A stretch of DNA of 53,209 nt from Arenimonas donghaensis DSM 18148 = HO3-R19. Lineage in GTDB: Bacteria; Pseudomonadota; Gammaproteobacteria; Xanthomonadales; Xanthomonadaceae. Shown in pieces: positions 1 through 53,209 of this stretch. Each line of letters starts with the position of its first letter. Position 1 is the stretch's first letter. The notes under the pieces were generated by a model. The model saw nothing but the letters and a program-made list of their open reading frames with translations, was not told the DNA's origin and did no database searches. The stretch covers positions 1 to 53,209 of the forward strand of contig NZ_AVCJ01000049.1 in the NCBI RefSeq assembly GCF_000743535.1, in the 5' to 3' direction. Made by a program: the position numbers and the translations under genes.

Positions 1-1
1 G

Positions 2-1651
2 GATACCGCGCAGGGCGCCGCCGGCGCCGGCACGGCACGCGGCGGGTCGGGTGGCGGGCCGGGTGGCAGTGGCGGCAGCGTAGGTGTGGGTGCAGCTGCA
101 GGCACTGGCGCTGGTGCCGATGCCGGCGGCGGCGGCGGCCCGACGGGCCCAGGCCCGGGCGCCGGCACGTCAAGCGCCGGCGACGACAGCTTCCAGCAAA
201 TGCGGCACCTGCTCGCCGGCCGCCGCCAGCTGCTGGGCAAGCTGGTCGGCGGTGCGCCGCGCAGCACACCGGGCAATGCCGTCGTGGTCGAGCCCGCCCT
301 GGTGCAGGATGCCCTGGGCCTGCTGCAGAAGAAGCCCCCGGCCCCGGTGATGGTCAACGGCAAGCCCGCCGTGCGCACCGTCAACCACGTCAAGCAGGAC
401 CTGCTGGCCCAACTTCGCCAGACCACGCCGGACGGGCGACCACCGTCGCTGCCGGAAGAGGACAGCGACGCGATCGACCTGGTCGGCATGCTGTTCGACC
501 ACCTGATGAAGGACGTCCGGCCCAACAGCCCGGCCTCGAACCTGCTGGCGAAGCTGCAGGTTCCGCTGCTGCGCGTCGCCCTGACCGACAAGGGTTTTTT
601 CACTCGCCAGCAGCACCCGGCCCGGCAGATGCTCAACGCCATCGCCGAAACCGGCGCCTACTGGCTGGGCGAGGACGACGCCGACCAGCAGCTCGTGGGC
701 AAGATGCAGTCCGTGGTCGACCGCACCGTGCGCGAGTTCGACGGCGACATGGGCGTGTTCTCGAACCTGCTCGAAGACCTCAGTTCGCACCTGCATACCG
801 TGTCCCGCAAGGCCGAGGTCGCTGAAAAGCGCCACGTCGAGGCGGCGCGCGGCAAGGAGCGTCTGGCCCTGGCCCGCGACCGCGCGGCGACGGTGGTCGA
901 GGGCATGCTCAAGAAGCAGAACCTGCCACGCTTCACCCACACCCTGCTCAGCCAGGCCTGGACCGACGTCATGGCCCTGACGGCGCTGCGCCAGGGCGAG
1001 GATTCGGACGCCTGGCGCCAGCAGCTGGAAATCGCCGAGCGCCTGGTGGGCGTCGCCAAGGCCGGCCCCGGCGCCGCGGGCATCCCCAGCAGCGAGGCCC
1101 AGGCGCTCCAGCAGGACATCCAGGGCGCGCTCACCCAGGTCGGCTACCACGACGAGGAAGCCGCCGCGATCGCCCAGCGTCTGGTGGACCCGCAGGGCGG
1201 CAGCGCCGCCGACGACGACTCGGCCGCCAGCCGCACCGAACTCACCATGCGCCTCAAGGCCCGCGCCCGCCTGGGCGAGGACATGCAGGAGTCGAAAAAG
1301 AAGAAGAAGGTCGCCCTGAGCCCCGAGGAACAGGCGCGGCTCGAGCAGATCAAACACCTGCCGTTCGGCAGTTGGTTCGAGTTCACGCTCAACCAGCAGG
1401 GTGAGAAGGTTCGCCGGCGCCTGTCCTGGTTCTCGACGGTCACCGGCCACGTCCTGTTCGTGAACCACCGCGGCCAGAAGGTCGGCGACCACACCCTCGA
1501 AGGGCTGGCCAGGGCCATGGCGCAGGGCCAGGTGAAGGTGGTCGAGGAAGAAAAGGGCACCCTGATCGACCGCGCCTGGAACACCGTCATGAGCGCATTG
1601 CGTTCGTTCGCGGGCCAGTCCGCCCCGGCCAAGGAGGCGCCCGCCCGATGA
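2..1651 (+). CDS. DUF1631 family protein, 5' end outside the window
   Basis: The reading frame is open from the first complete codon of the window, so the N-terminus lies upstream; about 549 residues are visible. The first 55 or so residues are low-complexity Gly/Ala/Ser, probably a linker. The rest is helical and rich in charged residues and matches my memory of DUF1631, which some databases mislabel as thymidine phosphorylase. A lysine run (about residues 431-435 of the visible part) precedes a compact C-terminal segment beginning LPFGSWFEF, which looks like a PilZ-like beta domain. The stop overlaps the ATG of the next gene, a PilZ protein, so the two are probably cotranslated. The role of the family is unknown to me; the PilZ neighbour and the beta-rich tail hint at c-di-GMP-linked physiology, which is inference. 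Confidence 0.75.
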   Translation, partial: DTAQGAAGAGTARGGSGGGPGGSGGSVGVGAAAGTGAGADAGGGGGPTGPGPGAGTSSAGDDSFQQMRHLLAGRRQLLGKLVGGAPRSTPGNAVVVEPALVQDALGLLQKKPPAPVMVNGKPAVRTVNHVKQDLLAQLRQTTPDGRPPSLPEEDSDAIDLVGMLFDHLMKDVRPNSPASNLLAKLQVPLLRVALTDKGFFTRQQHPARQMLNAIAETGAYWLGEDDADQQLVGKMQSVVDRTVREFDGDMGVFSNLLEDLSSHLHTVSRKAEVAEKRHVEAARGKERLALARDRAATVVEGMLKKQNLPRFTHTLLSQAWTDVMALTALRQGEDSDAWRQQLEIAERLVGVAKAGPGAAGIPSSEAQALQQDIQGALTQVGYHDEEAAAIAQRLVDPQGGSAADDDSAASRTELTMRLKARARLGEDMQESKKKKKVALSPEEQARLEQIKHLPFGSWFEFTLNQQGEKVRRRLSWFSTVTGHVLFVNHRGQKVGDHTLEGLARAMAQGQVKVVEEEKGTLIDRAWNTVMSALRSFAGQSAPAKEAPAR

Positions 1652-1998
1652 ACACCGAATACCGTCGCGCCAAGCGCCGCAAGGTCGGCTTCGATGTCGA
1701 AGTGACCGACACCATGACCGGCCACGTCATCGGCAAGCTGAGCAACCTTTCGGAAACCGGCATGCTGCTCATCCTGGGTGAACCGGTCACCAGCGACGCG
1801 CTGTTCCAGCTGCGTTTCACGCTCGACGACGAGGCCGGCAATGGCCGCGAAGTCGAATTGGGCGCCCACGAGCTCTGGGCCGACGAAGCCGCTGCGCCGG
1901 GCCAGGTCTGGACCGGTTTTCGCTTCATAGACGTGGCGCCGGAAGACGTGGCCTTCATCCGCGGGTGGGTGGATGCCCCGGGCAGCCAGTACGTCTGA
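1648..1998 (+). CDS. PilZ domain protein, predicted c-di-GMP receptor
   Basis: This 116-residue protein is essentially a single PilZ domain. The N-terminal arginine motif is present (R6-R7-A-K-R10-R11, satisfying RxxxR), and N33-L-S35-E-T-G38 matches the second c-di-GMP-binding motif (D/N)xSxxG, so ligand binding is expected. A beta-barrel continues through the GFDVEV, GMLLIL, FQLRFTL and WTGFRF strands. The ATG overlaps the stop of the DUF1631 gene by four bases, and the 3' end overlaps the ApbE gene by 26 bases, so the three form one transcript. A c-di-GMP turnover enzyme is encoded just downstream on the other strand. The target of this receptor cannot be read from the sequence. Confidence 0.9.
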   Translation: MNTEYRRAKRRKVGFDVEVTDTMTGHVIGKLSNLSETGMLLILGEPVTSDALFQLRFTLDDEAGNGREVELGAHELWADEAAAPGQVWTGFRFIDVAPEDVAFIRGWVDAPGSQYV

Positions 1999-3058
1999 TC
2001 CCCGGCGGGCGCTGGCGCTGCTGGCGCTGCTGGCGCTGGCCGGCTGCACACCACCGACCGAGCGGGTGGAACAGCTGCTCGTCTTCGGTTCCACGGCAGA
2101 AGTCCGGCTGCGTGGCGGTGACCCCGCTGCCGTCCAAGCGGCCCTGGCCGAAGTCTCCGCCGAACTCAACGCGCGCCATCGCCAGTGGCATGCCTGGGAG
2201 CCGTCTGACGTCACCCGCATCAACCAGGCGTTCGCCGAAGGCGAGTCCGCGCAGGCCCCCGAATCCGTGCTTGACCTGGTGCGTCGGGCCCAGCCGCTGT
2301 CGATCGCCACCGACGGCCTGTTCGACCCGGCGATCGGCGGCCTGGTCGAGGCCTGGGGATTCCATACGTCGGTCTATCCGATTCTCACGCCGGTCCCGGA
2401 CGAGGCCACCCTGGCCCAATGGCGCGAACACCGGCCGCGCATCACCGGCGTCCGGATCCAGGGCCAGCAACTGACCGCCGACAACCCCCGCATCCAGCTC
2501 GATTTCGCGGCGATGGCCGAAGGCGTCGCCGCCTCCGAGGTCGTCGCCACCTTGCAGCGGCATGGCATCGAAGACGCCCTGGTCAACCTCGGCGGTGACG
2601 TGACCGCCATGGTGGGCGGCGGCTCGCGGCCCTGGCGGGTGGCCCTGCGCGACCCTTTCGGTGGCGTGTTGGGCACGGTCGACCTCGATGACGGCGAATC
2701 GCTGTTCAGTTCCGGCAACTACAACAAATTCCGCTATTCCGCCGCCGGCGCACGCCAGGCGCACATCCTCGACCCCCGCACCGGGCACCCGGCCCGCGGC
2801 TCCGCGTCGGCGGTGGTGCTGCACCCGGATCCGCTGCTCGCCGACGTGGCCGCCTCGGCCCTGTTCGTGGCCGGCCCCTCGGGTTTCCAGGCCATGGCCC
2901 GGCGCCTGGGCCTGGGCTGCGCGCTGCTGCTGACCGACGAAAACGAAATCCTGGTCACCGTCGCGATGAAGGCCCGGGTCACCCTCGCCCGCGATCCGGT
3001 GCCGCTGGGTCCCCCGCTGGACCTGGGCCCGGACTGCGCACGGCCCTCCGCCGGCTGA
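1973..3058 (+). CDS. apbE: FAD:protein FMN transferase, ApbE family lipoprotein
   Basis: The family transfers FMN from FAD to a threonine of target proteins such as NqrC and RnfG, in a Mg-dependent reaction outside the cytoplasm. The 361-residue product starts with a lipoprotein signal, a leucine/alanine core ending in LALAGC. Family motifs appear in order: DGLFDPAIGG, an AAMAEG block where many homologues have GGIAKG, NLGGDV, HILDPRTGHPA and the metal-site region ADVAASALFVAG. The length is normal. The start overlaps the PilZ gene in another frame, typical of translational coupling. No flavinylation target is encoded in the window, so the substrate is unknown. The GGIAKG-like block is degenerate, but other hallmarks are intact, so I expect an active enzyme. 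Confidence 0.88.
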   Translation: MPRAASTSDPRRALALLALLALAGCTPPTERVEQLLVFGSTAEVRLRGGDPAAVQAALAEVSAELNARHRQWHAWEPSDVTRINQAFAEGESAQAPESVLDLVRRAQPLSIATDGLFDPAIGGLVEAWGFHTSVYPILTPVPDEATLAQWREHRPRITGVRIQGQQLTADNPRIQLDFAAMAEGVAASEVVATLQRHGIEDALVNLGGDVTAMVGGGSRPWRVALRDPFGGVLGTVDLDDGESLFSSGNYNKFRYSAAGARQAHILDPRTGHPARGSASAVVLHPDPLLADVAASALFVAGPSGFQAMARRLGLGCALLLTDENEILVTVAMKARVTLARDPVPLGPPLDLGPDCARPSAG

Positions 3059-3082
3059 TCCCTGCCCGGCCTCGCTCCTGGC

Positions 3083-5770
3083 TCAGGTGCGCGGCGGGTC
3101 CCTGAAACAAAGCGCGGCTTCGGGCTTGTGGATCGCGAACCCCTGGGCGTAATCCACGCTCAGGCCGCGCAGCAGGTCGCGCGCACGCTCGTCCGCCACC
3201 CACTCGCCGACCACCTGCAGGCCCAGCTGGTGGCCGATGTCGGTGACCGCGCGCACGATGGAATAACTGACCGGATCGGTTTCGATGTTGCGGATGAAGC
3301 TGCCGTCGATCTTGATGTAGTCCACCGGCAGGTTCTTGAGGTAACCGAACGAGGCCATGCCCGAGCCGAAGTCATCGAGCGAGAACTTGCAGCCGGCCGC
3401 ACGCAGGCGCTGCATGAACTCCACCGCCCGGGCCATGCTGCTGACCGCCGCCGTTTCGGTGATCTCGAAGCAGATGCGGCGCGGCGATACGCCGTGGCGT
3501 TCCAGGGCGTCGAGCACGAAGTCGGCGAAGGCGCCGTCCTCGAAGGTCGGGCCGGAAAGATTGATCGCGCACATCGACACCGGTTTGCCGGAGGGATGCA
3601 GGCGGTTGAAGTTGGCCAGGGTGGTCTCGACGACCCAGCGGTCGAGCTGGGGCATCAGGCCAAACCGTTCGGCGGCCGGGATGAACGCGCCGGGCGGGAC
3701 CAGCGTGCCCTTCTCGTCGCGCAGCCGCACCAGCATTTCCATGTGTACGCCAGCCGACTGTTCGCCCTCCCACAGCGGCGCCAGCTCCTGGAAGTGCAGC
3801 AGGAACCGGCCGTCGGCCAGCGCCTGGCGGATGCGCCCGGCCCATTCCATCTCGCTGCGCCGCTGGCTGGTTTCCGAGTCCTGCTCGGAAAACAGGTGGA
3901 CGCGGTTGCGCCCACGTTCCTTGGCCATGTAGCAGGCGGTGTCGGCGTGGGCCATGAGCGCGCGCTGGCTCAGGCCCGGTCCCCGCAGCATCACCACGCC
4001 GATGCTCGTGCTGATGGTGTAGTTGCGCTGTTCCCAGCCGAACGAATAGCCGTCGATCTCGGTGCGCAGGGTTTCGGCCAGGGCGACGGCCGTATTCTCG
4101 TCGCTGCCTTCGACCAGCATCGCGAACTCGTCGCCGCCGAGCCTGGCGACCACGGCCCCCTCGGGCAACATGCCGGACAACAGCGTCGCCAGCTGGGCCA
4201 GCAACTGGTCGCCGGCATAGTGACCGGAGGTGTCGTTGACCAGCTTGAACTGGTCCAGGTCCATGTACAGCAGGGCCCAGGGCGGGCCGCCGGCGTCGAG
4301 CGACGTGATCGCCGCATCAAGCCGGCGTTCGAACTCGCGACGGTTGTACAGGCCTGTAAGGGAGTCGTGCTTGGCCTGGTAGCTCAGTTCTTCGCTGAGC
4401 ACCCGCAGTTCGGTGATGTCGTTGGCGACCGCCAGCAGGTGCGGCTGGTCGCCGAGCATGATGCACGACACCGACAGCGTGGCCCAGAACGCCGGCTGCT
4501 GTGGCCCCTGCAGCCGCGCCGACTCGTTGATGATGCCGTCGGGAGCACCGGGCAGGCGGAGGATGCGCTCACGCAGTTCCGGGTCTTCGACCAATTCGAC
4601 CAGGCGCGTCGATTCGACCTGGTCACCGATGCCGAAGCGGTCCCGGCAGGCCTGGTTGACGTAGACCAGCTGCGCGTCGTCGGCACGGGCCAGCATCACC
4701 AGCGCCGGAAGCAGGTCGTTGAGCGCACGGAAGCGGGCCTCGCTTTGCTGGAACTGCGAGGTCATTTCCCCGGCCAGGGCCAGGGCCCGTCCCCGCGTGC
4801 CGGCAATCGACCAGGCCAGGGTGGCGAGCAGCAGGCTGGCCAGCACGCCGATGCCGAAGGTCAGGGCCGGCAACCAGGTCGCCGGGTCGGCATCCGGGAG
4901 CGGCTCGGCTTCGAAGCGCCAGGTGCGGCCGCCGAAGGCCAGTTCGCGGACATAGGTCGCCTGCGGGCGACTGCCCGGGTCGACCATGCCGGCGGCTTCG
5001 TTCGGGTCACCTTGCTCGAACAGCAGCGCCCGGCCACTGTCGGTGACGTCCAGCACGCGCACCCGGAACCGTTCGCGCGTCTCCGCCGGCAGGGAATCGG
5101 CGATGAGCCGGCTGACCCGGAAGGACGCCGCGAGCGTGCCGATTTCACGGCTGCGGCGCGCCGCCAGGTCGCGCGGCGGGTCGCCCGCGCTGTAGATCGG
5201 CAGCCGGATGGTGATGCCGTCGTTCGGCCCCGGCATGCCGCTGCGCTGGATGAGCTGGAAAGGACCCGACATCACCGGCCGGTCGGCGTCGCGGGCGAAG
5301 CGCGCCGCGGCCAGGTTGGCGGGCTGGGTGGCGACGTCCAGGCCCAGCAGCAGTTCATTGCCGCTGCGCGGTGCCACCAGGGTGGTCAGGTAGTGTTCGC
5401 GCCCGTCGGGCGCGGCGTCCGGGGCCGGGCGGGCGGAGCGTTCGGCGTAGGCCATCGCCTGCAGGCTGGGGAATTGCTCCCGCGGCCGCAGGTTGGCGTA
5501 GACGGTTTCGAATTCCTCGGGCGTGACGCTGTCGGACGCCAGGAACAGCGCCTGCACCGAGCGCACCAGCAAGCCGCAGGTCTGCAGCTGCCCTTCGACG
5601 GACTCGAAGCTGCGCTCAGCCAGCCGCTCCAGGCGCAAGGCCTCGGACCGGGCCAGGGCATCGTGGTGGAGGGCGGCCGCCAGGGTGCTCAGCGCAAGGC
5701 CCACCAGCAAGGCACCCAAGCTCCAGAGCCACGCGGGCTGGCCCAGGAATCCGCCGTCTTTGCGGTGCAT
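3083..5770 (-). CDS. CHASE-PAS-GGDEF-EAL membrane c-di-GMP cyclase/phosphodiesterase
   Basis: The ATG at 5770 has an AGGAG about ten bases upstream, giving 895 residues; the longer open frame would run into pepQ. Order: transmembrane helix 14-34, periplasmic CHASE sensor about 45-295, second helix about 300-323, PAS about 343-455, GGDEF about 463-630, EAL about 645-890. GGDEF at 545-549 is intact, but no RxxD inhibitory site lies before it. In the EAL domain the signature reads EML (E678), and the other catalytic positions are present: N737, E769, E772, D799-D800, K820, E856 and Q876. Both activities are therefore possible, and hybrid proteins of this type often act mainly as phosphodiesterases. 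The gene converges with apbE and diverges from pepQ. The CHASE ligand is unknown. Confidence 0.93.
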   Translation of the reverse strand: MHRKDGGFLGQPAWLWSLGALLVGLALSTLAAALHHDALARSEALRLERLAERSFESVEGQLQTCGLLVRSVQALFLASDSVTPEEFETVYANLRPREQFPSLQAMAYAERSARPAPDAAPDGREHYLTTLVAPRSGNELLLGLDVATQPANLAAARFARDADRPVMSGPFQLIQRSGMPGPNDGITIRLPIYSAGDPPRDLAARRSREIGTLAASFRVSRLIADSLPAETRERFRVRVLDVTDSGRALLFEQGDPNEAAGMVDPGSRPQATYVRELAFGGRTWRFEAEPLPDADPATWLPALTFGIGVLASLLLATLAWSIAGTRGRALALAGEMTSQFQQSEARFRALNDLLPALVMLARADDAQLVYVNQACRDRFGIGDQVESTRLVELVEDPELRERILRLPGAPDGIINESARLQGPQQPAFWATLSVSCIMLGDQPHLLAVANDITELRVLSEELSYQAKHDSLTGLYNRREFERRLDAAITSLDAGGPPWALLYMDLDQFKLVNDTSGHYAGDQLLAQLATLLSGMLPEGAVVARLGGDEFAMLVEGSDENTAVALAETLRTEIDGYSFGWEQRNYTISTSIGVVMLRGPGLSQRALMAHADTACYMAKERGRNRVHLFSEQDSETSQRRSEMEWAGRIRQALADGRFLLHFQELAPLWEGEQSAGVHMEMLVRLRDEKGTLVPPGAFIPAAERFGLMPQLDRWVVETTLANFNRLHPSGKPVSMCAINLSGPTFEDGAFADFVLDALERHGVSPRRICFEITETAAVSSMARAVEFMQRLRAAGCKFSLDDFGSGMASFGYLKNLPVDYIKIDGSFIRNIETDPVSYSIVRAVTDIGHQLGLQVVGEWVADERARDLLRGLSVDYAQGFAIHKPEAALCFRDPPRT

Positions 5771-5847
5771 CTGCAAGCCCTTCTCCTGCGTCCCTACCCT
5801 GGTTTGCGGCAGAATCCCCGTCCTGACCCCGCAACCGGAAGCCATCC

Positions 5848-7173
5848 ATGAACAGCCAGGACCCCAGTCATCTATATCGTGCACACCTGTCCGCAATCAA
5901 GGCGCGCGTCGACCGGGCCCTGGAAAAGGGTGGCTTCGATCACCTTTTGGTCGCCTCCGGTGTCGAGAAGTTCGAGTTCCTGGACGACCGCCCCTATCCG
6001 TTCAAAACCAATGCCCATTTCAAGGCCTGGCTGCCGCTGACACGCCACCCGTCCTGTTGGATCGCCTACACCCCGGGCCGCAAGCCCGTGCTGGCCTACT
6101 ACCAGCCGGACGACTACTGGCACGTGCCCCCGACCGCGCCCGAGGGGGTCTGGGTCGATGAGTTCGACATCAGGGTCATCACCGACCCGGCCGACGCGGC
6201 GGCGCACCTGCCCACCGGCGGCAAGGCGGCGATCCTGGGCGAGGCCGATGCGGCCCTGCCCGGCTTCGAGCCCAACAACCCGAAGGCCGTGATCGACTAC
6301 CTGCACTACCACCGGACCTGGAAAACCCCTTACGAGCTCGAGCGCATGCGCGCGGCCCAGCGCCGCGCGGTGCCTGGCCACCTGGCGGCCCGCGCCGCCT
6401 TCCAGGCGGGGGCCTCCGAAGCCGGCATCCACGCGGCCTACCTGGCCGCCACCGGCCACACCGACCTGGACGCGCCCTACAACAGCATCGTTGGCCTCAA
6501 CGAGCACGGCGCGACCCTGCACTACCAGTATAAGGACACGCAGGCGCCGGGACGGCACCGGTCGCTGCTGATCGACGCGGGCGCCGAGGTGGACGGCTAT
6601 GCCTCGGACATCACGCGTACCTGGGGTGACGGCGACGCGGATTTCGCGGCCTTGCTCAACGCCGTGGAAAACGAACAGCTGGCGTTGTGCGACATGGTCC
6701 GCCCAGGCAAGGACTACCGGGACATCCACCTCGAATGCCACCTGCGCCTGGGCGGCGTGCTGCGCAACCTGGGCATCGTCGACATGGACCCGGGGCAGAT
6801 GCTGTCGAGCGGCCTGACCTCCACGTTCTTCCCGCACGGGCTGGGCCATCCGATCGGACTGCAGGTGCACGACGTCGCCGGCTTCACCGACGAGGACGGC
6901 CAGGTGATCCCGCGGCCGGACGGCCACCCCTACCTGCGCATGACCCGCACGCTGGAGCCGGGCATGGTGGTGACGATCGAGCCGGGGCTGTATTTCATCC
7001 CGACCTTGCTCAAGAAGCTGCGCGCGCGTCCGGAAGGCAAATCCGTGAACTGGAACCGGGTCGAACAGCTGATGCCCTGGGGTGGCGTGCGCATCGAGGA
7101 TGAAGTGCATTGCACCGACGGCGCGCCCGAAAACCTGACCCGGGATGCGTTCGCGGAGGCACCAACCCCCTGA
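5848..7173 (+). CDS. pepQ: Xaa-Pro dipeptidase (prolidase) PepQ
   Basis: This cytosolic dinuclear-metal enzyme cleaves dipeptides with C-terminal proline. The 441-residue length matches the E. coli protein (443). The N-terminal creatinase-like domain includes the family-typical FKAWLP and YYQPDDYWH stretches. The pita-bread domain carries all five metal ligands: D243 and D254 in DAGAEVDGYASD, H334 in GLGHPIG, E378 in TIEPGLYF and E417 in RIEDEV. It stands alone, diverging from the CHASE-GGDEF-EAL gene over 77 bases. A CAGAAT at 5810-5815 is a possible -10 box. I see no clear ribosome-binding site; GGAAG lies 7 bases before the ATG. Confidence 0.95.
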   Translation: MNSQDPSHLYRAHLSAIKARVDRALEKGGFDHLLVASGVEKFEFLDDRPYPFKTNAHFKAWLPLTRHPSCWIAYTPGRKPVLAYYQPDDYWHVPPTAPEGVWVDEFDIRVITDPADAAAHLPTGGKAAILGEADAALPGFEPNNPKAVIDYLHYHRTWKTPYELERMRAAQRRAVPGHLAARAAFQAGASEAGIHAAYLAATGHTDLDAPYNSIVGLNEHGATLHYQYKDTQAPGRHRSLLIDAGAEVDGYASDITRTWGDGDADFAALLNAVENEQLALCDMVRPGKDYRDIHLECHLRLGGVLRNLGIVDMDPGQMLSSGLTSTFFPHGLGHPIGLQVHDVAGFTDEDGQVIPRPDGHPYLRMTRTLEPGMVVTIEPGLYFIPTLLKKLRARPEGKSVNWNRVEQLMPWGGVRIEDEVHCTDGAPENLTRDAFAEAPTP

Positions 7174-7180
7174 TTCTTGA

Positions 7181-7186
7181 TAGGAT
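7181..7186 (+). promoter_or_regulatory. Possible valS -10 box (TAGGAT)
   Basis: TAGGAT followed by TCGCG sits just after the pepQ stop. A transcript starting here would have a leader of about 50 bases containing the hairpin at 7210-7226. No convincing -35 box is visible. Confidence 0.35.
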
Positions 7187-7209
7187 TCGCGTCCTTTCAG
7201 CCCGGAAAA

Positions 7210-7226
7210 CCCGGCAAAAAGCCGGG
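7210..7226 (+). other. Hairpin in the valS leader
   Basis: CCCGGC-AAAAA-GCCGGG forms a perfect six-pair stem with an A5 loop, ending 16 bases before the valS ATG. It has no T-tract and is not a terminator. It may affect ribosome access to the weak start region. I see no T-box or other known riboswitch. Confidence 0.4.
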
Positions 7227-7242
7227 GCAGCGACCCTTCCCC

Positions 7243-10008
7243 ATGGACAAGAGCTTCGAGCCCAGCACCTTCGAGACCAAGTGGTACGCCCATTGGGAGT
7301 CCACCGGCTGCTTCATGCCTTCCGGGAAGGGCCAGCCCTACACCATCATGCTGCCCCCGCCGAATGTGACGGGCACCCTGCACATGGGCCACGCCTTCCA
7401 GCACACGCTGATGGACGCGCTCGTGCGCTACCACCGCATGCGCGGCCACGACACGCTCTGGCAGGTGGGCGCGGACCACGCCGGCATCGCCACCGAGATG
7501 GTCGTTTCCCGCAACCTCGCGCTCGAGGGCAAGGGCGAAACCCGCGACTCGCTCGGCCGCGACAAGTTCATCGAGAAGGTCTGGGCCTGGAAGCAGGAAT
7601 CCGGCGACACCATCGCCCGGCAGATGCGTCGCATGGGCGCCTCGGGCGACTGGAGCCGCGAGCGCTTCACGATGGACGAGGGTCTGAGCAAGGCCGTCGT
7701 CGAAACCTTCGTGCGCCTTCATGAGGAAGGCCTGATCTACCGCGGCCAGCGCCTGGTCAACTGGGACCCGGTGCTCAAGACCGCCATTTCCGACCTCGAG
7801 GTCGTCAGCGAGGAAGAAGACGGCAAGCTCTGGTCGATCCGCTACCCGCTGCCCGACGGCGGCGAAGTGGTCGTGGCCACCACCCGCCCGGAAACCATGC
7901 TCGGCGACACCGCCCTGATGGTGCACCCGGAAGACGAGCGCTACACCCACCTGGTCGGCAAGCGCGTGAAACTGCCGCTGTCCGACCGCGAGATCCCGGT
8001 CATCGCGGATGACTACGTCGACCGCGAGTTCGGCACCGGCGTGGTGAAGGTGACCCCGGCGCACGACTTCAACGACTACGCCGTCGGCCAGCGCCACGGC
8101 CTGCCGATGATCAACATCCTCACGCCCGACGCGGCGATCAACGACAACGCCCCGGAAAAATACCGCGGCCTGGATCGTTACGCCGCGCGCAAGGCCGTGC
8201 TGGCCGACCTGGAAGCCCAGGGCCTGCTGGTCGAGGAGAAGAAGCACAAGCTGCAGGTGCCGCGCGGTGACCGCACCGGTCAGGTGATCGAGCCCTACCT
8301 GACCGACCAGTGGTTCGTGAAGATGGACACGCTGGCGGCGCGCGGCCTGGAACTGGTCGAAAACGGCAGCGTGCGCTTCGTGCCCGAGAACTGGATCAAC
8401 ACCTACCGTCACTGGATGGGCAACATCCAGGACTGGTGCATCAGCCGCCAGCTCTGGTGGGGCCACCGCATTCCGGCCTGGTACGACGCCGCCGGCAAGG
8501 CCTACGTCGGCCGCGACGAAGCCGAGGTGCGCGCGAAGCACGCACTCGGCGCCGACGTGGCGCTGACCCGCGACAGCGACGTGCTCGAGACCTGGTTCTC
8601 GTCCTCGCTGTGGTCGCACAGCACCCTGGGCTGGCCCGACGCCGCCGACATGGAGAAATACGGCTACGCCAAGCGACTGCCGACCTCGGTGCTGGTGACG
8701 GGTTTCGACATCATCTTCTTCTGGGTGGCCCGGATGATCATGATGACCGACCACTTCACCGGCGAAGTCCCGTTCAAGGACGTCTACATCACCGGCCTGG
8801 TGCGCGACAAGGACGGCCAGAAGATGTCCAAGTCCAAGGGCAACGTGCTCGACCCGATCGACCTGATCGACGGCATCTCGCTCGACGACCTGGTGGCCAA
8901 GCGCACCAGCGGCCTGATGAAGCCGACCGACGCGCCGAAGATCGAAAAGGCGACGCGCAAGGAATTCCCGGAAGGCATCCCGGCCTTCGGCGCCGACGCG
9001 CTGCGCTTCACCTTCGCGTCGCTGGCCACCCACGGCCGCGACATCAAGTTCGACCTGGCGCGCTGCGAGGGCTACAAGAACTTCTGCAACAAACTGTGGA
9101 ACGCCGCCCGCTTCACGCTGATGAACTGCGAGGGCTTCGTGGGAGGGACTTCAGCCCCGAAACCCAGCACCGACGCCGAGCGCTGGATCCTGCACCGCTT
9201 CAACGCGATGCTGCGCGAGGTCGAGAAGGCCTATGCCGACTACCGCTTCGACCAGGCGTCGCAGGCGCTGTACGAGTTCGCCTGGAACGAATTCTGCGAC
9301 TGGTTCCTCGAGCTGGCCAAGCCGGCGCTGCAAAACGCCGACGCCGATGCCGCGGCCGCCGACAGCACGCGCCACACCCTGCTGTTCGTGCTCGAGGGCC
9401 TGCTGCGGGCGCTGCACCCGGTGATCCCGTTCGTCACCGAGGAAATCTGGCACGCGGTCGCCCCGAAGCTGGGCATCACCGCCGACACGATCAGCACCCA
9501 GGCCTGGCCGGAAGCCAAGGCCGGCTTCGACGCCCCCGACGCCGCGGCGGACATCGAGTGGCTCAAGTCCGCCGTGACCCAGCTGCGCTCGATCCGCAGC
9601 CAGATGAACATCGCGCCCTCGAAGGCCGTGCCGCTGCTGCTCCAGGGTGGCGATGCCAGCGACCAGGCGCGCACGAAGCGCCACGCCGCGTCGCTGAAGT
9701 TCCTGGCGCGCCTGGAATCGATCGACTGGCTCGACGGCGACGCACCCGCCGCCGCGGCCGCGGTGCTGGGCGACCTGAAGCTGCTGATCCCGTTGGAAGG
9801 CCTGATCGACCTGGACGCCGAACGCACGCGCCTGGACAAGGAACTCAAGCGCATCGCCGGCGAAATCGCCAAGTGCGAAGCCAAGCTCGGCAACACGACC
9901 TTCGTGGACAACGCCCCGCCCGCAATCGTCGACACCGAACGCGGCCGCCTCGCCGACTGGACCCGCCAGCATTCGGCGCTGCAGTCGCAACGGTCCAAGC
10001 TGGGCTGA
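7243..10008 (+). CDS. valS: Valyl-tRNA synthetase
   Basis: Charges tRNA-Val with valine and edits mischarged threonine. The 921-residue class Ia enzyme starts at the ATG giving [10 protein letters not shown]; the frame is open about 66 bases further upstream, but that stretch lacks homology-like sequence. The HIGH motif is HMGH (47-50) and KMSKS is at 527-531. The editing domain lies between them, with [16 protein letters not shown] as its signature. The C-terminus is the usual coiled coil ([16 protein letters not shown]). Residues 633-640 (VGGTSAPK), at the junction to the anticodon-binding region, are encoded by a 22-base half copy of the palindromic repeat found at 22775. The gene converges with rimI over 22 bases and no intrinsic terminator is visible there. 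Confidence 0.97.
9139..9160 (+). repeat. Half copy of a REP-like palindrome inside the valS coding sequence
   Basis: The 22 bases starting GTGGGAGGGACTTCAG match the left arm of the full inverted repeat at 22775-22839 with one mismatch (C for T at the 17th base). They lie exactly on codon boundaries and encode VGGTSAPK in ValS. No second arm follows, so this is a single unit rather than a hairpin pair. Confidence 0.75.
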
Positions 10009-10030
10009 TGTTGCCCGGGTGGGGCCGCCC

Positions 10031-10507
10031 TCACCCGCCGGGCGGCAACAGCTCCATCGCCATCACGATCGCGTCCTCGCGACCCTTCGCCGCCGGGTAG
10101 TAGTTCGGCCGCAGCCCGATTTCGTTGAAGCCGTAGTCCAGGTACATGCGCACGGCGCGCGGATTCGAAGGCCGGACCTCCAGGAACACCTGCGCCGCAC
10201 GGTGCCAGCGCGCCAGGTCGACCATCCTGGCCAGCAGGCGCCGGCCGTGCCCGTGCCCTTGGTGTTCCGGCGCGATGCACAGGTTCAGCAGGTGCGCCTC
10301 GCCCGCCGCGGCGCTGAGCACCCCGTAGCCCAGCAGCACCCCCGGCGACTCCAGCACCCAGCAATGGTGTCCCGCCCGCAGGCAGTCCCGGAAAATGCCC
10401 GGCGACCACGGGAACGGGTAGGCGCGCTTCTCGATCGACGACACCGCCTCGATATCCTCCGGCGTCATCGGCCGGACCTGGCTGGCGTCGGAAGGACGCG
10501 CGTTCAT
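10031..10507 (-). CDS. rimI: Ribosomal-protein-S18-alanine N-acetyltransferase RimI
   Basis: This GNAT enzyme acetylates the N-terminal alanine of ribosomal protein S18. The 158-residue product has RPMTPEDIEAVSSIEKRAYPFPWS, the hallmark N-terminal block of RimI. It also has the acetyl-CoA loop QGHGHGRRLL and the C-terminal substrate segment VFLEVRPSNPRAVRMYLDYGFNEIGLRPNYY. It starts six bases after the stop of the holD-like gene and is the last gene of a leftward pssA-holD-rimI unit. holD directly before rimI is also the E. coli order, which supports both assignments. Confidence 0.93.
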   Translation of the reverse strand: MNARPSDASQVRPMTPEDIEAVSSIEKRAYPFPWSPGIFRDCLRAGHHCWVLESPGVLLGYGVLSAAAGEAHLLNLCIAPEHQGHGHGRRLLARMVDLARWHRAAQVFLEVRPSNPRAVRMYLDYGFNEIGLRPNYYPAAKGREDAIVMAMELLPPGG

Positions 10508-10513
10508 GGCCGG

Positions 10514-10783
10514 TCAGCGCAGGCGGCGGGCCGCCCGCAGACGGGCCCAGAGCGCGCGTTTGGCGCCGGCATCGGCGCGAAGCCGTTCGTACGGCGGCAC
10601 GCCCAGGCCCGACAGGTCCTCGCGCCGCGCCGCCCTTCGCAGCGCCTGCAGCAGCCGGCCTTCCGGCAGCGGCGTGTCCGCCCCGGCTTGCGTCGCGACC
10701 GGCTCCGCACCTGGCCCGGCCTGGCGATAGAGCACGTAGCCCATCGCCCCCAGCAGCGTTTGCTGGTCGGCGCTCCAGCTCAT
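10514..10783 (-). CDS. Small protein, candidate DNA polymerase III psi subunit (HolD-like)
   Basis: This 89-residue protein starts at an ATG that overlaps the pssA stop (ATGA), so it is translationally coupled. The N-terminal LLGAMGYVLYRQ resembles the short peptide with which psi binds the clamp loader (LQQLGITQW in E. coli). The position immediately before rimI matches E. coli holD-rimI. The rest is low-hydrophobicity and Ala/Arg-rich, ending RALWARLRAARRLR, and is shorter than E. coli psi (137 residues). The psi call rests on position and the N-terminal peptide only. It could equally be a lineage-specific protein of unknown function. Confidence 0.5.
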   Translation of the reverse strand: MSWSADQQTLLGAMGYVLYRQAGPGAEPVATQAGADTPLPEGRLLQALRRAARREDLSGLGVPPYERLRADAGAKRALWARLRAARRLR

Positions 10784-11544
10784 TCGGCCGCTTTCCTTCG
10801 GCGCATCCGGCTCCACAGCCACAACGCCGGCCCCGACGCCACGTACAGCAGCGCCAGCGCGAACAAGCCCTTGGCCTGGGCGATGAACAGCACCGCGATG
10901 GTCACCACCACCAGTGCCATCACGAAAAACGGCACCCGGTCGCCCTTGGGAAGCCCCTTGAAGCTGTAGAAGCGGATGCGGCTGACCATCAGCAGGCCGG
11001 CCACCACCGTCACCACCAGCGCCAGCCAGCGCAGGCCCTGCCCGCTGTAGCCGAAGGTGTTCATGGCCCAGACGAAGGACACCACGAAGCCCGCGGCCGC
11101 CGGGCTGGCCAGGCCGATGAACCAGCGCTTGTCGGTCGAACCGACCTGGGTATTGAAGCGGGCCAGGCGCAGCGCCGCACAGGCGGCATAAAGGAAGGCC
11201 GCCGCCCAGCCCACCTTGGCCAGCACCGGGCCGTCGGCCCGGAAACCCACCAGGGCCCAGTGGTACATCACCAGCGAAGGCGCCATGCCGAAGCTGACCA
11301 GGTCGGCCAGCGAGTCGTACTGGACGCCGAATTCGCTCGTGGTGCCGGTCAGGCGCGCCACCCGGCCATCGATGCCGTCGAAAAGACCGGCCACGAAGAC
11401 CGCGATGCAGGCGTTCTCGAAGTTGCCGCTGGCCGCGGCCAGGATCGCGTAGAAACCGGCGAACAGCCCGCCGGTGGTCAGCAGGTTCGGGAGCAGGTAG
11501 ATGCCGCGGCCGCGCGGGGCGGCGGATTCGTCGTTCAGGTCCAT
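10780..11544 (-). CDS. pssA: CDP-diacylglycerol-serine O-phosphatidyltransferase
   Basis: Makes phosphatidylserine, the precursor of phosphatidylethanolamine, at the inner membrane. The 254-residue protein is the membrane-embedded CDP-alcohol phosphotransferase type, with about seven to eight helices. Its signature DGRVAR-(x)8-GVQYDSLAD contains all catalytic aspartates (DG-AR-G-D-D). I chose the ATG giving MDLNDESAA because it lies seven bases behind a TACACT box; an upstream in-frame start would add a charged, proline-rich tail not expected in the family. It heads the leftward operon and its stop overlaps the holD-like start. It is a different protein family from the soluble E. coli PssA. 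Confidence 0.93.
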   Translation of the reverse strand: MDLNDESAAPRGRGIYLLPNLLTTGGLFAGFYAILAAASGNFENACIAVFVAGLFDGIDGRVARLTGTTSEFGVQYDSLADLVSFGMAPSLVMYHWALVGFRADGPVLAKVGWAAAFLYAACAALRLARFNTQVGSTDKRWFIGLASPAAAGFVVSFVWAMNTFGYSGQGLRWLALVVTVVAGLLMVSRIRFYSFKGLPKGDRVPFFVMALVVVTIAVLFIAQAKGLFALALLYVASGPALWLWSRMRRRKAAE

Positions 11545-11551
11545 GACCGGC

Positions 11552-11557
11552 AGTGTA
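11552..11557 (-). promoter_or_regulatory. Candidate -10 box for pssA (TACACT), leaderless
   Basis: Read leftward, the sequence is GCTACACTGCCGGTC followed directly by the pssA ATG. Only seven bases separate the box from the start codon, so transcription should begin at or next to the A of ATG. There is no room for a Shine-Dalgarno sequence. The -35 region is not recognisable. Confidence 0.5.
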
Positions 11558-11645
11558 GCGGCTCGCCCCGGCCGCCCATAGCCTGCCTTGCGGGGGGCCG
11601 TCGGCGGTGGTATCACGGTCGCACGATCGCCCCCGGAGCCCCGCC

Positions 11646-12044
11646 ATGAACCGCCTTCTGCTGCCGATACTCGCTGCCGCCGCCCTGTGCGCCGGGCTGG
11701 CCCACGCCGACGAGAAGACCACGGTCTACAAGTCCAAGGGCGCCTCGGGCGAAACCGTCTACACCCAGCTCGAGGTAAAGGACTCGCAGCGCCACCAGGT
11801 CGGCATCAACGAACCCGACGAGGCCCCGGCCGAAGCCCAGGCCCCGGCCAAGACCCAGTCCGAGGTGGCCTGTGAACGCGCGCAGGCCAACCTGGCCGTG
11901 CTCAACTCGCCCCAGCAGGTGAAGTTCGACCGCGACGGTGACGGCGAAACCGAAGTGATGACCGACGAGGAGCGGGCCGCCAACCGCGAAGCCGCGCAGC
12001 GCCAGGTCACCGCCTACTGCGAGCCCGTCGCCGCCGGCGAATAA
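11646..12044 (+). CDS. Small exported protein, DUF4124-like
   Basis: The 132-residue product has a clear Sec signal peptide (MNRLLLPILAAAALCAGLAHA, cleavage before DEK). The mature protein begins with a short beta segment, TTVYKSKGASGETVYTQL, that resembles DUF4124. An acidic alanine/proline linker follows, then a helical tail with two cysteines (VACERA and TAYCEP) that may form a disulfide in the periplasm. Similar small proteins are common in Lysobacterales; I know of no function. It diverges from pssA and precedes proS, which has its own promoter. A TATCAC at 11611-11616 is a possible -10. Confidence 0.7.
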   Translation: MNRLLLPILAAAALCAGLAHADEKTTVYKSKGASGETVYTQLEVKDSQRHQVGINEPDEAPAEAQAPAKTQSEVACERAQANLAVLNSPQQVKFDRDGDGETEVMTDEERAANREAAQRQVTAYCEPVAAGE

Positions 12045-12083
12045 AGGCCGCCACGGGGGCCGCCAAAGGAGCCGGGTGACCGC

Positions 12084-12089
12084 TACAAT
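12084..12089 (+). promoter_or_regulatory. Candidate proS -10 box (TACAAT)
   Basis: TACAAT lies in GTGACCGCTACAATGGCCGA, a strong -10 match followed by the GGCCGA motif that recurs at other promoters here. The implied leader is about 24 bases and has no obvious Shine-Dalgarno sequence. No good -35 hexamer is seen. Confidence 0.6.
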
Positions 12090-12119
12090 GGCCGACCCGA
12101 TTCATTGCCCGGTCCCCGC

Positions 12120-13820
12120 ATGCGCCTCTCCCAGTTCCACCTGCACACCAGCAAGGAAACTCCCGCCGACGCCGAGGTCGTCAGCCACCAGCTGATGCTG
12201 CGCGCCGGCATGATCCGCAAGCTGGCCGCCGGTCTGTATACCTGGAGCCCGCTGGGCCTGCGCGTGCTGCGCAAGGTCGAGGCGGTCGTGCGCGAGGAAA
12301 TGAACCGCGCCGGCGCCATCGAGATGCTGATGCCTTCCATCCAGCCGCGCGAGCTGTGGGAGGAAACCGGGCGCTGGCAGAAGTTCGGCGGCCAGCTGCT
12401 CAAGATCAAGGACCGCAAGGACGGCGAGTTCTGCTACGGCCCGACCCACGAGGAAGTGGTCACCGACTTCGCCCGCAGCGAGTTGCGCAGCTACAAGCAG
12501 CTGCCGCTGAACGTCTACCAGATCCAGACCAAGTTCCGCGACGAGATCCGCCCGCGCTTCGGCGTGATGCGCGCGCGCGAATTCCTGATGAAGGACGCCT
12601 ACTCCTTCCACGTCGGCGCCGACAGCCTGGCGGAAACCTACCAGGCGATGTACGACGCCTACGCGCGCATCTTCTCCCGCCTGGGCCTGCACTTCCGGGC
12701 GGTGAACGCCGACACCGGCGCCATCGGCGGCAGCGCGTCGCACGAGTTCCACGTGCTGGCCGACTCGGGTGAAGACGCCATCGCCTTCTCCGACACCGGC
12801 GATTACGCCGCCAACGTCGAGATGGCCGAGGCCGTGTCGCCCGGCCCGCGGCCGGCGCCCACCGAGGCCATGCACGAGGTCCAGACGCCGACCCAGAAGA
12901 CCTGCGAGGACGTGGCCGCGCTGCTGGACATCCCGCTGGTGCGCACCGTCAAGTCGGTGGCGCTGGTGGGCGAACCGGGTTTCGTGCTGGCGCTGGTGCG
13001 CGGCGACCATTCGGTCAACGAGATCAAGCTGGCCAAGCTGCCCGGCCTGGGCGACTACCGCCTGGCGACCGAAGCCGAGATCGTCGATGCCCTGGGCTGC
13101 GAGCCCGGCTTCATCGGCCCGGTGAAGCCGGCCAGGGCCATCACCGTCATCGCCGACCGCAGCGTCGCCGCCATGGCCGACTTCGTGGTCGGCGCCAACC
13201 GCAAGGGTTTCCACCTGGGCGGCGTGAACTGGGGCCGGGACCTGCCCGAACCCGACCAGGTCGCCGACATCCGCAACGTCGTCCAGGGCGACGCCTCGCC
13301 CGACGGCATCGGCCGGCTCGGCATCGCCCGCGGCATCGAGGTGGGCCATGTGTTCCAGCTGGGCCAGAAATACGCCGAGGCGATGAAGGCCACGGTGCTC
13401 GACGAAAACGGCAAGGCCCAGGTGATGCACATGGGCTGCTACGGCATCGGCGTTTCGCGCATCGTCGCCGCGGCCATCGAACAGAACAACGACGCCAACG
13501 GCATCCTCTGGCCCGAGCCGATGGCGCCCTGGCAGGTGGCGGTGTGCATCATCAACCCGAAGAACGACCCGGCCGTGGTCGAGGCGGCGGTCGCCCTGTA
13601 CGACCAGCTGCAGTCGGCCGGCCTGGAGGTGGTGCTCGACGACCGCGGCCTGCGCCCGGGCGTCATGTTCGGCGACATCGAACTGATCGGCATCCCGCAT
13701 CGCGTGGTGGTTTCGGGCCGCGGCCTGGAAGCCGGCACCTTCGAATACCGTGCCCGCCGTTCGCCCGACAGCGAAAACCTGGACATGGCGACCCTGCGCG
13801 CGCGCCTGGGCCTGGCCTGA
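12120..13820 (+). CDS. proS: Prolyl-tRNA synthetase, bacterial type with editing domain
   Basis: Charges tRNA-Pro and hydrolyses Ala-tRNA-Pro. The start giving [20 protein letters not shown] is the standard one for this family; the open frame continues five codons upstream to a TTG that I reject. The 566 residues compare with 572 in E. coli. Class II motif 1 is in the N-terminal quarter, and motif 2 is [25 protein letters not shown]. The YbaK-like editing insertion spans about residues 225-390, motif 3 is [14 protein letters not shown], and the anticodon-binding domain ends the protein ([26 protein letters not shown]). It is followed by the structured leader of the H-NS-family gene. Confidence 0.97.
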
Positions 13821-13962
13821 GAATTCCGCCCGCAAGGCCGTAGGAATCCCCTTGGGAAACCCCCTGCGGGGTTCATCAGGGCGTGGCGAAAGGATTACCA
13901 TGGGGTTTCCCGGGACGTTTCCCGGGTTTCAGCCTTTCCTCTCAGGAAACCCAAGGAATCCC
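13821..13962 (+). promoter_or_regulatory. Structured region between proS and the H-NS-family gene
   Basis: This gap is full of short inverted repeats. GGGAAACCCC (13854-13863) pairs with GGGGTTTCCC (13902-13911). AACCCC-CTGC-GGGGTT (13858-13873) is a small hairpin nested in the first arm. GGGTTTC (13924-13930) pairs with GAAACCC (13946-13952) just before the AAGGA ribosome-binding site. TTTCCCGGG also occurs twice. TACCAT at 13896-13901 is a possible -10. None has a terminator T-tract. Alternative folding of the leader is plausible but unproven. Confidence 0.45.
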
Positions 13963-14343
13963 ATGAGCATCAATATCGAAGGCCTTTCGGCCAAGGAACT
14001 CCAGGCCCTGATCGCCAAGGCCAACAAGCGCAAGAAAACCCTGGCCAAGCGCAAGCCGGTGGCCTCGGTGCGCAAGAAGCTGGTTTCCATGGCCAAGGCC
14101 GAGGGTTACACCGTGGACGAACTGTTCGGCACCAGCCGCCAGGTCCGCGAAAAAGCCGGCACCGCGGCGAAAAAATCCGCCAGCGCGCGCAGGTCCAGCG
14201 CCAAGGGCACCAAGGTTCCGCCCAAGTACCGCAATCCCGCCGACACCAGCCAGACCTGGGCCGGCCGCGGCATGCCGCCCAAGTGGCTCTCGGCCGAACT
14301 GGCCCGCGGCAAGAAGCTCGAAGACTTCGCGATCAACAAATAA
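13963..14343 (+). CDS. H-NS family histone-like nucleoid protein
   Basis: This 126-residue DNA-binding protein belongs to the Xanthomonas/BpH3 branch of H-NS. The N-terminus (SAKELQALIAKANKRKKTLAKRK) is a basic helical oligomerisation segment. A Lys/Ala/Ser-rich linker follows. The C-terminal H-NS domain contains YRNPADTSQTWAGRGMPPKWL, the family core with the WxGRGxxPxW pattern, so AT-rich minor-groove binding is expected. The ATG at 13963 has AAGGA seven bases upstream; an open frame further upstream runs through the structured leader and is not the start. Members silence foreign genes and control virulence or polysaccharide genes in xanthomonads, so the nearby glycan locus is a possible but untested target. 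It converges with thrE over only three bases. Confidence 0.9.
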   Translation: MSINIEGLSAKELQALIAKANKRKKTLAKRKPVASVRKKLVSMAKAEGYTVDELFGTSRQVREKAGTAAKKSASARRSSAKGTKVPPKYRNPADTSQTWAGRGMPPKWLSAELARGKKLEDFAINK

Positions 14344-14346
14344 GCG

Positions 14347-15606
14347 CTAGATATTCCGGCGCGAAGGCACCAGCAGGTTGCCGAACAGCAGGCCGGCGAC
14401 CAGCGCCACCAGGGCCGAGAGCAGCGCGAAGGTGGTGTCCAGGCCAAGGAACACGTCGCGTTCCATGACGAAGTTCAGGCTGCGAAAACCCATGCTGCCC
14501 GGCACCAGCAGGATGATGCCCGGCACCCGGATCAGGGCGCCGGGCCGGTTGCGCCAGCGGCCGTAGGCATTGCTGATCGCCGCCACGCCCATGCCGGCGA
14601 AAAAGGCGCCGCCGGCGAAGTTCTCCGAAGCCAGGCCCAGCACTTCGCCGCCCAGGCGGGTGAGGCCATAACCCAGGAACACCGAGGCCATCACCAGCAG
14701 GTAGTCGCGCCTGGCCGCCTGGAACAGGACCGCGAAGGCGAACGCCGCCACGCCCAGGGCCGCCAGCTCGCCCGCCGGCGACAAGGGCACCGGCAGCGCG
14801 TCCTGCGGCATCCAGCCCAGCACCCGCACCAGCTGCATGCCGGCCACGGTGCCGAAGGTCAGCTTGAGCAGGATCATCAGCGCGCCGGCGAAACGCGCCG
14901 TGCCCGAGACCAGGTGCTGTGCCGACAGTTCGCTGACCGCATTGGTCAGCATCAGGCCGGGCATCAGCACGATCAGCGAAGCGACGATGACGGTCTTGAA
15001 CGCGATCGGGACGATGAAGGTCGCCACCACGGCGGCCAGCAGGGTCGCGACCAGGGCAGCGATGGCTTCCAGCGCCTCGTTCAGGCGCGGGCGGTCCTTG
15101 GCCGACACGGCCAGCGCGCCGGTCACCAGGCCGATCGCGCCGCCGGTCAGCACGCCCGGCAACGCCGCGCCCAGCAGGGCGGCGACGGCACCGGCCGAGA
15201 GACCGAAACTCAGGGCCGCCAGGAACCGGGCCCGGGCGGGTTCCGGCCGGTCCAGCGCCCGCAGCGCCGCGACGCCGGCGGCCAGGTCGCAGCGGCCGGC
15301 CAGCACGCCTTCGGTGATCGCGTCGGTGGCCGTCAGCTTGGCCAGGTTCTGTTCGCCCGGCTCGAGCCGGATGACGCGGGTGATGCCGTTTTGCTGGCCG
15401 CGCACCGGGTCGGCGAAGCTCAGGATCATGCCGGTCGGATTCGACCAGATCTCCAGGTCCAGGCCCAGGCGGTTGGCCACGCCTTCGACCGCCGCTTCCA
15501 GGCGCTGGGCGGTGGTGCCGTAGACATGCAGGCGCATGGCCAGTTCGGCCACGAAATCGGCCTGGGCCTCGTAGTTGGCCTGGCTGGTGAGGACCGGGGC
15601 GTTCAT
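14347..15606 (-). CDS. ThrE-type threonine/serine exporter family protein
   Basis: The 419-residue inner-membrane protein has the ThrE layout: a soluble N-terminal half (about residues 1-115) containing LEIWSNPTGMILSF, then about ten transmembrane helices. Typical motifs are FGLSAGAVAALLGA, the loop before VPIAFKTVIVASLIVLMPG, and VPGIILLVPGSMGFRSL near the end. Both halves, which in some bacteria are two proteins (YjjP/YjjB), are fused here as in Corynebacterium ThrE. Substrate is likely threonine/serine or a related small acid, by homology only. It diverges from the MCE operon over 62 bases. I prefer the ATG giving MNAPVLTS over one six codons upstream. Confidence 0.85.
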   Translation of the reverse strand: MNAPVLTSQANYEAQADFVAELAMRLHVYGTTAQRLEAAVEGVANRLGLDLEIWSNPTGMILSFADPVRGQQNGITRVIRLEPGEQNLAKLTATDAITEGVLAGRCDLAAGVAALRALDRPEPARARFLAALSFGLSAGAVAALLGAALPGVLTGGAIGLVTGALAVSAKDRPRLNEALEAIAALVATLLAAVVATFIVPIAFKTVIVASLIVLMPGLMLTNAVSELSAQHLVSGTARFAGALMILLKLTFGTVAGMQLVRVLGWMPQDALPVPLSPAGELAALGVAAFAFAVLFQAARRDYLLVMASVFLGYGLTRLGGEVLGLASENFAGGAFFAGMGVAAISNAYGRWRNRPGALIRVPGIILLVPGSMGFRSLNFVMERDVFLGLDTTFALLSALVALVAGLLFGNLLVPSRRNI

Positions 15607-15668
15607 GACGGGGAAGCATGGCATGTTTCGGCTATCCTGAGACCCACCCGCCGCCCCCCAAAGAGTTG

Positions 15669-16778
15669 ATGAGCCAGGCTCCCCGCATCGAAACCAGTGA
15701 ACGCCACCCGGGCATCCTCATCGCCCGCGGCGACTGGACCCTGGCCCATGCCGGGGACATGCTCGACCTCATCGACCGCGCCCCCGCCTCGGCCGAGGAC
15801 ATCGACGGCCGCGACATCGGCCGCATCGATTCCGCGGGCGCCATGATGCTCTCGCGTTACGCGGTGAAAGTCGGCCTGGGCCTGGCGACGGTCGAAGTCA
15901 AACCCCAGCACCAGCCGCTCACCGAAACCGTTCGTTCGATCTGCGAAAACCCGCCCCGGGTGAAGCAAAAGGATTTCGGCGTGCACCAGATGCTGGCGCG
16001 CATGGGGTTCGCGGTGGAGGACTACACCCGCGAGGTGCTGGCCCTGGTCGGTTTCCTGGGCCTGACGCTCAAGACCGCCCTGGGCGTGATCCTGCGCCCG
16101 GCCCGCTTCCGCCTCACCCCCACCGTGCACCACATGGAACAGGTCGGCCTGGACGCCGTGCCGCTGGTGCTGCTGCTGAGCTTCATGGTCGGCGCGGTCA
16201 TCGCCTTCCTGGGCGCGACGGTGCTGCGCGACTTTGGTGCCGAGATCTTCGTGGTCGAACTGGTCGGCATCGCCTTCCTGCGTGAGTTCGGCGTGCTGCT
16301 CACCGCCATCCTGCTGGCCGGCCGGACCGCCAGCGCCTTCACCGCGCAAATCGGCGCCATGCAAAGCGGCGAGGAAATCGACGCCATCCGCACCCTGGGC
16401 CTGGACCCGATCGAACTGCTGGTGCTGCCCCGGCTCACCGCCCTGCTGGTGATGCTGCCGCTGCTGACCTTCCTGGCGATGATCGCGGGCATCGCCGGGG
16501 GCATGTCGGTGAGCGTGGCCAGCCTGGGCATGAGCCCGGACATCTTCATGCAGCGCCTGCAGGACACCATCGAAATGCGCCACTTCTGGGTCGGTGTCGC
16601 CAAGGCGCCGATCTTCGCCGCGGTCATCGCCCTGATCGGCTGCCTGGAGGGTTTCCAGGTCCAGGGCACGGCCCAGTCGGTCGGCGAACGCACCACGTCC
16701 AGCGTGGTGCAGACGATTTCGCTGGTCATCCTGCTCGATGCCTTCGCCGCCCTGTTCTTCATGGAGATGAACTGGTGA
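15669..16778 (+). CDS. STAS-MlaE fusion: permease of an MCE lipid transporter
   Basis: The first gene of a four-gene rightward operon. Residues 1-100 form a STAS domain (ARGDWTL...IDGRDIGRIDSAGAMML) corresponding to free-standing MlaB. Residues 130-369 are the MlaE-type permease, with FLREFGVLLTAILLAGRTASAFTAQIGAMQ and the conserved EEIDAIRTLGLDPIELLVLPR coupling loop. The MCE complex moves phospholipids or other lipids between inner and outer membranes. AAAGAG seven bases before the ATG can act as ribosome-binding site. The stop overlaps the GTG of the ATPase gene. An in-frame ATG 51 bases upstream is possible but would add a proline-rich tail. Confidence 0.92.
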   Translation: MSQAPRIETSERHPGILIARGDWTLAHAGDMLDLIDRAPASAEDIDGRDIGRIDSAGAMMLSRYAVKVGLGLATVEVKPQHQPLTETVRSICENPPRVKQKDFGVHQMLARMGFAVEDYTREVLALVGFLGLTLKTALGVILRPARFRLTPTVHHMEQVGLDAVPLVLLLSFMVGAVIAFLGATVLRDFGAEIFVVELVGIAFLREFGVLLTAILLAGRTASAFTAQIGAMQSGEEIDAIRTLGLDPIELLVLPRLTALLVMLPLLTFLAMIAGIAGGMSVSVASLGMSPDIFMQRLQDTIEMRHFWVGVAKAPIFAAVIALIGCLEGFQVQGTAQSVGERTTSSVVQTISLVILLDAFAALFFMEMNW

Positions 16779-17575
16779 CCGACGACTACATCGATTCCGA
16801 TGCCCCGGCCATCCGCGTGCGCGGGCTGCGCAATTCGTTCGGCGAACAGGTCGTGCACGACAACCTGGACCTGGACGTCGGGCGCGGCGAGATCATCGGC
16901 GTGGTCGGCGGCTCCGGCACCGGCAAGTCGGTGCTGATGCGCGCCATCCTGGGCCTGCGCCCGCCGCAGGCCGGGACGATTGAGGTGCTCGGCGTCGACG
17001 CGCTGTCCGACCGCGCCCGCGAAGCCGGCCTGATCGAACGCAATACCGGCGTGCTCTACCAGAACGGCGCCCTGTTCTCCTCGCTTTCGGTGGCCGAAAA
17101 CGTCTCGGTGCCGCTCAAGGAGCACTACCCCGAGCTGCCCGAGGACATGATCCACGACCTGGCCATGCTCAAGATCCGCATGTCCGGCCTGGGCGAGGAC
17201 GCCGGCGCCAAGCTGCCGTCCCAGCTTTCCGGCGGCATGCGCAAGCGCGCGGCGCTGGCGCGTGCGCTGGCCCTGGACCCGGCCCTGCTGTTCCTGGACG
17301 AACCCACCGCCGGCCTCGACCCCATCGGCGCCGCGGCCTTCGACGAACTGATCAAGACCCTGCAGCGCGCACTGGGCCTGACCGTCTTCCTCATCACCCA
17401 CGACCTGGACACGCTCTACGCCATCTGCGACCGCGTCGCCGTGCTCGCCGACAAGCGGGTCCTGGTCAATGCACCCCTGGCCGAGGTCGAAACCTTCGAC
17501 CACCCGTGGGTGCAGGAATATTTCCACGGCCCGCGCGGACGCGCCGCGCAGGCTGCCCTGGCCAAGGAGGCTTGA
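16775..17575 (+). CDS. ABC transporter ATPase of the MCE system (MlaF-like)
   Basis: This 266-residue nucleotide-binding subunit starts at a GTG overlapping the permease stop (GTGA). It carries Walker A GGSGTGKS, a Q-loop (YQNGALFSSLSV), the ABC signature LSGGMRKRAALARALA, Walker B LLFLDEPTAGLDP and the switch histidine in ITHDLD. The DEPTAGLDPIGAAAFD stretch is characteristic of MlaF/Mkl ATPases. It energises lipid transport with the STAS-permease and the MCE protein, and is followed one base after its stop by the MCE gene. Confidence 0.94.
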   Translation: MTDDYIDSDAPAIRVRGLRNSFGEQVVHDNLDLDVGRGEIIGVVGGSGTGKSVLMRAILGLRPPQAGTIEVLGVDALSDRAREAGLIERNTGVLYQNGALFSSLSVAENVSVPLKEHYPELPEDMIHDLAMLKIRMSGLGEDAGAKLPSQLSGGMRKRAALARALALDPALLFLDEPTAGLDPIGAAAFDELIKTLQRALGLTVFLITHDLDTLYAICDRVAVLADKRVLVNAPLAEVETFDHPWVQEYFHGPRGRAAQAALAKEA

Positions 17576-17576
17576 G

Positions 17577-18503
17577 ATGGAAACCCGCGCCAACCATGTG
17601 TTGATCGGCGCCTTCACCCTCGGCGTGTGCGTCCTGGCAGTGCTGTTCGCACTGTGGATGGTCAAGTACACCACCGAGAAGGCCTATGCCGAATACGACG
17701 TCGTCTTCCAGGAGGCCGTGACCGGCCTGAGCACCGGCAGCCAGGTGCTGTATTCGGGCATCAGCGTCGGCGAAGTCCGCGAGCTCTCCCTGATGCGCGA
17801 CGACCCGCGCAAGGTCGTCGCCCGCGTGCGCCTCTCGGCCGACACGCCGGTGCGCACCGACACCCGCGCCAAGCTCACCATGACCGGCCTCACCGGCGTC
17901 GCGGTGATCCAGCTCAGCGGCGGCAGCCCGGGCGCGCCGCGGCTCGAGGGCGGCAACGGCAACGACGACGTGCCGGTGATCCAGACCGAACCCTCGGCCC
18001 TGCAGAACATCGCCGCCACCGCCAATGAAATCGTCGAACGCATCAACCGCCTGCTTAGCGACGCCAACGTCGAACGCATCACCCGCACCCTGGACCAGCT
18101 CGACCAGGTGACCGGTTCGATCGCCGCCGAGCGCGAGGAAATCGCCGCGCTGATCCGCAACGCCAAGTCCGCCAGCGAGAAGCTCGACGCCACCCTGGCC
18201 AATGCCAACCAGGCCATCACCAACCTCGACCAGGGCCTGGTGCAGCAGCTGCCGCCCCTGGTGGAGAAACTCGACGCCACGCTCAGCCAGCTCGAGTCGG
18301 CCAGCAAGAACGCCAACGGCATCCTCAACGAGAACCGCGACTCCTGGGCCGAGTTCAGCCAGGACGGCCTGGGCCAGGTCGGCCCGACCATGCGCCAGCT
18401 GCGCGGCCTGATCCGCGAGATCGACGACCTGGCCAACAAGCTCGAAAACAACCCGGCCGGCTACCTGCTGGGCCGCGAAGAACCCGAGGAGTTCGAACCA
18501 TGA
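17577..18503 (+). CDS. MCE domain lipid-binding protein (MlaD-like)
   Basis: The 308-residue protein is anchored by one N-terminal helix (VLIGAFTLGVCVLAVLFALWMV) and has a single MCE domain at about residues 38-120 (YDVVFQEAVTGLSTGSQVLYSGISVGEV...TRAKLTMTGLTGVAVIQL). The rest is a long alpha-helical, coiled-coil-like tail (about 135-290) with repeated Ile/Leu heptads, longer than the tail of E. coli MlaD (183 residues in all). Such tails in longer MCE proteins can build a periplasm-spanning tube. The stop overlaps the ATG of the lipoprotein gene by four bases. Confidence 0.92.
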   Translation: METRANHVLIGAFTLGVCVLAVLFALWMVKYTTEKAYAEYDVVFQEAVTGLSTGSQVLYSGISVGEVRELSLMRDDPRKVVARVRLSADTPVRTDTRAKLTMTGLTGVAVIQLSGGSPGAPRLEGGNGNDDVPVIQTEPSALQNIAATANEIVERINRLLSDANVERITRTLDQLDQVTGSIAAEREEIAALIRNAKSASEKLDATLANANQAITNLDQGLVQQLPPLVEKLDATLSQLESASKNANGILNENRDSWAEFSQDGLGQVGPTMRQLRGLIREIDDLANKLENNPAGYLLGREEPEEFEP

Positions 18504-19147
18504 CCCCTGCCCTGCGTTTCATCCCGCTCGCCGGGCTGGTGCTGCTGGCCGGCTGCGCCGCCATCGGCGGCCCCAAGACCGAAGTCAGCATCTACGCGCC
18601 GCAGACCCGCATCCAGGCCGATGCCGCCTGGCCCGTGGCCGACTGGCAGCTCACCATCGGTACGCCCGAGGCCCATGCCCTGCTCGATTCCCAGCGCATT
18701 GCCGTGCGCCCGACGCCGGACCGGCTGCAGACCTACAAGGGTGCGCGCTGGGCCGACACCGCGCCGGAGATGGTGCAGCTGGCGCTGGTCGAGGCTTTCG
18801 AAGACTCCGGCAAGATCAGCTCGGTCAGCCGCTGGGGCGGCGGTCGCGGCGACTTCGGCCTGTACACCGACCTGCGCGCCTTCGAAACCATCTACGACGG
18901 CGGCCAGCCCAAGGTCGTGGTGGAGATCCAGGCGCGGCTGGTGAAGTTCCGCGACGGCACCGGCCTGGTCGCGGCCCGCCGTTTCCGCACCGAGGTCGCG
19001 CCGGCCGACGCCGGGGTCGAAGCCGTCGTCGCTGCCTTCGGTGACGCGATGGCCCGGGTCAATGCCGACATCGTCGGCTGGACCCTGGCCGAGGGCGACC
19101 GCGCACTCAGCGCGGACGCGGAAGGATCCGACGAAACGTCAGGTTGA
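18500..19147 (+). CDS. ABC-type transport auxiliary lipoprotein (PqiC-like)
   Basis: The 215-residue product has a lipoprotein signal ending LVLLAGC and belongs to the ABC transport auxiliary family that includes PqiC. Features are the mixed alpha/beta core RIAVRPTPDRLQTYKGARWADTAPEMVQLALVEAFEDSGKI and a later ARRFRTEVAPADAGVEAVVAAFGDAM segment. It is predicted to sit in the outer membrane as the docking end of the MCE system, in place of MlaA/MlaC. The last 41 bases overlap the 3' end of the oppositely oriented alkB gene. Confidence 0.87.
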   Translation: MTPALRFIPLAGLVLLAGCAAIGGPKTEVSIYAPQTRIQADAAWPVADWQLTIGTPEAHALLDSQRIAVRPTPDRLQTYKGARWADTAPEMVQLALVEAFEDSGKISSVSRWGGGRGDFGLYTDLRAFETIYDGGQPKVVVEIQARLVKFRDGTGLVAARRFRTEVAPADAGVEAVVAAFGDAMARVNADIVGWTLAEGDRALSADAEGSDETSG

Positions 19148-19691
19148 TCCTCGGCGCCACCGGTCGCGCGGTGCGCGGCAGGGCGTGCTTCCAGTCGGCC
19201 TGCGTATCGCCGGCCATCAGCAGCAGGCTGCCGTGCCCGAGCGCGAACTCGTGCTTCCGGGCCGGATCGCGCCGGTGCCGGAACACGAAGCGCCGCGTGC
19301 CGCCCAGGCTCAGCGACGCGATGACCGGCCGCACGCCCAGCTCGGGTTCGTCGTCGCTATGCCAGCCCATCGCATCGCGGCCGTCCCGGTAGAGGTTGGC
19401 CAGCACGCTGTTCATCGCCACGCCCGCCGCTTCGTCGATCCGCGGCCGCAGCGCGGCCAGCGCGTCCGGCCAGGGGCGAGGCTCGAACCGCGCCCCCGAA
19501 TACACGTAGCCGGTGCCGGCATCGCCGATCCAGCAGCTCAGCCGCGGCGAGTCCACCCAGCGCCCGAACAGGCGTATCCGATGCACCTCCCACGGCACCT
19601 GCCCACGCAGCGCGACCAACAGCGCGTCCGCCTCGTCGGCCGCCAGCCATCCGGGGATCAGGCTCGCTTCGGGGAAGTTCGTTTCCGCCAC
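19107..19691 (-). CDS. AlkB-like 2-oxoglutarate/Fe(II) dioxygenase
   Basis: Predicted to demethylate alkylated bases in DNA or RNA. The facial triad is H111-x-D113 (GWHSDDE) and H169 (DWKHALPR). The 2-oxoglutarate arginine and the AlkB-specific second arginine are in R181-INLTF-R187. The size (194 residues) and NSVLANLYRDGRDAMGWHSDDEPELG match the ABH2/ABH3-like bacterial branch. I chose the GTG at 19691 because the frame upstream runs into the amidase-like gene; no Shine-Dalgarno sequence supports any start, so the N-terminus is uncertain. It lies 19 bases after the amidase-like stop and probably shares its transcript. Confidence 0.9.
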   Translation of the reverse strand: MAETNFPEASLIPGWLAADEADALLVALRGQVPWEVHRIRLFGRWVDSPRLSCWIGDAGTGYVYSGARFEPRPWPDALAALRPRIDEAAGVAMNSVLANLYRDGRDAMGWHSDDEPELGVRPVIASLSLGGTRRFVFRHRRDPARKHEFALGHGSLLLMAGDTQADWKHALPRTARPVAPRINLTFRRILPRPR

Positions 19692-19710
19692 GGCGTGACG
19701 CGGCGGGACC

Positions 19711-21066
19711 CTATTCGCCGGTATCGGCCACGGAGGCGAGCACGCCGCCGAGTTCGAGCAGGCGCAGGTCGCTGCCCGGGGCACCCACCAGCTGCAGGCC
19801 CTGGCCGTCGGGCAGGGGCAGGCTCAGCGCCGGGCAGCCGGCCAGCGAGGCCAGGGCGGTGAAATCGGCCAGGTGCGCCGGTTCGTCGGCGCCCCAGGCC
19901 GGTGGCGCCGTGGAGACCGTTGGCAGCAGCAGCACGTCGAACTGTTCGAACATCCGGCGCACCTTCACCACGTGGCCGTCCAGGCGCCGGTGCGCGCGGG
20001 CGGCGTCGGCGGCGGACTTGCGCTGGGCAAAGTCCAGCAAGCCTTTCAGGCGCGCCGAGGCGGCGCCGAGCCGGCCTTCGTGCGCGGCCAGGATTTCCGC
20101 TTCCATCAGCAGCAGCGCCGCGCGGCGGGTGTCGGCGACGTCCAGCGGCGCCACTTCCAGCGCGACCGGCAGGGCGCTGCCAAAGACCGGTGCCACCTTG
20201 GCCATCAGCGCGCTGAAGTTCTCGGCCACCGCGGCATCGGCGCCCATGGCCGACAGGTCGGAGACGACGCCCGCCTTGAGTTCACCCGGCACCCAGTCCG
20301 GCGGCGCCAGCGGCACGCGGCGCTTGCGCGAACGCGGGTCGCCGGCGTCGTAGCCGGCGAGCACCGGCAGGACCAGGCCGACGTCCTGCACGGCGCGCGT
20401 GAACAGGCCGGGGCAGTCCAGCCGCCGCAGGGCCGCGGCCATGCCGCGGGCGCTGAGTTCGCCCGTGGTCGGCTTGTGCCCGACCAGGCCGCAGAAGGCC
20501 GCCGGGATGCGGGTGGCGCCCAGGGTGTCCACGCCCAGGCCGACCACCGCGTGGCCGGCGGCCAGCGCCGCGGCCGAACCGCCGGAGGCGCCGCCCGCGG
20601 CCCGGTCGGGCAGGCGCGGATTGCGCACGTCGCCGAAGTGCGGATTGCGTCCGACAGTGCCGAAGGCGGCTTCGTCCAGGTTGGTCTTGCCCAGGAACAC
20701 CGCGCCGGCGCCGCGCAGGCGGCGCACGACCTGGGCGTCTTCCGCGGCCAGGCCGGGATGGCCGGGCAGGCCCAGGCTGGTCGGCATGCCTGCGATGTCG
20801 AAGGCGTCGGTGACCGCGATGGGCACGCCGTCCAGGCGACCCAGGGGCTTGCCTTCGGCGCGGCGGTCGTCGCTGGCCCGCGCCGCCGCGATCGCCCCGG
20901 CGGAATCGACCCAGGTCCAGGCATTGAGATGGCCGTCGCGCGCGATCGCGGCGAGGCAGGCGCCGGTGAGCGCCTCGCTGGTGGTTTCACCCCGCGCCAG
21001 CGCGTGCAGCACGCGATACAGCGGGGCCTGGCGCAGGTCGTCGGGGCTGGCGGTCATGCGCGACAT
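19711..21066 (-). CDS. Amidase-signature-fold protein lacking the catalytic triad
   Basis: This 451-residue protein has the amidase/GatA fold along its length: LDGVPIAV near residue 80, GAGAVFLGKTNLDEAAFG, the glycine-rich core, PAAFCGLVGHKPTTG and a DVLLLPT block. All three catalytic residues are replaced. The lysine of the usual GVPIAVKD is T86, the cis-serine of GGSSGGS is A160 (GGASGGS), and the nucleophile of DTGGSIR is A184 (DTLGATR). The 24-residue spacing between the last two fits the family alignment (FAAH S217/S241). Hydrolysis by the known mechanism is therefore not expected, although the frame is intact. It may bind a ligand or partner protein. It diverges from etfD over 93 bases. 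ATG 21066 or 21057 could be the start. Confidence 0.8.
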   Translation of the reverse strand: MSRMTASPDDLRQAPLYRVLHALARGETTSEALTGACLAAIARDGHLNAWTWVDSAGAIAAARASDDRRAEGKPLGRLDGVPIAVTDAFDIAGMPTSLGLPGHPGLAAEDAQVVRRLRGAGAVFLGKTNLDEAAFGTVGRNPHFGDVRNPRLPDRAAGGASGGSAAALAAGHAVVGLGVDTLGATRIPAAFCGLVGHKPTTGELSARGMAAALRRLDCPGLFTRAVQDVGLVLPVLAGYDAGDPRSRKRRVPLAPPDWVPGELKAGVVSDLSAMGADAAVAENFSALMAKVAPVFGSALPVALEVAPLDVADTRRAALLLMEAEILAAHEGRLGAASARLKGLLDFAQRKSAADAARAHRRLDGHVVKVRRMFEQFDVLLLPTVSTAPPAWGADEPAHLADFTALASLAGCPALSLPLPDGQGLQLVGAPGSDLRLLELGGVLASVADTGE

Positions 21067-21159
21067 GTTCCGTGGCTTGGCTGGCTCCGCAGTGTCCTTG
21101 ATTGCCCGCCCGTGGGCAAACCGGGACAATCGGGCCAGGCATGGATGGAGGCGAACCGG

Positions 21160-22767
21160 ATGAGTGAGCGTGACGTGATGGAATACGACGTCGTGGCGGT
21201 GGGCGCCGGCCCGGCCGGCCTGTCGTTCGCGATCCGGCTCAAGCAGCTCAAGCCCGAGCTTTCGGTCTGCGTCATCGAGAAATCCTCGACCATCGGCGCC
21301 CACATCCTGTCCGGCGCGGTCATCGAGCCGGGTCCGCTGGACGACCTGCTCCCGGGCTGGCGCGACAATCCGCCGCCGGTCTGCGTGCCGGCCACCGAGG
21401 ATGAATTCTGGTACCTCACCAAGACCGGCGGCACCAAGTTCCCGGTCATCCCGCCGGGCATGGCCAACCACGGCAACTTCATCGTTTCGCTGGGCGCCCT
21501 GTGCGCCTGGCTGGCGCCCCAGGCCGAGGCCCTGGGCGTCGAGATCTACCCGGGTTTCGCCGCGGCCGAAACGCTGTTCGACGAGGCGGGCGCGGTTTGC
21601 GGCGTGCGCATCGGCGACATGGGCGTGGCCAAGGACGGTTCGCACAAGGCCGGCTACACCCAGGGCATCGACATCCGGGCGAAGGTGACCGTGCTTGCCG
21701 AAGGCGCACGAGGCCACCTCACCAAGCAGCTGGTCCGCAAGTTCGGCCTGGACGCCGAGTCCGACCCGCAGAACTACTCGATCGGCATCAAGGAACTCTG
21801 GCAGCTGCCGTCGGGCCGCGCCCAGCCCGGCAAGATCTTCCACAGTTTCGGCTGGCCCGCCGACAGCAAGACCTACGGCGGCAGCTTCATCTACCACCTG
21901 GACAAGGACCGCGTGGCCATCGGCTACGTGTCGGGCCTGGACTACCGCGATCCGAACTACCAGCCCTACGAAGCCTTCCAGCAGTTCAAGCACCACCCGA
22001 TGGTCAAGCCGCTGCTCGAAGGCGGCGAAATCCTCAGCGCCGGTGCCCGCGCCATCGTCACCGGCGGCTGGCAGTCGCTGCCCAAGGTCGAGATGCCCGG
22101 CGCCCTGCTGATCGGCGACACCGCCGGCCTGCTCAACGTGCCCAAGGTCAAGGGCACGCACCAGGCGATCCGCAGCGGCATGCTGGCGGCCGAACACCTG
22201 GCCGGCCAGGATGCACCGGCCGCCGCCGGCTTCGATGCCAAACTGCGCGCGTCGCCGGCGATGGCCGAACTGCGCAAGGTCCGCAACATCAAGCCCGGCT
22301 TCAAGAAAGGACTGTGGTTCGGCCTGGCCAACTCGGCCTGGGAAACCGTCACCGCGGGCCTGTCGCCCTGGACCTGGCGCTGCCATCCGGACTGGAGCGC
22401 GCTGCAAAAGCTCGACGAAGCCGAAAAGCCGGAGCGCGATTACGTCGAGCGCACGCTGGCGCCGCGCGATCGCCTGGCGGGCGTCTATTTCGCCGCCACC
22501 GAGCACGACGAAGACCAGCCCGTGCACCTGCACGTGGCCGACCCCGACATCTGCGTCACCCGCTGCGCCGAGGAGTACGGCAATCCCTGCCAGCGCTTCT
22601 GTCCGGCGTCGGTCTACGAGATCGTCGAGGATGAAAAGGGCAAGCGCCTGCAGATCAACGCCGCCAACTGCGTGCACTGCAAGACCTGCGACATCAAGGA
22701 CCCCTACCAGATCATCAACTGGGTGACGCCGGAAGGCGGCTCGGGCCCGAACTACCAGAACCTGTGA
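21160..22767 (+). CDS. etfD: Electron-transfer flavoprotein:ubiquinone oxidoreductase
   Basis: The 535-residue inner-membrane iron-sulfur flavoprotein passes electrons from reduced ETF to ubiquinone. It has the FAD-binding VGAGPAGLSFAIRL near the N-terminus, IGDTAGLLNVPKVKGTHQAIRSGMLAAE, and the 4Fe-4S ligands C481, C504, C507 and C510 (NCVHCKTCDIKDPYQIINW). GGAGG at 21147-21151, eight bases before the ATG, decides the start. The two ETF subunits are encoded at 28617-30314, so the pathway is complete in the window. A GTG-rich palindrome follows eight bases after the stop. Confidence 0.96.
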   Translation: MSERDVMEYDVVAVGAGPAGLSFAIRLKQLKPELSVCVIEKSSTIGAHILSGAVIEPGPLDDLLPGWRDNPPPVCVPATEDEFWYLTKTGGTKFPVIPPGMANHGNFIVSLGALCAWLAPQAEALGVEIYPGFAAAETLFDEAGAVCGVRIGDMGVAKDGSHKAGYTQGIDIRAKVTVLAEGARGHLTKQLVRKFGLDAESDPQNYSIGIKELWQLPSGRAQPGKIFHSFGWPADSKTYGGSFIYHLDKDRVAIGYVSGLDYRDPNYQPYEAFQQFKHHPMVKPLLEGGEILSAGARAIVTGGWQSLPKVEMPGALLIGDTAGLLNVPKVKGTHQAIRSGMLAAEHLAGQDAPAAAGFDAKLRASPAMAELRKVRNIKPGFKKGLWFGLANSAWETVTAGLSPWTWRCHPDWSALQKLDEAEKPERDYVERTLAPRDRLAGVYFAATEHDEDQPVHLHVADPDICVTRCAEEYGNPCQRFCPASVYEIVEDEKGKRLQINAANCVHCKTCDIKDPYQIINWVTPEGGSGPNYQNL

Positions 22768-22774
22768 GCCCTCC

Positions 22775-22839
22775 TGTGGGAGGGACTTCAGTCCCGATCC
22801 CATCGCGGCAAAAGCATCGGGACTGAAGTCCCTCCCACA
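22775..22839. repeat. REP-like inverted repeat, GGGAGGGACT type
   Basis: Two perfect 24-base arms (22775-22798 and 22816-22839) surround a 17-base loop. The left arm begins TGTGGGAGGGACTTCAG. It lies between etfD and the ATP-grasp gene and ends nine bases before the latter's ATG. The arms resemble the GTAG-ended palindromes of Stenotrophomonas and related REP elements moved by RAYT transposases. In RNA it would be a very stable hairpin that could protect the etfD 3' end or limit translation of the next gene. Confidence 0.9.
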
Positions 22840-22848
22840 AGACTGGAA

Positions 22849-23715
22849 ATGATGAAACTCGCGCTTGCAACCGCCATCGCTGCGCTTTCGCTGGACGAGG
22901 ACCTGGTGCCGCTGCACCAGGCCTGCCTGGCCGCGGGCATCGACGCCCAGGTGATGGCCTGGGACGACCCGACGGTCAGCTGGGCGCGATTCGACGCCGT
23001 GCTGCTGCGCTCGACCTGGGACTACATGGACCGGCTGCCGGAATTCCTGGCCTGGTGCGACCGCGTGCAGTCGGTGTCGCGGCTGTGGAACCCGCCCGAG
23101 GTGGTGCGCTGGAACACCGACAAACGCTACCTCGGCGACCTCGCCCAGCGTGGCCTGCCGGTGATCGAAAGCCACTTCCTGGCACCCGGCGAAGACCCTG
23201 CATCCCTGCCCGACCTCGAGGAATTCGTGGTCAAGCCCACCGTCGGTGCCGGCTCGCGCGATGCCCAGCGCTACCAGCGCAGCGAGCGCGAAGCCGCCCT
23301 CGCCCACGCCAGGCGCCTGCTCGATTCCGGCCGCCACGTGCTGGTGCAGCCCTACCTGCACGCGGTGGACGAGCACGGCGAAACCGCGCTGCTTTTCTTC
23401 GAAGGCCAGTACAGCCACGCCATCCGCAAGGCGCCCCTGCTGCGGCGCGGCGAAGGCCCGACCCGCGCGCTGTTCAAGGAAGAACACATCCAGGCGCGTG
23501 AACCCTCCGATGCCGAACACGCGCTGGCGGCCAGCGTGCTGGCCAGCCTGCCCTTCGACACCCTGGCCTACGCCCGCGTCGACCTGCTGCCCTCGCCCAC
23601 CGGCCCGCAGCTGCTGGAACTGGAACTCACCGAGCCCTCGGTCTTCCTGCCCTACGGCGAAGGCGCCGCCGCCCGATTCGCCCAGGTCCTCGCCGCCCGC
23701 CTGGGTGACCTGTAG
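22849..23715 (+). CDS. ATP-grasp enzyme, DcsG-like
   Basis: The 288-residue protein has an ATP-grasp layout. The N-terminal domain has LLRSTWDYMDRLPEFLAWCD and WNTDKRYLGDLAQRGLPVIES. The nucleotide-binding segment is FVVKPTVGAGSRDAQRY, and the Mg-binding C-terminal part is YARVDLLPSPTGPQLLELELTEPSVFL. This arrangement matches proteins annotated as RimK/glutathione-synthase-like and DcsG (the D-cycloserine-forming enzyme). A carboxylate-amine ligation is expected; the substrates are unknown and no cycloserine genes accompany it. Its last codon and TAG stop lie in the left arm of a palindromic repeat, so the repeat defines the C-terminus. Either of two adjacent ATGs could start it. Confidence 0.8.
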   Translation: MMKLALATAIAALSLDEDLVPLHQACLAAGIDAQVMAWDDPTVSWARFDAVLLRSTWDYMDRLPEFLAWCDRVQSVSRLWNPPEVVRWNTDKRYLGDLAQRGLPVIESHFLAPGEDPASLPDLEEFVVKPTVGAGSRDAQRYQRSEREAALAHARRLLDSGRHVLVQPYLHAVDEHGETALLFFEGQYSHAIRKAPLLRRGEGPTRALFKEEHIQAREPSDAEHALAASVLASLPFDTLAYARVDLLPSPTGPQLLELELTEPSVFLPYGEGAAARFAQVLAARLGDL

Positions 23716-23789
23716 GAGCGCCTTCAGGCGCGAATCCCTTCTTTGCCAAAGGCGAAGTCAAAAGATTCGCGCCTGAAGGCGCTCCTACA
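23711..23789. repeat. REP-like inverted repeat, GTAGGAGCGCC type (copy 1)
   Basis: Perfect 26-base arms (23711-23736 and 23764-23789) flank a 27-base loop. The left arm begins TGTAGGAGCGCCTTCAGG. The TAG of GTAG at 23713-23715 is the stop codon of the ATP-grasp gene, and the right arm ends eight bases from the end of convergent cysNC. It could act as a shared mRNA 3' structure for both genes, although neither side has a T-tract. Confidence 0.92.
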
Positions 23790-23797
23790 TTTGCCGC

Positions 23798-25762
23798 CTA
23801 GCCGAGGAGACGGGTGATGACGCGCGCCGCCATCGCTTCGGCCGACTCCTCGCCGCCGGCGAGGTGGATCTCCGGATGCTCCGGCGCCTCGTAGGGCGAA
23901 TCGATGCCGGTGAAGTTCTTGATCTTGCCGGCGCGCGCCTTGGCGTAGAGGCCCTTGACGTCGCGGCGTTCGGCGTCCGCCAGCGGCGTGTCCACGAACA
24001 CCTCGAGGAATTCGTCCTGGGGGAACAGTTCGCGGGCCATGCGCCGCTCGGCCCGGAACGGCGAGATGAAGCTCACCAGCACGATCAGGCCGGCGTCGGT
24101 CATCAGTCGCGCCACTTCGGCGACGCGGCGGATGTTCTCGACGCGATCCTCGTCGGTGAAACCCAGGTCCTTGTTCAGCCCGTGGCGCACGTTGTCGCCG
24201 TCGAGCAGGTACGTGTGGTAACCCTTGGCCAGCAGCTGCTTTTCGACCAGGTTGGCGACCGTGGACTTGCCGGCGCCGGACAGGCCGGTGAACCACAGGC
24301 AGCGCGGCGACTGGCCCTTGATGCGCGAGCGCGCCGCCTTGTCCACTTCCAGCGGCTGCCAGTGGATGTTGGCCGAGCGTCGCAGGGCGAATTCAAGCGT
24401 GCCGGCGCCGACCGTGGCATTGGACTGCCGGTCGATCAGGATGAAACCACCCAGCGCGCGATTGTCGCGATAGGCCTCGAAGGGGATGGCCTGGTCCAGG
24501 CCCAGGTTGCAGTAGGCGACTTCATTGAGCTCGAGCGACTTGGCCGCCAGCTGCGCCTGGGTGTTCACGTCGACCTTGTGCTTGATCTCGGTGACCTGAG
24601 CGCTGACGGTGCGCGCGCCGATCTTGAGCCAGTACGGCCGACCCGGCAGCAGCGGCGCGTCGCCCATCCACAGCAGGTGGGCGGCGAACTGGTCGGCCAC
24701 CTGCGGCGCGGCGTCGGCGGCGGCGATGACGTCACCGCGGCTCACGTCCACTTCGTCGGCCAGGGCCAGGGTGATGGCCTGGCCGGCGCCGGCCCGTGGC
24801 AGGTCGCCGTCGGCGGTGACGATGCGCGCCACGGTCGAACGCCGCCCCGAGGGCAGCACCACCACCGCGTCGCCCGGGCGCACCTCGCCGGCGGCGATGG
24901 AGCCGGCGAAGCCGCGGAAGTCCTGGTTCGGCCGGCAGACCCACTGCACCGGCAGCCGGAAACCGACTTCGCTGCCGTCCCGGCGCGCGTCCACGGTTTC
25001 CAGGTGTTCAAGCAGGCTGGGGCCGGTGTACCAGGGCATCGCCGCCGAGGCGCCGGTCATGTTGTCGCCCCGCAGCGCCGACAGCGCAATCGCCTGCACG
25101 TGCGGGATGTCGAGCTGTTTCGCCAGGTCGGCGTAGCCGGCGACGATATCGTCGAATACCGCCTGGTCGTAGCCCACCAGGTCCATCTTGTTCACCGCCA
25201 GCAGCACGTGGCGGATGCCCAGCAGCGAAACGATGTAGCTATGCCGGCGCGTCTGCGTCAGCAGGCCCTTGCGCGCGTCCACCAGCACCACGGCAAGGTC
25301 GGCCGTGGAGGCGCCGGTGGCCATGTTGCGGGTGTACTGTTCGTGGCCCGGGCAGTCGGCGACGATGAACTTGCGCCGGTCGGTGTCGAAGAAGCGGTAA
25401 GCGACGTCGATGGTGATTCCCTGCTCGCGCTCGGCCGACAGGCCGTCGACCAGCAAGGCGAAGTCGATGCCCTCGCCCTGGGTGCCGTGGCGGCGGCTGT
25501 CGGCTTCCAGCGCCGCAACCTGGTCGTCGAACAGGCGCTTGGTGTCGTGCAGCAGCCGGCCAATCAACGTCGACTTGCCGTCGTCGACGCTGCCGCAGGT
25601 GATGAAGCGCAGCAGGCCCTTGGTTTCGTGCTGGCGCAGGTAATCAGCAACCAACGAGGCTTTTGTAGGAGCGCCTTCAGGCGCGAAGCCTTTGTCTTCG
25701 GCAAAGGAAGGATTCGCGCCTGAAGGCGCTCCTACAGGGGTGACGGGCTTGTCGGTGGCCAT
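23798..25762 (-). CDS. cysNC: CysN/CysC: sulfate adenylyltransferase large subunit fused to APS kinase
   Basis: With CysD this 654-residue protein makes APS (GTP-driven) and phosphorylates it to PAPS. The CysN GTPase has GSVDDGKST (57-65), DCPGH (136-140) and NKMD (191-194). The APS kinase domain begins near residue 490, with GLSGAGKST at 493-501, [15 protein letters not shown] and [10 protein letters not shown]. The ATG overlaps the cysD stop by one base (TGATG). Residues 9-33, before the GTPase core, are encoded by a complete palindromic repeat (25664-25736). They form an Ala/Pro/Gly-rich extension that I do not expect in homologues. PAPS also feeds sulfotransferases, and one is encoded at 45227-48517. 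Confidence 0.96.
25664..25736. repeat. REP-like inverted repeat inside the cysNC coding sequence (copy 2)
   Basis: Arms of 24 bases (25664-25687 and 25713-25736) are identical to the outer parts of the arms at 23711-23789. The 25-base loop also resembles the loop of copy 1 in reverse orientation. On the coding strand both arms and loop are read without a stop as residues 9-33 of CysNC ([10 protein letters not shown] ... FAPEGAPT). The message will carry a strong hairpin about 26 bases after the start codon. Confidence 0.93.
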
Positions 25763-26673
25763 CAGAAATAGCCCTCCTGCTTCTTCTTTTCCATCGACGC
25801 CGACGGGTCGTGGTCGATTACCCGGCCCTGGCGTTCGGAGGTGGTGGCGACCAGCATCTCGGCGATGATCGCCTCGAGCGTATCGGCCTGCGATTCGATC
25901 GCACCGGTCAGCGGGTAGCAGCCCAGCGTGCGGAAGCGCACCTTGCGCATCTGCGGCGTCTCGCCGTCGCGCAGCGGCATGCGCGCGTCGTCGACCATGA
26001 TCAGGCTGCCGTCGCGCTCGACCACCGGCCGCTCGGCGGCGAAATAGAGCGAAGGCACCGGGATCTTCTCGCGGTAGATGTAGAGCCAGACGTCGAGCTC
26101 GGTCCAGTTCGAGATCGGGAACACGCGCACGCTTTCGCCCTTGTGGATGCGGGCGTTGTAGAGGTTCCACAGCTCCGGGCGCTGGGTTTTGGGATCCCAG
26201 CGGTGCTGGGCACTGCGGAAGGAGAACACGCGCTCCTTGGCCCGGGACTTTTCCTCGTCGCGGCGGGCGCCGCCGATGGCCGCGTCGAAGCCCCACTTGT
26301 CCAGCGCCTGCTTCAGGGCCTGGGTCTTCATCACGTCGGTGTGCACGGTGGCGCCGTGGCTGAAGGGGTTCACGCCCTGGGCCTTGCCCTCGGGATTGGT
26401 ATGGGTGTGCAGTTGCACGCCGGTTTCGGCGGCGCGGCGGTCGCGGAAGGCGATCATCTCGCGGAACTTCCAGCCGGTGTCCACGTGCAGCAGCGGGATC
26501 GGCGGCCGGGCCGGCGCGAAGGCCTTCACCAGCAGGTGCAGCAGCACCGAGCTGTCCTTGCCGACCGAATACATCATCACCGGGTTGCGGAACTCGGCCG
26601 CGACCTCGCGCAGGATGTGGATCGATTCGGCCTCGAGGCGGTCGAGGTGGGACAGGGTGTCGGCGGCAATCAT
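25762..26673 (-). CDS. cysD: Sulfate adenylyltransferase small subunit CysD
   Basis: This 303-residue catalytic subunit of ATP sulfurylase belongs to the PP-loop ATP pyrophosphatase family. The pyrophosphate loop is SVGKDSS (36-42) in the family-typical [18 protein letters not shown]. Further hallmarks are [36 protein letters not shown] and [13 protein letters not shown]. It forms a complex with CysN for assimilation of sulfate to APS. A TATACT box lies 27 bases before the ATG, and the SLC13 permease gene ends 52 bases upstream on the same strand, so cysDNC may be transcribed both with the permease and from its own promoter. Confidence 0.97.
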
Positions 26674-26700
26674 CTCGGCGGCTTCGTCGGGGTCAGGGGC

Positions 26701-26706
26701 AGTATA
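26701..26706 (-). promoter_or_regulatory. Candidate cysD -10 box (TATACT)
   Basis: Read leftward, TATACT is followed by GCCCC, 27 bases before the cysD ATG and just after the permease stop. A weak -35-like CTGAAC lies 17 bases upstream of it. I see no CysB-type activator site that I could defend. Confidence 0.5.
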
Positions 26707-26725
26707 GACAGGCAGTCGCCGGGGT

Positions 26726-28507
26726 TCAGAACGGGAAGAACCGTGGAATCAGCCACAGCGCCACCGTGCCGACCACCAGCGACAGCGGCCCGCCCAGGCG
26801 CACGTAGTCGGTGAAGCGGTAGCCGCCGGGACCGTAGACCATCAGGTTGGTCTGGTAGCCGATGGGCGTCATGAAGCCGGCCGAGGCGCCGATCATCAGC
26901 GCGATCACGAAGGGCATCGGGCTCACCCCCAGCTGCTCGGCCACGCCCATCGCGATGGGGAACACCAGGATCGCCGCGGCGTTGTTGGTCAGCAATTCGG
27001 TGAACGCCACCGCCATCACGTACACCAGCACCAGGCTGGCGAAGGGATCGGCACCGGCCAGCCCGCCCAGGCCCGAGGCGACGGCGGCAGCGACGCCGGT
27101 GCGGTCCACCGCCGCGCCCAGCGCGAACGAACAGGCGATCACCAGCAGCAGGCGCAGGTCCAGGCTGCGCCACAGTTCGACCAGCTTCACGCAGCGCGCC
27201 AGCACCACCGCCAGCGCCGCGCCCACCGCCGACCACAGGATGGGCAGGCCCAGCACCGAATTGGCCAGCACCATCAGGCCCAGGATGCCCAGGGTGGTCA
27301 GCGCGCGGCGCCGGTCCACCGGCCGCTCGCCGTCGAGCAGGGTCACCGTGAGGAAATCCGAGGCCGTGGCGAAGCGCACCGTGAACTCCGGGTCGGTTTC
27401 CACCAGCAGGGTGTCGCCGGCCTGCAGCACGACGTCGCCGGGCTTCTGGTGCAGGCGCTGGCCGTGGCGGTTGACCGCGATCACCACCGCGCCGTAACGA
27501 TCGCGAAAGGTCGACTCGCGCAGCGTGTGGCCCACCGCCGGCGAGAACCGCGACAGCACCAGTTCGGCCAGGTGGCGCTTGGAGCTGACCGTATCGAGCT
27601 TGAACCACTGGTCGGTGGCCGGCCGAAGGCCCGGGATGCGGCGCAGTTCGCGCACCGCGTCGGTGCCGCCGACGAAGACCAGGCGGTCGCCCGCGCGCAG
27701 CACGGTGGCCGGGGCCACGGCCGAGAGCAGGTCGCGTTCGCGCGAGAGTTCGATCAGGAAGCTGCCCTTGAGGTGGCGCAGCCCGGCCGCGGCCACCGAC
27801 TTGCCGGCCAGGCCGCCGCCTTCGGTGACCAGCATCTCGACCGCATATTCGCGGGCGTCCTTGGCCGCCTGGTCGAACGCGGACAGGCGCACCGGCAGCA
27901 GCCAGCGGCTGGCCACGCCCAGGTACAGCAGCCCCGCCAGCAGCACCGGGAAGGCGACCGGGAAGGGGTCGAACATGGCCATCGCCGGCAGGCCGCTGGC
28001 GATCACCAGGCCGGCCACGATCAGGTTGGTGCTGGTGCCCAGCAGCGAACACATGCCGCCCAGGATGGTGGCGTAGTTCATCGGCAGCAGCAGCTTCGAG
28101 GGCGCGACGCCGCTGGCCCGGCTCCAGTGCTCGACCGCCGAGGTCAGCGTGGCCACGATCGGGGTGTTGTTCACGAAGGCGCTCAGCGCCCCGGCCAGGC
28201 CGGACAGCCGCAGCCGGGCCCGCAGTTCGCCGCGCGGCGGCCCCAGCACGCCCCGGCCGATCCAGGCGATGGCGCCGGTGCTGCGCAGGGCCGCCACCAG
28301 CACGAACAGCACCGCCACGGTCAGCACGCCCGGGTTCCAGAAGCCGGCCAGCGCCTGGACCGGGGTGAGCACGCCGCCCAGGACCAGCAGGGCGGCCGCG
28401 CCCGCCAGCACCTTGTCCGGGCCCAGGCGACCCCACCACAGCAGGCCCAGCGTGGCCAGGACCACGCCGATCGTCAGCCACGCCTGCCAGCCCAAGCCCA
28501 TCACCAT
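26726..28507 (-). CDS. SLC13-family permease with two TrkA-C domains, likely sulfate uptake
   Basis: This 593-residue inner-membrane transporter has two sodium/anion-binding halves, each with an asparagine hairpin motif: [11 protein letters not shown] in the first and [14 protein letters not shown] in the second. Between them are two RCK-C/TrkA-C modules (about residues 205-380: [30 protein letters not shown] and [24 protein letters not shown]). Proteins of this layout include SAC1/SLT-type sulfate transporters. The position 52 bases upstream of cysDNC supports sulfate as substrate, although di- or tricarboxylates cannot be excluded from sequence. ATG 28507 is preferred (GGAG 11 bases upstream); ATG 28501 is also possible. 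Confidence 0.87.
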
Positions 28508-28550
28508 ACGGTTGCCCGCTCCGTGCACGCCCCCGGCACCAGCGGCCAAG

Positions 28551-28569
28551 GTAGAATTGCCGATTCTAC
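28551..28569. promoter_or_regulatory. Back-to-back -10 boxes in a palindrome, divergent etfB / permease
   Basis: GTAGAATTGCCGATTCTAC is a perfect inverted repeat with seven-base arms. Rightward it offers TAGAAT + TGCCG for etfB, and leftward it offers TAGAAT + CGGCA for the SLC13-cysDNC operon. The two promoters would share the same DNA and exclude one another, or the palindrome may be an operator. No -35 boxes are clear on either side. Confidence 0.5.
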
Positions 28570-28616
28570 TTGCGGGCGCTCCCCACGGGCGCCCACCGGA
28601 ACGGAGCGCATCGAAC

Positions 28617-29363
28617 ATGAAGATTCTGGTCGGTTACAAGCGGGTCGTGGACTACAACGTCCGCATCCAGGTCAAGCCCGATGGGTCAGGGGTGGTCACG
28701 GACGGCGTCAAGCTCTCCGCCAACCCCTTCGACGACATCGCCCTGGAAGAAGCCCTGCGCCTGCGCGACAAGGGCATCGCCACCGAAGTCGTGGTCGTCA
28801 CCCTGGGCCCGGCCGACTGCCAGGCGCACCTGCGCAATGGCCTGGCCATGGGCGCCAACCGCGCCATCCACGTGGTCACCGACCAGCCGGTGCAGCCGCT
28901 CACCGCCGCCCGGGCGCTGCTCAAGCTGGTCGAAAAGGAAGAGCCGCAGATCGTGCTGCTGGGCAAGCAGGCCATCGACGACGACGCCAACCAGACCGGC
29001 CAGATGCTGGCCACCCTCTGGGGCCGCCCGCAGGCCACCTTCGCCAGCAAGGTCGACGCCACCGACAGCACCGCCCTGGTCATCCGCGAGGTCGACGCCG
29101 GCCTGGAAACCCTGGAAGTGCAGCTGCCGGCGGTGATCACCACCGACCTGCGCCTGAACGAGCCGCGCTTCATCAAGCTGCCCGACATCATGAAGGCCAA
29201 GTCCAAGCCCATGGAAACCATCAACTTCGCCGACCTCGGCGTCGAGGACGGCAACCATCTCAAGACCAGCACCTACGCCCCGCCGGCCAAGCGCAGCCGC
29301 GGCGTGATGGTGAAGGACGTCGCCGAGCTGGTCTCGGCCCTCAAGGCCAAGGGCCTGGCCTAA
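28617..29363 (+). CDS. etfB: Electron-transfer flavoprotein beta subunit
   Basis: The 248-residue subunit binds AMP and forms the ETF heterodimer that collects electrons from acyl-CoA and related dehydrogenases. MKILVGYKRVVDYNVRI is the classic start. LSANPFDDIALEEALRLRDKG, LGKQAIDDDANQTGQMLA and the recognition-loop region VITTDLRLNEPRFIKLPDIMKAKSKP are all present. It is followed 12 bases later by etfA. In xanthomonads etfBA marks one border of the LPS gene cluster, and the same holds here. Confidence 0.97.
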   Translation: MKILVGYKRVVDYNVRIQVKPDGSGVVTDGVKLSANPFDDIALEEALRLRDKGIATEVVVVTLGPADCQAHLRNGLAMGANRAIHVVTDQPVQPLTAARALLKLVEKEEPQIVLLGKQAIDDDANQTGQMLATLWGRPQATFASKVDATDSTALVIREVDAGLETLEVQLPAVITTDLRLNEPRFIKLPDIMKAKSKPMETINFADLGVEDGNHLKTSTYAPPAKRSRGVMVKDVAELVSALKAKGLA

Positions 29364-29375
29364 GGAGACCCAGAC

Positions 29376-30314
29376 ATGAGCAAGATCCTTATCGTTGCCG
29401 AACACCTCGACGGCAAGCTGAACCCCTCCACCGCGCGCTGCGTCAGCTGCGCCCAGGCCATCGACGGCGCCGAGATCCACGTCGCCGTGCTGTCCGATTC
29501 GCCCGACGCGGTTGCCGCGGAAGCCGCGAAGATCGACGGCGTCGCCAAAGTGCTGGCCGTTGCCAACGCCGCCAACGCCCACCCGGTGGCCCAGGTGCTG
29601 GCGCCCCAGGTCGCCAAGCTGGCCGAGGGTTATTCGCACGTGTTCGGCCCCTCCACCACTTTCGGCAAGGACCTGATGCCCTGCGTCGCGGCCCTGCTGG
29701 GCGTGGCCCAGGTCTCGGACATCATGGCGGTCGAGTCCTCGCACGTGTTCAAGCGGCCGATCTACGCCGGCAACGCCATCATCACCGTCGAAGCACCGTC
29801 GTCGATGACCGTGGTCGCCACCGTGCGCACCGCCTCCTGGCCGCAGGCCGGCGAAGGCGGCAGCGCCAGCGTCGAACCGACCAGCGTCACCGCCACCCTG
29901 CCCGAGCACACCCGCTTCGTCGAACTCAAGCAGGGCAAGTCCGACCGCCCCGACCTGCAGGGCGCCGCCAAGGTGATCTCCGGCGGCCGCGCGATGGGTT
30001 CGCCGGACGCGTTCAAGATCATCTACTCGCTGGCCGACAAGATGGGTGCCGCCGTCGGTGCCTCGCGCGCCGCGGTCGACGCCGGCTACGTGCCCAATGA
30101 ACTGCAGGTCGGCCAGACCGGCAAGATCATCGCGCCCGACCTGTACGTCGCCATCGGCATCTCCGGCGCCATCCAGCACCTGACCGGCATCAAGGACGCG
30201 GGCACCATCGTCGCGATCAACAAGGACCCGGAAGCGCCGATCTTCGAGATCGCCGACATCGGCCTGGTCGGCGACCTGTTCCAGATCGTGCCGGAGCTGG
30301 AGAAGGCGCTTTGA
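29376..30314 (+). CDS. etfA: Electron-transfer flavoprotein alpha subunit
   Basis: The 312-residue FAD-binding subunit of ETF has the N-terminal alpha/beta domain ([17 protein letters not shown]). The C-terminal FAD domain includes [54 protein letters not shown] and [26 protein letters not shown] lies ten bases before the ATG. The terminal TTGA overlaps the TTG start of wecB, so a glycan gene is translationally coupled to this central metabolic gene. Confidence 0.97.
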
Positions 30315-31471
30315 CGAACGCCGCTGACGCGGCCCCGCGGCGGATCATGGTGGTGTTCGGGACGCGTCCCGAAGCCATCAAGATGGCGCCGGTGGTGGCC
30401 GCGTTGAAGGCCACGCCGGGCGTCGAGACCCTGGTCTGCGTCACCGCCCAGCACCGGCAGATGCTCGACCAGGTGCTCGAGCTGTTTGGCCTGGTGCCCG
30501 ACGACGACCTCGACCTGATGGCCCCCGGGCAGTCCCTGCCCGACCTGTTCGCGCGCATCCTCACCGGCATGACCACGGTGCTGGAAAATCGCCGGCCCGA
30601 CCTGGTGCTGGTGCACGGCGATACCTCGACGACGCTGGCGACGGCGCTGGCGGCGTTTTACGCCCGCGTACCCGTCGGCCACGTCGAGGCCGGCCTGCGC
30701 ACCGGCAACCTGCAGGCACCCTGGCCGGAAGAAGCCAACCGCCGCCTGACCGCGCCGATCACAGCGCTGCATTTCGCGCCGACGACCCGTTCGCGCGACA
30801 ACCTGCTGGCGGAGAACCTGCCGGCGGCGTCGATCCACGTCACCGGCAACACCGTCATCGACGCGCTGCTGGCCGTGGTCGGCCGCATCGAAGCCGAGCC
30901 GGAGCTGGCCGCGTCGCTGGCCGCGCGTTTTCCCTTCCTCGACGCCGAAAAACGCCTGGTGCTGGTCACCGGCCACCGCCGGGAGAACTTCGGCGACGGC
31001 TTCGAGCAGATGTGCCTGGCCATCCGCGACCTGGCCGAACGCGGCGATACCCAGGTGCTCTATCCGGTGCACCTGAACCCGCAGGTGCAGGCCCCGGTGA
31101 AACGCATCCTGGGCGACGTGCCCGGCGTGGTGCTGGTCGAGCCCCAGGACTACCTGCCCTTCGTCTACCTGATGACCCGCGCCCACCTGATCCTCACCGA
31201 CTCGGGCGGCATCCAGGAAGAAGCGCCCTCGCTGGGCAAGCCGGTGCTGGTGATGCGCGACACCACCGAACGCCCCGAGGCCGTCGAAGCCGGCACCGTG
31301 CGCCTGGTCGGCACCGACCGCGCCCGCATCGTCGCCGAAGCCAGCCGCCTGCTCGACGACCCTGCGGCCCGGGCCGAGATGGCGCGGGCCCATAATCCTT
31401 ACGGCGACGGCCACGCCGCGGCCCGGATCGCTGGCATCATCACCGGCACCGGGAACGTCCCGGCCCTCTGA
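30311..31471 (+). CDS. wecB: UDP-N-acetylglucosamine 2-epimerase (non-hydrolysing)
   Basis: Interconverts UDP-GlcNAc and UDP-ManNAc for surface polysaccharides. The 386 residues carry the family blocks [76 protein letters not shown] and [29 protein letters not shown], including the catalytic Asp, two Glu and His. I use the TTG overlapping the etfA stop, because the next ATG (30347) would remove the first strand of the Rossmann fold; GGAGAAGG just upstream can serve as ribosome-binding site. No ManNAc dehydrogenase (wecC) follows, so ManNAc may be used directly or oxidised elsewhere. Confidence 0.94.
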
Positions 31472-31494
31472 GCGGGAGTCTGGCCACGGACAGC

Positions 31495-32823
31495 GTGTCG
31501 CCAAGCCAACCCAGCCTGCGCGGACGCACCGTCCTCGTGGTCAGCCATGATTTCCCGCCGGCGCGCAGCCCGCAGGCGATCCGGGCGATGGCCTTCACCC
31601 GGCGCCTGGCCGACGAAGCCGACCAGGTGTGGGTGCTGACCCGCAGCCGCCTGCCCGGCTTCGCCGAACCGGCGCTGCCGGCCAACGTGCGCGTGCTGCG
31701 GGCTTCGCCCGGCTGGCTGGAAGAACGTATCGACCGCCTGGTTGCGCGTCGTCGACATTCGGAAGTGGATGACGAGGCGCAGCCCACCGCCGACGGCAGC
31801 GTCAATGCCTCGCCAGCAGCACTGAACTGGAAAGGCCGCGCCATCAACCGGCTGCGCCGCACGATGGATGCGCTGTGTTTCCCCGACGGCCGCGCGCTGT
31901 GGGTGCGCGACGCCCGGCGCCAGCTCGAGGCGCTGTGCGCGGCGCAGCGTCCCAACGTCGCCCTGGTGATGCACGAACCCGCCGCCTCGTTGCTGGTCGG
32001 CCGCCAGCTCACCCGGCTCGGCATTCCCTGGCTGGCCGATCTTGCCGACCCGGTGCTGGCGCCGTACACGCCCTGGCACTGGCGCGGACCTGCGGCCCGG
32101 TTGGAAGCGGCCGCGCTGCGGGAAGCCGGCGCCGCCAGCGCCACCAACCCGGCCACCGCCGCGCTGCTGGCCCAGCGCCACGGCCCCCTGCCCCATGCCA
32201 TCGCGGTGCTGCCGCAGGGCTTCACGCCGCAGGCCGCGGTGCCGATGCCGGCCGGCAATGGCCTGCGCCTGGTCTACACCGGCCGCTTTTACCCCTTCCG
32301 CGATCCGGCCGCGCTGCTCGAAGCCGTCGCCGCCACGCCGGGCGTCGAGCTGGTGATCGCCGGACCGGAAATGCCCGAGGCCGTGCTCGCCGCCGCCACG
32401 CGGCATCCGCAGGCCATCGTCCTGGCGGGTGAACTGGGCCACCGCGACGCCCTGGCGCTGCAGATGACCGCCGACGTGCTGGTCAGCGTCGGCAACGCCG
32501 GCACGGCGCAGTCACCGGGCAAGGTGCAGGAATATTTCGGCGCCGCGCGGCCGCTGCTGCATGTTTTCCATGACGACGGCGACCCGGCCCCGGCCCTGGT
32601 GCAGTCCACCGGCCGCGGCCTGGCCTGCCCGGCGCGCGCCGATGCGCTGGCCACGACCCTGCGCGAATTGCTCGCGCTCAAGCGCGGCGGCGAACTCGGC
32701 GCGCGCTTCGACCTTTCGCCCGAAGCGGTGGCCGACTACCACTGGGACGCAATCACCGCACGATTGTCGGCGCTACTCGCCGGCCTGGTCGCTGCCGACG
32801 GCCTCGTCCGCCGCGGACCCTGA
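31495..32823 (+). CDS. Glycosyltransferase, GT4-like
   Basis: The 442-residue protein has a two-Rossmann GT-B layout: [27 protein letters not shown] in the acceptor half, and [63 protein letters not shown] in the donor half. The glutamate in VQEYFGA corresponds to the donor-ribose contact of GT4 enzymes. Donor and acceptor sugars are unknown; surface-polysaccharide assembly is inferred from wecB 23 bases upstream. It starts at GTG. The last 51 bases overlap the 3' end of the convergent peptidase gene. Confidence 0.83.
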
Positions 32824-33843
32824 AGCCGCGGCGGCGCGCGCCGCCTCGATGCGTTCTGCACTGGGCGGGTGCGAAGACAGGTAGCCGATGGGGCCGAGGC
32901 CGGAATCGATTTTCCCGTCGAAGCTCATGCGCCCCATGATCCGGGCGAAGGCATCGGGCGAATAACCTTTCGCCGCCAGCTGCCGGAAAGCGAACTCGTC
33001 GGCCTCGCGCTCGTGCTGGCGGCTGTAGCCGCTTTCGACCAGCAGCACCGGCAGCGACACCGACAGCGCGCCGGTGCCCGACACGTCGCCGAACAGGAAG
33101 CCCACCACCACCAGCATCGCCGACTTCTCCAGCGCCCGGCGCAGGCCGTGGCGGTGTTCGTGGTGGCCGGCCTCGTGGGCCAGCACGGCCAGCAACTCTT
33201 CATCATCCTTGGCCAGCGTGACCAGCTGGTCGGTCATCACCACCTGACCGTCGGGCAGCACGAAGGCGTTCGGGCCGATGCCCGGGGCGTGCCGGAAGTC
33301 CAGGCGCAGCCCGTCGGCGCGCGGCAGGCCGCGGGTCATGTCGAAGAAACTTTGCTGCAGCGATTCCCGACGCGGTGCCGGCAGGCGGGTCGGTTCCAGC
33401 AGGTGGCCATCGAGCAGGGCCAGGGCCTGGTTCGAAATGGTGCGCTCGATCGGCGGCGGCACCAGGGGGGCAACTTCGCGCGCCATCCAGGGCAGGCCGA
33501 GCTGGAAAAAAGCGATGACGCCAACCACCAGTGCCGCCGTCGCCGACAGCACCGCGGCGCGGCGGCGTTCGAGCCAGTCCACCGCGGCTTCGATGCGGCT
33601 GCGGCCGGGCAGCCACTGGTCGAGCAGCGGTGAGTGTTCGAGTTCCATATGGCCGCCGCCAACGAAACGCAGTTCGCGCGCCAGCTGGCCCAGGCGCGGG
33701 CTGAGCGTCACCTCGCCGGCGTCGAATTCGCGCTCGCCCTCGGCGATGGCCAACACCAGCCGCCCCGGAGCCGGCGAACGCAGCCGGGCCGGCTGGCCCC
33801 GGCTGCTGCGGCCGTCGTACCAGGTGCCCGGCAGTTCGGTCAC
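32773..33843 (-). CDS. M48 family membrane metallopeptidase
   Basis: The 356-residue zinc protease has H223-E224-xx-H227 in LAVLAHEAGHHEHRHG and the third ligand E280 in READEFAFRQL. A transmembrane segment at about 97-116 precedes the catalytic domain. The N-terminal ~60 residues are a small soluble module. The GTG start overlaps the stop of the DUF898 gene (GTGA), so the two are cotranslated. This DUF898-M48 pairing recurs in proteobacteria and suggests a membrane protein with a dedicated processing or quality-control partner. Substrate unknown. Confidence 0.9.
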   Translation of the reverse strand: MTELPGTWYDGRSSRGQPARLRSPAPGRLVLAIAEGEREFDAGEVTLSPRLGQLARELRFVGGGHMELEHSPLLDQWLPGRSRIEAAVDWLERRRAAVLSATAALVVGVIAFFQLGLPWMAREVAPLVPPPIERTISNQALALLDGHLLEPTRLPAPRRESLQQSFFDMTRGLPRADGLRLDFRHAPGIGPNAFVLPDGQVVMTDQLVTLAKDDEELLAVLAHEAGHHEHRHGLRRALEKSAMLVVVGFLFGDVSGTGALSVSLPVLLVESGYSRQHEREADEFAFRQLAAKGYSPDAFARIMGRMSFDGKIDSGLGPIGYLSSHPPSAERIEAARAAAASGSAADEAVGSDQAGE

Positions 33844-34979
33844 AGGCCGATGCCCACGTCCAGGTCGAGCGCGTCAACGAGCTCGGCACTGGCAGCGCTC
33901 TCGGCGCGTTCGGCTTCGGCCACGAAGTCGTCCAGGTCGCCCAGCGCCAGCAGCTCGAAATGCGCGGCGCGATACTTCGCCAGCCGCACCATCGCCCAAG
34001 GCACGGCCAGGCCCAGGCTGAAGACGATGGCGAGGCCGTTGCTGAGGTAGATCCAGATGATGTCGCGCGCCCGCAGCGTGCAGGCGAAGCGATGCGGCCC
34101 CAGCCGGGTATTGCCCCACATCAGGTTGGTGTAGCGCGTGCGCAGGAACACCGGCAGCACCAGCAGGGCCAGGTACACGAAGATGATCGGAACGAACATC
34201 GCCACCAGGGCTTCGCTGGACGGCTCGCCGCCCGTGCCCGCGCCTTCCATGAAGAATGCGATCCCGAAAATAGCCACCATCATCACCATGTACGCCGCGA
34301 AACCCGCGCCCAGGGTGATCGCGAACGGGATGTAATAAGGCCCGAGCTCGCCCTGGAACCCGAACCGCAGGCCGCCGAAACGATGCCCGGTGACGATGTA
34401 TTCCTGCTGGTGCTTTCGCACCCAGGGCAGCAGCATGTACATCGTCGGGATCATCAGCAGCGGCCGGAACATGAAGTTCAGGTAGGCATCGTCGACGCCG
34501 TTGACGAAACGAAAGCGCAGCCCGCGCCAGGCCGAATAGCGCGCCCGGAACCGCAGCGCCCGCTGCAGCAGCCAGGGCAGCAGCAGCAGGATGGCGATGA
34601 CCAGCGGGAAATAGACCACCAGGAAACCAAAGTGGGCAGTGATGCCCAGGGCGATGACCACCGCGTAGGCGATCAGCCGGCCCTTGAGGATCTGGATCGG
34701 CGTGGCCAGGTACTCGAAGGCCGAACCGTCGATGCGGGTATTGCCGTAGAAATAGCGCTCGGTGCGCACCTTGGCCCAGGCCGAATAAATGCCCAGGGTC
34801 AGCAGGGTCAAGACGACATTGACGATCCAGATGCCGAAATATTCCCCGGCCCGGCCGTGGAACTGCACCGGCAGGCGCCGCGGCTCGTGCGGCGGCGGCT
34901 GGGTCGGCAAGGCCGGCGGCTGCGCCGGCGGCTCGACAGGCGCCGAATCCACCGGCACCACGAAATCTTCAGCTGACAT
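33840..34979 (-). CDS. DUF898 (YjgN-like) multi-pass membrane protein
   Basis: The 379-residue protein has a proline-rich N-terminus (about 40 residues), then the repeated DUF898 pattern: FHGRAGEYFGIWIVNVVLTLLTLGIYSAWAKVRTERYFYGNTRIDG, and later TRYTNLMWGNTRLGPHRFACTLRARDIIWIYLSNGLAIVFSLGLAVPWAMVRLAKYR. About six to eight transmembrane helices are visible. GGGGA just before the ATG supports the start. The family has no assigned activity that I can state. It is coupled to the M48 peptidase gene and lies 43 bases downstream of gtrA. Confidence 0.85.
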   Translation of the reverse strand: MSAEDFVVPVDSAPVEPPAQPPALPTQPPPHEPRRLPVQFHGRAGEYFGIWIVNVVLTLLTLGIYSAWAKVRTERYFYGNTRIDGSAFEYLATPIQILKGRLIAYAVVIALGITAHFGFLVVYFPLVIAILLLLPWLLQRALRFRARYSAWRGLRFRFVNGVDDAYLNFMFRPLLMIPTMYMLLPWVRKHQQEYIVTGHRFGGLRFGFQGELGPYYIPFAITLGAGFAAYMVMMVAIFGIAFFMEGAGTGGEPSSEALVAMFVPIIFVYLALLVLPVFLRTRYTNLMWGNTRLGPHRFACTLRARDIIWIYLSNGLAIVFSLGLAVPWAMVRLAKYRAAHFELLALGDLDDFVAEAERAESAASAELVDALDLDVGIGL

Positions 34980-35022
34980 GGTTTCCCCGAAAATCCCGGC
35001 TCCCCTGCCGGCCATCCGGATG

Positions 35023-35403
35023 TTACCTGTAGATCCAATATTTCGCGGCCAGGAATCCGATGGCCGCCAGCACGGCATCCACCAGCGGCTTGCCCAGCCA
35101 GGCCGCGTGCAGGCCGTGCAGCTGGTCCAGGCCCATCACCGCCAGCGTGCTGAGTGCGCTCATCGCCAGCCAGAAGATCACGTAGCGCAGCAGGCGACGC
35201 CGGCCCAGGCGCGGCGGTTCACCCGGATTGGCGAAGGTGAAGCGGCCATTGGCCCAGAAGCCCAGGCTGGCGCCTGCGACGCGGCCGACCAGGTTGGCCG
35301 GCAGCACCGCCACGCCCAGCGCGGTCAGGGCCACGAAGCAGGCCCAGTCCAGCAGCAGCTGCAGGCCGCCGACCAGGCCGAAGCCGACGACCTGGCGGAT
35401 CAT
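35023..35403 (-). CDS. GtrA-like membrane protein
   Basis: The 126-residue protein has four predicted helices and the GtrA family motifs: FGLVGGLQLLLDW at the start, NLVGRVAGASLGFWANGRFTF in the middle and KPLVDAVLAAIGFLAAKYWIYR at the end. GtrA proteins are thought to flip undecaprenyl-phosphate sugars for O-antigen glycosylation. The expected GtrB-type partner is encoded at 39220-40239. It starts seven bases after scoB, so it is probably expressed with the CoA transferase. Confidence 0.88.
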   Translation of the reverse strand: MIRQVVGFGLVGGLQLLLDWACFVALTALGVAVLPANLVGRVAGASLGFWANGRFTFANPGEPPRLGRRRLLRYVIFWLAMSALSTLAVMGLDQLHGLHAAWLGKPLVDAVLAAIGFLAAKYWIYR

Positions 35404-35410
35404 GGCTGGC

Positions 35411-36045
<635 letters not shown>

Positions 36046-36046
<1 letters not shown>

Positions 36047-36756
36047 CAGTTCGCTCCTTGCACGGTGCGCTGCTCGATGCGCTTCTCGGGGGTGGGGTTG
36101 TGCACGATGCGGTCGACGTAGATGCCGGGCAGGTGCACGTGGTCTGGATCGATGGCGCCGACCTCCACCACTTCCTCGACTTCGGCCACGCAGACCTTGC
36201 CGGCCATGGCGCAGGCCGGGTTGAAGTTGCGCGCGGTCTTGCGGAACACCAGGTTGCCGGCCTTGTCGGCCTTCCAGGCCTTCACCAGCGACACGTCGGC
36301 GACCAGGGCGGTCTCGAGCACGTAGTGCTTGCCGTTGAACTCACGGGTTTCCTTGCCCTCGGCCACGACCGTGCCGTAGCCGGTGGCGGTGAAGAAGGCC
36401 GGGATGCCGGCGCCGCCGGCGCGCAGGCGCTCGGCCAGGGTGCCCTGCGGGTTGAACTCGAGCTCGAGCTCGTTGGCCAGGAACTGGCGGGCGAATTCCT
36501 TGTTCTCGCCCACGTAGGACGAAATCATCTTGCTGATCTGCCGGGTTTCCAGCAGCTGGCCCAGGCCGAAGCCATCGACGCCGGCGTTGTTGGAAATGGC
36601 GGTCAGCCCTTTCACGCCCGAATCGCGCAGCGCGCCGATCAGGGCCTCGGGAATGCCGCACAGGCCGAAACCGCCGACGGCCAGCGTCTGCCCGTCGGCC
36701 ACCAGGCCGTCGAGCGCGGACCGGGCGTCCGGGTAAAGCTTGGAAGCACGCGTCAT
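36046..36756 (-). CDS. scoA: 3-oxoacid CoA-transferase subunit A
   Basis: The 236-residue alpha subunit binds Co[68 protein letters not shown] is the standard N-terminal block, followed by [25 protein letters not shown]. With ScoB it transfers CoA between succinyl-CoA and acetoacetate, linking ketone bodies or polyhydroxybutyrate to the TCA cycle. GAGGA lies just before the ATG, and a TAGAAT box is 29 bases upstream. It appears to start its own transcript, scoA-scoB-gtrA. Confidence 0.95.
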
Positions 36757-36785
36757 GGGAGTCCTCGGGAGGTCTGGAAACCGCC

Positions 36786-36791
36786 ATTCTA
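36786..36791 (-). promoter_or_regulatory. Candidate scoA -10 box (TAGAAT)
   Basis: Read leftward, GGTAGAATGGCGG precedes scoA, with about 29 bases between the box and the ATG and a GAGGA ribosome-binding site within them. The motif closely resembles GGTATCATGGCGG before metB. Confidence 0.55.
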
Positions 36792-36828
36792 CCGGCTGCG
36801 GCGCCAGGGCCGGGATCGTACTTTAGGA

Positions 36829-36846
36829 CCGCCGGCCGGCCGGCGG
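36829..36846. other. 18-base perfect GC palindrome after a methyltransferase gene
   Basis: CCGCCGGCCGGCCGGCGG is completely self-complementary and begins one base after the stop of the leftward methyltransferase gene. It has no loop and no T-tract, so it is at best a weak transcription barrier. It may simply be compositional. Confidence 0.5.
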
Positions 36847-36847
36847 C

Positions 36848-38392
36848 TCAGTCCCTGGGCAGCGGCGGCGCGCGCAGGACATCGCGCTTGGATCGCCAGA
36901 CACCGTTGACCGACGTGCCCCGCCCGCCTTCGAGCCAATGAAGGGCCTCGGCCCGGGTCGCGTCCCGGACCAGCGCCAGGTCGGCCGGGTCGGCCAGGTC
37001 GAAGTTGCCGGCATAGGCCGGATCGACCAGCCGCCAGAGGAAACAGTCGCGCACGTGCACGTCCACCGGCAGGAAGTAGCGGCCCAGCAGGCCTTCGATG
37101 TCCTGGCTGCGAATGCCCTCGAAACAGGCGCGTGAAAAATCCTGCTTGGGAATACGGGCATCCACCTGGCCGGTGCCGGCGTTGCGCCGTTTTTGCTCGG
37201 GCCAGGCGCAGAAGACGGCGTCGGCCGCCTCGGCGGCGTCCGGCCAGAGCCGGTTGCCATTGCGTCCGATCTGTTCGCCGATGAGCCAGAACTCGCCCTC
37301 GGGCGCCAGCGTCGCGGCGATGCCGGCGAGCACCCGTTCGAGTTCGACCAAGTGGTGCAGGCCGGAGGTGATGTTGACCACGTCGAATTCGCCCAGGTCC
37401 GGGCCGACCTGGTCGACGTTGCCGAGCACCCGGTCGACCTCGACGCACGCCGGCATGCCGTTCGCGGCGCGCTCGAGCAGCGCGGGGTTCACGTCCACCA
37501 GGCACAGGCGCACTGGCACGTCGGCGCGTTCGAGCAGGGAACGCTCGACGGCGGCGTTGCCGGCGCACAGCGACAGCATGCGCAGCGGCTGCCCCGGCCG
37601 GCGTTCCTGCAGCATGCGCAAGCGCGCCGCAAAGTCGGGTGCCGGCACCGGCAGCAAATGGCGCAGCAGGCGATGCGCGTAGTGGAAGGCGTTTTCCGCC
37701 GGCTGCGGCGCCAAATCGCGCAATCGTTCGTCCCAGATGGCCAGGTCCGGCGCCGGCCGTTCGCTGGCCTGCGCCGGCAGTTCCCGCAGCGGGGCCGCCT
37801 CGGGTCGTGCGACGGCGGCCGGGTTCTGGCGATTGGCGTAGAACGCGGCGTCGTAGGAGCCGCTGAAATGCGCCAACTCGTTTTCCAGGCGCCAGGCCGC
37901 GTGGGTCCGGGCCCGCAGCAGGGGCACGCGGTCGAAACGCCCCACCACCCATTCGATCACCGCCAGCCAGTCCGCGTCCGGAATGCCCTGGGGGCCTGGA
38001 CCACAGCGAAGTTCCAGCGCGTAGCGCTGGCCCTCGGCCAGGGGCAGGGTGACCAGCAGCGCGGCCTCGCCGTTGTTGTCGGCCTCGTTGTCCAGGGTCC
38101 AGCACAGCAGTTTTCGCGCCGGGCCAGCGTCGGAGAGCAGCCACAGTTCCGCCGTCAGCCCATCGGCACTGATCTGCGGCAGGCCGCGGGCCACCACCAG
38201 GCTGACCTGGGTTTCGACCTCGGCCTCCAGCCAGGGGCTGCGCAACAACTCGCCGGGCACCAGTACCACCGCGCGCGAACGCTCGCCCGCATGCGCCAGT
38301 TCCCGCCACCGGGGCGACAGCTCCATCACCGTTTCGAGCCGGGCGTCGCCACCTTCGTCGAGCACGAATTCGCGCGGTGTCATGCCGGTCAT
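36848..38392 (-). CDS. SAM-dependent methyltransferase with a large N-terminal domain
   Basis: The 514-residue protein has two parts. Residues 1-150 look like a beta-rich binding domain (VVLVPGELLRSPWLEAEVETQVSLVV ... ALLVTLPLAEGQRYALELRCG). Residues 245-420 are a class I methyltransferase: glycine motif MLSLCAGNAAVERSLL, acidic end of strand 2 in LCLVDVNPALLERA, post-motif VVNITSGLHHLVELERVLAGIAATLAPEGEFWLIGE. The SAM-binding glycine loop is degenerate (SLCAGNA). The ATG lies four bases after the stop of the next methyltransferase, so both are one operon. By context it methylates a glycan; the acceptor is unknown. A mis-started longer frame upstream was rejected. Confidence 0.75.
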   Translation of the reverse strand: MTGMTPREFVLDEGGDARLETVMELSPRWRELAHAGERSRAVVLVPGELLRSPWLEAEVETQVSLVVARGLPQISADGLTAELWLLSDAGPARKLLCWTLDNEADNNGEAALLVTLPLAEGQRYALELRCGPGPQGIPDADWLAVIEWVVGRFDRVPLLRARTHAAWRLENELAHFSGSYDAAFYANRQNPAAVARPEAAPLRELPAQASERPAPDLAIWDERLRDLAPQPAENAFHYAHRLLRHLLPVPAPDFAARLRMLQERRPGQPLRMLSLCAGNAAVERSLLERADVPVRLCLVDVNPALLERAANGMPACVEVDRVLGNVDQVGPDLGEFDVVNITSGLHHLVELERVLAGIAATLAPEGEFWLIGEQIGRNGNRLWPDAAEAADAVFCAWPEQKRRNAGTGQVDARIPKQDFSRACFEGIRSQDIEGLLGRYFLPVDVHVRDCFLWRLVDPAYAGNFDLADPADLALVRDATRAEALHWLEGGRGTSVNGVWRSKRDVLRAPPLPRD

Positions 38393-38396
38393 CCGA

Positions 38397-39185
38397 TCAG
38401 GCCCGGGCCAAAACCGGCAGCGACCACTGGCAGGGCCAGTGCACGCCGATCTCGGGCAGGTCTTCGTCGGCGATGCGGACCTCGCTGAAGCCGGCCGCGC
38501 GCAGTTCCGCCAACAGCGAGTCACGCGAGAACAGCCGCATTTCCAGGGTACTGCCGGGGCCGCCGTGGAAAACGAGGTTTTCGAAGACTTCCTCGACGCC
38601 GTCCCGGCGCCTGTTGCGCAGCCGGAAGCCGCTGACGGCATCGCCTTCCAGGCACCATTCGTGCAGGTCCGGGAAGTGTTCGACCGTGTGCGAGACCTCC
38701 AGCGCGTAGGGCACGGTCATCACCAGCAAACCGCCGGGCTTGAGCAGCCGGCGCGCCCCTTCGAAGGCCTTGGACACCGGCGGCAGCACGTGTTCGAAGA
38801 CGTCGGTGGAAATGATGAAGTCGCAGCTGCCGGCGATGTCGTCGCCGATCTGCGTGATGTCCAGCCGCGGTTCCTGGTGATAGAACGTGTTGTCGTAGTC
38901 CACCACCCGGGCCAGGCGCGTGGCGTATTCCACCCAGTCGCTCAGGCCGACACCGCGGATGTCCTTGCGCACCGGCTGTTCCTCGAGCGGCCGCAAATCG
39001 CCGAACAGTTCGCGGGTCAGCAGGCCGATGATCGAACGCATGCGCAGGGTCGAACCACAGCGATCGCAGCTGGCGGTTTCCCGCTCGAGCCGGTCGCGCG
39101 GGCATTGGCAATCGTTGCCGCAGATATTGCAGCGAAAACGCACCGTCGGGTCCGGCGGGGCGACGACGCTCACGTGCGGGTCCAT
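38397..39185 (-). CDS. Zinc-ribbon SAM methyltransferase
   Basis: This 262-residue protein starts with a zinc-ribbon, CNIC...CDRC (about residues 19-43), then a class I methyltransferase domain in which FIISTDVFEHVLPPVSKAFEGARRLLKPGGLLVMTVPY is the strongest match to the Methyltransf_11/23 group. The N-terminal zinc-ribbon is common in sugar C- or O-methyltransferases of polysaccharide loci. It lies 34 bases after a GT2 gene and four bases before the second methyltransferase on the same strand. Confidence 0.85.
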   Translation of the reverse strand: MDPHVSVVAPPDPTVRFRCNICGNDCQCPRDRLERETASCDRCGSTLRMRSIIGLLTRELFGDLRPLEEQPVRKDIRGVGLSDWVEYATRLARVVDYDNTFYHQEPRLDITQIGDDIAGSCDFIISTDVFEHVLPPVSKAFEGARRLLKPGGLLVMTVPYALEVSHTVEHFPDLHEWCLEGDAVSGFRLRNRRRDGVEEVFENLVFHGGPGSTLEMRLFSRDSLLAELRAAGFSEVRIADEDLPEIGVHWPCQWSLPVLARA

Positions 39186-39219
39186 AGGAACACCATGGTC
39201 GGGGGGAGCCCGATTTTAG

Positions 39220-40239
39220 TCACATCCGCCGGTGGCGATGCAGCAGCGTATGCAGGGGCCGCCGCGGCACGTTGGCGATATCGTGGTTGAGGAAGGCCAG
39301 CACGAACTGCAGGCCGCTGACGAAGGTCACCACCGCCACCATCACGGTGCCGGTGGCCGCGGCCTGGCCGGTGCTGGCCGAAAGCCACCAGTGCCACCCC
39401 CCGAAAACCAGCGAAAACCCCAGGAGAAGCACGCCCGCGAGCAGCTCCAGCGACGCCGCCGGCAGGTCGCGCAGGTAATAGTTGTAGACCAGGCGCTTGC
39501 CGGCATTGCGAAGGTGCTTGAAGGCGAACTCGCCCAGCACGCGCGAGACCCTGAGGTTGCTCTTTTCGTCGCCGTAGCGCGCGTCCATCGGCACGTCCAC
39601 CACCACCGCGCGCAGGGTGCCCAGCCGGAACAGCAGGTCGGTCTCGAAAAAATACCGGCGGCTCACCTGGTCCAGGGGCAAACGTTCGGCGACGGCGACA
39701 TGCAGCGCGGTGTAACCGTTGGTGGGATCGAAGATGTCCCAGTAACCGCTGGAAACCTTGGCCAGGAACGACAGCCCGAGATTGCCCAGCCGCCGCAGCA
39801 GCGGCATGCGGCCGATCTGGCGCAGGTCCCAGAAACGATTGCCCTTGGTGTAGTCCGCTTCGCCGCGAAGGATCGGCGCCACCAGCTCCGGCAGCAGGGC
39901 AGGGTCCATCTGGCCGTCGCCATCGAGCTTGACCACGACGTCCATGCCGTCGGCGATGGCCTGGCGATAGCCGGTGATCGTGGCGCCGCCGACCCCCTGG
40001 TTCTGGTCGTGGCGCAGCACCCTGACGCGGGGGTCGTGGGTTCCGGCTTCGATGTGGTCGGCGCTGGCCTCGGGGCAGGCGTCGTCAACGCAGTAAATGC
40101 GGGTGACGTCCGGGCCAATGGCCTCGATCACGCCCAGCACGTGGGCACGGACCCGGTAACAGGGAATCACCACCGCCACCCGGGGCCGCTTGCCCGGGGC
40201 TTGCGAAACGATGTTCGTGCTTGCGTCATTTGTCGCCAA
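39220..40239 (-). CDS. GT2 polyprenyl-phosphate glycosyltransferase (GtrB/DPM1-like)
   Basis: The 339-residue protein has an N-terminal GT2 domain (VAVVIPCYRVRAHVLGVIEAIGPDVTRIYCVDDACPE, acidic motif KLDGDGQMDP, GNRFWD) and two C-terminal transmembrane helices, the layout of enzymes that load a sugar onto undecaprenyl phosphate. No ATG exists near the start. TTG at 40239 gives MATNDAST and is the only convincing start before the GT2 core; an AGGT lies upstream. With the GtrA protein and the membrane protein diverging from it, it could form a Gtr-type O-antigen glycosylation system. Confidence 0.85.
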   Translation of the reverse strand: MATNDASTNIVSQAPGKRPRVAVVIPCYRVRAHVLGVIEAIGPDVTRIYCVDDACPEASADHIEAGTHDPRVRVLRHDQNQGVGGATITGYRQAIADGMDVVVKLDGDGQMDPALLPELVAPILRGEADYTKGNRFWDLRQIGRMPLLRRLGNLGLSFLAKVSSGYWDIFDPTNGYTALHVAVAERLPLDQVSRRYFFETDLLFRLGTLRAVVVDVPMDARYGDEKSNLRVSRVLGEFAFKHLRNAGKRLVYNYYLRDLPAASLELLAGVLLLGFSLVFGGWHWWLSASTGQAAATGTVMVAVVTFVSGLQFVLAFLNHDIANVPRRPLHTLLHRHRRM

Positions 40240-40314
40240 GGCAGGTACCTGTCTTGTTGCCGTGCAGTCCGATTTGAGAGTATCGCGCAACGCCGCCGCC
40301 CTGGCTCCTGCCGT

Positions 40315-42735
40315 ATGCCATTGCTCCGAACGCTCGCACTCGCCGCTGGCCTGCTTGCCCTGGCCGCGGGCATGGTCGTGTATCCCTTCGACTACCGGGA
40401 CCTGGCCCCTCGCCTGCAGGATTCGCTGGTGCTGGCCCTGCTCGCCGGCGGACTGGCGGGCCTGCTGGCCTGGCGGCTGCGTATCCGGGCGGCAAGCGCC
40501 GTGTTGCTGGCCAGCCTGCCGGTGGCGGGCGTGGCCCTGGCCGGACTGCCCGACGCGGCAGCCATGACCCTGCTGCTGCTGGGCGCGGTCGCCATGGGCA
40601 CGCTGCTGCCGCCGGTGGCAGGCACGTCGCCGCTGCTGCGCGTCGTTGCCGGCCTGGGCCTGCTGGCGGGCGTGGCGGGCTGGCTGCTGCCCTTCCCCGT
40701 GCACCACGCCGGCAGCTGGGCGCTGGCGCTTGCGATCCTGCTGCTGTGGCGCCGGCGACAGGTGAAACACGACCTGCAGGCCCTGGCCAGCGAGTTCCGC
40801 CAGGGCGTCGACGAGGCGCCGGGAACGGCCTTCGCCGTCTGCCTGCTGGCCTTCGTCGTGTCCGCGCCCGCCTGGCTGCCGGTGCAGATGGCCGACGATA
40901 TCGCCTACCACCTGGGCCTGGTCTGGGAACTGATGCAGTTCGGCCATGCACGCTTCGACGTCGGCACCCAGGTCTGGGCGTTGGCGCCCTGGTCCACCGA
41001 CGTACTGCATGCGCTGGTTTCGCTGCTGGCGGGCGACGAGAGCACCAGCTTCCTCAATTGCGCCTGGCTGTTGATGGCGGCGTGGCTGGTCCGCGGCCTG
41101 GCGCGTTCGCTGGGTTTGTCGCCGCGGCTGTCCTGGCTGGCCGCGGCGGCCTACCTCAGCCTGCCGATGAGCTACATGCTGGTGGGCAGCCTGCAGGTGG
41201 AATCGGCCACGCCGGCCATGATGGCCTGCGTGGCCAGCCTGCTGGTCGCGCGTGTGCCGCCGGGGCGCGCGCCGCTCTGGCTGCTCGCCACCCTGGCCGG
41301 CACCCTGATGGGCAGCAAGGTCAGCAACGGCTTGCTGCTGCTGCCGTTTTTCGTCTGGTGGCTGCTGCAGTGGCGAGCCGCCCTGCCCTGGCGCGACCTG
41401 CCCGTGGCGATCGGCCTGGGCGTGCTGGCCGGCGGGTCCAGCTATGCCTATGCCTGGGGCCTGGCCGGCAACCCGGTGCTGCCACTGATGAACGCCTATT
41501 TTGGTTCGCCGTGGTTTCTTCCTGAAAATTTCATCGACCCAACCTGGACCAGCGGCCTGGGCTGGGACCTGCCCTGGCGCTGGGTTTTCCAGACGCCGAC
41601 TTTCCACGAAGGCGGACGCATCGGTGCCGCGGGCGTACTGCCCATCGCACTGCTGGGCGGCTTGCTGCTGGCGGTGCAGCCCCTGCGCAGCCGCGCCCTG
41701 GCCCTGGCGACGCTGGCGTCGGCGGCCCTGCTGCTGAGCCAGATCCAGTACCTGCGCTACCTGCACCCGCTGATGCCGATGATGGCGGTGCTGATGCTCG
41801 CCGGCCTGGCGGGCACGCCGGCCGCCGGGCGCGAGCGGCTGCTGGCCGGGGTCATGACGACCCTGGTGGCCATCCAGGTGCTCTTGCTGCCAACCAGTTC
41901 GTGGCTGCTGATGACGCGCGAGATCCGCGTGCTGGCCACCCAGGGCCGGGACGCGGTGCTCGTGCGCACCGTGCCGGAACGGCTGTTGGCGCGCCATTTC
42001 CGCAACACCGCCGAACCCGGCGACTTCCTGCTCTACGCCCATTCAACCAACGCGGTCATGGCCGAGCTGCCACGCCAGTCGGCGGCCGTCAGCTGGCATA
42101 GCCAGTTCATCTGGGACATCCGGCTGCAGGGCTGGGACTGGCCGGCGATGCTCGAGGCCAGTGGCGCCACCCACCTGGTCGTGCGGCATCCGGAGGAACT
42201 GCCCGGCCTGGCCAGCGTTCTCGAGCAGGCCAGCGTGGTCACCCGGGCGGGCCCGGCCACGCTCTACCGGCTGGCGCCCGCGATCCTGACGCCACGGTCG
42301 CTGCCCGCGGCGAAAGGCGAGATCGCCCTGGCGCTGCCGCTTGCCGCCACGCACGCCTCCACCGGCTGGCTGGAGCTGCAGCTTGCGTGCACCCCTGACA
42401 TGTCGGCGGTCAGCCTGGCCTGGGAACTGGACCGCCCGGGCCGTCCTGCGATCCAACGCTGGACCCAGGCCCCCTGCCAGGACGGCACGGCGCAGGCGCG
42501 CATGTATTTCGCCGCACTCGCCGGCGCCGACTCGCTGCGCGTCGGCGCACGGGCCCTGCCGGAAGGCCAGGGCTTGCCGGTTGCCCTGCGGCATGCCCGG
42601 GCCAACCTTCGCCGCGATCCCACCGCGGAAACGGAGCGCTTCCACATGATCTGGGACGCTGTCTGCGCCCGGCCCGGCTGCGGCCGGGACCGCAGCTGGC
42701 TGCGGGTGGATCGCTGGGACGCGGTTCGCGACTAG
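40315..42735 (+). CDS. Large multi-pass membrane protein, possible GT-C glycosyltransferase
   Basis: The 806-residue protein begins MPLLRTLALAAGLLALAAG and has roughly 12-14 transmembrane helices up to about residue 540. A soluble C-terminal domain of about 260 residues follows, including RHFRNTAEPGDFLLYAHSTNAVMAELPRQSAAVSWHSQF. An acidic loop, PVQMADDIAYHLGLVWEL, early in the membrane part is where GT-C enzymes keep their catalytic aspartate. This is suggestive but not decisive. It diverges from the GtrB-like gene over 75 bases and ends nine bases from the convergent LtaS-like gene. I do not recognise a named family. Confidence 0.65.
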   Translation: MPLLRTLALAAGLLALAAGMVVYPFDYRDLAPRLQDSLVLALLAGGLAGLLAWRLRIRAASAVLLASLPVAGVALAGLPDAAAMTLLLLGAVAMGTLLPPVAGTSPLLRVVAGLGLLAGVAGWLLPFPVHHAGSWALALAILLLWRRRQVKHDLQALASEFRQGVDEAPGTAFAVCLLAFVVSAPAWLPVQMADDIAYHLGLVWELMQFGHARFDVGTQVWALAPWSTDVLHALVSLLAGDESTSFLNCAWLLMAAWLVRGLARSLGLSPRLSWLAAAAYLSLPMSYMLVGSLQVESATPAMMACVASLLVARVPPGRAPLWLLATLAGTLMGSKVSNGLLLLPFFVWWLLQWRAALPWRDLPVAIGLGVLAGGSSYAYAWGLAGNPVLPLMNAYFGSPWFLPENFIDPTWTSGLGWDLPWRWVFQTPTFHEGGRIGAAGVLPIALLGGLLLAVQPLRSRALALATLASAALLLSQIQYLRYLHPLMPMMAVLMLAGLAGTPAAGRERLLAGVMTTLVAIQVLLLPTSSWLLMTREIRVLATQGRDAVLVRTVPERLLARHFRNTAEPGDFLLYAHSTNAVMAELPRQSAAVSWHSQFIWDIRLQGWDWPAMLEASGATHLVVRHPEELPGLASVLEQASVVTRAGPATLYRLAPAILTPRSLPAAKGEIALALPLAATHASTGWLELQLACTPDMSAVSLAWELDRPGRPAIQRWTQAPCQDGTAQARMYFAALAGADSLRVGARALPEGQGLPVALRHARANLRRDPTAETERFHMIWDAVCARPGCGRDRSWLRVDRWDAVRD

Positions 42736-42744
42736 GCGCAGGAC

Positions 42745-45240
42745 CTAGCGCGGCGCCGGGTCGAGCACCGTGATCCGGGCGCGCGCGACCACCTTGCCGG
42801 CGCAGGCCAGCGCCACGGGGATGTGGCCCGGCTGCGCAAACGCCGGCGCCAGGGCCTCGTCCACGGTGAAGCTGGCCACCTGGTCTGAAATTGAATAATC
42901 GACCACCTGGCCCGCCACCGTCAGTTCGAACCCCTGCGAGCCCGGCGACAGCGCCAGCCAGCCCGCCGGCCGGCCGTCGGGCTGGACGTTGAACGGTTCG
43001 CCGGCGCGCAGTTCGCGTGGGCCAAAGTCCTTGATGCCGGCGGCGCAACCCGCCTGCGCCGATGCGGTGACGTTGGCCGGTTGCATCGACAGACGACCGA
43101 TCTGGCCCTGGCGACCGTCCGGGCACACCCAGGCCAGGGCATCGCCATCTCGCAGGCGGTCACGCTGGCCAGGGTCCAGGCTGGCCGACCCATTGAGACC
43201 GGCGATGGTGAGCGGCACGTCCAGGTCCTGGCCGATGCGCAGCCGCGGCTGTCCGCGCGCGCTGGCGAGCCTGAACCAGAAGGTGTTGCTGCCGTCGGCC
43301 TGGGGATTGAAGTCCTGGCCCTGCACCAGGCTGTCCGGCCCCCAGGCATCGACCTGCAGGTCGCAGTCGGCGAATCGTTTTTCCACCTGCATCCCGGTAG
43401 GTGCCGACAGCCCGGCGATCTGCAGCCAGGACAGGGCGTGCTGGTCGCCGCGCGCCAGGTCCTGGCGCAGCGTCACCAGCCGCTCGCGCAGCGACCGCGC
43501 CGCTTCGCAATCGGGGTGCGGACCCCGGCACAGCTGCCAGTGGCCGCCACGGCGGACCGTCGTATGGCCCAGGAACAGCCGCGTGCGATCGGCGTGCAGG
43601 CCGGCTTCGCGGAAGGCCGAAAGCCAGGTGCGCGGGGCGTCTTCGCCCAGACGCGAAAGCACCAGGTCGGAGATCGCGAACATCGGGATTTCCCCCACCG
43701 GCACGACGCCCTTGCGGCCATCGAACACCAGCAAGGGCACGCGCGCCAGCGCCGGCAAGGCCATCAGCGGCGGTTCCGCGACCGAGTCGCGTCGGGTCGG
43801 CAGGACGATGCCCGAGAGCTCGTAGGGATCCGGCGCCTGCCCCAGCACCGGCGCGTGGTCGCCGAAGCCGACCACCAGGGCATCGGGATCGCGCGCCTGC
43901 ACTTCCTGGACGTAGTCCATGAACGCCTGCGTCGAATACGCGATGGCATTGGCGTAGGCCTCCAGCAAAGGCGCCTGCGGGGTCACCGCGATGCGGTCGG
44001 GACGATGCGCCGCGCGCTCGTAGGGATAGTGCGAGCTCAGGCTGACGACGTAGTTGAACTGCGGCCGCGGGTCGCTTTCCTGCTCCAGCCGCGCCAGTAC
44101 CTGCCGGTAGGTGCTGGCATCGGCCAGGAACATGCCGTCCAGGTCGTCGAGCTCGAAGGCGTTGACTGGGTAGTAGCGTTCGAAACCCAGCAGCGGGTAG
44201 GCCTGGTCGCGGCTCCAGAAACCCGCATGGTAGGGATGGCTGGCGGTGGCCAGGTAACCGGCCTGGCGAAGCAGGCGCGGCAGGCAGGGCATGGGCTTGG
44301 CCAGGGTGTGTTCGAACGCGACCTGGTCGCGGGTCGCCGGCAGGCCGCAGAGAGCCTCGAATTCCGCGTTCGCGGTCGCCCCGCCGAATCCCGGGACCAG
44401 CACGGCCGAATCCTTCGACTGCTCCATCGCGCGGCGAAAGCGCGGATCGAAGGGATCGCGGGAGAACCGGAAATGACCCAGCTGCAGCGGGTCCCAGGCG
44501 GTTTCGATCAAGACCACGTGCACGTTGCGCGGGCGGAAGCCGGGGCCGGCCAGCATGCGCGGGCGCGACAGGCCGTCGAGTGCCCGGGCGACCGCCGCCG
44601 CGCCGGGGACGCTGGCCTTTTCGCGCCGGTAGTGGGCGAAGTCGGCCATCAGGAACAGTCCGCCGCCCCGTCGTTCCAGGCGTTCGATCAGGTTGTCGGG
44701 CGAGGCCAGCGGCGCGGCGCGGTCAAGCTGGCCGTCTAACCAGGCGGCGCCGAGCAGCCAGCCGGCGGCCACGCCAGCGGCCAGCAGCAGCCCGAGCCAG
44801 CCACCGCGCCGGGGCCACCAGGCCCAGGCCGCCAGCAGCGCGACGCCGGCCAGCAGCGCCGCCGCCAGCCACAGGCGCCAGCCGGAAAGTACCTGCAGCA
44901 ACGCCACCAGCGCCGTGGCGTCGGCCGCCAGCACCGGCTGCTGCAGCTGTGCCACCTTGAACGCCGGCGCGGCGACCAGCAGCAGCGCGTAAAGCACGCC
45001 CGTCATCCACAGCGCGATTGGCCCGCGTGCGGACAGCCGGAGTGCGACCAGCAGGGTCAGCAGCACCAACCCATCGAGCGCCAAACCCCACGGCGAATAG
45101 CGCGTGCCCAATGCCGCCGCCGCCAGCCAGGCCGCCGCAAGCGGTACCGCAGCGGCCCAGGCGACGTGTCGCCAACCCACCCCGTGGTCCCGGTGGCCCC
45201 CGGATGCCAGCGTCGTCCCGCGATCTTCAGCGGTAGACAT
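42745..45240 (-). CDS. LtaS-like membrane sulfatase/alkaline-phosphatase-fold enzyme
   Basis: The 831-residue protein has about five N-terminal helices, then an extracytoplasmic LtaS-type domain (about 235-560). Metal and catalytic positions are present: E246 in VLIETAWDP, the candidate nucleophile T289 in GGATANAEFEALCG, H403 in SSHYP and D460-H461 in GFGDHAPV. The family includes lipoteichoic acid synthase, phosphoglycerol transferases of periplasmic glucans, and phosphoethanolamine transferases. A further beta-rich C-terminal region (about 590-831) carries several cysteines and is absent from classic LtaS. The ATG overlaps the 3' end of the giant glycosyltransferase gene by 14 bases. It probably adds or removes a phospho-substituent on the glycan. 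Confidence 0.82.
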   Translation of the reverse strand: MSTAEDRGTTLASGGHRDHGVGWRHVAWAAAVPLAAAWLAAAALGTRYSPWGLALDGLVLLTLLVALRLSARGPIALWMTGVLYALLLVAAPAFKVAQLQQPVLAADATALVALLQVLSGWRLWLAAALLAGVALLAAWAWWPRRGGWLGLLLAAGVAAGWLLGAAWLDGQLDRAAPLASPDNLIERLERRGGGLFLMADFAHYRREKASVPGAAAVARALDGLSRPRMLAGPGFRPRNVHVVLIETAWDPLQLGHFRFSRDPFDPRFRRAMEQSKDSAVLVPGFGGATANAEFEALCGLPATRDQVAFEHTLAKPMPCLPRLLRQAGYLATASHPYHAGFWSRDQAYPLLGFERYYPVNAFELDDLDGMFLADASTYRQVLARLEQESDPRPQFNYVVSLSSHYPYERAAHRPDRIAVTPQAPLLEAYANAIAYSTQAFMDYVQEVQARDPDALVVGFGDHAPVLGQAPDPYELSGIVLPTRRDSVAEPPLMALPALARVPLLVFDGRKGVVPVGEIPMFAISDLVLSRLGEDAPRTWLSAFREAGLHADRTRLFLGHTTVRRGGHWQLCRGPHPDCEAARSLRERLVTLRQDLARGDQHALSWLQIAGLSAPTGMQVEKRFADCDLQVDAWGPDSLVQGQDFNPQADGSNTFWFRLASARGQPRLRIGQDLDVPLTIAGLNGSASLDPGQRDRLRDGDALAWVCPDGRQGQIGRLSMQPANVTASAQAGCAAGIKDFGPRELRAGEPFNVQPDGRPAGWLALSPGSQGFELTVAGQVVDYSISDQVASFTVDEALAPAFAQPGHIPVALACAGKVVARARITVLDPAPR

Positions 45241-48200
45241 GCGGAGTCCAGGGCCCCCATTTCTTTTCGTAGATGGCGCGGTTGGCGTCGAACAGTTCGC
45301 GCTTGGTCTCGGCCTTGAGCGCGTCGAAGCTGGCCGACAGGTGGTGGTGCACGAACACGTCTTCGGCGCAGGCGACCGACAGTCCGGCCTGTTCGACCCG
45401 ACGGCAGTAGTCGTCGTCCTCGAAGAAGCCGACGCCGAAGTCTTCGTCCATGTCGCCCACGCGCTGGTAGACGTCGCGTCGCATCGCCACGCAGAAGAAC
45501 GCGGCGGTGCGCAGCGGCCGGCGCTGGCCCGGGTGGGCCCGGGTGTGCAGCGCGGCCTTTTCCAGCATCTCGTCCATGCCGTCGTAACCGATGTCGAGCT
45601 TGGCTTCGTTGCCGATGTTGTTCGTCACCGGCCCCAGCAGCCCCAGGCCCGGGTCGGCGCGCAGGTGGTTGCACAGGCCGCGCACCCAGCCCGGGGTGAC
45701 GTAGGTGTCGTTGTTGAGCAGCACCAGGAACTCGCCGCGGGCGGCGCGCAGGCCGACGTTATTGCCCGCCGAGAAGCCCAGGTTGTCTTCGTTGAGGATC
45801 AGCCGGCGCTGGTGGCCGGCCGGCGACGGCGCTTCGGCCCATTGCCGCAGCCATTCGGGTGAGCCGTCGGAAGATGCATTGTCGACGACGATGACCTCGA
45901 GATTGCCGTAGTCGCTGTGTGCTTCGATGCTGGCCAGGCAGGCCTGGGTGAAAGCGAGGTTGTTGTAGGTCAGCACGACGACGCTCACCAGCGGCTCGTT
46001 CAACTCGGCCAGGGCACGGTCGAAGGTTTCGGCACGATGCTCCCAGGTCTGGCTGGCGGCGAAAGCCTGGCGGGCCGCGGCACCCTCGCCCGGGCCGTCG
46101 GCCAGGGCCGCGCCGACGGCGGCGACGAAGGCCGCCGGGTCGCCGGCGACGCGCACCAGGCCGTCGAACTGCGCCATCTCCGGCAGGTCCACCGACACCA
46201 CCGGTTTGCCGGCGGCCAGGTATTCGTAGACCTTCACCGGGTTGGTGGCCAGGGTCAGCGGAATCACCTTGAACGGCAGCAGGCAGACGTCGAAGCCATG
46301 CAGCCAGTACGGCAGGTCGGCGTAGGGCACCTCGCCGGTCAGGCGCACGTTGGCCAGGTCGGCCAGGGCCTCGCCGGCGCCCGCGGTGTCGTTGCCGACC
46401 AGCAGCACCAGCGCATCGGGTTGTGCCTGTGCGACCGCGCGCACCAGGTCCAGGTCGAACCACTCGGCGATGGCGCCGTAATAGCCGATGACCCGGCGGC
46501 CCTGCCCGTCGGCGAACACCTTGTCCGGGCGCTGGTGGAAGAACGCATATTCCCCGGCGTTCCTCACCATCGCCACGGCGCGGGCGCGCGGGCCGAGTTC
46601 GGCTTCCAGCCAGCCCGAGGTCACGACCACCAGGTCGGCGTCGGCCACCAGCCGGGCTTCGGCGTCGAGGATGGCCGGGGCGTTGTTCTCGAAGCCGCCG
46701 TGGTGGTCCATGCAGTCGTAGACGACGCGTGCGGCCGGCACGGCGCGCGCCAGCGACAGCCAGTACGGGTGCTGCACCAGCGACACGCCCGCCTGCGTAC
46801 CGGTCCAGGCCAGCAGCCTCGCCAGATCCGCCCGGAGCGCTTCGACCTGGTCGTCGGCGGGCATGCCGAAGTAGATCGGCGGCCGCCCGGCGAGATTGAG
46901 GTGCACCTGGAACAGGCGCCCGCTGTCGTCGAGCGGTTCGACGCGGAACCCGGGCTCGGCGGCGTCGTGGAAATGGTTGGAAACATAAAACACCCGATGG
47001 CCCTTGCCGGCCAGCGCGCGCGCCAGGTGCTGGGGACGCTGGATGCGGAAATGCCAGTCGATCACGGACCAGACGAACACATCGGGCAGCCCTTCCTTGG
47101 CCGCGGCCAGCGTGACGCCCGCAAGCTCGCCCTGGCCCGGCAGCTCCGACGGCGCCCGGCTGCCCTCGGCGAGGTTCCGGCCCACCAGGGACGCACGCGC
47201 CTTGTCGCTGATCAGGGGCGCCTTGGCGATCGCGCCCCGTACGCGGGTGCGCAGCCGGGCCTGGTCGTCGGCGCCGAGCTGGCCGCGCAGCAGGCGGCCC
47301 AGCACGCGCAGCGGTCGCGTCCAGCGCCAGGTCCGTGAGGCCTTGACCAGCTCAAGCTGGCGCGCCTGCTCCGACAGCTGGTCGATGCTGTATTGCTGCA
47401 CCGAGAGCTCGCGACGGGCCTCGGCGAGCTCGGCCTCGCGGGCACGCAGGGCTTCGGAAAGCTGCAGCGCGTGGTCCTGGGCCGCGGCGCAGGTGTCCTG
47501 CATGCGACGCAGGTCGCCGGAGATGGCTTCGATCAAACCGCCGTGCTGGATCTGCACCAGCTCGCGCAGTTGCCCGACCTTGTCCGGCAGCGACAGCGCT
47601 GCCGCGGCCATCGGCGCCTCGGCGCGACCGATGCGCTCCCAGAGCAACCTGCGCTCGAGCCGGGATTCTTCCAGGACCGGCTGCAGCAGCTCGCGCACGG
47701 GGGCCAGGCGGGCACGCAGCATCGGCAGCAGCTCGGTGATCGAACCGGCACCCTGCGCACAGGCGCGCAGCTGCTGCCAAACCTCGCGCACGGGTTCGGG
47801 CAGGGACGCGTCGTCGGCCTCGCGGTGGTGGCGCAGCGCCGGGTCAAGGAAGGCCGACACCTCGGCGCTGGCCTCCGGGCCCGGCGTTGCCAGCGAGTCG
47901 CAGCCGGGCAGTTTGGCGATCGTCGCGAGCACGCCGCGCCAGTCGGCCAGCAGCTGGTCGTAGCCGATGACCCGATGCGGCAGGCGCGCCGCGGTTTCGA
48001 GCGAAGCCAGGGTGTATTCGAGCCACAGCAGCAGCCCGCGGCCGGGCGCGATGCCGTCGCGCACCGACAATGAGCGCGCCACTTCGGCGGGATGCCGCAG
48101 CAGCACCACGGCCGAAAGCGGCAGGCCCAGGCCGGCGGCGCCGCGCTCCCAGGCCTCGGCGAACAGGCCCAGGCGCGGGTCCTTGGCGGCCCAAAGCGAG

Positions 48201-48517
48201 GTGCGGGCGCGATCGTCGCGCAGGTAATCGTGTACGGCCGCGGCGGCGCGACGGCCGGCTTCGCCGGTGAGCCAGTCGGCCGGGAGCGACACCGGGTCGT
48301 CCCACCGCAGTCCCAGGGCGGCCAGCAGGCGCTCGTGGATCTCCACGGCAACGGCGTCTTCCCAGTGACCGGTCTGGTTGCCGGCACTGGCGCCCAGCAC
48401 GCGGGCGCCCAGGTCGGCGCCGCACAGGCCCAGCACCCGGGCCAGGGCCGAGGTGCCGCTGCGATGCATGCCCAGCACCAGGACACCGGCACCCGCCTTC
48501 TTGGCGGCCGTGCTCAT
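45227..48517 (-). CDS. Sulfotransferase-GT4-GT2 fusion protein
   Basis: The 1096-residue protein joins three catalytic modules. Residues 1-250 are a PAPS sulfotransferase-like domain, with 5'-phosphosulfate loop GMHRSGTS (16-23) and 3'-phosphate motif RHPAEVARSL (R141, S149). Residues 340-395 are coiled coil, ending in SRTWRWTRPLR, a linker frequent in polysaccharide transferases. Residues 478-820 form a GT-B (GT4-like) domain (VFVWSVIDWHFRIQRPQHLARAL). Residues 842-1096 are a GT2 domain (PLVSVVVLTYNNLAF, VVDNASSDGS, LLNNDTYV, GFFEDDDYCRR). The start overlaps the metB stop (ATGA) and the end overlaps the LtaS-like gene. It probably polymerises or caps an O-antigen chain; sulfation is inferred. 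Confidence 0.85.
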   Translation of the reverse strand: MSTAAKKAGAGVLVLGMHRSGTSALARVLGLCGADLGARVLGASAGNQTGHWEDAVAVEIHERLLAALGLRWDDPVSLPADWLTGEAGRRAAAAVHDYLRDDRARTSLWAAKDPRLGLFAEAWERGAAGLGLPLSAVVLLRHPAEVARSLSVRDGIAPGRGLLLWLEYTLASLETAARLPHRVIGYDQLLADWRGVLATIAKLPGCDSLATPGPEASAEVSAFLDPALRHHREADDASLPEPVREVWQQLRACAQGAGSITELLPMLRARLAPVRELLQPVLEESRLERRLLWERIGRAEAPMAAAALSLPDKVGQLRELVQIQHGGLIEAISGDLRRMQDTCAAAQDHALQLSEALRAREAELAEARRELSVQQYSIDQLSEQARQLELVKASRTWRWTRPLRVLGRLLRGQLGADDQARLRTRVRGAIAKAPLISDKARASLVGRNLAEGSRAPSELPGQGELAGVTLAAAKEGLPDVFVWSVIDWHFRIQRPQHLARALAGKGHRVFYVSNHFHDAAEPGFRVEPLDDSGRLFQVHLNLAGRPPIYFGMPADDQVEALRADLARLLAWTGTQAGVSLVQHPYWLSLARAVPAARVVYDCMDHHGGFENNAPAILDAEARLVADADLVVVTSGWLEAELGPRARAVAMVRNAGEYAFFHQRPDKVFADGQGRRVIGYYGAIAEWFDLDLVRAVAQAQPDALVLLVGNDTAGAGEALADLANVRLTGEVPYADLPYWLHGFDVCLLPFKVIPLTLATNPVKVYEYLAAGKPVVSVDLPEMAQFDGLVRVAGDPAAFVAAVGAALADGPGEGAAARQAFAASQTWEHRAETFDRALAELNEPLVSVVVLTYNNLAFTQACLASIEAHSDYGNLEVIVVDNASSDGSPEWLRQWAEAPSPAGHQRRLILNEDNLGFSAGNNVGLRAARGEFLVLLNNDTYVTPGWVRGLCNHLRADPGLGLLGPVTNNIGNEAKLDIGYDGMDEMLEKAALHTRAHPGQRRPLRTAAFFCVAMRRDVYQRVGDMDEDFGVGFFEDDDYCRRVEQAGLSVACAEDVFVHHHLSASFDALKAETKRELFDANRAIYEKKWGPWTPHVYR

Positions 48518-49662
48518 CCCAGCGCGGCCTCGAGTTCAGCCAGCAAGTCCTGGACGTCCTCGACGCCGACGCTCAGGCGCACCAGGTTGTCGGTCACGCC
48601 CAGCGCCGCGCGGCGCTCGGCCGGCACCGAGGCGTGGGTCATCACCGCCGGGTGGTTGGCCAGGCTTTCCACGCCGCCCAGCGACTCGGCGCAGGCGAAG
48701 AGTTCGAGCTTGCCCATGAAATCCTTGGCCGCTTCGAAGCCGCCCTTGAGCCAGACGCTGACCATGCCGCCGGCGCCCTTCATCTGCCGCTGCGCCAGCG
48801 CCTGCTGCGGGTGCGAAGCCAGGCCCGGGTAGGCGACGCGTTCGACCTTGGGGTGCTTTTCCAGCCACTCCGCGATCGCCTGGGCGTTCTCGCAGTGCGC
48901 CTTCATGCGCAGGTGCAGGGTCTTGAGGCCGCGCAGCGCCAGGAAGCTGTCGAACGGCCCCTGCACGCCACCGATGGCGTTTTGCAGGTAGGCCATTTTT
49001 TCCGCCAGCTCGGTGTCGTCGCCCACCACGACCATGCCGCCGACGATGTCGGAGTGGCCGTTGAGGTACTTGGTGGCCGAGTGCATGACGATGTGCGCGC
49101 CCAGCGCCAAGGGCTGCTGCAGCATGGGCGAGCAGAAGGTGTTGTCCACGACCACGATCAGACCGCGCGCCCGCGCCTTGGCGGCGACGGCTTCGATGTC
49201 CACCAGCCGGAGCGTCGGGTTGGTCGGGGTCTCGATCCAGACCATCTTCGTGTTCGGGGTGATGCCGGCCTCGAAGGCCGCGTCGTCGTTGAGGTCGACC
49301 CAGCTGAAGTCCAGGCCGGCGCTGCGCCGGCGCACGCCTTCGAACAGGCGGTAGGTGCCGCCATAGACGTCGTCCATGCACAGCACGTGGCTGCCGCTGT
49401 CGAGCAGCTCGAGGATGGTCGAGCTGGCCGCCAGGCCCGAGGCGAAGGCGAAGCCGCGGCTGCCGCCTTCCAGCGCCGCGACGCAGCGTTCGTAGGCGAA
49501 GCGGGTGGGATTGTGGCTGCGCGAGTACTCGTAGCCCTGGTGCACGCCGGGGCTTTCCTGCACGTAGGTCGAGGTGGCGTAGATCGGCGTCATCACCGCC
49601 CCGGTGGAGGGGTCTGGCGATTGGCCGGCGTGGATGGCGAGGGTGCCGGGGCGATGGGTCAC
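48514..49662 (-). CDS. metB: Cystathionine gamma-synthase/lyase family PLP enzyme
   Basis: The 382-residue trans-sulfuration enzyme has PLP lysine K198 in HSATKYLNGHSD, IETPTNPTLRLVDI, VVDNTFCSPMLQQPLALGAHI, and the N-terminal active-site tyrosine and arginine of the neighbouring subunit in YEYSRSHNPTR. Synthase and lyase activities cannot be separated safely by sequence; metB is the name used for this locus marker in xanthomonads. It starts at GTG with an AGGA upstream and a TATCAT box 32 bases before. The stop overlaps the fusion glycosyltransferase start, so a methionine/cysteine enzyme is translationally coupled to a glycan gene. Confidence 0.92.
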   Translation of the reverse strand: MTHRPGTLAIHAGQSPDPSTGAVMTPIYATSTYVQESPGVHQGYEYSRSHNPTRFAYERCVAALEGGSRGFAFASGLAASSTILELLDSGSHVLCMDDVYGGTYRLFEGVRRRSAGLDFSWVDLNDDAAFEAGITPNTKMVWIETPTNPTLRLVDIEAVAAKARARGLIVVVDNTFCSPMLQQPLALGAHIVMHSATKYLNGHSDIVGGMVVVGDDTELAEKMAYLQNAIGGVQGPFDSFLALRGLKTLHLRMKAHCENAQAIAEWLEKHPKVERVAYPGLASHPQQALAQRQMKGAGGMVSVWLKGGFEAAKDFMGKLELFACAESLGGVESLANHPAVMTHASVPAERRAALGVTDNLVRLSVGVEDVQDLLAELEAALG

Positions 49663-49694
49663 GGGGGCGTCCTGGGCGTGCGGGCAAGGCCGCC

Positions 49695-49700
49695 ATGATA
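49695..49700 (-). promoter_or_regulatory. Candidate metB -10 box (TATCAT)
   Basis: Read leftward, GGTATCATGGCGG lies 32 bases before the GTG of metB. It is the only good box in the 92-base gap after wzt and would drive metB, the fusion glycosyltransferase and the LtaS-like gene. Confidence 0.5.
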
Positions 49701-49754
49701 CCCGATGGCGTCCGGTGGCCTGGCCCGACCCGGGCCGGCCGGGCGCTGAAAAAA

Positions 49755-51164
49755 TCAGCCCGGCAGCGTCCGCCAGCGGCAGGCGGGTTCGTCGCTGAGG
49801 TCGAAATACCCCACCTTGTAGCGGTCCGTGGGCATGCCTTCGATACGGAAGCAGGCGGCGTCCAGGATGCGGTGCAGGAACACCCGCTCGTTGCTGGCGT
49901 CGTCCAGGCCCTGGCAGCCGACGTTCAGGAAATAGGTACCGGGACGCAGCCGGGTCAGGAACCGGAATTCAACCTCGAGGTCGGTGCCGGCCGTGACCCC
50001 GGCCAGGAAGCCGCTGCGGCCGTGGCTCGATTGCCCGAACAGGGTGATGCCGTCGACCGATTTGATCGCCATGCCCATCTCGACCGCGTGCGCATCGCGC
50101 TCGAAGTGCACGCGGTAGCGCAGCACGTAGGCGTGGCCCGGCACCAGCACGTTCACCCGGCGGCCGTCGGCGGTCTCGAGCTGCAGGTCGTGGATGCGGG
50201 CCCCGGACGGCACGAAGTCCACCGTCGATTCCGGCACCAGGCCAGGCTCGAAGCGCTCCTGCGCCTCCATCGGCCATTCGCGGATGTCGGCAGCGGCGTG
50301 CTTGCCTTCCGGGGTGGCGGCGGGTTCGTGCTTGCCACCGACGTCCTGCGCCAGCTCGCCGGCGGCCTCGCGTTCGGAATCCCACACCGGCTTGAAGCTG
50401 CGGATTTCCTCGCGAAGCGCCTGCCGCTGCTCCAGTGGCGCATGCACCAGGCGCTGGTAGCGGGCCACCACGTCCTTGGGCCGGCCGGCCATCAGCAAAT
50501 CGCCTTCGTCCAGCAACAGGGCCCGGTCGCACAGGTTGACCACGCTGGCGGCCGAGTGGGAAACGAAAAGAATGGTGGCGCCGGCTTCGCGGATTTCCTC
50601 GATGCGGGCGAAACACTTGCGCTGGAAGGCTTCGTCGCCCACGGCGAGCGCTTCGTCGATGATCAGCACGTCCGGGTCGGCGTTGATCGCGACCGCGAAC
50701 GCCAGTCGCACCATCATGCCGCTCGAATAGGTGCGCACCGGCTGGTCGATGAAGCTGCCGATGTCGGCGAAGCGCTCGATGCGGTCGAAACGCGCCTCGA
50801 CCTCGCTGCGGCGCAGGCCCATGACCTGGGCGTTGAGCATGACGTTTTCGCGGCCGGTGAAGTCCGGGCTGAAACCGCTGCCCAGCTCCAGCAGTGCCGC
50901 CACCCTGCCCTGCACCGCGACCGAACCGCGGTTGGGCTGCAGGACCCCGGCGATGAGCTGCAGCAGCGTCGACTTGCCCGAGCCGTTGCGACCGACGATG
51001 CCGACGGTTTCGCCGGCGTGGATCTGCAGGTCCACTTCACCCAGGGCCCGGAACACCTGGTGCCGCGGCCGCCCGGTGAGCAGTTCGACCAGCCGGTCGC
51101 CCGGCTTGGCATAGACCCGGAAGTCCTTGCCCAGGCCGCGGGCGCTGATGACCGGCGCGCTCAC
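49755..51164 (-). CDS. wzt: Wzt: O-antigen ABC exporter ATPase with carbohydrate-binding domain
   Basis: The 469-residue protein powers export of completed O-antigen. Nucleotide-binding domain (1-235): Walker A GRNGSGKS, signature YSSGMMVRLAFA and Walker B VLIIDEALAVGD, the form typical of Wzt/TagH. A variable linker (about 260-310) leads to the Wzt C-terminal beta-sandwich (about 325-465: IHDLQLETADGRRVNVLVPGHAYVLRYRVHF, GTYFLNVGCQG), which recognises the modified chain end. The GTG overlaps the wzm stop. A capped chain is implied, so the methyltransferases or the phospho/sulfo enzymes nearby are candidate terminators. Confidence 0.93.
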   Translation of the reverse strand: MSAPVISARGLGKDFRVYAKPGDRLVELLTGRPRHQVFRALGEVDLQIHAGETVGIVGRNGSGKSTLLQLIAGVLQPNRGSVAVQGRVAALLELGSGFSPDFTGRENVMLNAQVMGLRRSEVEARFDRIERFADIGSFIDQPVRTYSSGMMVRLAFAVAINADPDVLIIDEALAVGDEAFQRKCFARIEEIREAGATILFVSHSAASVVNLCDRALLLDEGDLLMAGRPKDVVARYQRLVHAPLEQRQALREEIRSFKPVWDSEREAAGELAQDVGGKHEPAATPEGKHAAADIREWPMEAQERFEPGLVPESTVDFVPSGARIHDLQLETADGRRVNVLVPGHAYVLRYRVHFERDAHAVEMGMAIKSVDGITLFGQSSHGRSGFLAGVTAGTDLEVEFRFLTRLRPGTYFLNVGCQGLDDASNERVFLHRILDAACFRIEGMPTDRYKVGYFDLSDEPACRWRTLPG

Positions 51165-51955
51165 AGCACGTCCCCGAAGCCCGGCCGCAGGCGGCGGAAC
51201 AGCATCAGGCCGCCCAGGGCCACCAGCAGCGCCGCCAGCGAATGGCCGCCGGCCAGCGCCATGTCGGGCAAGCGCCCGTCGAACAGCAGGCCGCGTGTAG
51301 CCTCGACCACGAAGGTCAGTGGATTGATGGCCACGATGCCGGCGTAGGACGGCGGCACCGAAGACAGCGGGTAGAAAATCGGGCTCAGGAACAGCATGGC
51401 GGTGGCGACCAGTCCGCCGAGCTGGGCGATGTCGCGCACGTACACGCCCAGGGCCGCCAGGATCCAGGCCAGCCCGCACAGCAGCACCAGGTAGGGCATC
51501 AGCACCAGGGGCAGCAGCAGGGCCGTCCAGTGCAGCGCCGGGCCCAGCACCAGGCAGGCCAGCACCAGCACCACCAGGGCGACCGTGGCGTGCACCAATG
51601 CCGCGCCGACGGTGACCAGGGGCAGGACGGTCAGGGGGAACACCAGCTTCTTGACGAAGTTCGGCTGCCCGGCGATCGCCATGGGCGAGCGGATGAGAAT
51701 TTCGGCCAGCATGCCGTGCAGCACCATGCCCGCGAACACCATCATCGCGAAGCCGGCGCGGCCCTGGACGCCGGGCCAGCGTGCCCCCAGCAGCTCGTGG
51801 AAGGCGAAGGTGAACACCGCGAGCAGCAGCAGCGGCGACACCAGCGACCAGGCCGCCCCGAACAGCGAGCCCCGGTAGCGGCCTAGCACTTCGCGGCGGA
51901 CCATGCCCGCCAACAGCTCGAGGCGGAAATTGAGCCTTTCCATGTTGTCTTGCAT
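51161..51955 (-). CDS. wzm: Wzm: O-antigen ABC exporter permease
   Basis: The 264-residue ABC-2 type membrane subunit has an amphipathic N-terminus (LLAGMVRREVLGRYRGSLFGAAWSLVSPLLLL) and six transmembrane helices. FHELLGARWPG, AGQPNFVKKLVFPLTVLPLV and LSPIFYPLSSVP are familiar in Wzm/TagG proteins. With Wzt it moves undecaprenyl-linked O-antigen across the inner membrane. ATG 51955 or 51943 may be the start. A GC-rich hairpin and a TAAACT box lie in the 69-base gap upstream. Confidence 0.93.
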   Translation of the reverse strand: MQDNMERLNFRLELLAGMVRREVLGRYRGSLFGAAWSLVSPLLLLAVFTFAFHELLGARWPGVQGRAGFAMMVFAGMVLHGMLAEILIRSPMAIAGQPNFVKKLVFPLTVLPLVTVGAALVHATVALVVLVLACLVLGPALHWTALLLPLVLMPYLVLLCGLAWILAALGVYVRDIAQLGGLVATAMLFLSPIFYPLSSVPPSYAGIVAINPLTFVVEATRGLLFDGRLPDMALAGGHSLAALLVALGGLMLFRRLRPGFGDVL

Positions 51956-51971
51956 ACCTTGGCGATCTCCG

Positions 51972-51993
51972 CGCCCGGGGCCTGGCCCGGGCG
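51972..51993 (-). other. Hairpin in the wzm leader
   Basis: CGCCCGGG and CCCGGGCG pair perfectly around a six-base loop, 16 bases before the wzm start. There is no T-tract. It could pause transcription or hinder translation of the O-antigen exporter genes. I found no ops/JUMPStart (GGCGGTAGC) element for RfaH nearby. Confidence 0.4.
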
Positions 51994-52007
51994 GCCGGCA
52001 GCGCGCA

Positions 52008-52013
52008 AGTTTA
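52008..52013 (-). promoter_or_regulatory. Possible wzm-wzt -10 box (TAAACT)
   Basis: Read leftward, GCTAAACTTGCGCG lies 52 bases upstream of the wzm ATG, overlapping the gap after the acyltransferase gene. It gives a leader that includes the hairpin at 51972-51993. No -35 box is clear. Confidence 0.35.
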
Positions 52014-52024
52014 GCAGCCCCGGC

Positions 52025-53119
52025 TCAGGCGCCAGGACGGGGCCGGCGCAGGCGAACATCGCGCCAGGGGCGTTCAAACGCCAGGTAGGACAGCATGGCC
52101 GCCGCCATCGCCGCGGCCAGGGGCCAGACCGGTGCCAGCGGCCAATCGTCCGCCCCGAGCACCCGCAATCCGTCCAGCACCGGCATGTGCCACAGGTAGA
52201 GGCTGAAACTGACCACGCCCACCAGCCGCATCGGCCAGGCGGCAAAAGGCTTTCGCAGCCCGTTGGGGCCGTGCAGTACCGCCAGCAGCAGGGCGGACCA
52301 GGCCAGCCCGAAGAACAGGAACCAGGTGTGGTTCAGGGCCGGGTTCATGGCCGTGCCGCGGATCGCCGCCCAGACCGCCGGGATGGTGAGGACGAGCCCG
52401 GCCAGGACCAGGACCGCCAGTGCCGCCCAGGCGCCCCGGGGCAGCGGCTGCGTGCCCGAGCGCAGGGCCAGGTCGGCCCGCGCCGCCAGCGCGCCGCAGA
52501 AGAACAGCACCAGGTACGGCCCCAGGCGGATGTCGTTGGGCACCGATTGCGAAGGCGGCCAGGCCCACAGCGCCGCTGCCAGCAGGACCGCGCCGAACAG
52601 CCATTCGAAGACCACGCCCGGACGCCAGGCGCGCAGGGCGGCCAGCACCAGCGCCAGCAGCGGCAGCCACAGGTAGTAGCTGAACTCGACGGGGATCGAC
52701 CACAGCACGCTCTGGCCCTCCCGCAGCAGCAGGTGATTGACCAGCGAGGCATCGTCGATCTGGTAGTGCCAGGCCTGCACCCCGGCCCGGGTCAGCCCCC
52801 AGCTGACCAGCAGCAGCACGAGGTAGACCGGCCAGATGCGCAGCACCCGTCGCAGCGCGTAGTCGAGCCACAGCCGTGCCTGCCGGTAATCGCCGGCCGG
52901 GCGGTCCATCAGGATGCGGGTAAGCAGGAACGCGCTGAGCACGAAGAACAGATAGACCCCGCTCTTGCCGATGCCCGACAGGTCCAGGCCCGGCAGCAGG
53001 TGCAGGCCGCGGTTGGACAGGTGCGAGGCCAGCACGACCAGCACGGCCAGGCCGCGCAGGCCGTCGAGCGCATCGAGGTGGTCACGGCGGCCGCGCGGCC
53101 GCCCCAGGAAGAGTTCCAT
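52025..53119 (-). CDS. OafA-type acyltransferase 3 family protein
   Basis: The 364-residue inner-membrane protein has about ten helices and the acyltransferase-3 motifs. RRDHLDALDGLRGLAVLVVLASHL contains the conserved R-x10-H pair, and GKSGVYLFFVLSAFLLTRIL the (F/Y)(F/V)LSGF-like segment, here with SAF. YALRRVLRIWPVYL and FSLYLWHMPVLD follow. Such enzymes acetylate O-antigen or other surface sugars. It stands first in the leftward wzm-wzt direction. A TATAGT box only eight bases before the ATG and the lack of a Shine-Dalgarno sequence suggest a leaderless mRNA. Confidence 0.9.
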   Translation of the reverse strand: MELFLGRPRGRRDHLDALDGLRGLAVLVVLASHLSNRGLHLLPGLDLSGIGKSGVYLFFVLSAFLLTRILMDRPAGDYRQARLWLDYALRRVLRIWPVYLVLLLVSWGLTRAGVQAWHYQIDDASLVNHLLLREGQSVLWSIPVEFSYYLWLPLLALVLAALRAWRPGVVFEWLFGAVLLAAALWAWPPSQSVPNDIRLGPYLVLFFCGALAARADLALRSGTQPLPRGAWAALAVLVLAGLVLTIPAVWAAIRGTAMNPALNHTWFLFFGLAWSALLLAVLHGPNGLRKPFAAWPMRLVGVVSFSLYLWHMPVLDGLRVLGADDWPLAPVWPLAAAMAAAMLSYLAFERPWRDVRLRRPRPGA

Positions 53120-53127
53120 CCGGCGGC

Positions 53128-53133
53128 ACTATA
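53128..53133 (-). promoter_or_regulatory. Candidate acyltransferase -10 box (TATAGT), leaderless
   Basis: Read leftward, GCTATAGTGCCGCCGG runs directly into the ATG, with eight bases between box and start codon. Transcription should begin at or beside the ATG. It closely resembles the pssA promoter. Confidence 0.55.
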
Positions 53134-53159
53134 GCGGAAGCGAACGGGGCGCCGCGGCC

Positions 53160-53191
53160 AAAAAAAAGAGGGCCCGCCGAAGCGGGCCCTC
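53160..53191 (-). terminator. Intrinsic terminator of a leftward gene beyond the window
   Basis: Read leftward, a perfect ten-pair stem (GAGGGCCCGC / GCGGGCCCTC) with a TTCG tetraloop is followed by eight Ts. It ends a transcript entering from the right of the window, 41 bases before the acyltransferase start, and separates the glycan genes from the upstream neighbour. Confidence 0.92.
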
Positions 53192-53209
53192 CTGATGTCG
53201 CGACTGGTC

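Follow-up and report, generated by a model that had tools for sequence, protein, structure and literature searches.

Introduction

Small mobile elements that come to be translated have been reviewed (PMC2229807), and include the Rickettsia palindromic elements, which lie in frame in conserved proteins. For GTAG REPs, the text of a 2013 study (PMC3733652) describes in-frame copies within conserved proteins, over half of them being dimers or groups that encode 20–30 amino acids, and reports that recB carries different REPs at nearly the same point in two species of Xanthomonas. REPs are otherwise said to overlap coding regions seldom (PMC12306157), and REPINs were described in 2011 as hairpin units made of two inverted REPs and present in extragenic space in many copies (PMC3116915). 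In Xanthomonas, a GGGAATC heptamer is often found as inverted pairs and often near stop codons, and in the two species examined 7–11% of the heptamer repeats lie wholly or partly within genes (PMC4692102).

Translated palindromic repeats are a known kind of event, and cysNC is a striking new case. Whereas the REPINs described in PMC3116915 are extragenic, here one copy lies in coding sequence. Compared with the Rickettsia elements as presented in PMC2229807, the cysNC insert is situated in a tail ahead of the protein fold, and the likeness is drawn from their description. Term searches of the main texts of PMC3733652 and of PMC4692102 found no occurrence of cysN. Within the main texts of the open-licence literature, we found no paper linking cysN with a REP sequence or with a Xanthomonas N-terminal extension, and, in the same part of the literature, no description of several repeat families at one overlapping gene junction with two alternative outcomes.

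Results

A REPIN is read in frame ahead of the CysNC fold

Features of the window, i.e. of the whole stretch of 53,209 nucleotides that was analysed, are collected in Table 1. The cysNC frame runs on the minus strand from its ATG (25762) to its stop (23798) with no interruption. Pfam places GTP_EFTU at residues 51–251 and APS_kinase at 487–634, and the alignment with the solved CysN chain 1zun_B spans residues 39–456. Since the GTPase domain starts at residue 51 and 1zun_B at residue 39, the insert is placed ahead of the known CysNC fold.

Table 1. Coordinates of the features discussed, numbered along the window.
Feature	Position	Strand	Remarks
cysD, 303 aa	25762..26673	-	Pfam PAPS_reduct 30-257
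Shine-Dalgarno AGGAGG	25773..25778	-	within cysD 3′ end, 10 nt ahead of cysNC ATG
cysNC ATG	25760..25762	-	shares bases with cysD stop as TGATG
cysNC, 654 aa, GTPase subunit of sulfate adenylyltransferase fused to APS kinase	23798..25762	-	translation, Pfam, 1zun_B alignment
REPIN, two inverted GTAG-type REPs, 73 bp	25664..25736	-	read as CysNC residues 9-33
Hairpin 5′ arm in mRNA, 24 nt	25713..25736	-	begins 26 nt after A of ATG
Hairpin 3′ arm in mRNA, 24 nt	25664..25687	-	
Second REPIN of the cysNC class	23711..23789	.	between convergent genes, ORF 22849-23715 and cysNC

The initial annotation had reported a palindrome translated near the N-terminus of CysNC; its coordinates and reading frame were correct, both arms falling in the open frame. 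The arms match perfectly over 24 bases, or at 97% over 29 nt with 15 nt between them. The predicted RNA fold of the region has an energy of −73.9 kcal/mol (z −8.0), a value equalled by none of 200 dinucleotide shuffles. Folds of the G017, G005 and G089 junctions had been cut at different positions and were left out as controls. GTAG at the REP end and a short internal palindrome are both seen (GTAGGAGCGCCTTCAGGCGCGA). With its inverted REP doublet, short spacer and many near-identical genomic copies, the element has the attributes of a REPIN, except for the usual extragenic location, the copy here being inside the frame of cysNC. That trait was not used to exclude it from the REPINs, because intragenic REPs have already been described in the text of PMC3733652. 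By its sequence, CysNC is also a putative REP-decorated protein: the insert is in frame and free of stops, in a conserved protein whose close homologues lack it. A chance palindrome at this position is ruled out by the z-score and by the genomic copies, which make up 40 REPIN pairs.

Copies of the element and RAYT-type genes in the source genome

A search of the source genome (G000) with a 121-base stretch returned 79 matches, among them the query and hits in either orientation; of 84 candidates, 40 were scored. The 40 REPIN pairs, for which up to 4 mismatches per arm were allowed, were located in the fetched loci and in the window. Outer GTAG to outer GTAG, the length is 77 nt in 28 of the 40 and 71 nt in the cysNC copy; a GCGGC/GCCGC variant is present on one or both arms of 8 pairs. 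Exact REPs of this class number 45 forward and 46 reverse. The cysNC copy was the only one of the 40 judged intragenic, a judgement made from open frames and GC content at codon positions, with nine frames read by eye; at three loci (L278, L280, L295) the frame of the downstream gene is open through the REPIN, and the start was taken after it without a homology test.

Three Y1_Tnp matches were found in this genome. One, a RAYT-type gene at C1:111662-111988, is flanked by REPINs of the cysNC class at C1:111497-111572 and 112115-112190, a position which suggests that this RAYT mobilises the class. Another, at C8:16823-17089, lies amid exact copies of a second REP class, GTGGGAGGGACTTCAGTCCCGA, present genome-wide in 91 forward and 81 reverse exact copies.

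The related intergenic copy close to the end of cysNC, also reported initially, is real, and its 26-nt arms are 100% complementary. Its GTAG end contributes the TAG stop, at 23712-23715, of the ORF 22849-23715; GTAG ends supplying stop codons have been reported for other REPs in the text of PMC3733652. A pair of second-class REPs is found at 22772-22842, between two genes. Elsewhere in the window, valS contains at 9139-9160 a single REP-like 22-mer, in frame and with one mismatch to the second REP class, which is read V-G-G-T-S-A-P in the frame also used by the cysNC insert of G007 (see below). The ValRS of 1gax is shorter by 3 residues at this site.

Two genomes of the genus carry different REP classes at the same position

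In the genus of the source genome, probably Arenimonas, 24 of 27 genomes gave a match and 22 had a readable cysD-cysNC junction. A REP insert is missing from 20 of these 22 junctions, G000 and G007 being the two carriers, so that the presence/absence comparison proposed with the initial annotation has an answer: the nearest relatives, by genus junctions and by CysN tree, do not have the segment. The distance from the cysD stop to the conserved core is 155 nt in G000 and 137 nt in G007, and 56–77 nt in 19 of the 20 insert-free junctions. The last of these, in G002, measures 116 nt and holds no strong inverted repeat (score 6).

The G007 insert is also in frame. It belongs to another REP class, GTAGGAGGGACTTCAGTCCCGA, amplified in the G007 genome, and is read VGGTSVPKPFAESFGTEVPPT. 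Counted from the A of the ATG, the REPIN of G000 begins after 26 nt and that of G007 after 23 nt; in G007 the predicted stem reaches further outwards. Exact copies of the G000 class occur in 8 of the 27 genus genomes and of the second class in 7; G000 is rich in both, and G007 has one exact copy of the G000 class.

On a tree of the CysN core, the nearest to G000 are G005 and G012 and the nearest to G007 is G017; none of these three has an insert. The insert label needs two changes on this tree, and a single change suffices in 0% of 200 bootstrap trees. We considered whether one ancestral insertion might account for both carriers, the REP class having later been swapped by conversion from the active class of each species, with loss elsewhere. 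The shared position and the similar MAT(D/N)KP ahead of the insert speak for it, as does a possible remnant of a REP end in G017: the junction of this sister of G007 contains TCCCACAGGG, which resembles such an end, and an older insert may possibly have been lost there. Against a common insertion, G000 and G007 are in different clades, each with nearer CysN relatives that have no insert, and one origin needs several losses because 20 of the 22 readable junctions are without insert. We hold a single insertion to be quite unlikely.

Survey of the junction in the family

A CysN match was found in 336 of the 395 genomes searched. The 150 junctions that were read are not a random draw: they comprise the best matches listed, the genus, 16 deliberately added genomes of group g18 and the pattern hits G204 and G057. 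The last two, from a second pattern survey, proved to be plain short junctions, and in G041, from the first pattern survey, the gene upstream is not cysD. A cysD stop was located in 148 of the 150 junctions, related genomes among which are not independent events.

Junctions of at least 110 nt from the cysD stop to the core were called long, and inverted repeats scoring at least 14 were called strong. By these thresholds, strong repeats are present in 39 of 70 long junctions versus 0 of 78 short ones, 32 of the 39 being in an open overlapping frame and 7 not. Leaving aside the over-sampled, Xanthomonas-like g18, 19 of 38 long junctions score at least 14. When each long junction was compared with 60 shuffles, p was at most 0.05 in 56 of 70, and 14 of 70 did no better than shuffles (p over 0.1); the lengthening is therefore not always a repeat. 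In all, 31 of the 70 fall below the threshold of 14. The initial annotation had considered that all homologues might carry an unrelated extension of the same length. This is not so, as 78 of the 148 junctions leave some 16–32 residues before the LLRF core.

Many relatives carry a similarly long in-frame CysNC extension, made mostly of other inverted repeats, whose types were assigned by visual inspection. Group g18 is probably Xanthomonas; each of its 32 genomes has an in-frame junction of the long type, measuring 161 nt in 29 cases, that holds arrays of the heptamer GGGANTS and its inverse, with GGGACCS in G236, G287 and G364. Scores reach at least 14 in 20 of the 32, and G350 and G195 do no better than shuffles. 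These arrays share their unit with the GGGAATC heptamer of PMC4692102, the difference from what is described there being that in the g18 genomes read they fall inside the open frame of cysNC. Similar arrays, there with GTGATTS units, are found in 6 of 12 g11 genomes, and others in G068 (g43), G271 (g45), G139 and G276 (g16), and G042, G115 and G224 (g17). The sequences at the junctions of G140, G295, G335, G354, G304 and G235 resemble other dispersed repeats. In three genomes of g17, probably Pseudoxanthomonas (G088, G277, G311), pairs of unlike REPs scoring 10–11 stand between the cysD stop and the apparent cysNC start, which is likely, judging from their sequence, to be downstream of the pair.

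In ten g18 genomes, the heptamer pattern occurs after a TGATG 0 to 15 times per genome, a count that takes in overlapping hits and, in several genomes, the hit of cysN itself. An array unique to cysN within its genome is thus rejected, and sites other than cysN have been invaded as well. Ahead of cysN in a Phenylobacterium MAG (L064) stands a repeat-like string, LIPAKAGIQ; repeats at this gene may therefore reach beyond the family.

The initial annotation was right that a duplicated REP-type palindrome lies in frame at the CysNC N-terminus; that this is unusual is less well supported, given the intragenic REPs already described and the recurrence of repeats at this junction.

The start codon of cysNC

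The repeat might in principle be untranslated, with CysNC starting downstream and the REPIN being in effect intergenic. The text of PMC3733652 gives reason to consider this, since it regards most of the REPs at ORF 5′ ends in P. putida, C. koseri and S. maltophilia as possibly non-coding, and G088, G277 and G311 seemingly start after their REP pair. N-terminal cases of several species were doubted in that study; the cysNC start differs from them in being backed by the TGATG overlap. Upstream, an ATG preceded by AGGAGG begins a frame that continues through the repeat without a stop. The sole in-frame start candidate downstream of the REPIN in G000 is the TTG of codon 37, which has no Shine-Dalgarno match, and in G007 there is no ATG, GTG or TTG in the 75 nt before the core. 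An internal start after the repeat, which would have contradicted the initial annotation, was rejected on these grounds for both genomes, and we consider an untranslated repeat highly improbable.

The same signals were scored throughout the family. An overlapping start open to the core and preceded by a Shine-Dalgarno match of at least 4 nt was found in 132 of the 148 junctions. Among long junctions, 54 of 70 are open from the overlapping start through to the core; their length is 2 modulo 3 in every case, which follows from their definition and carries no evidence. No ATG, GTG or TTG occurs within 75 nt ahead of the core in 48 of these 54, and the other 6, G000 included, have a near-core candidate with no Shine-Dalgarno match. 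The 16 junctions without an overlapping frame each have an ATG or GTG past the last in-frame stop. The candidate nearest the core has a Shine-Dalgarno match in 6 of the 16 and none in 10, and for this reason the downstream starts are less certain. Repeats in an open frame are apparently translated, and elsewhere the start apparently lies downstream.

Comparison with the scoA-scoB junction

A single control junction was used, scoA-scoB of the same window, which also has a TGATG overlap (position 36046). It was parsed in 65 of the 70 genomes fetched: 51 have the two-base spacing, 4 have spacers of 144–312 nt, and the rest have 4–41 nt. Both junctions were parsed in 44 genomes; among these, 27 have a long cysD-cysNC junction (scoring at least 14 in 18 of the 27), and 1 has a scoA-scoB spacer that exceeds 60 nt. 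This contrast mixes tolerance with targeting, because the ScoB N-terminus is conserved, the matches listed beginning at residue 1. A hairpin-like stretch was seen in the spacer ahead of scoB in G008 (L372), a genome outside the 65 parsed.

Does the hairpin have a role?

The hairpin could have been kept because it paces ribosomes or adjusts CysD:CysNC coupling, repeats of different families having been recruited for this purpose. The finding of several classes of inverted repeat at one place agrees with such a role, and so do some properties of the g18 arrays. A stem of 27 pairs in 29 g18 sequences shows standard pairs in 84.3% of its cells, a figure that leans upwards because the register is the best fixed one picked on these same 29 sequences. 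Stem cells changed on both sides number 26 versus 16.2 +/− 2.7 in shuffles, and the covariation score is 0.085 versus 0.049 +/− 0.007 (0 of 500 shuffles as high in either case); relatedness of the sequences inflates covariation scores, and shuffles can be exceeded without constraint.

Other observations point the opposite way. The number of pairs with two-sided changes in the g18 stem was not above that in shuffles (305 of 500 as high), and one pair is broken in 25 of the 29 genomes, another in 17. The RNAalifold consensus fold of the g18 arrays was poor, the probable reason being that such arrays are able to pair out of register. In G088, G277 and G311 the repeat is upstream of the likely start. 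A hairpin is not generally required at the junction, because 78 of the 148 family junctions are short and have no such strong inverted repeat. The g18 covariation is a weak sign of hairpin function. This modest signal is compatible with a hairpin that tunes translation, as the initial annotation had suggested, and we judge it unlikely that the hairpin was kept for such a role. Equally doubtful to us is a broader version, in which many members of the family would be under selection for a coding hairpin past the cysD stop/cysNC start overlap that couples translation, and selfish palindromes unrelated to one another (two GTAG REPIN classes, heptamer arrays and others) would have been domesticated independently, compensatory changes in the arms preserving the hairpin as the tail drifts.

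Discussion

The explanation that we favour, and think likely, is that a REPIN moved by a RAYT was inserted in the tolerant front end of cysNC, at a junction that is a recurrent landing site for palindromic repeats in the family. A RAYT-type transposase would bring the REPIN to the site between the overlapping cysNC start and the conserved core. An insert that keeps the frame and has no stop would be tolerated, lengthening the CysNC tail, because all that this stretch encodes is a variable tail in front of the conserved fold. Where the frame is lost through the insertion, which is apparently the case in sister genera, a start codon a short way downstream would take over. With these two outcomes, in-frame reading and downstream start, the junction would behave as a recurrent and tolerant landing site. 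The sequences themselves show that the repeats are present, in frame and recurrent, that the genus tree requires no fewer than two changes, and that both outcomes occur. On our reading, the RAYT would be the mover, the repeat would be translated in the cell, and the insert would be nearly neutral.

This one junction constitutes a natural series: sites with no insert, repeats from different families that are in frame, and repeats with the start codon after them. The series allows one to ask whether mobile palindromes in operon junctions are merely tolerated or have been turned useful, and it bears on the origin of new N-terminal protein sequence from mobile DNA.
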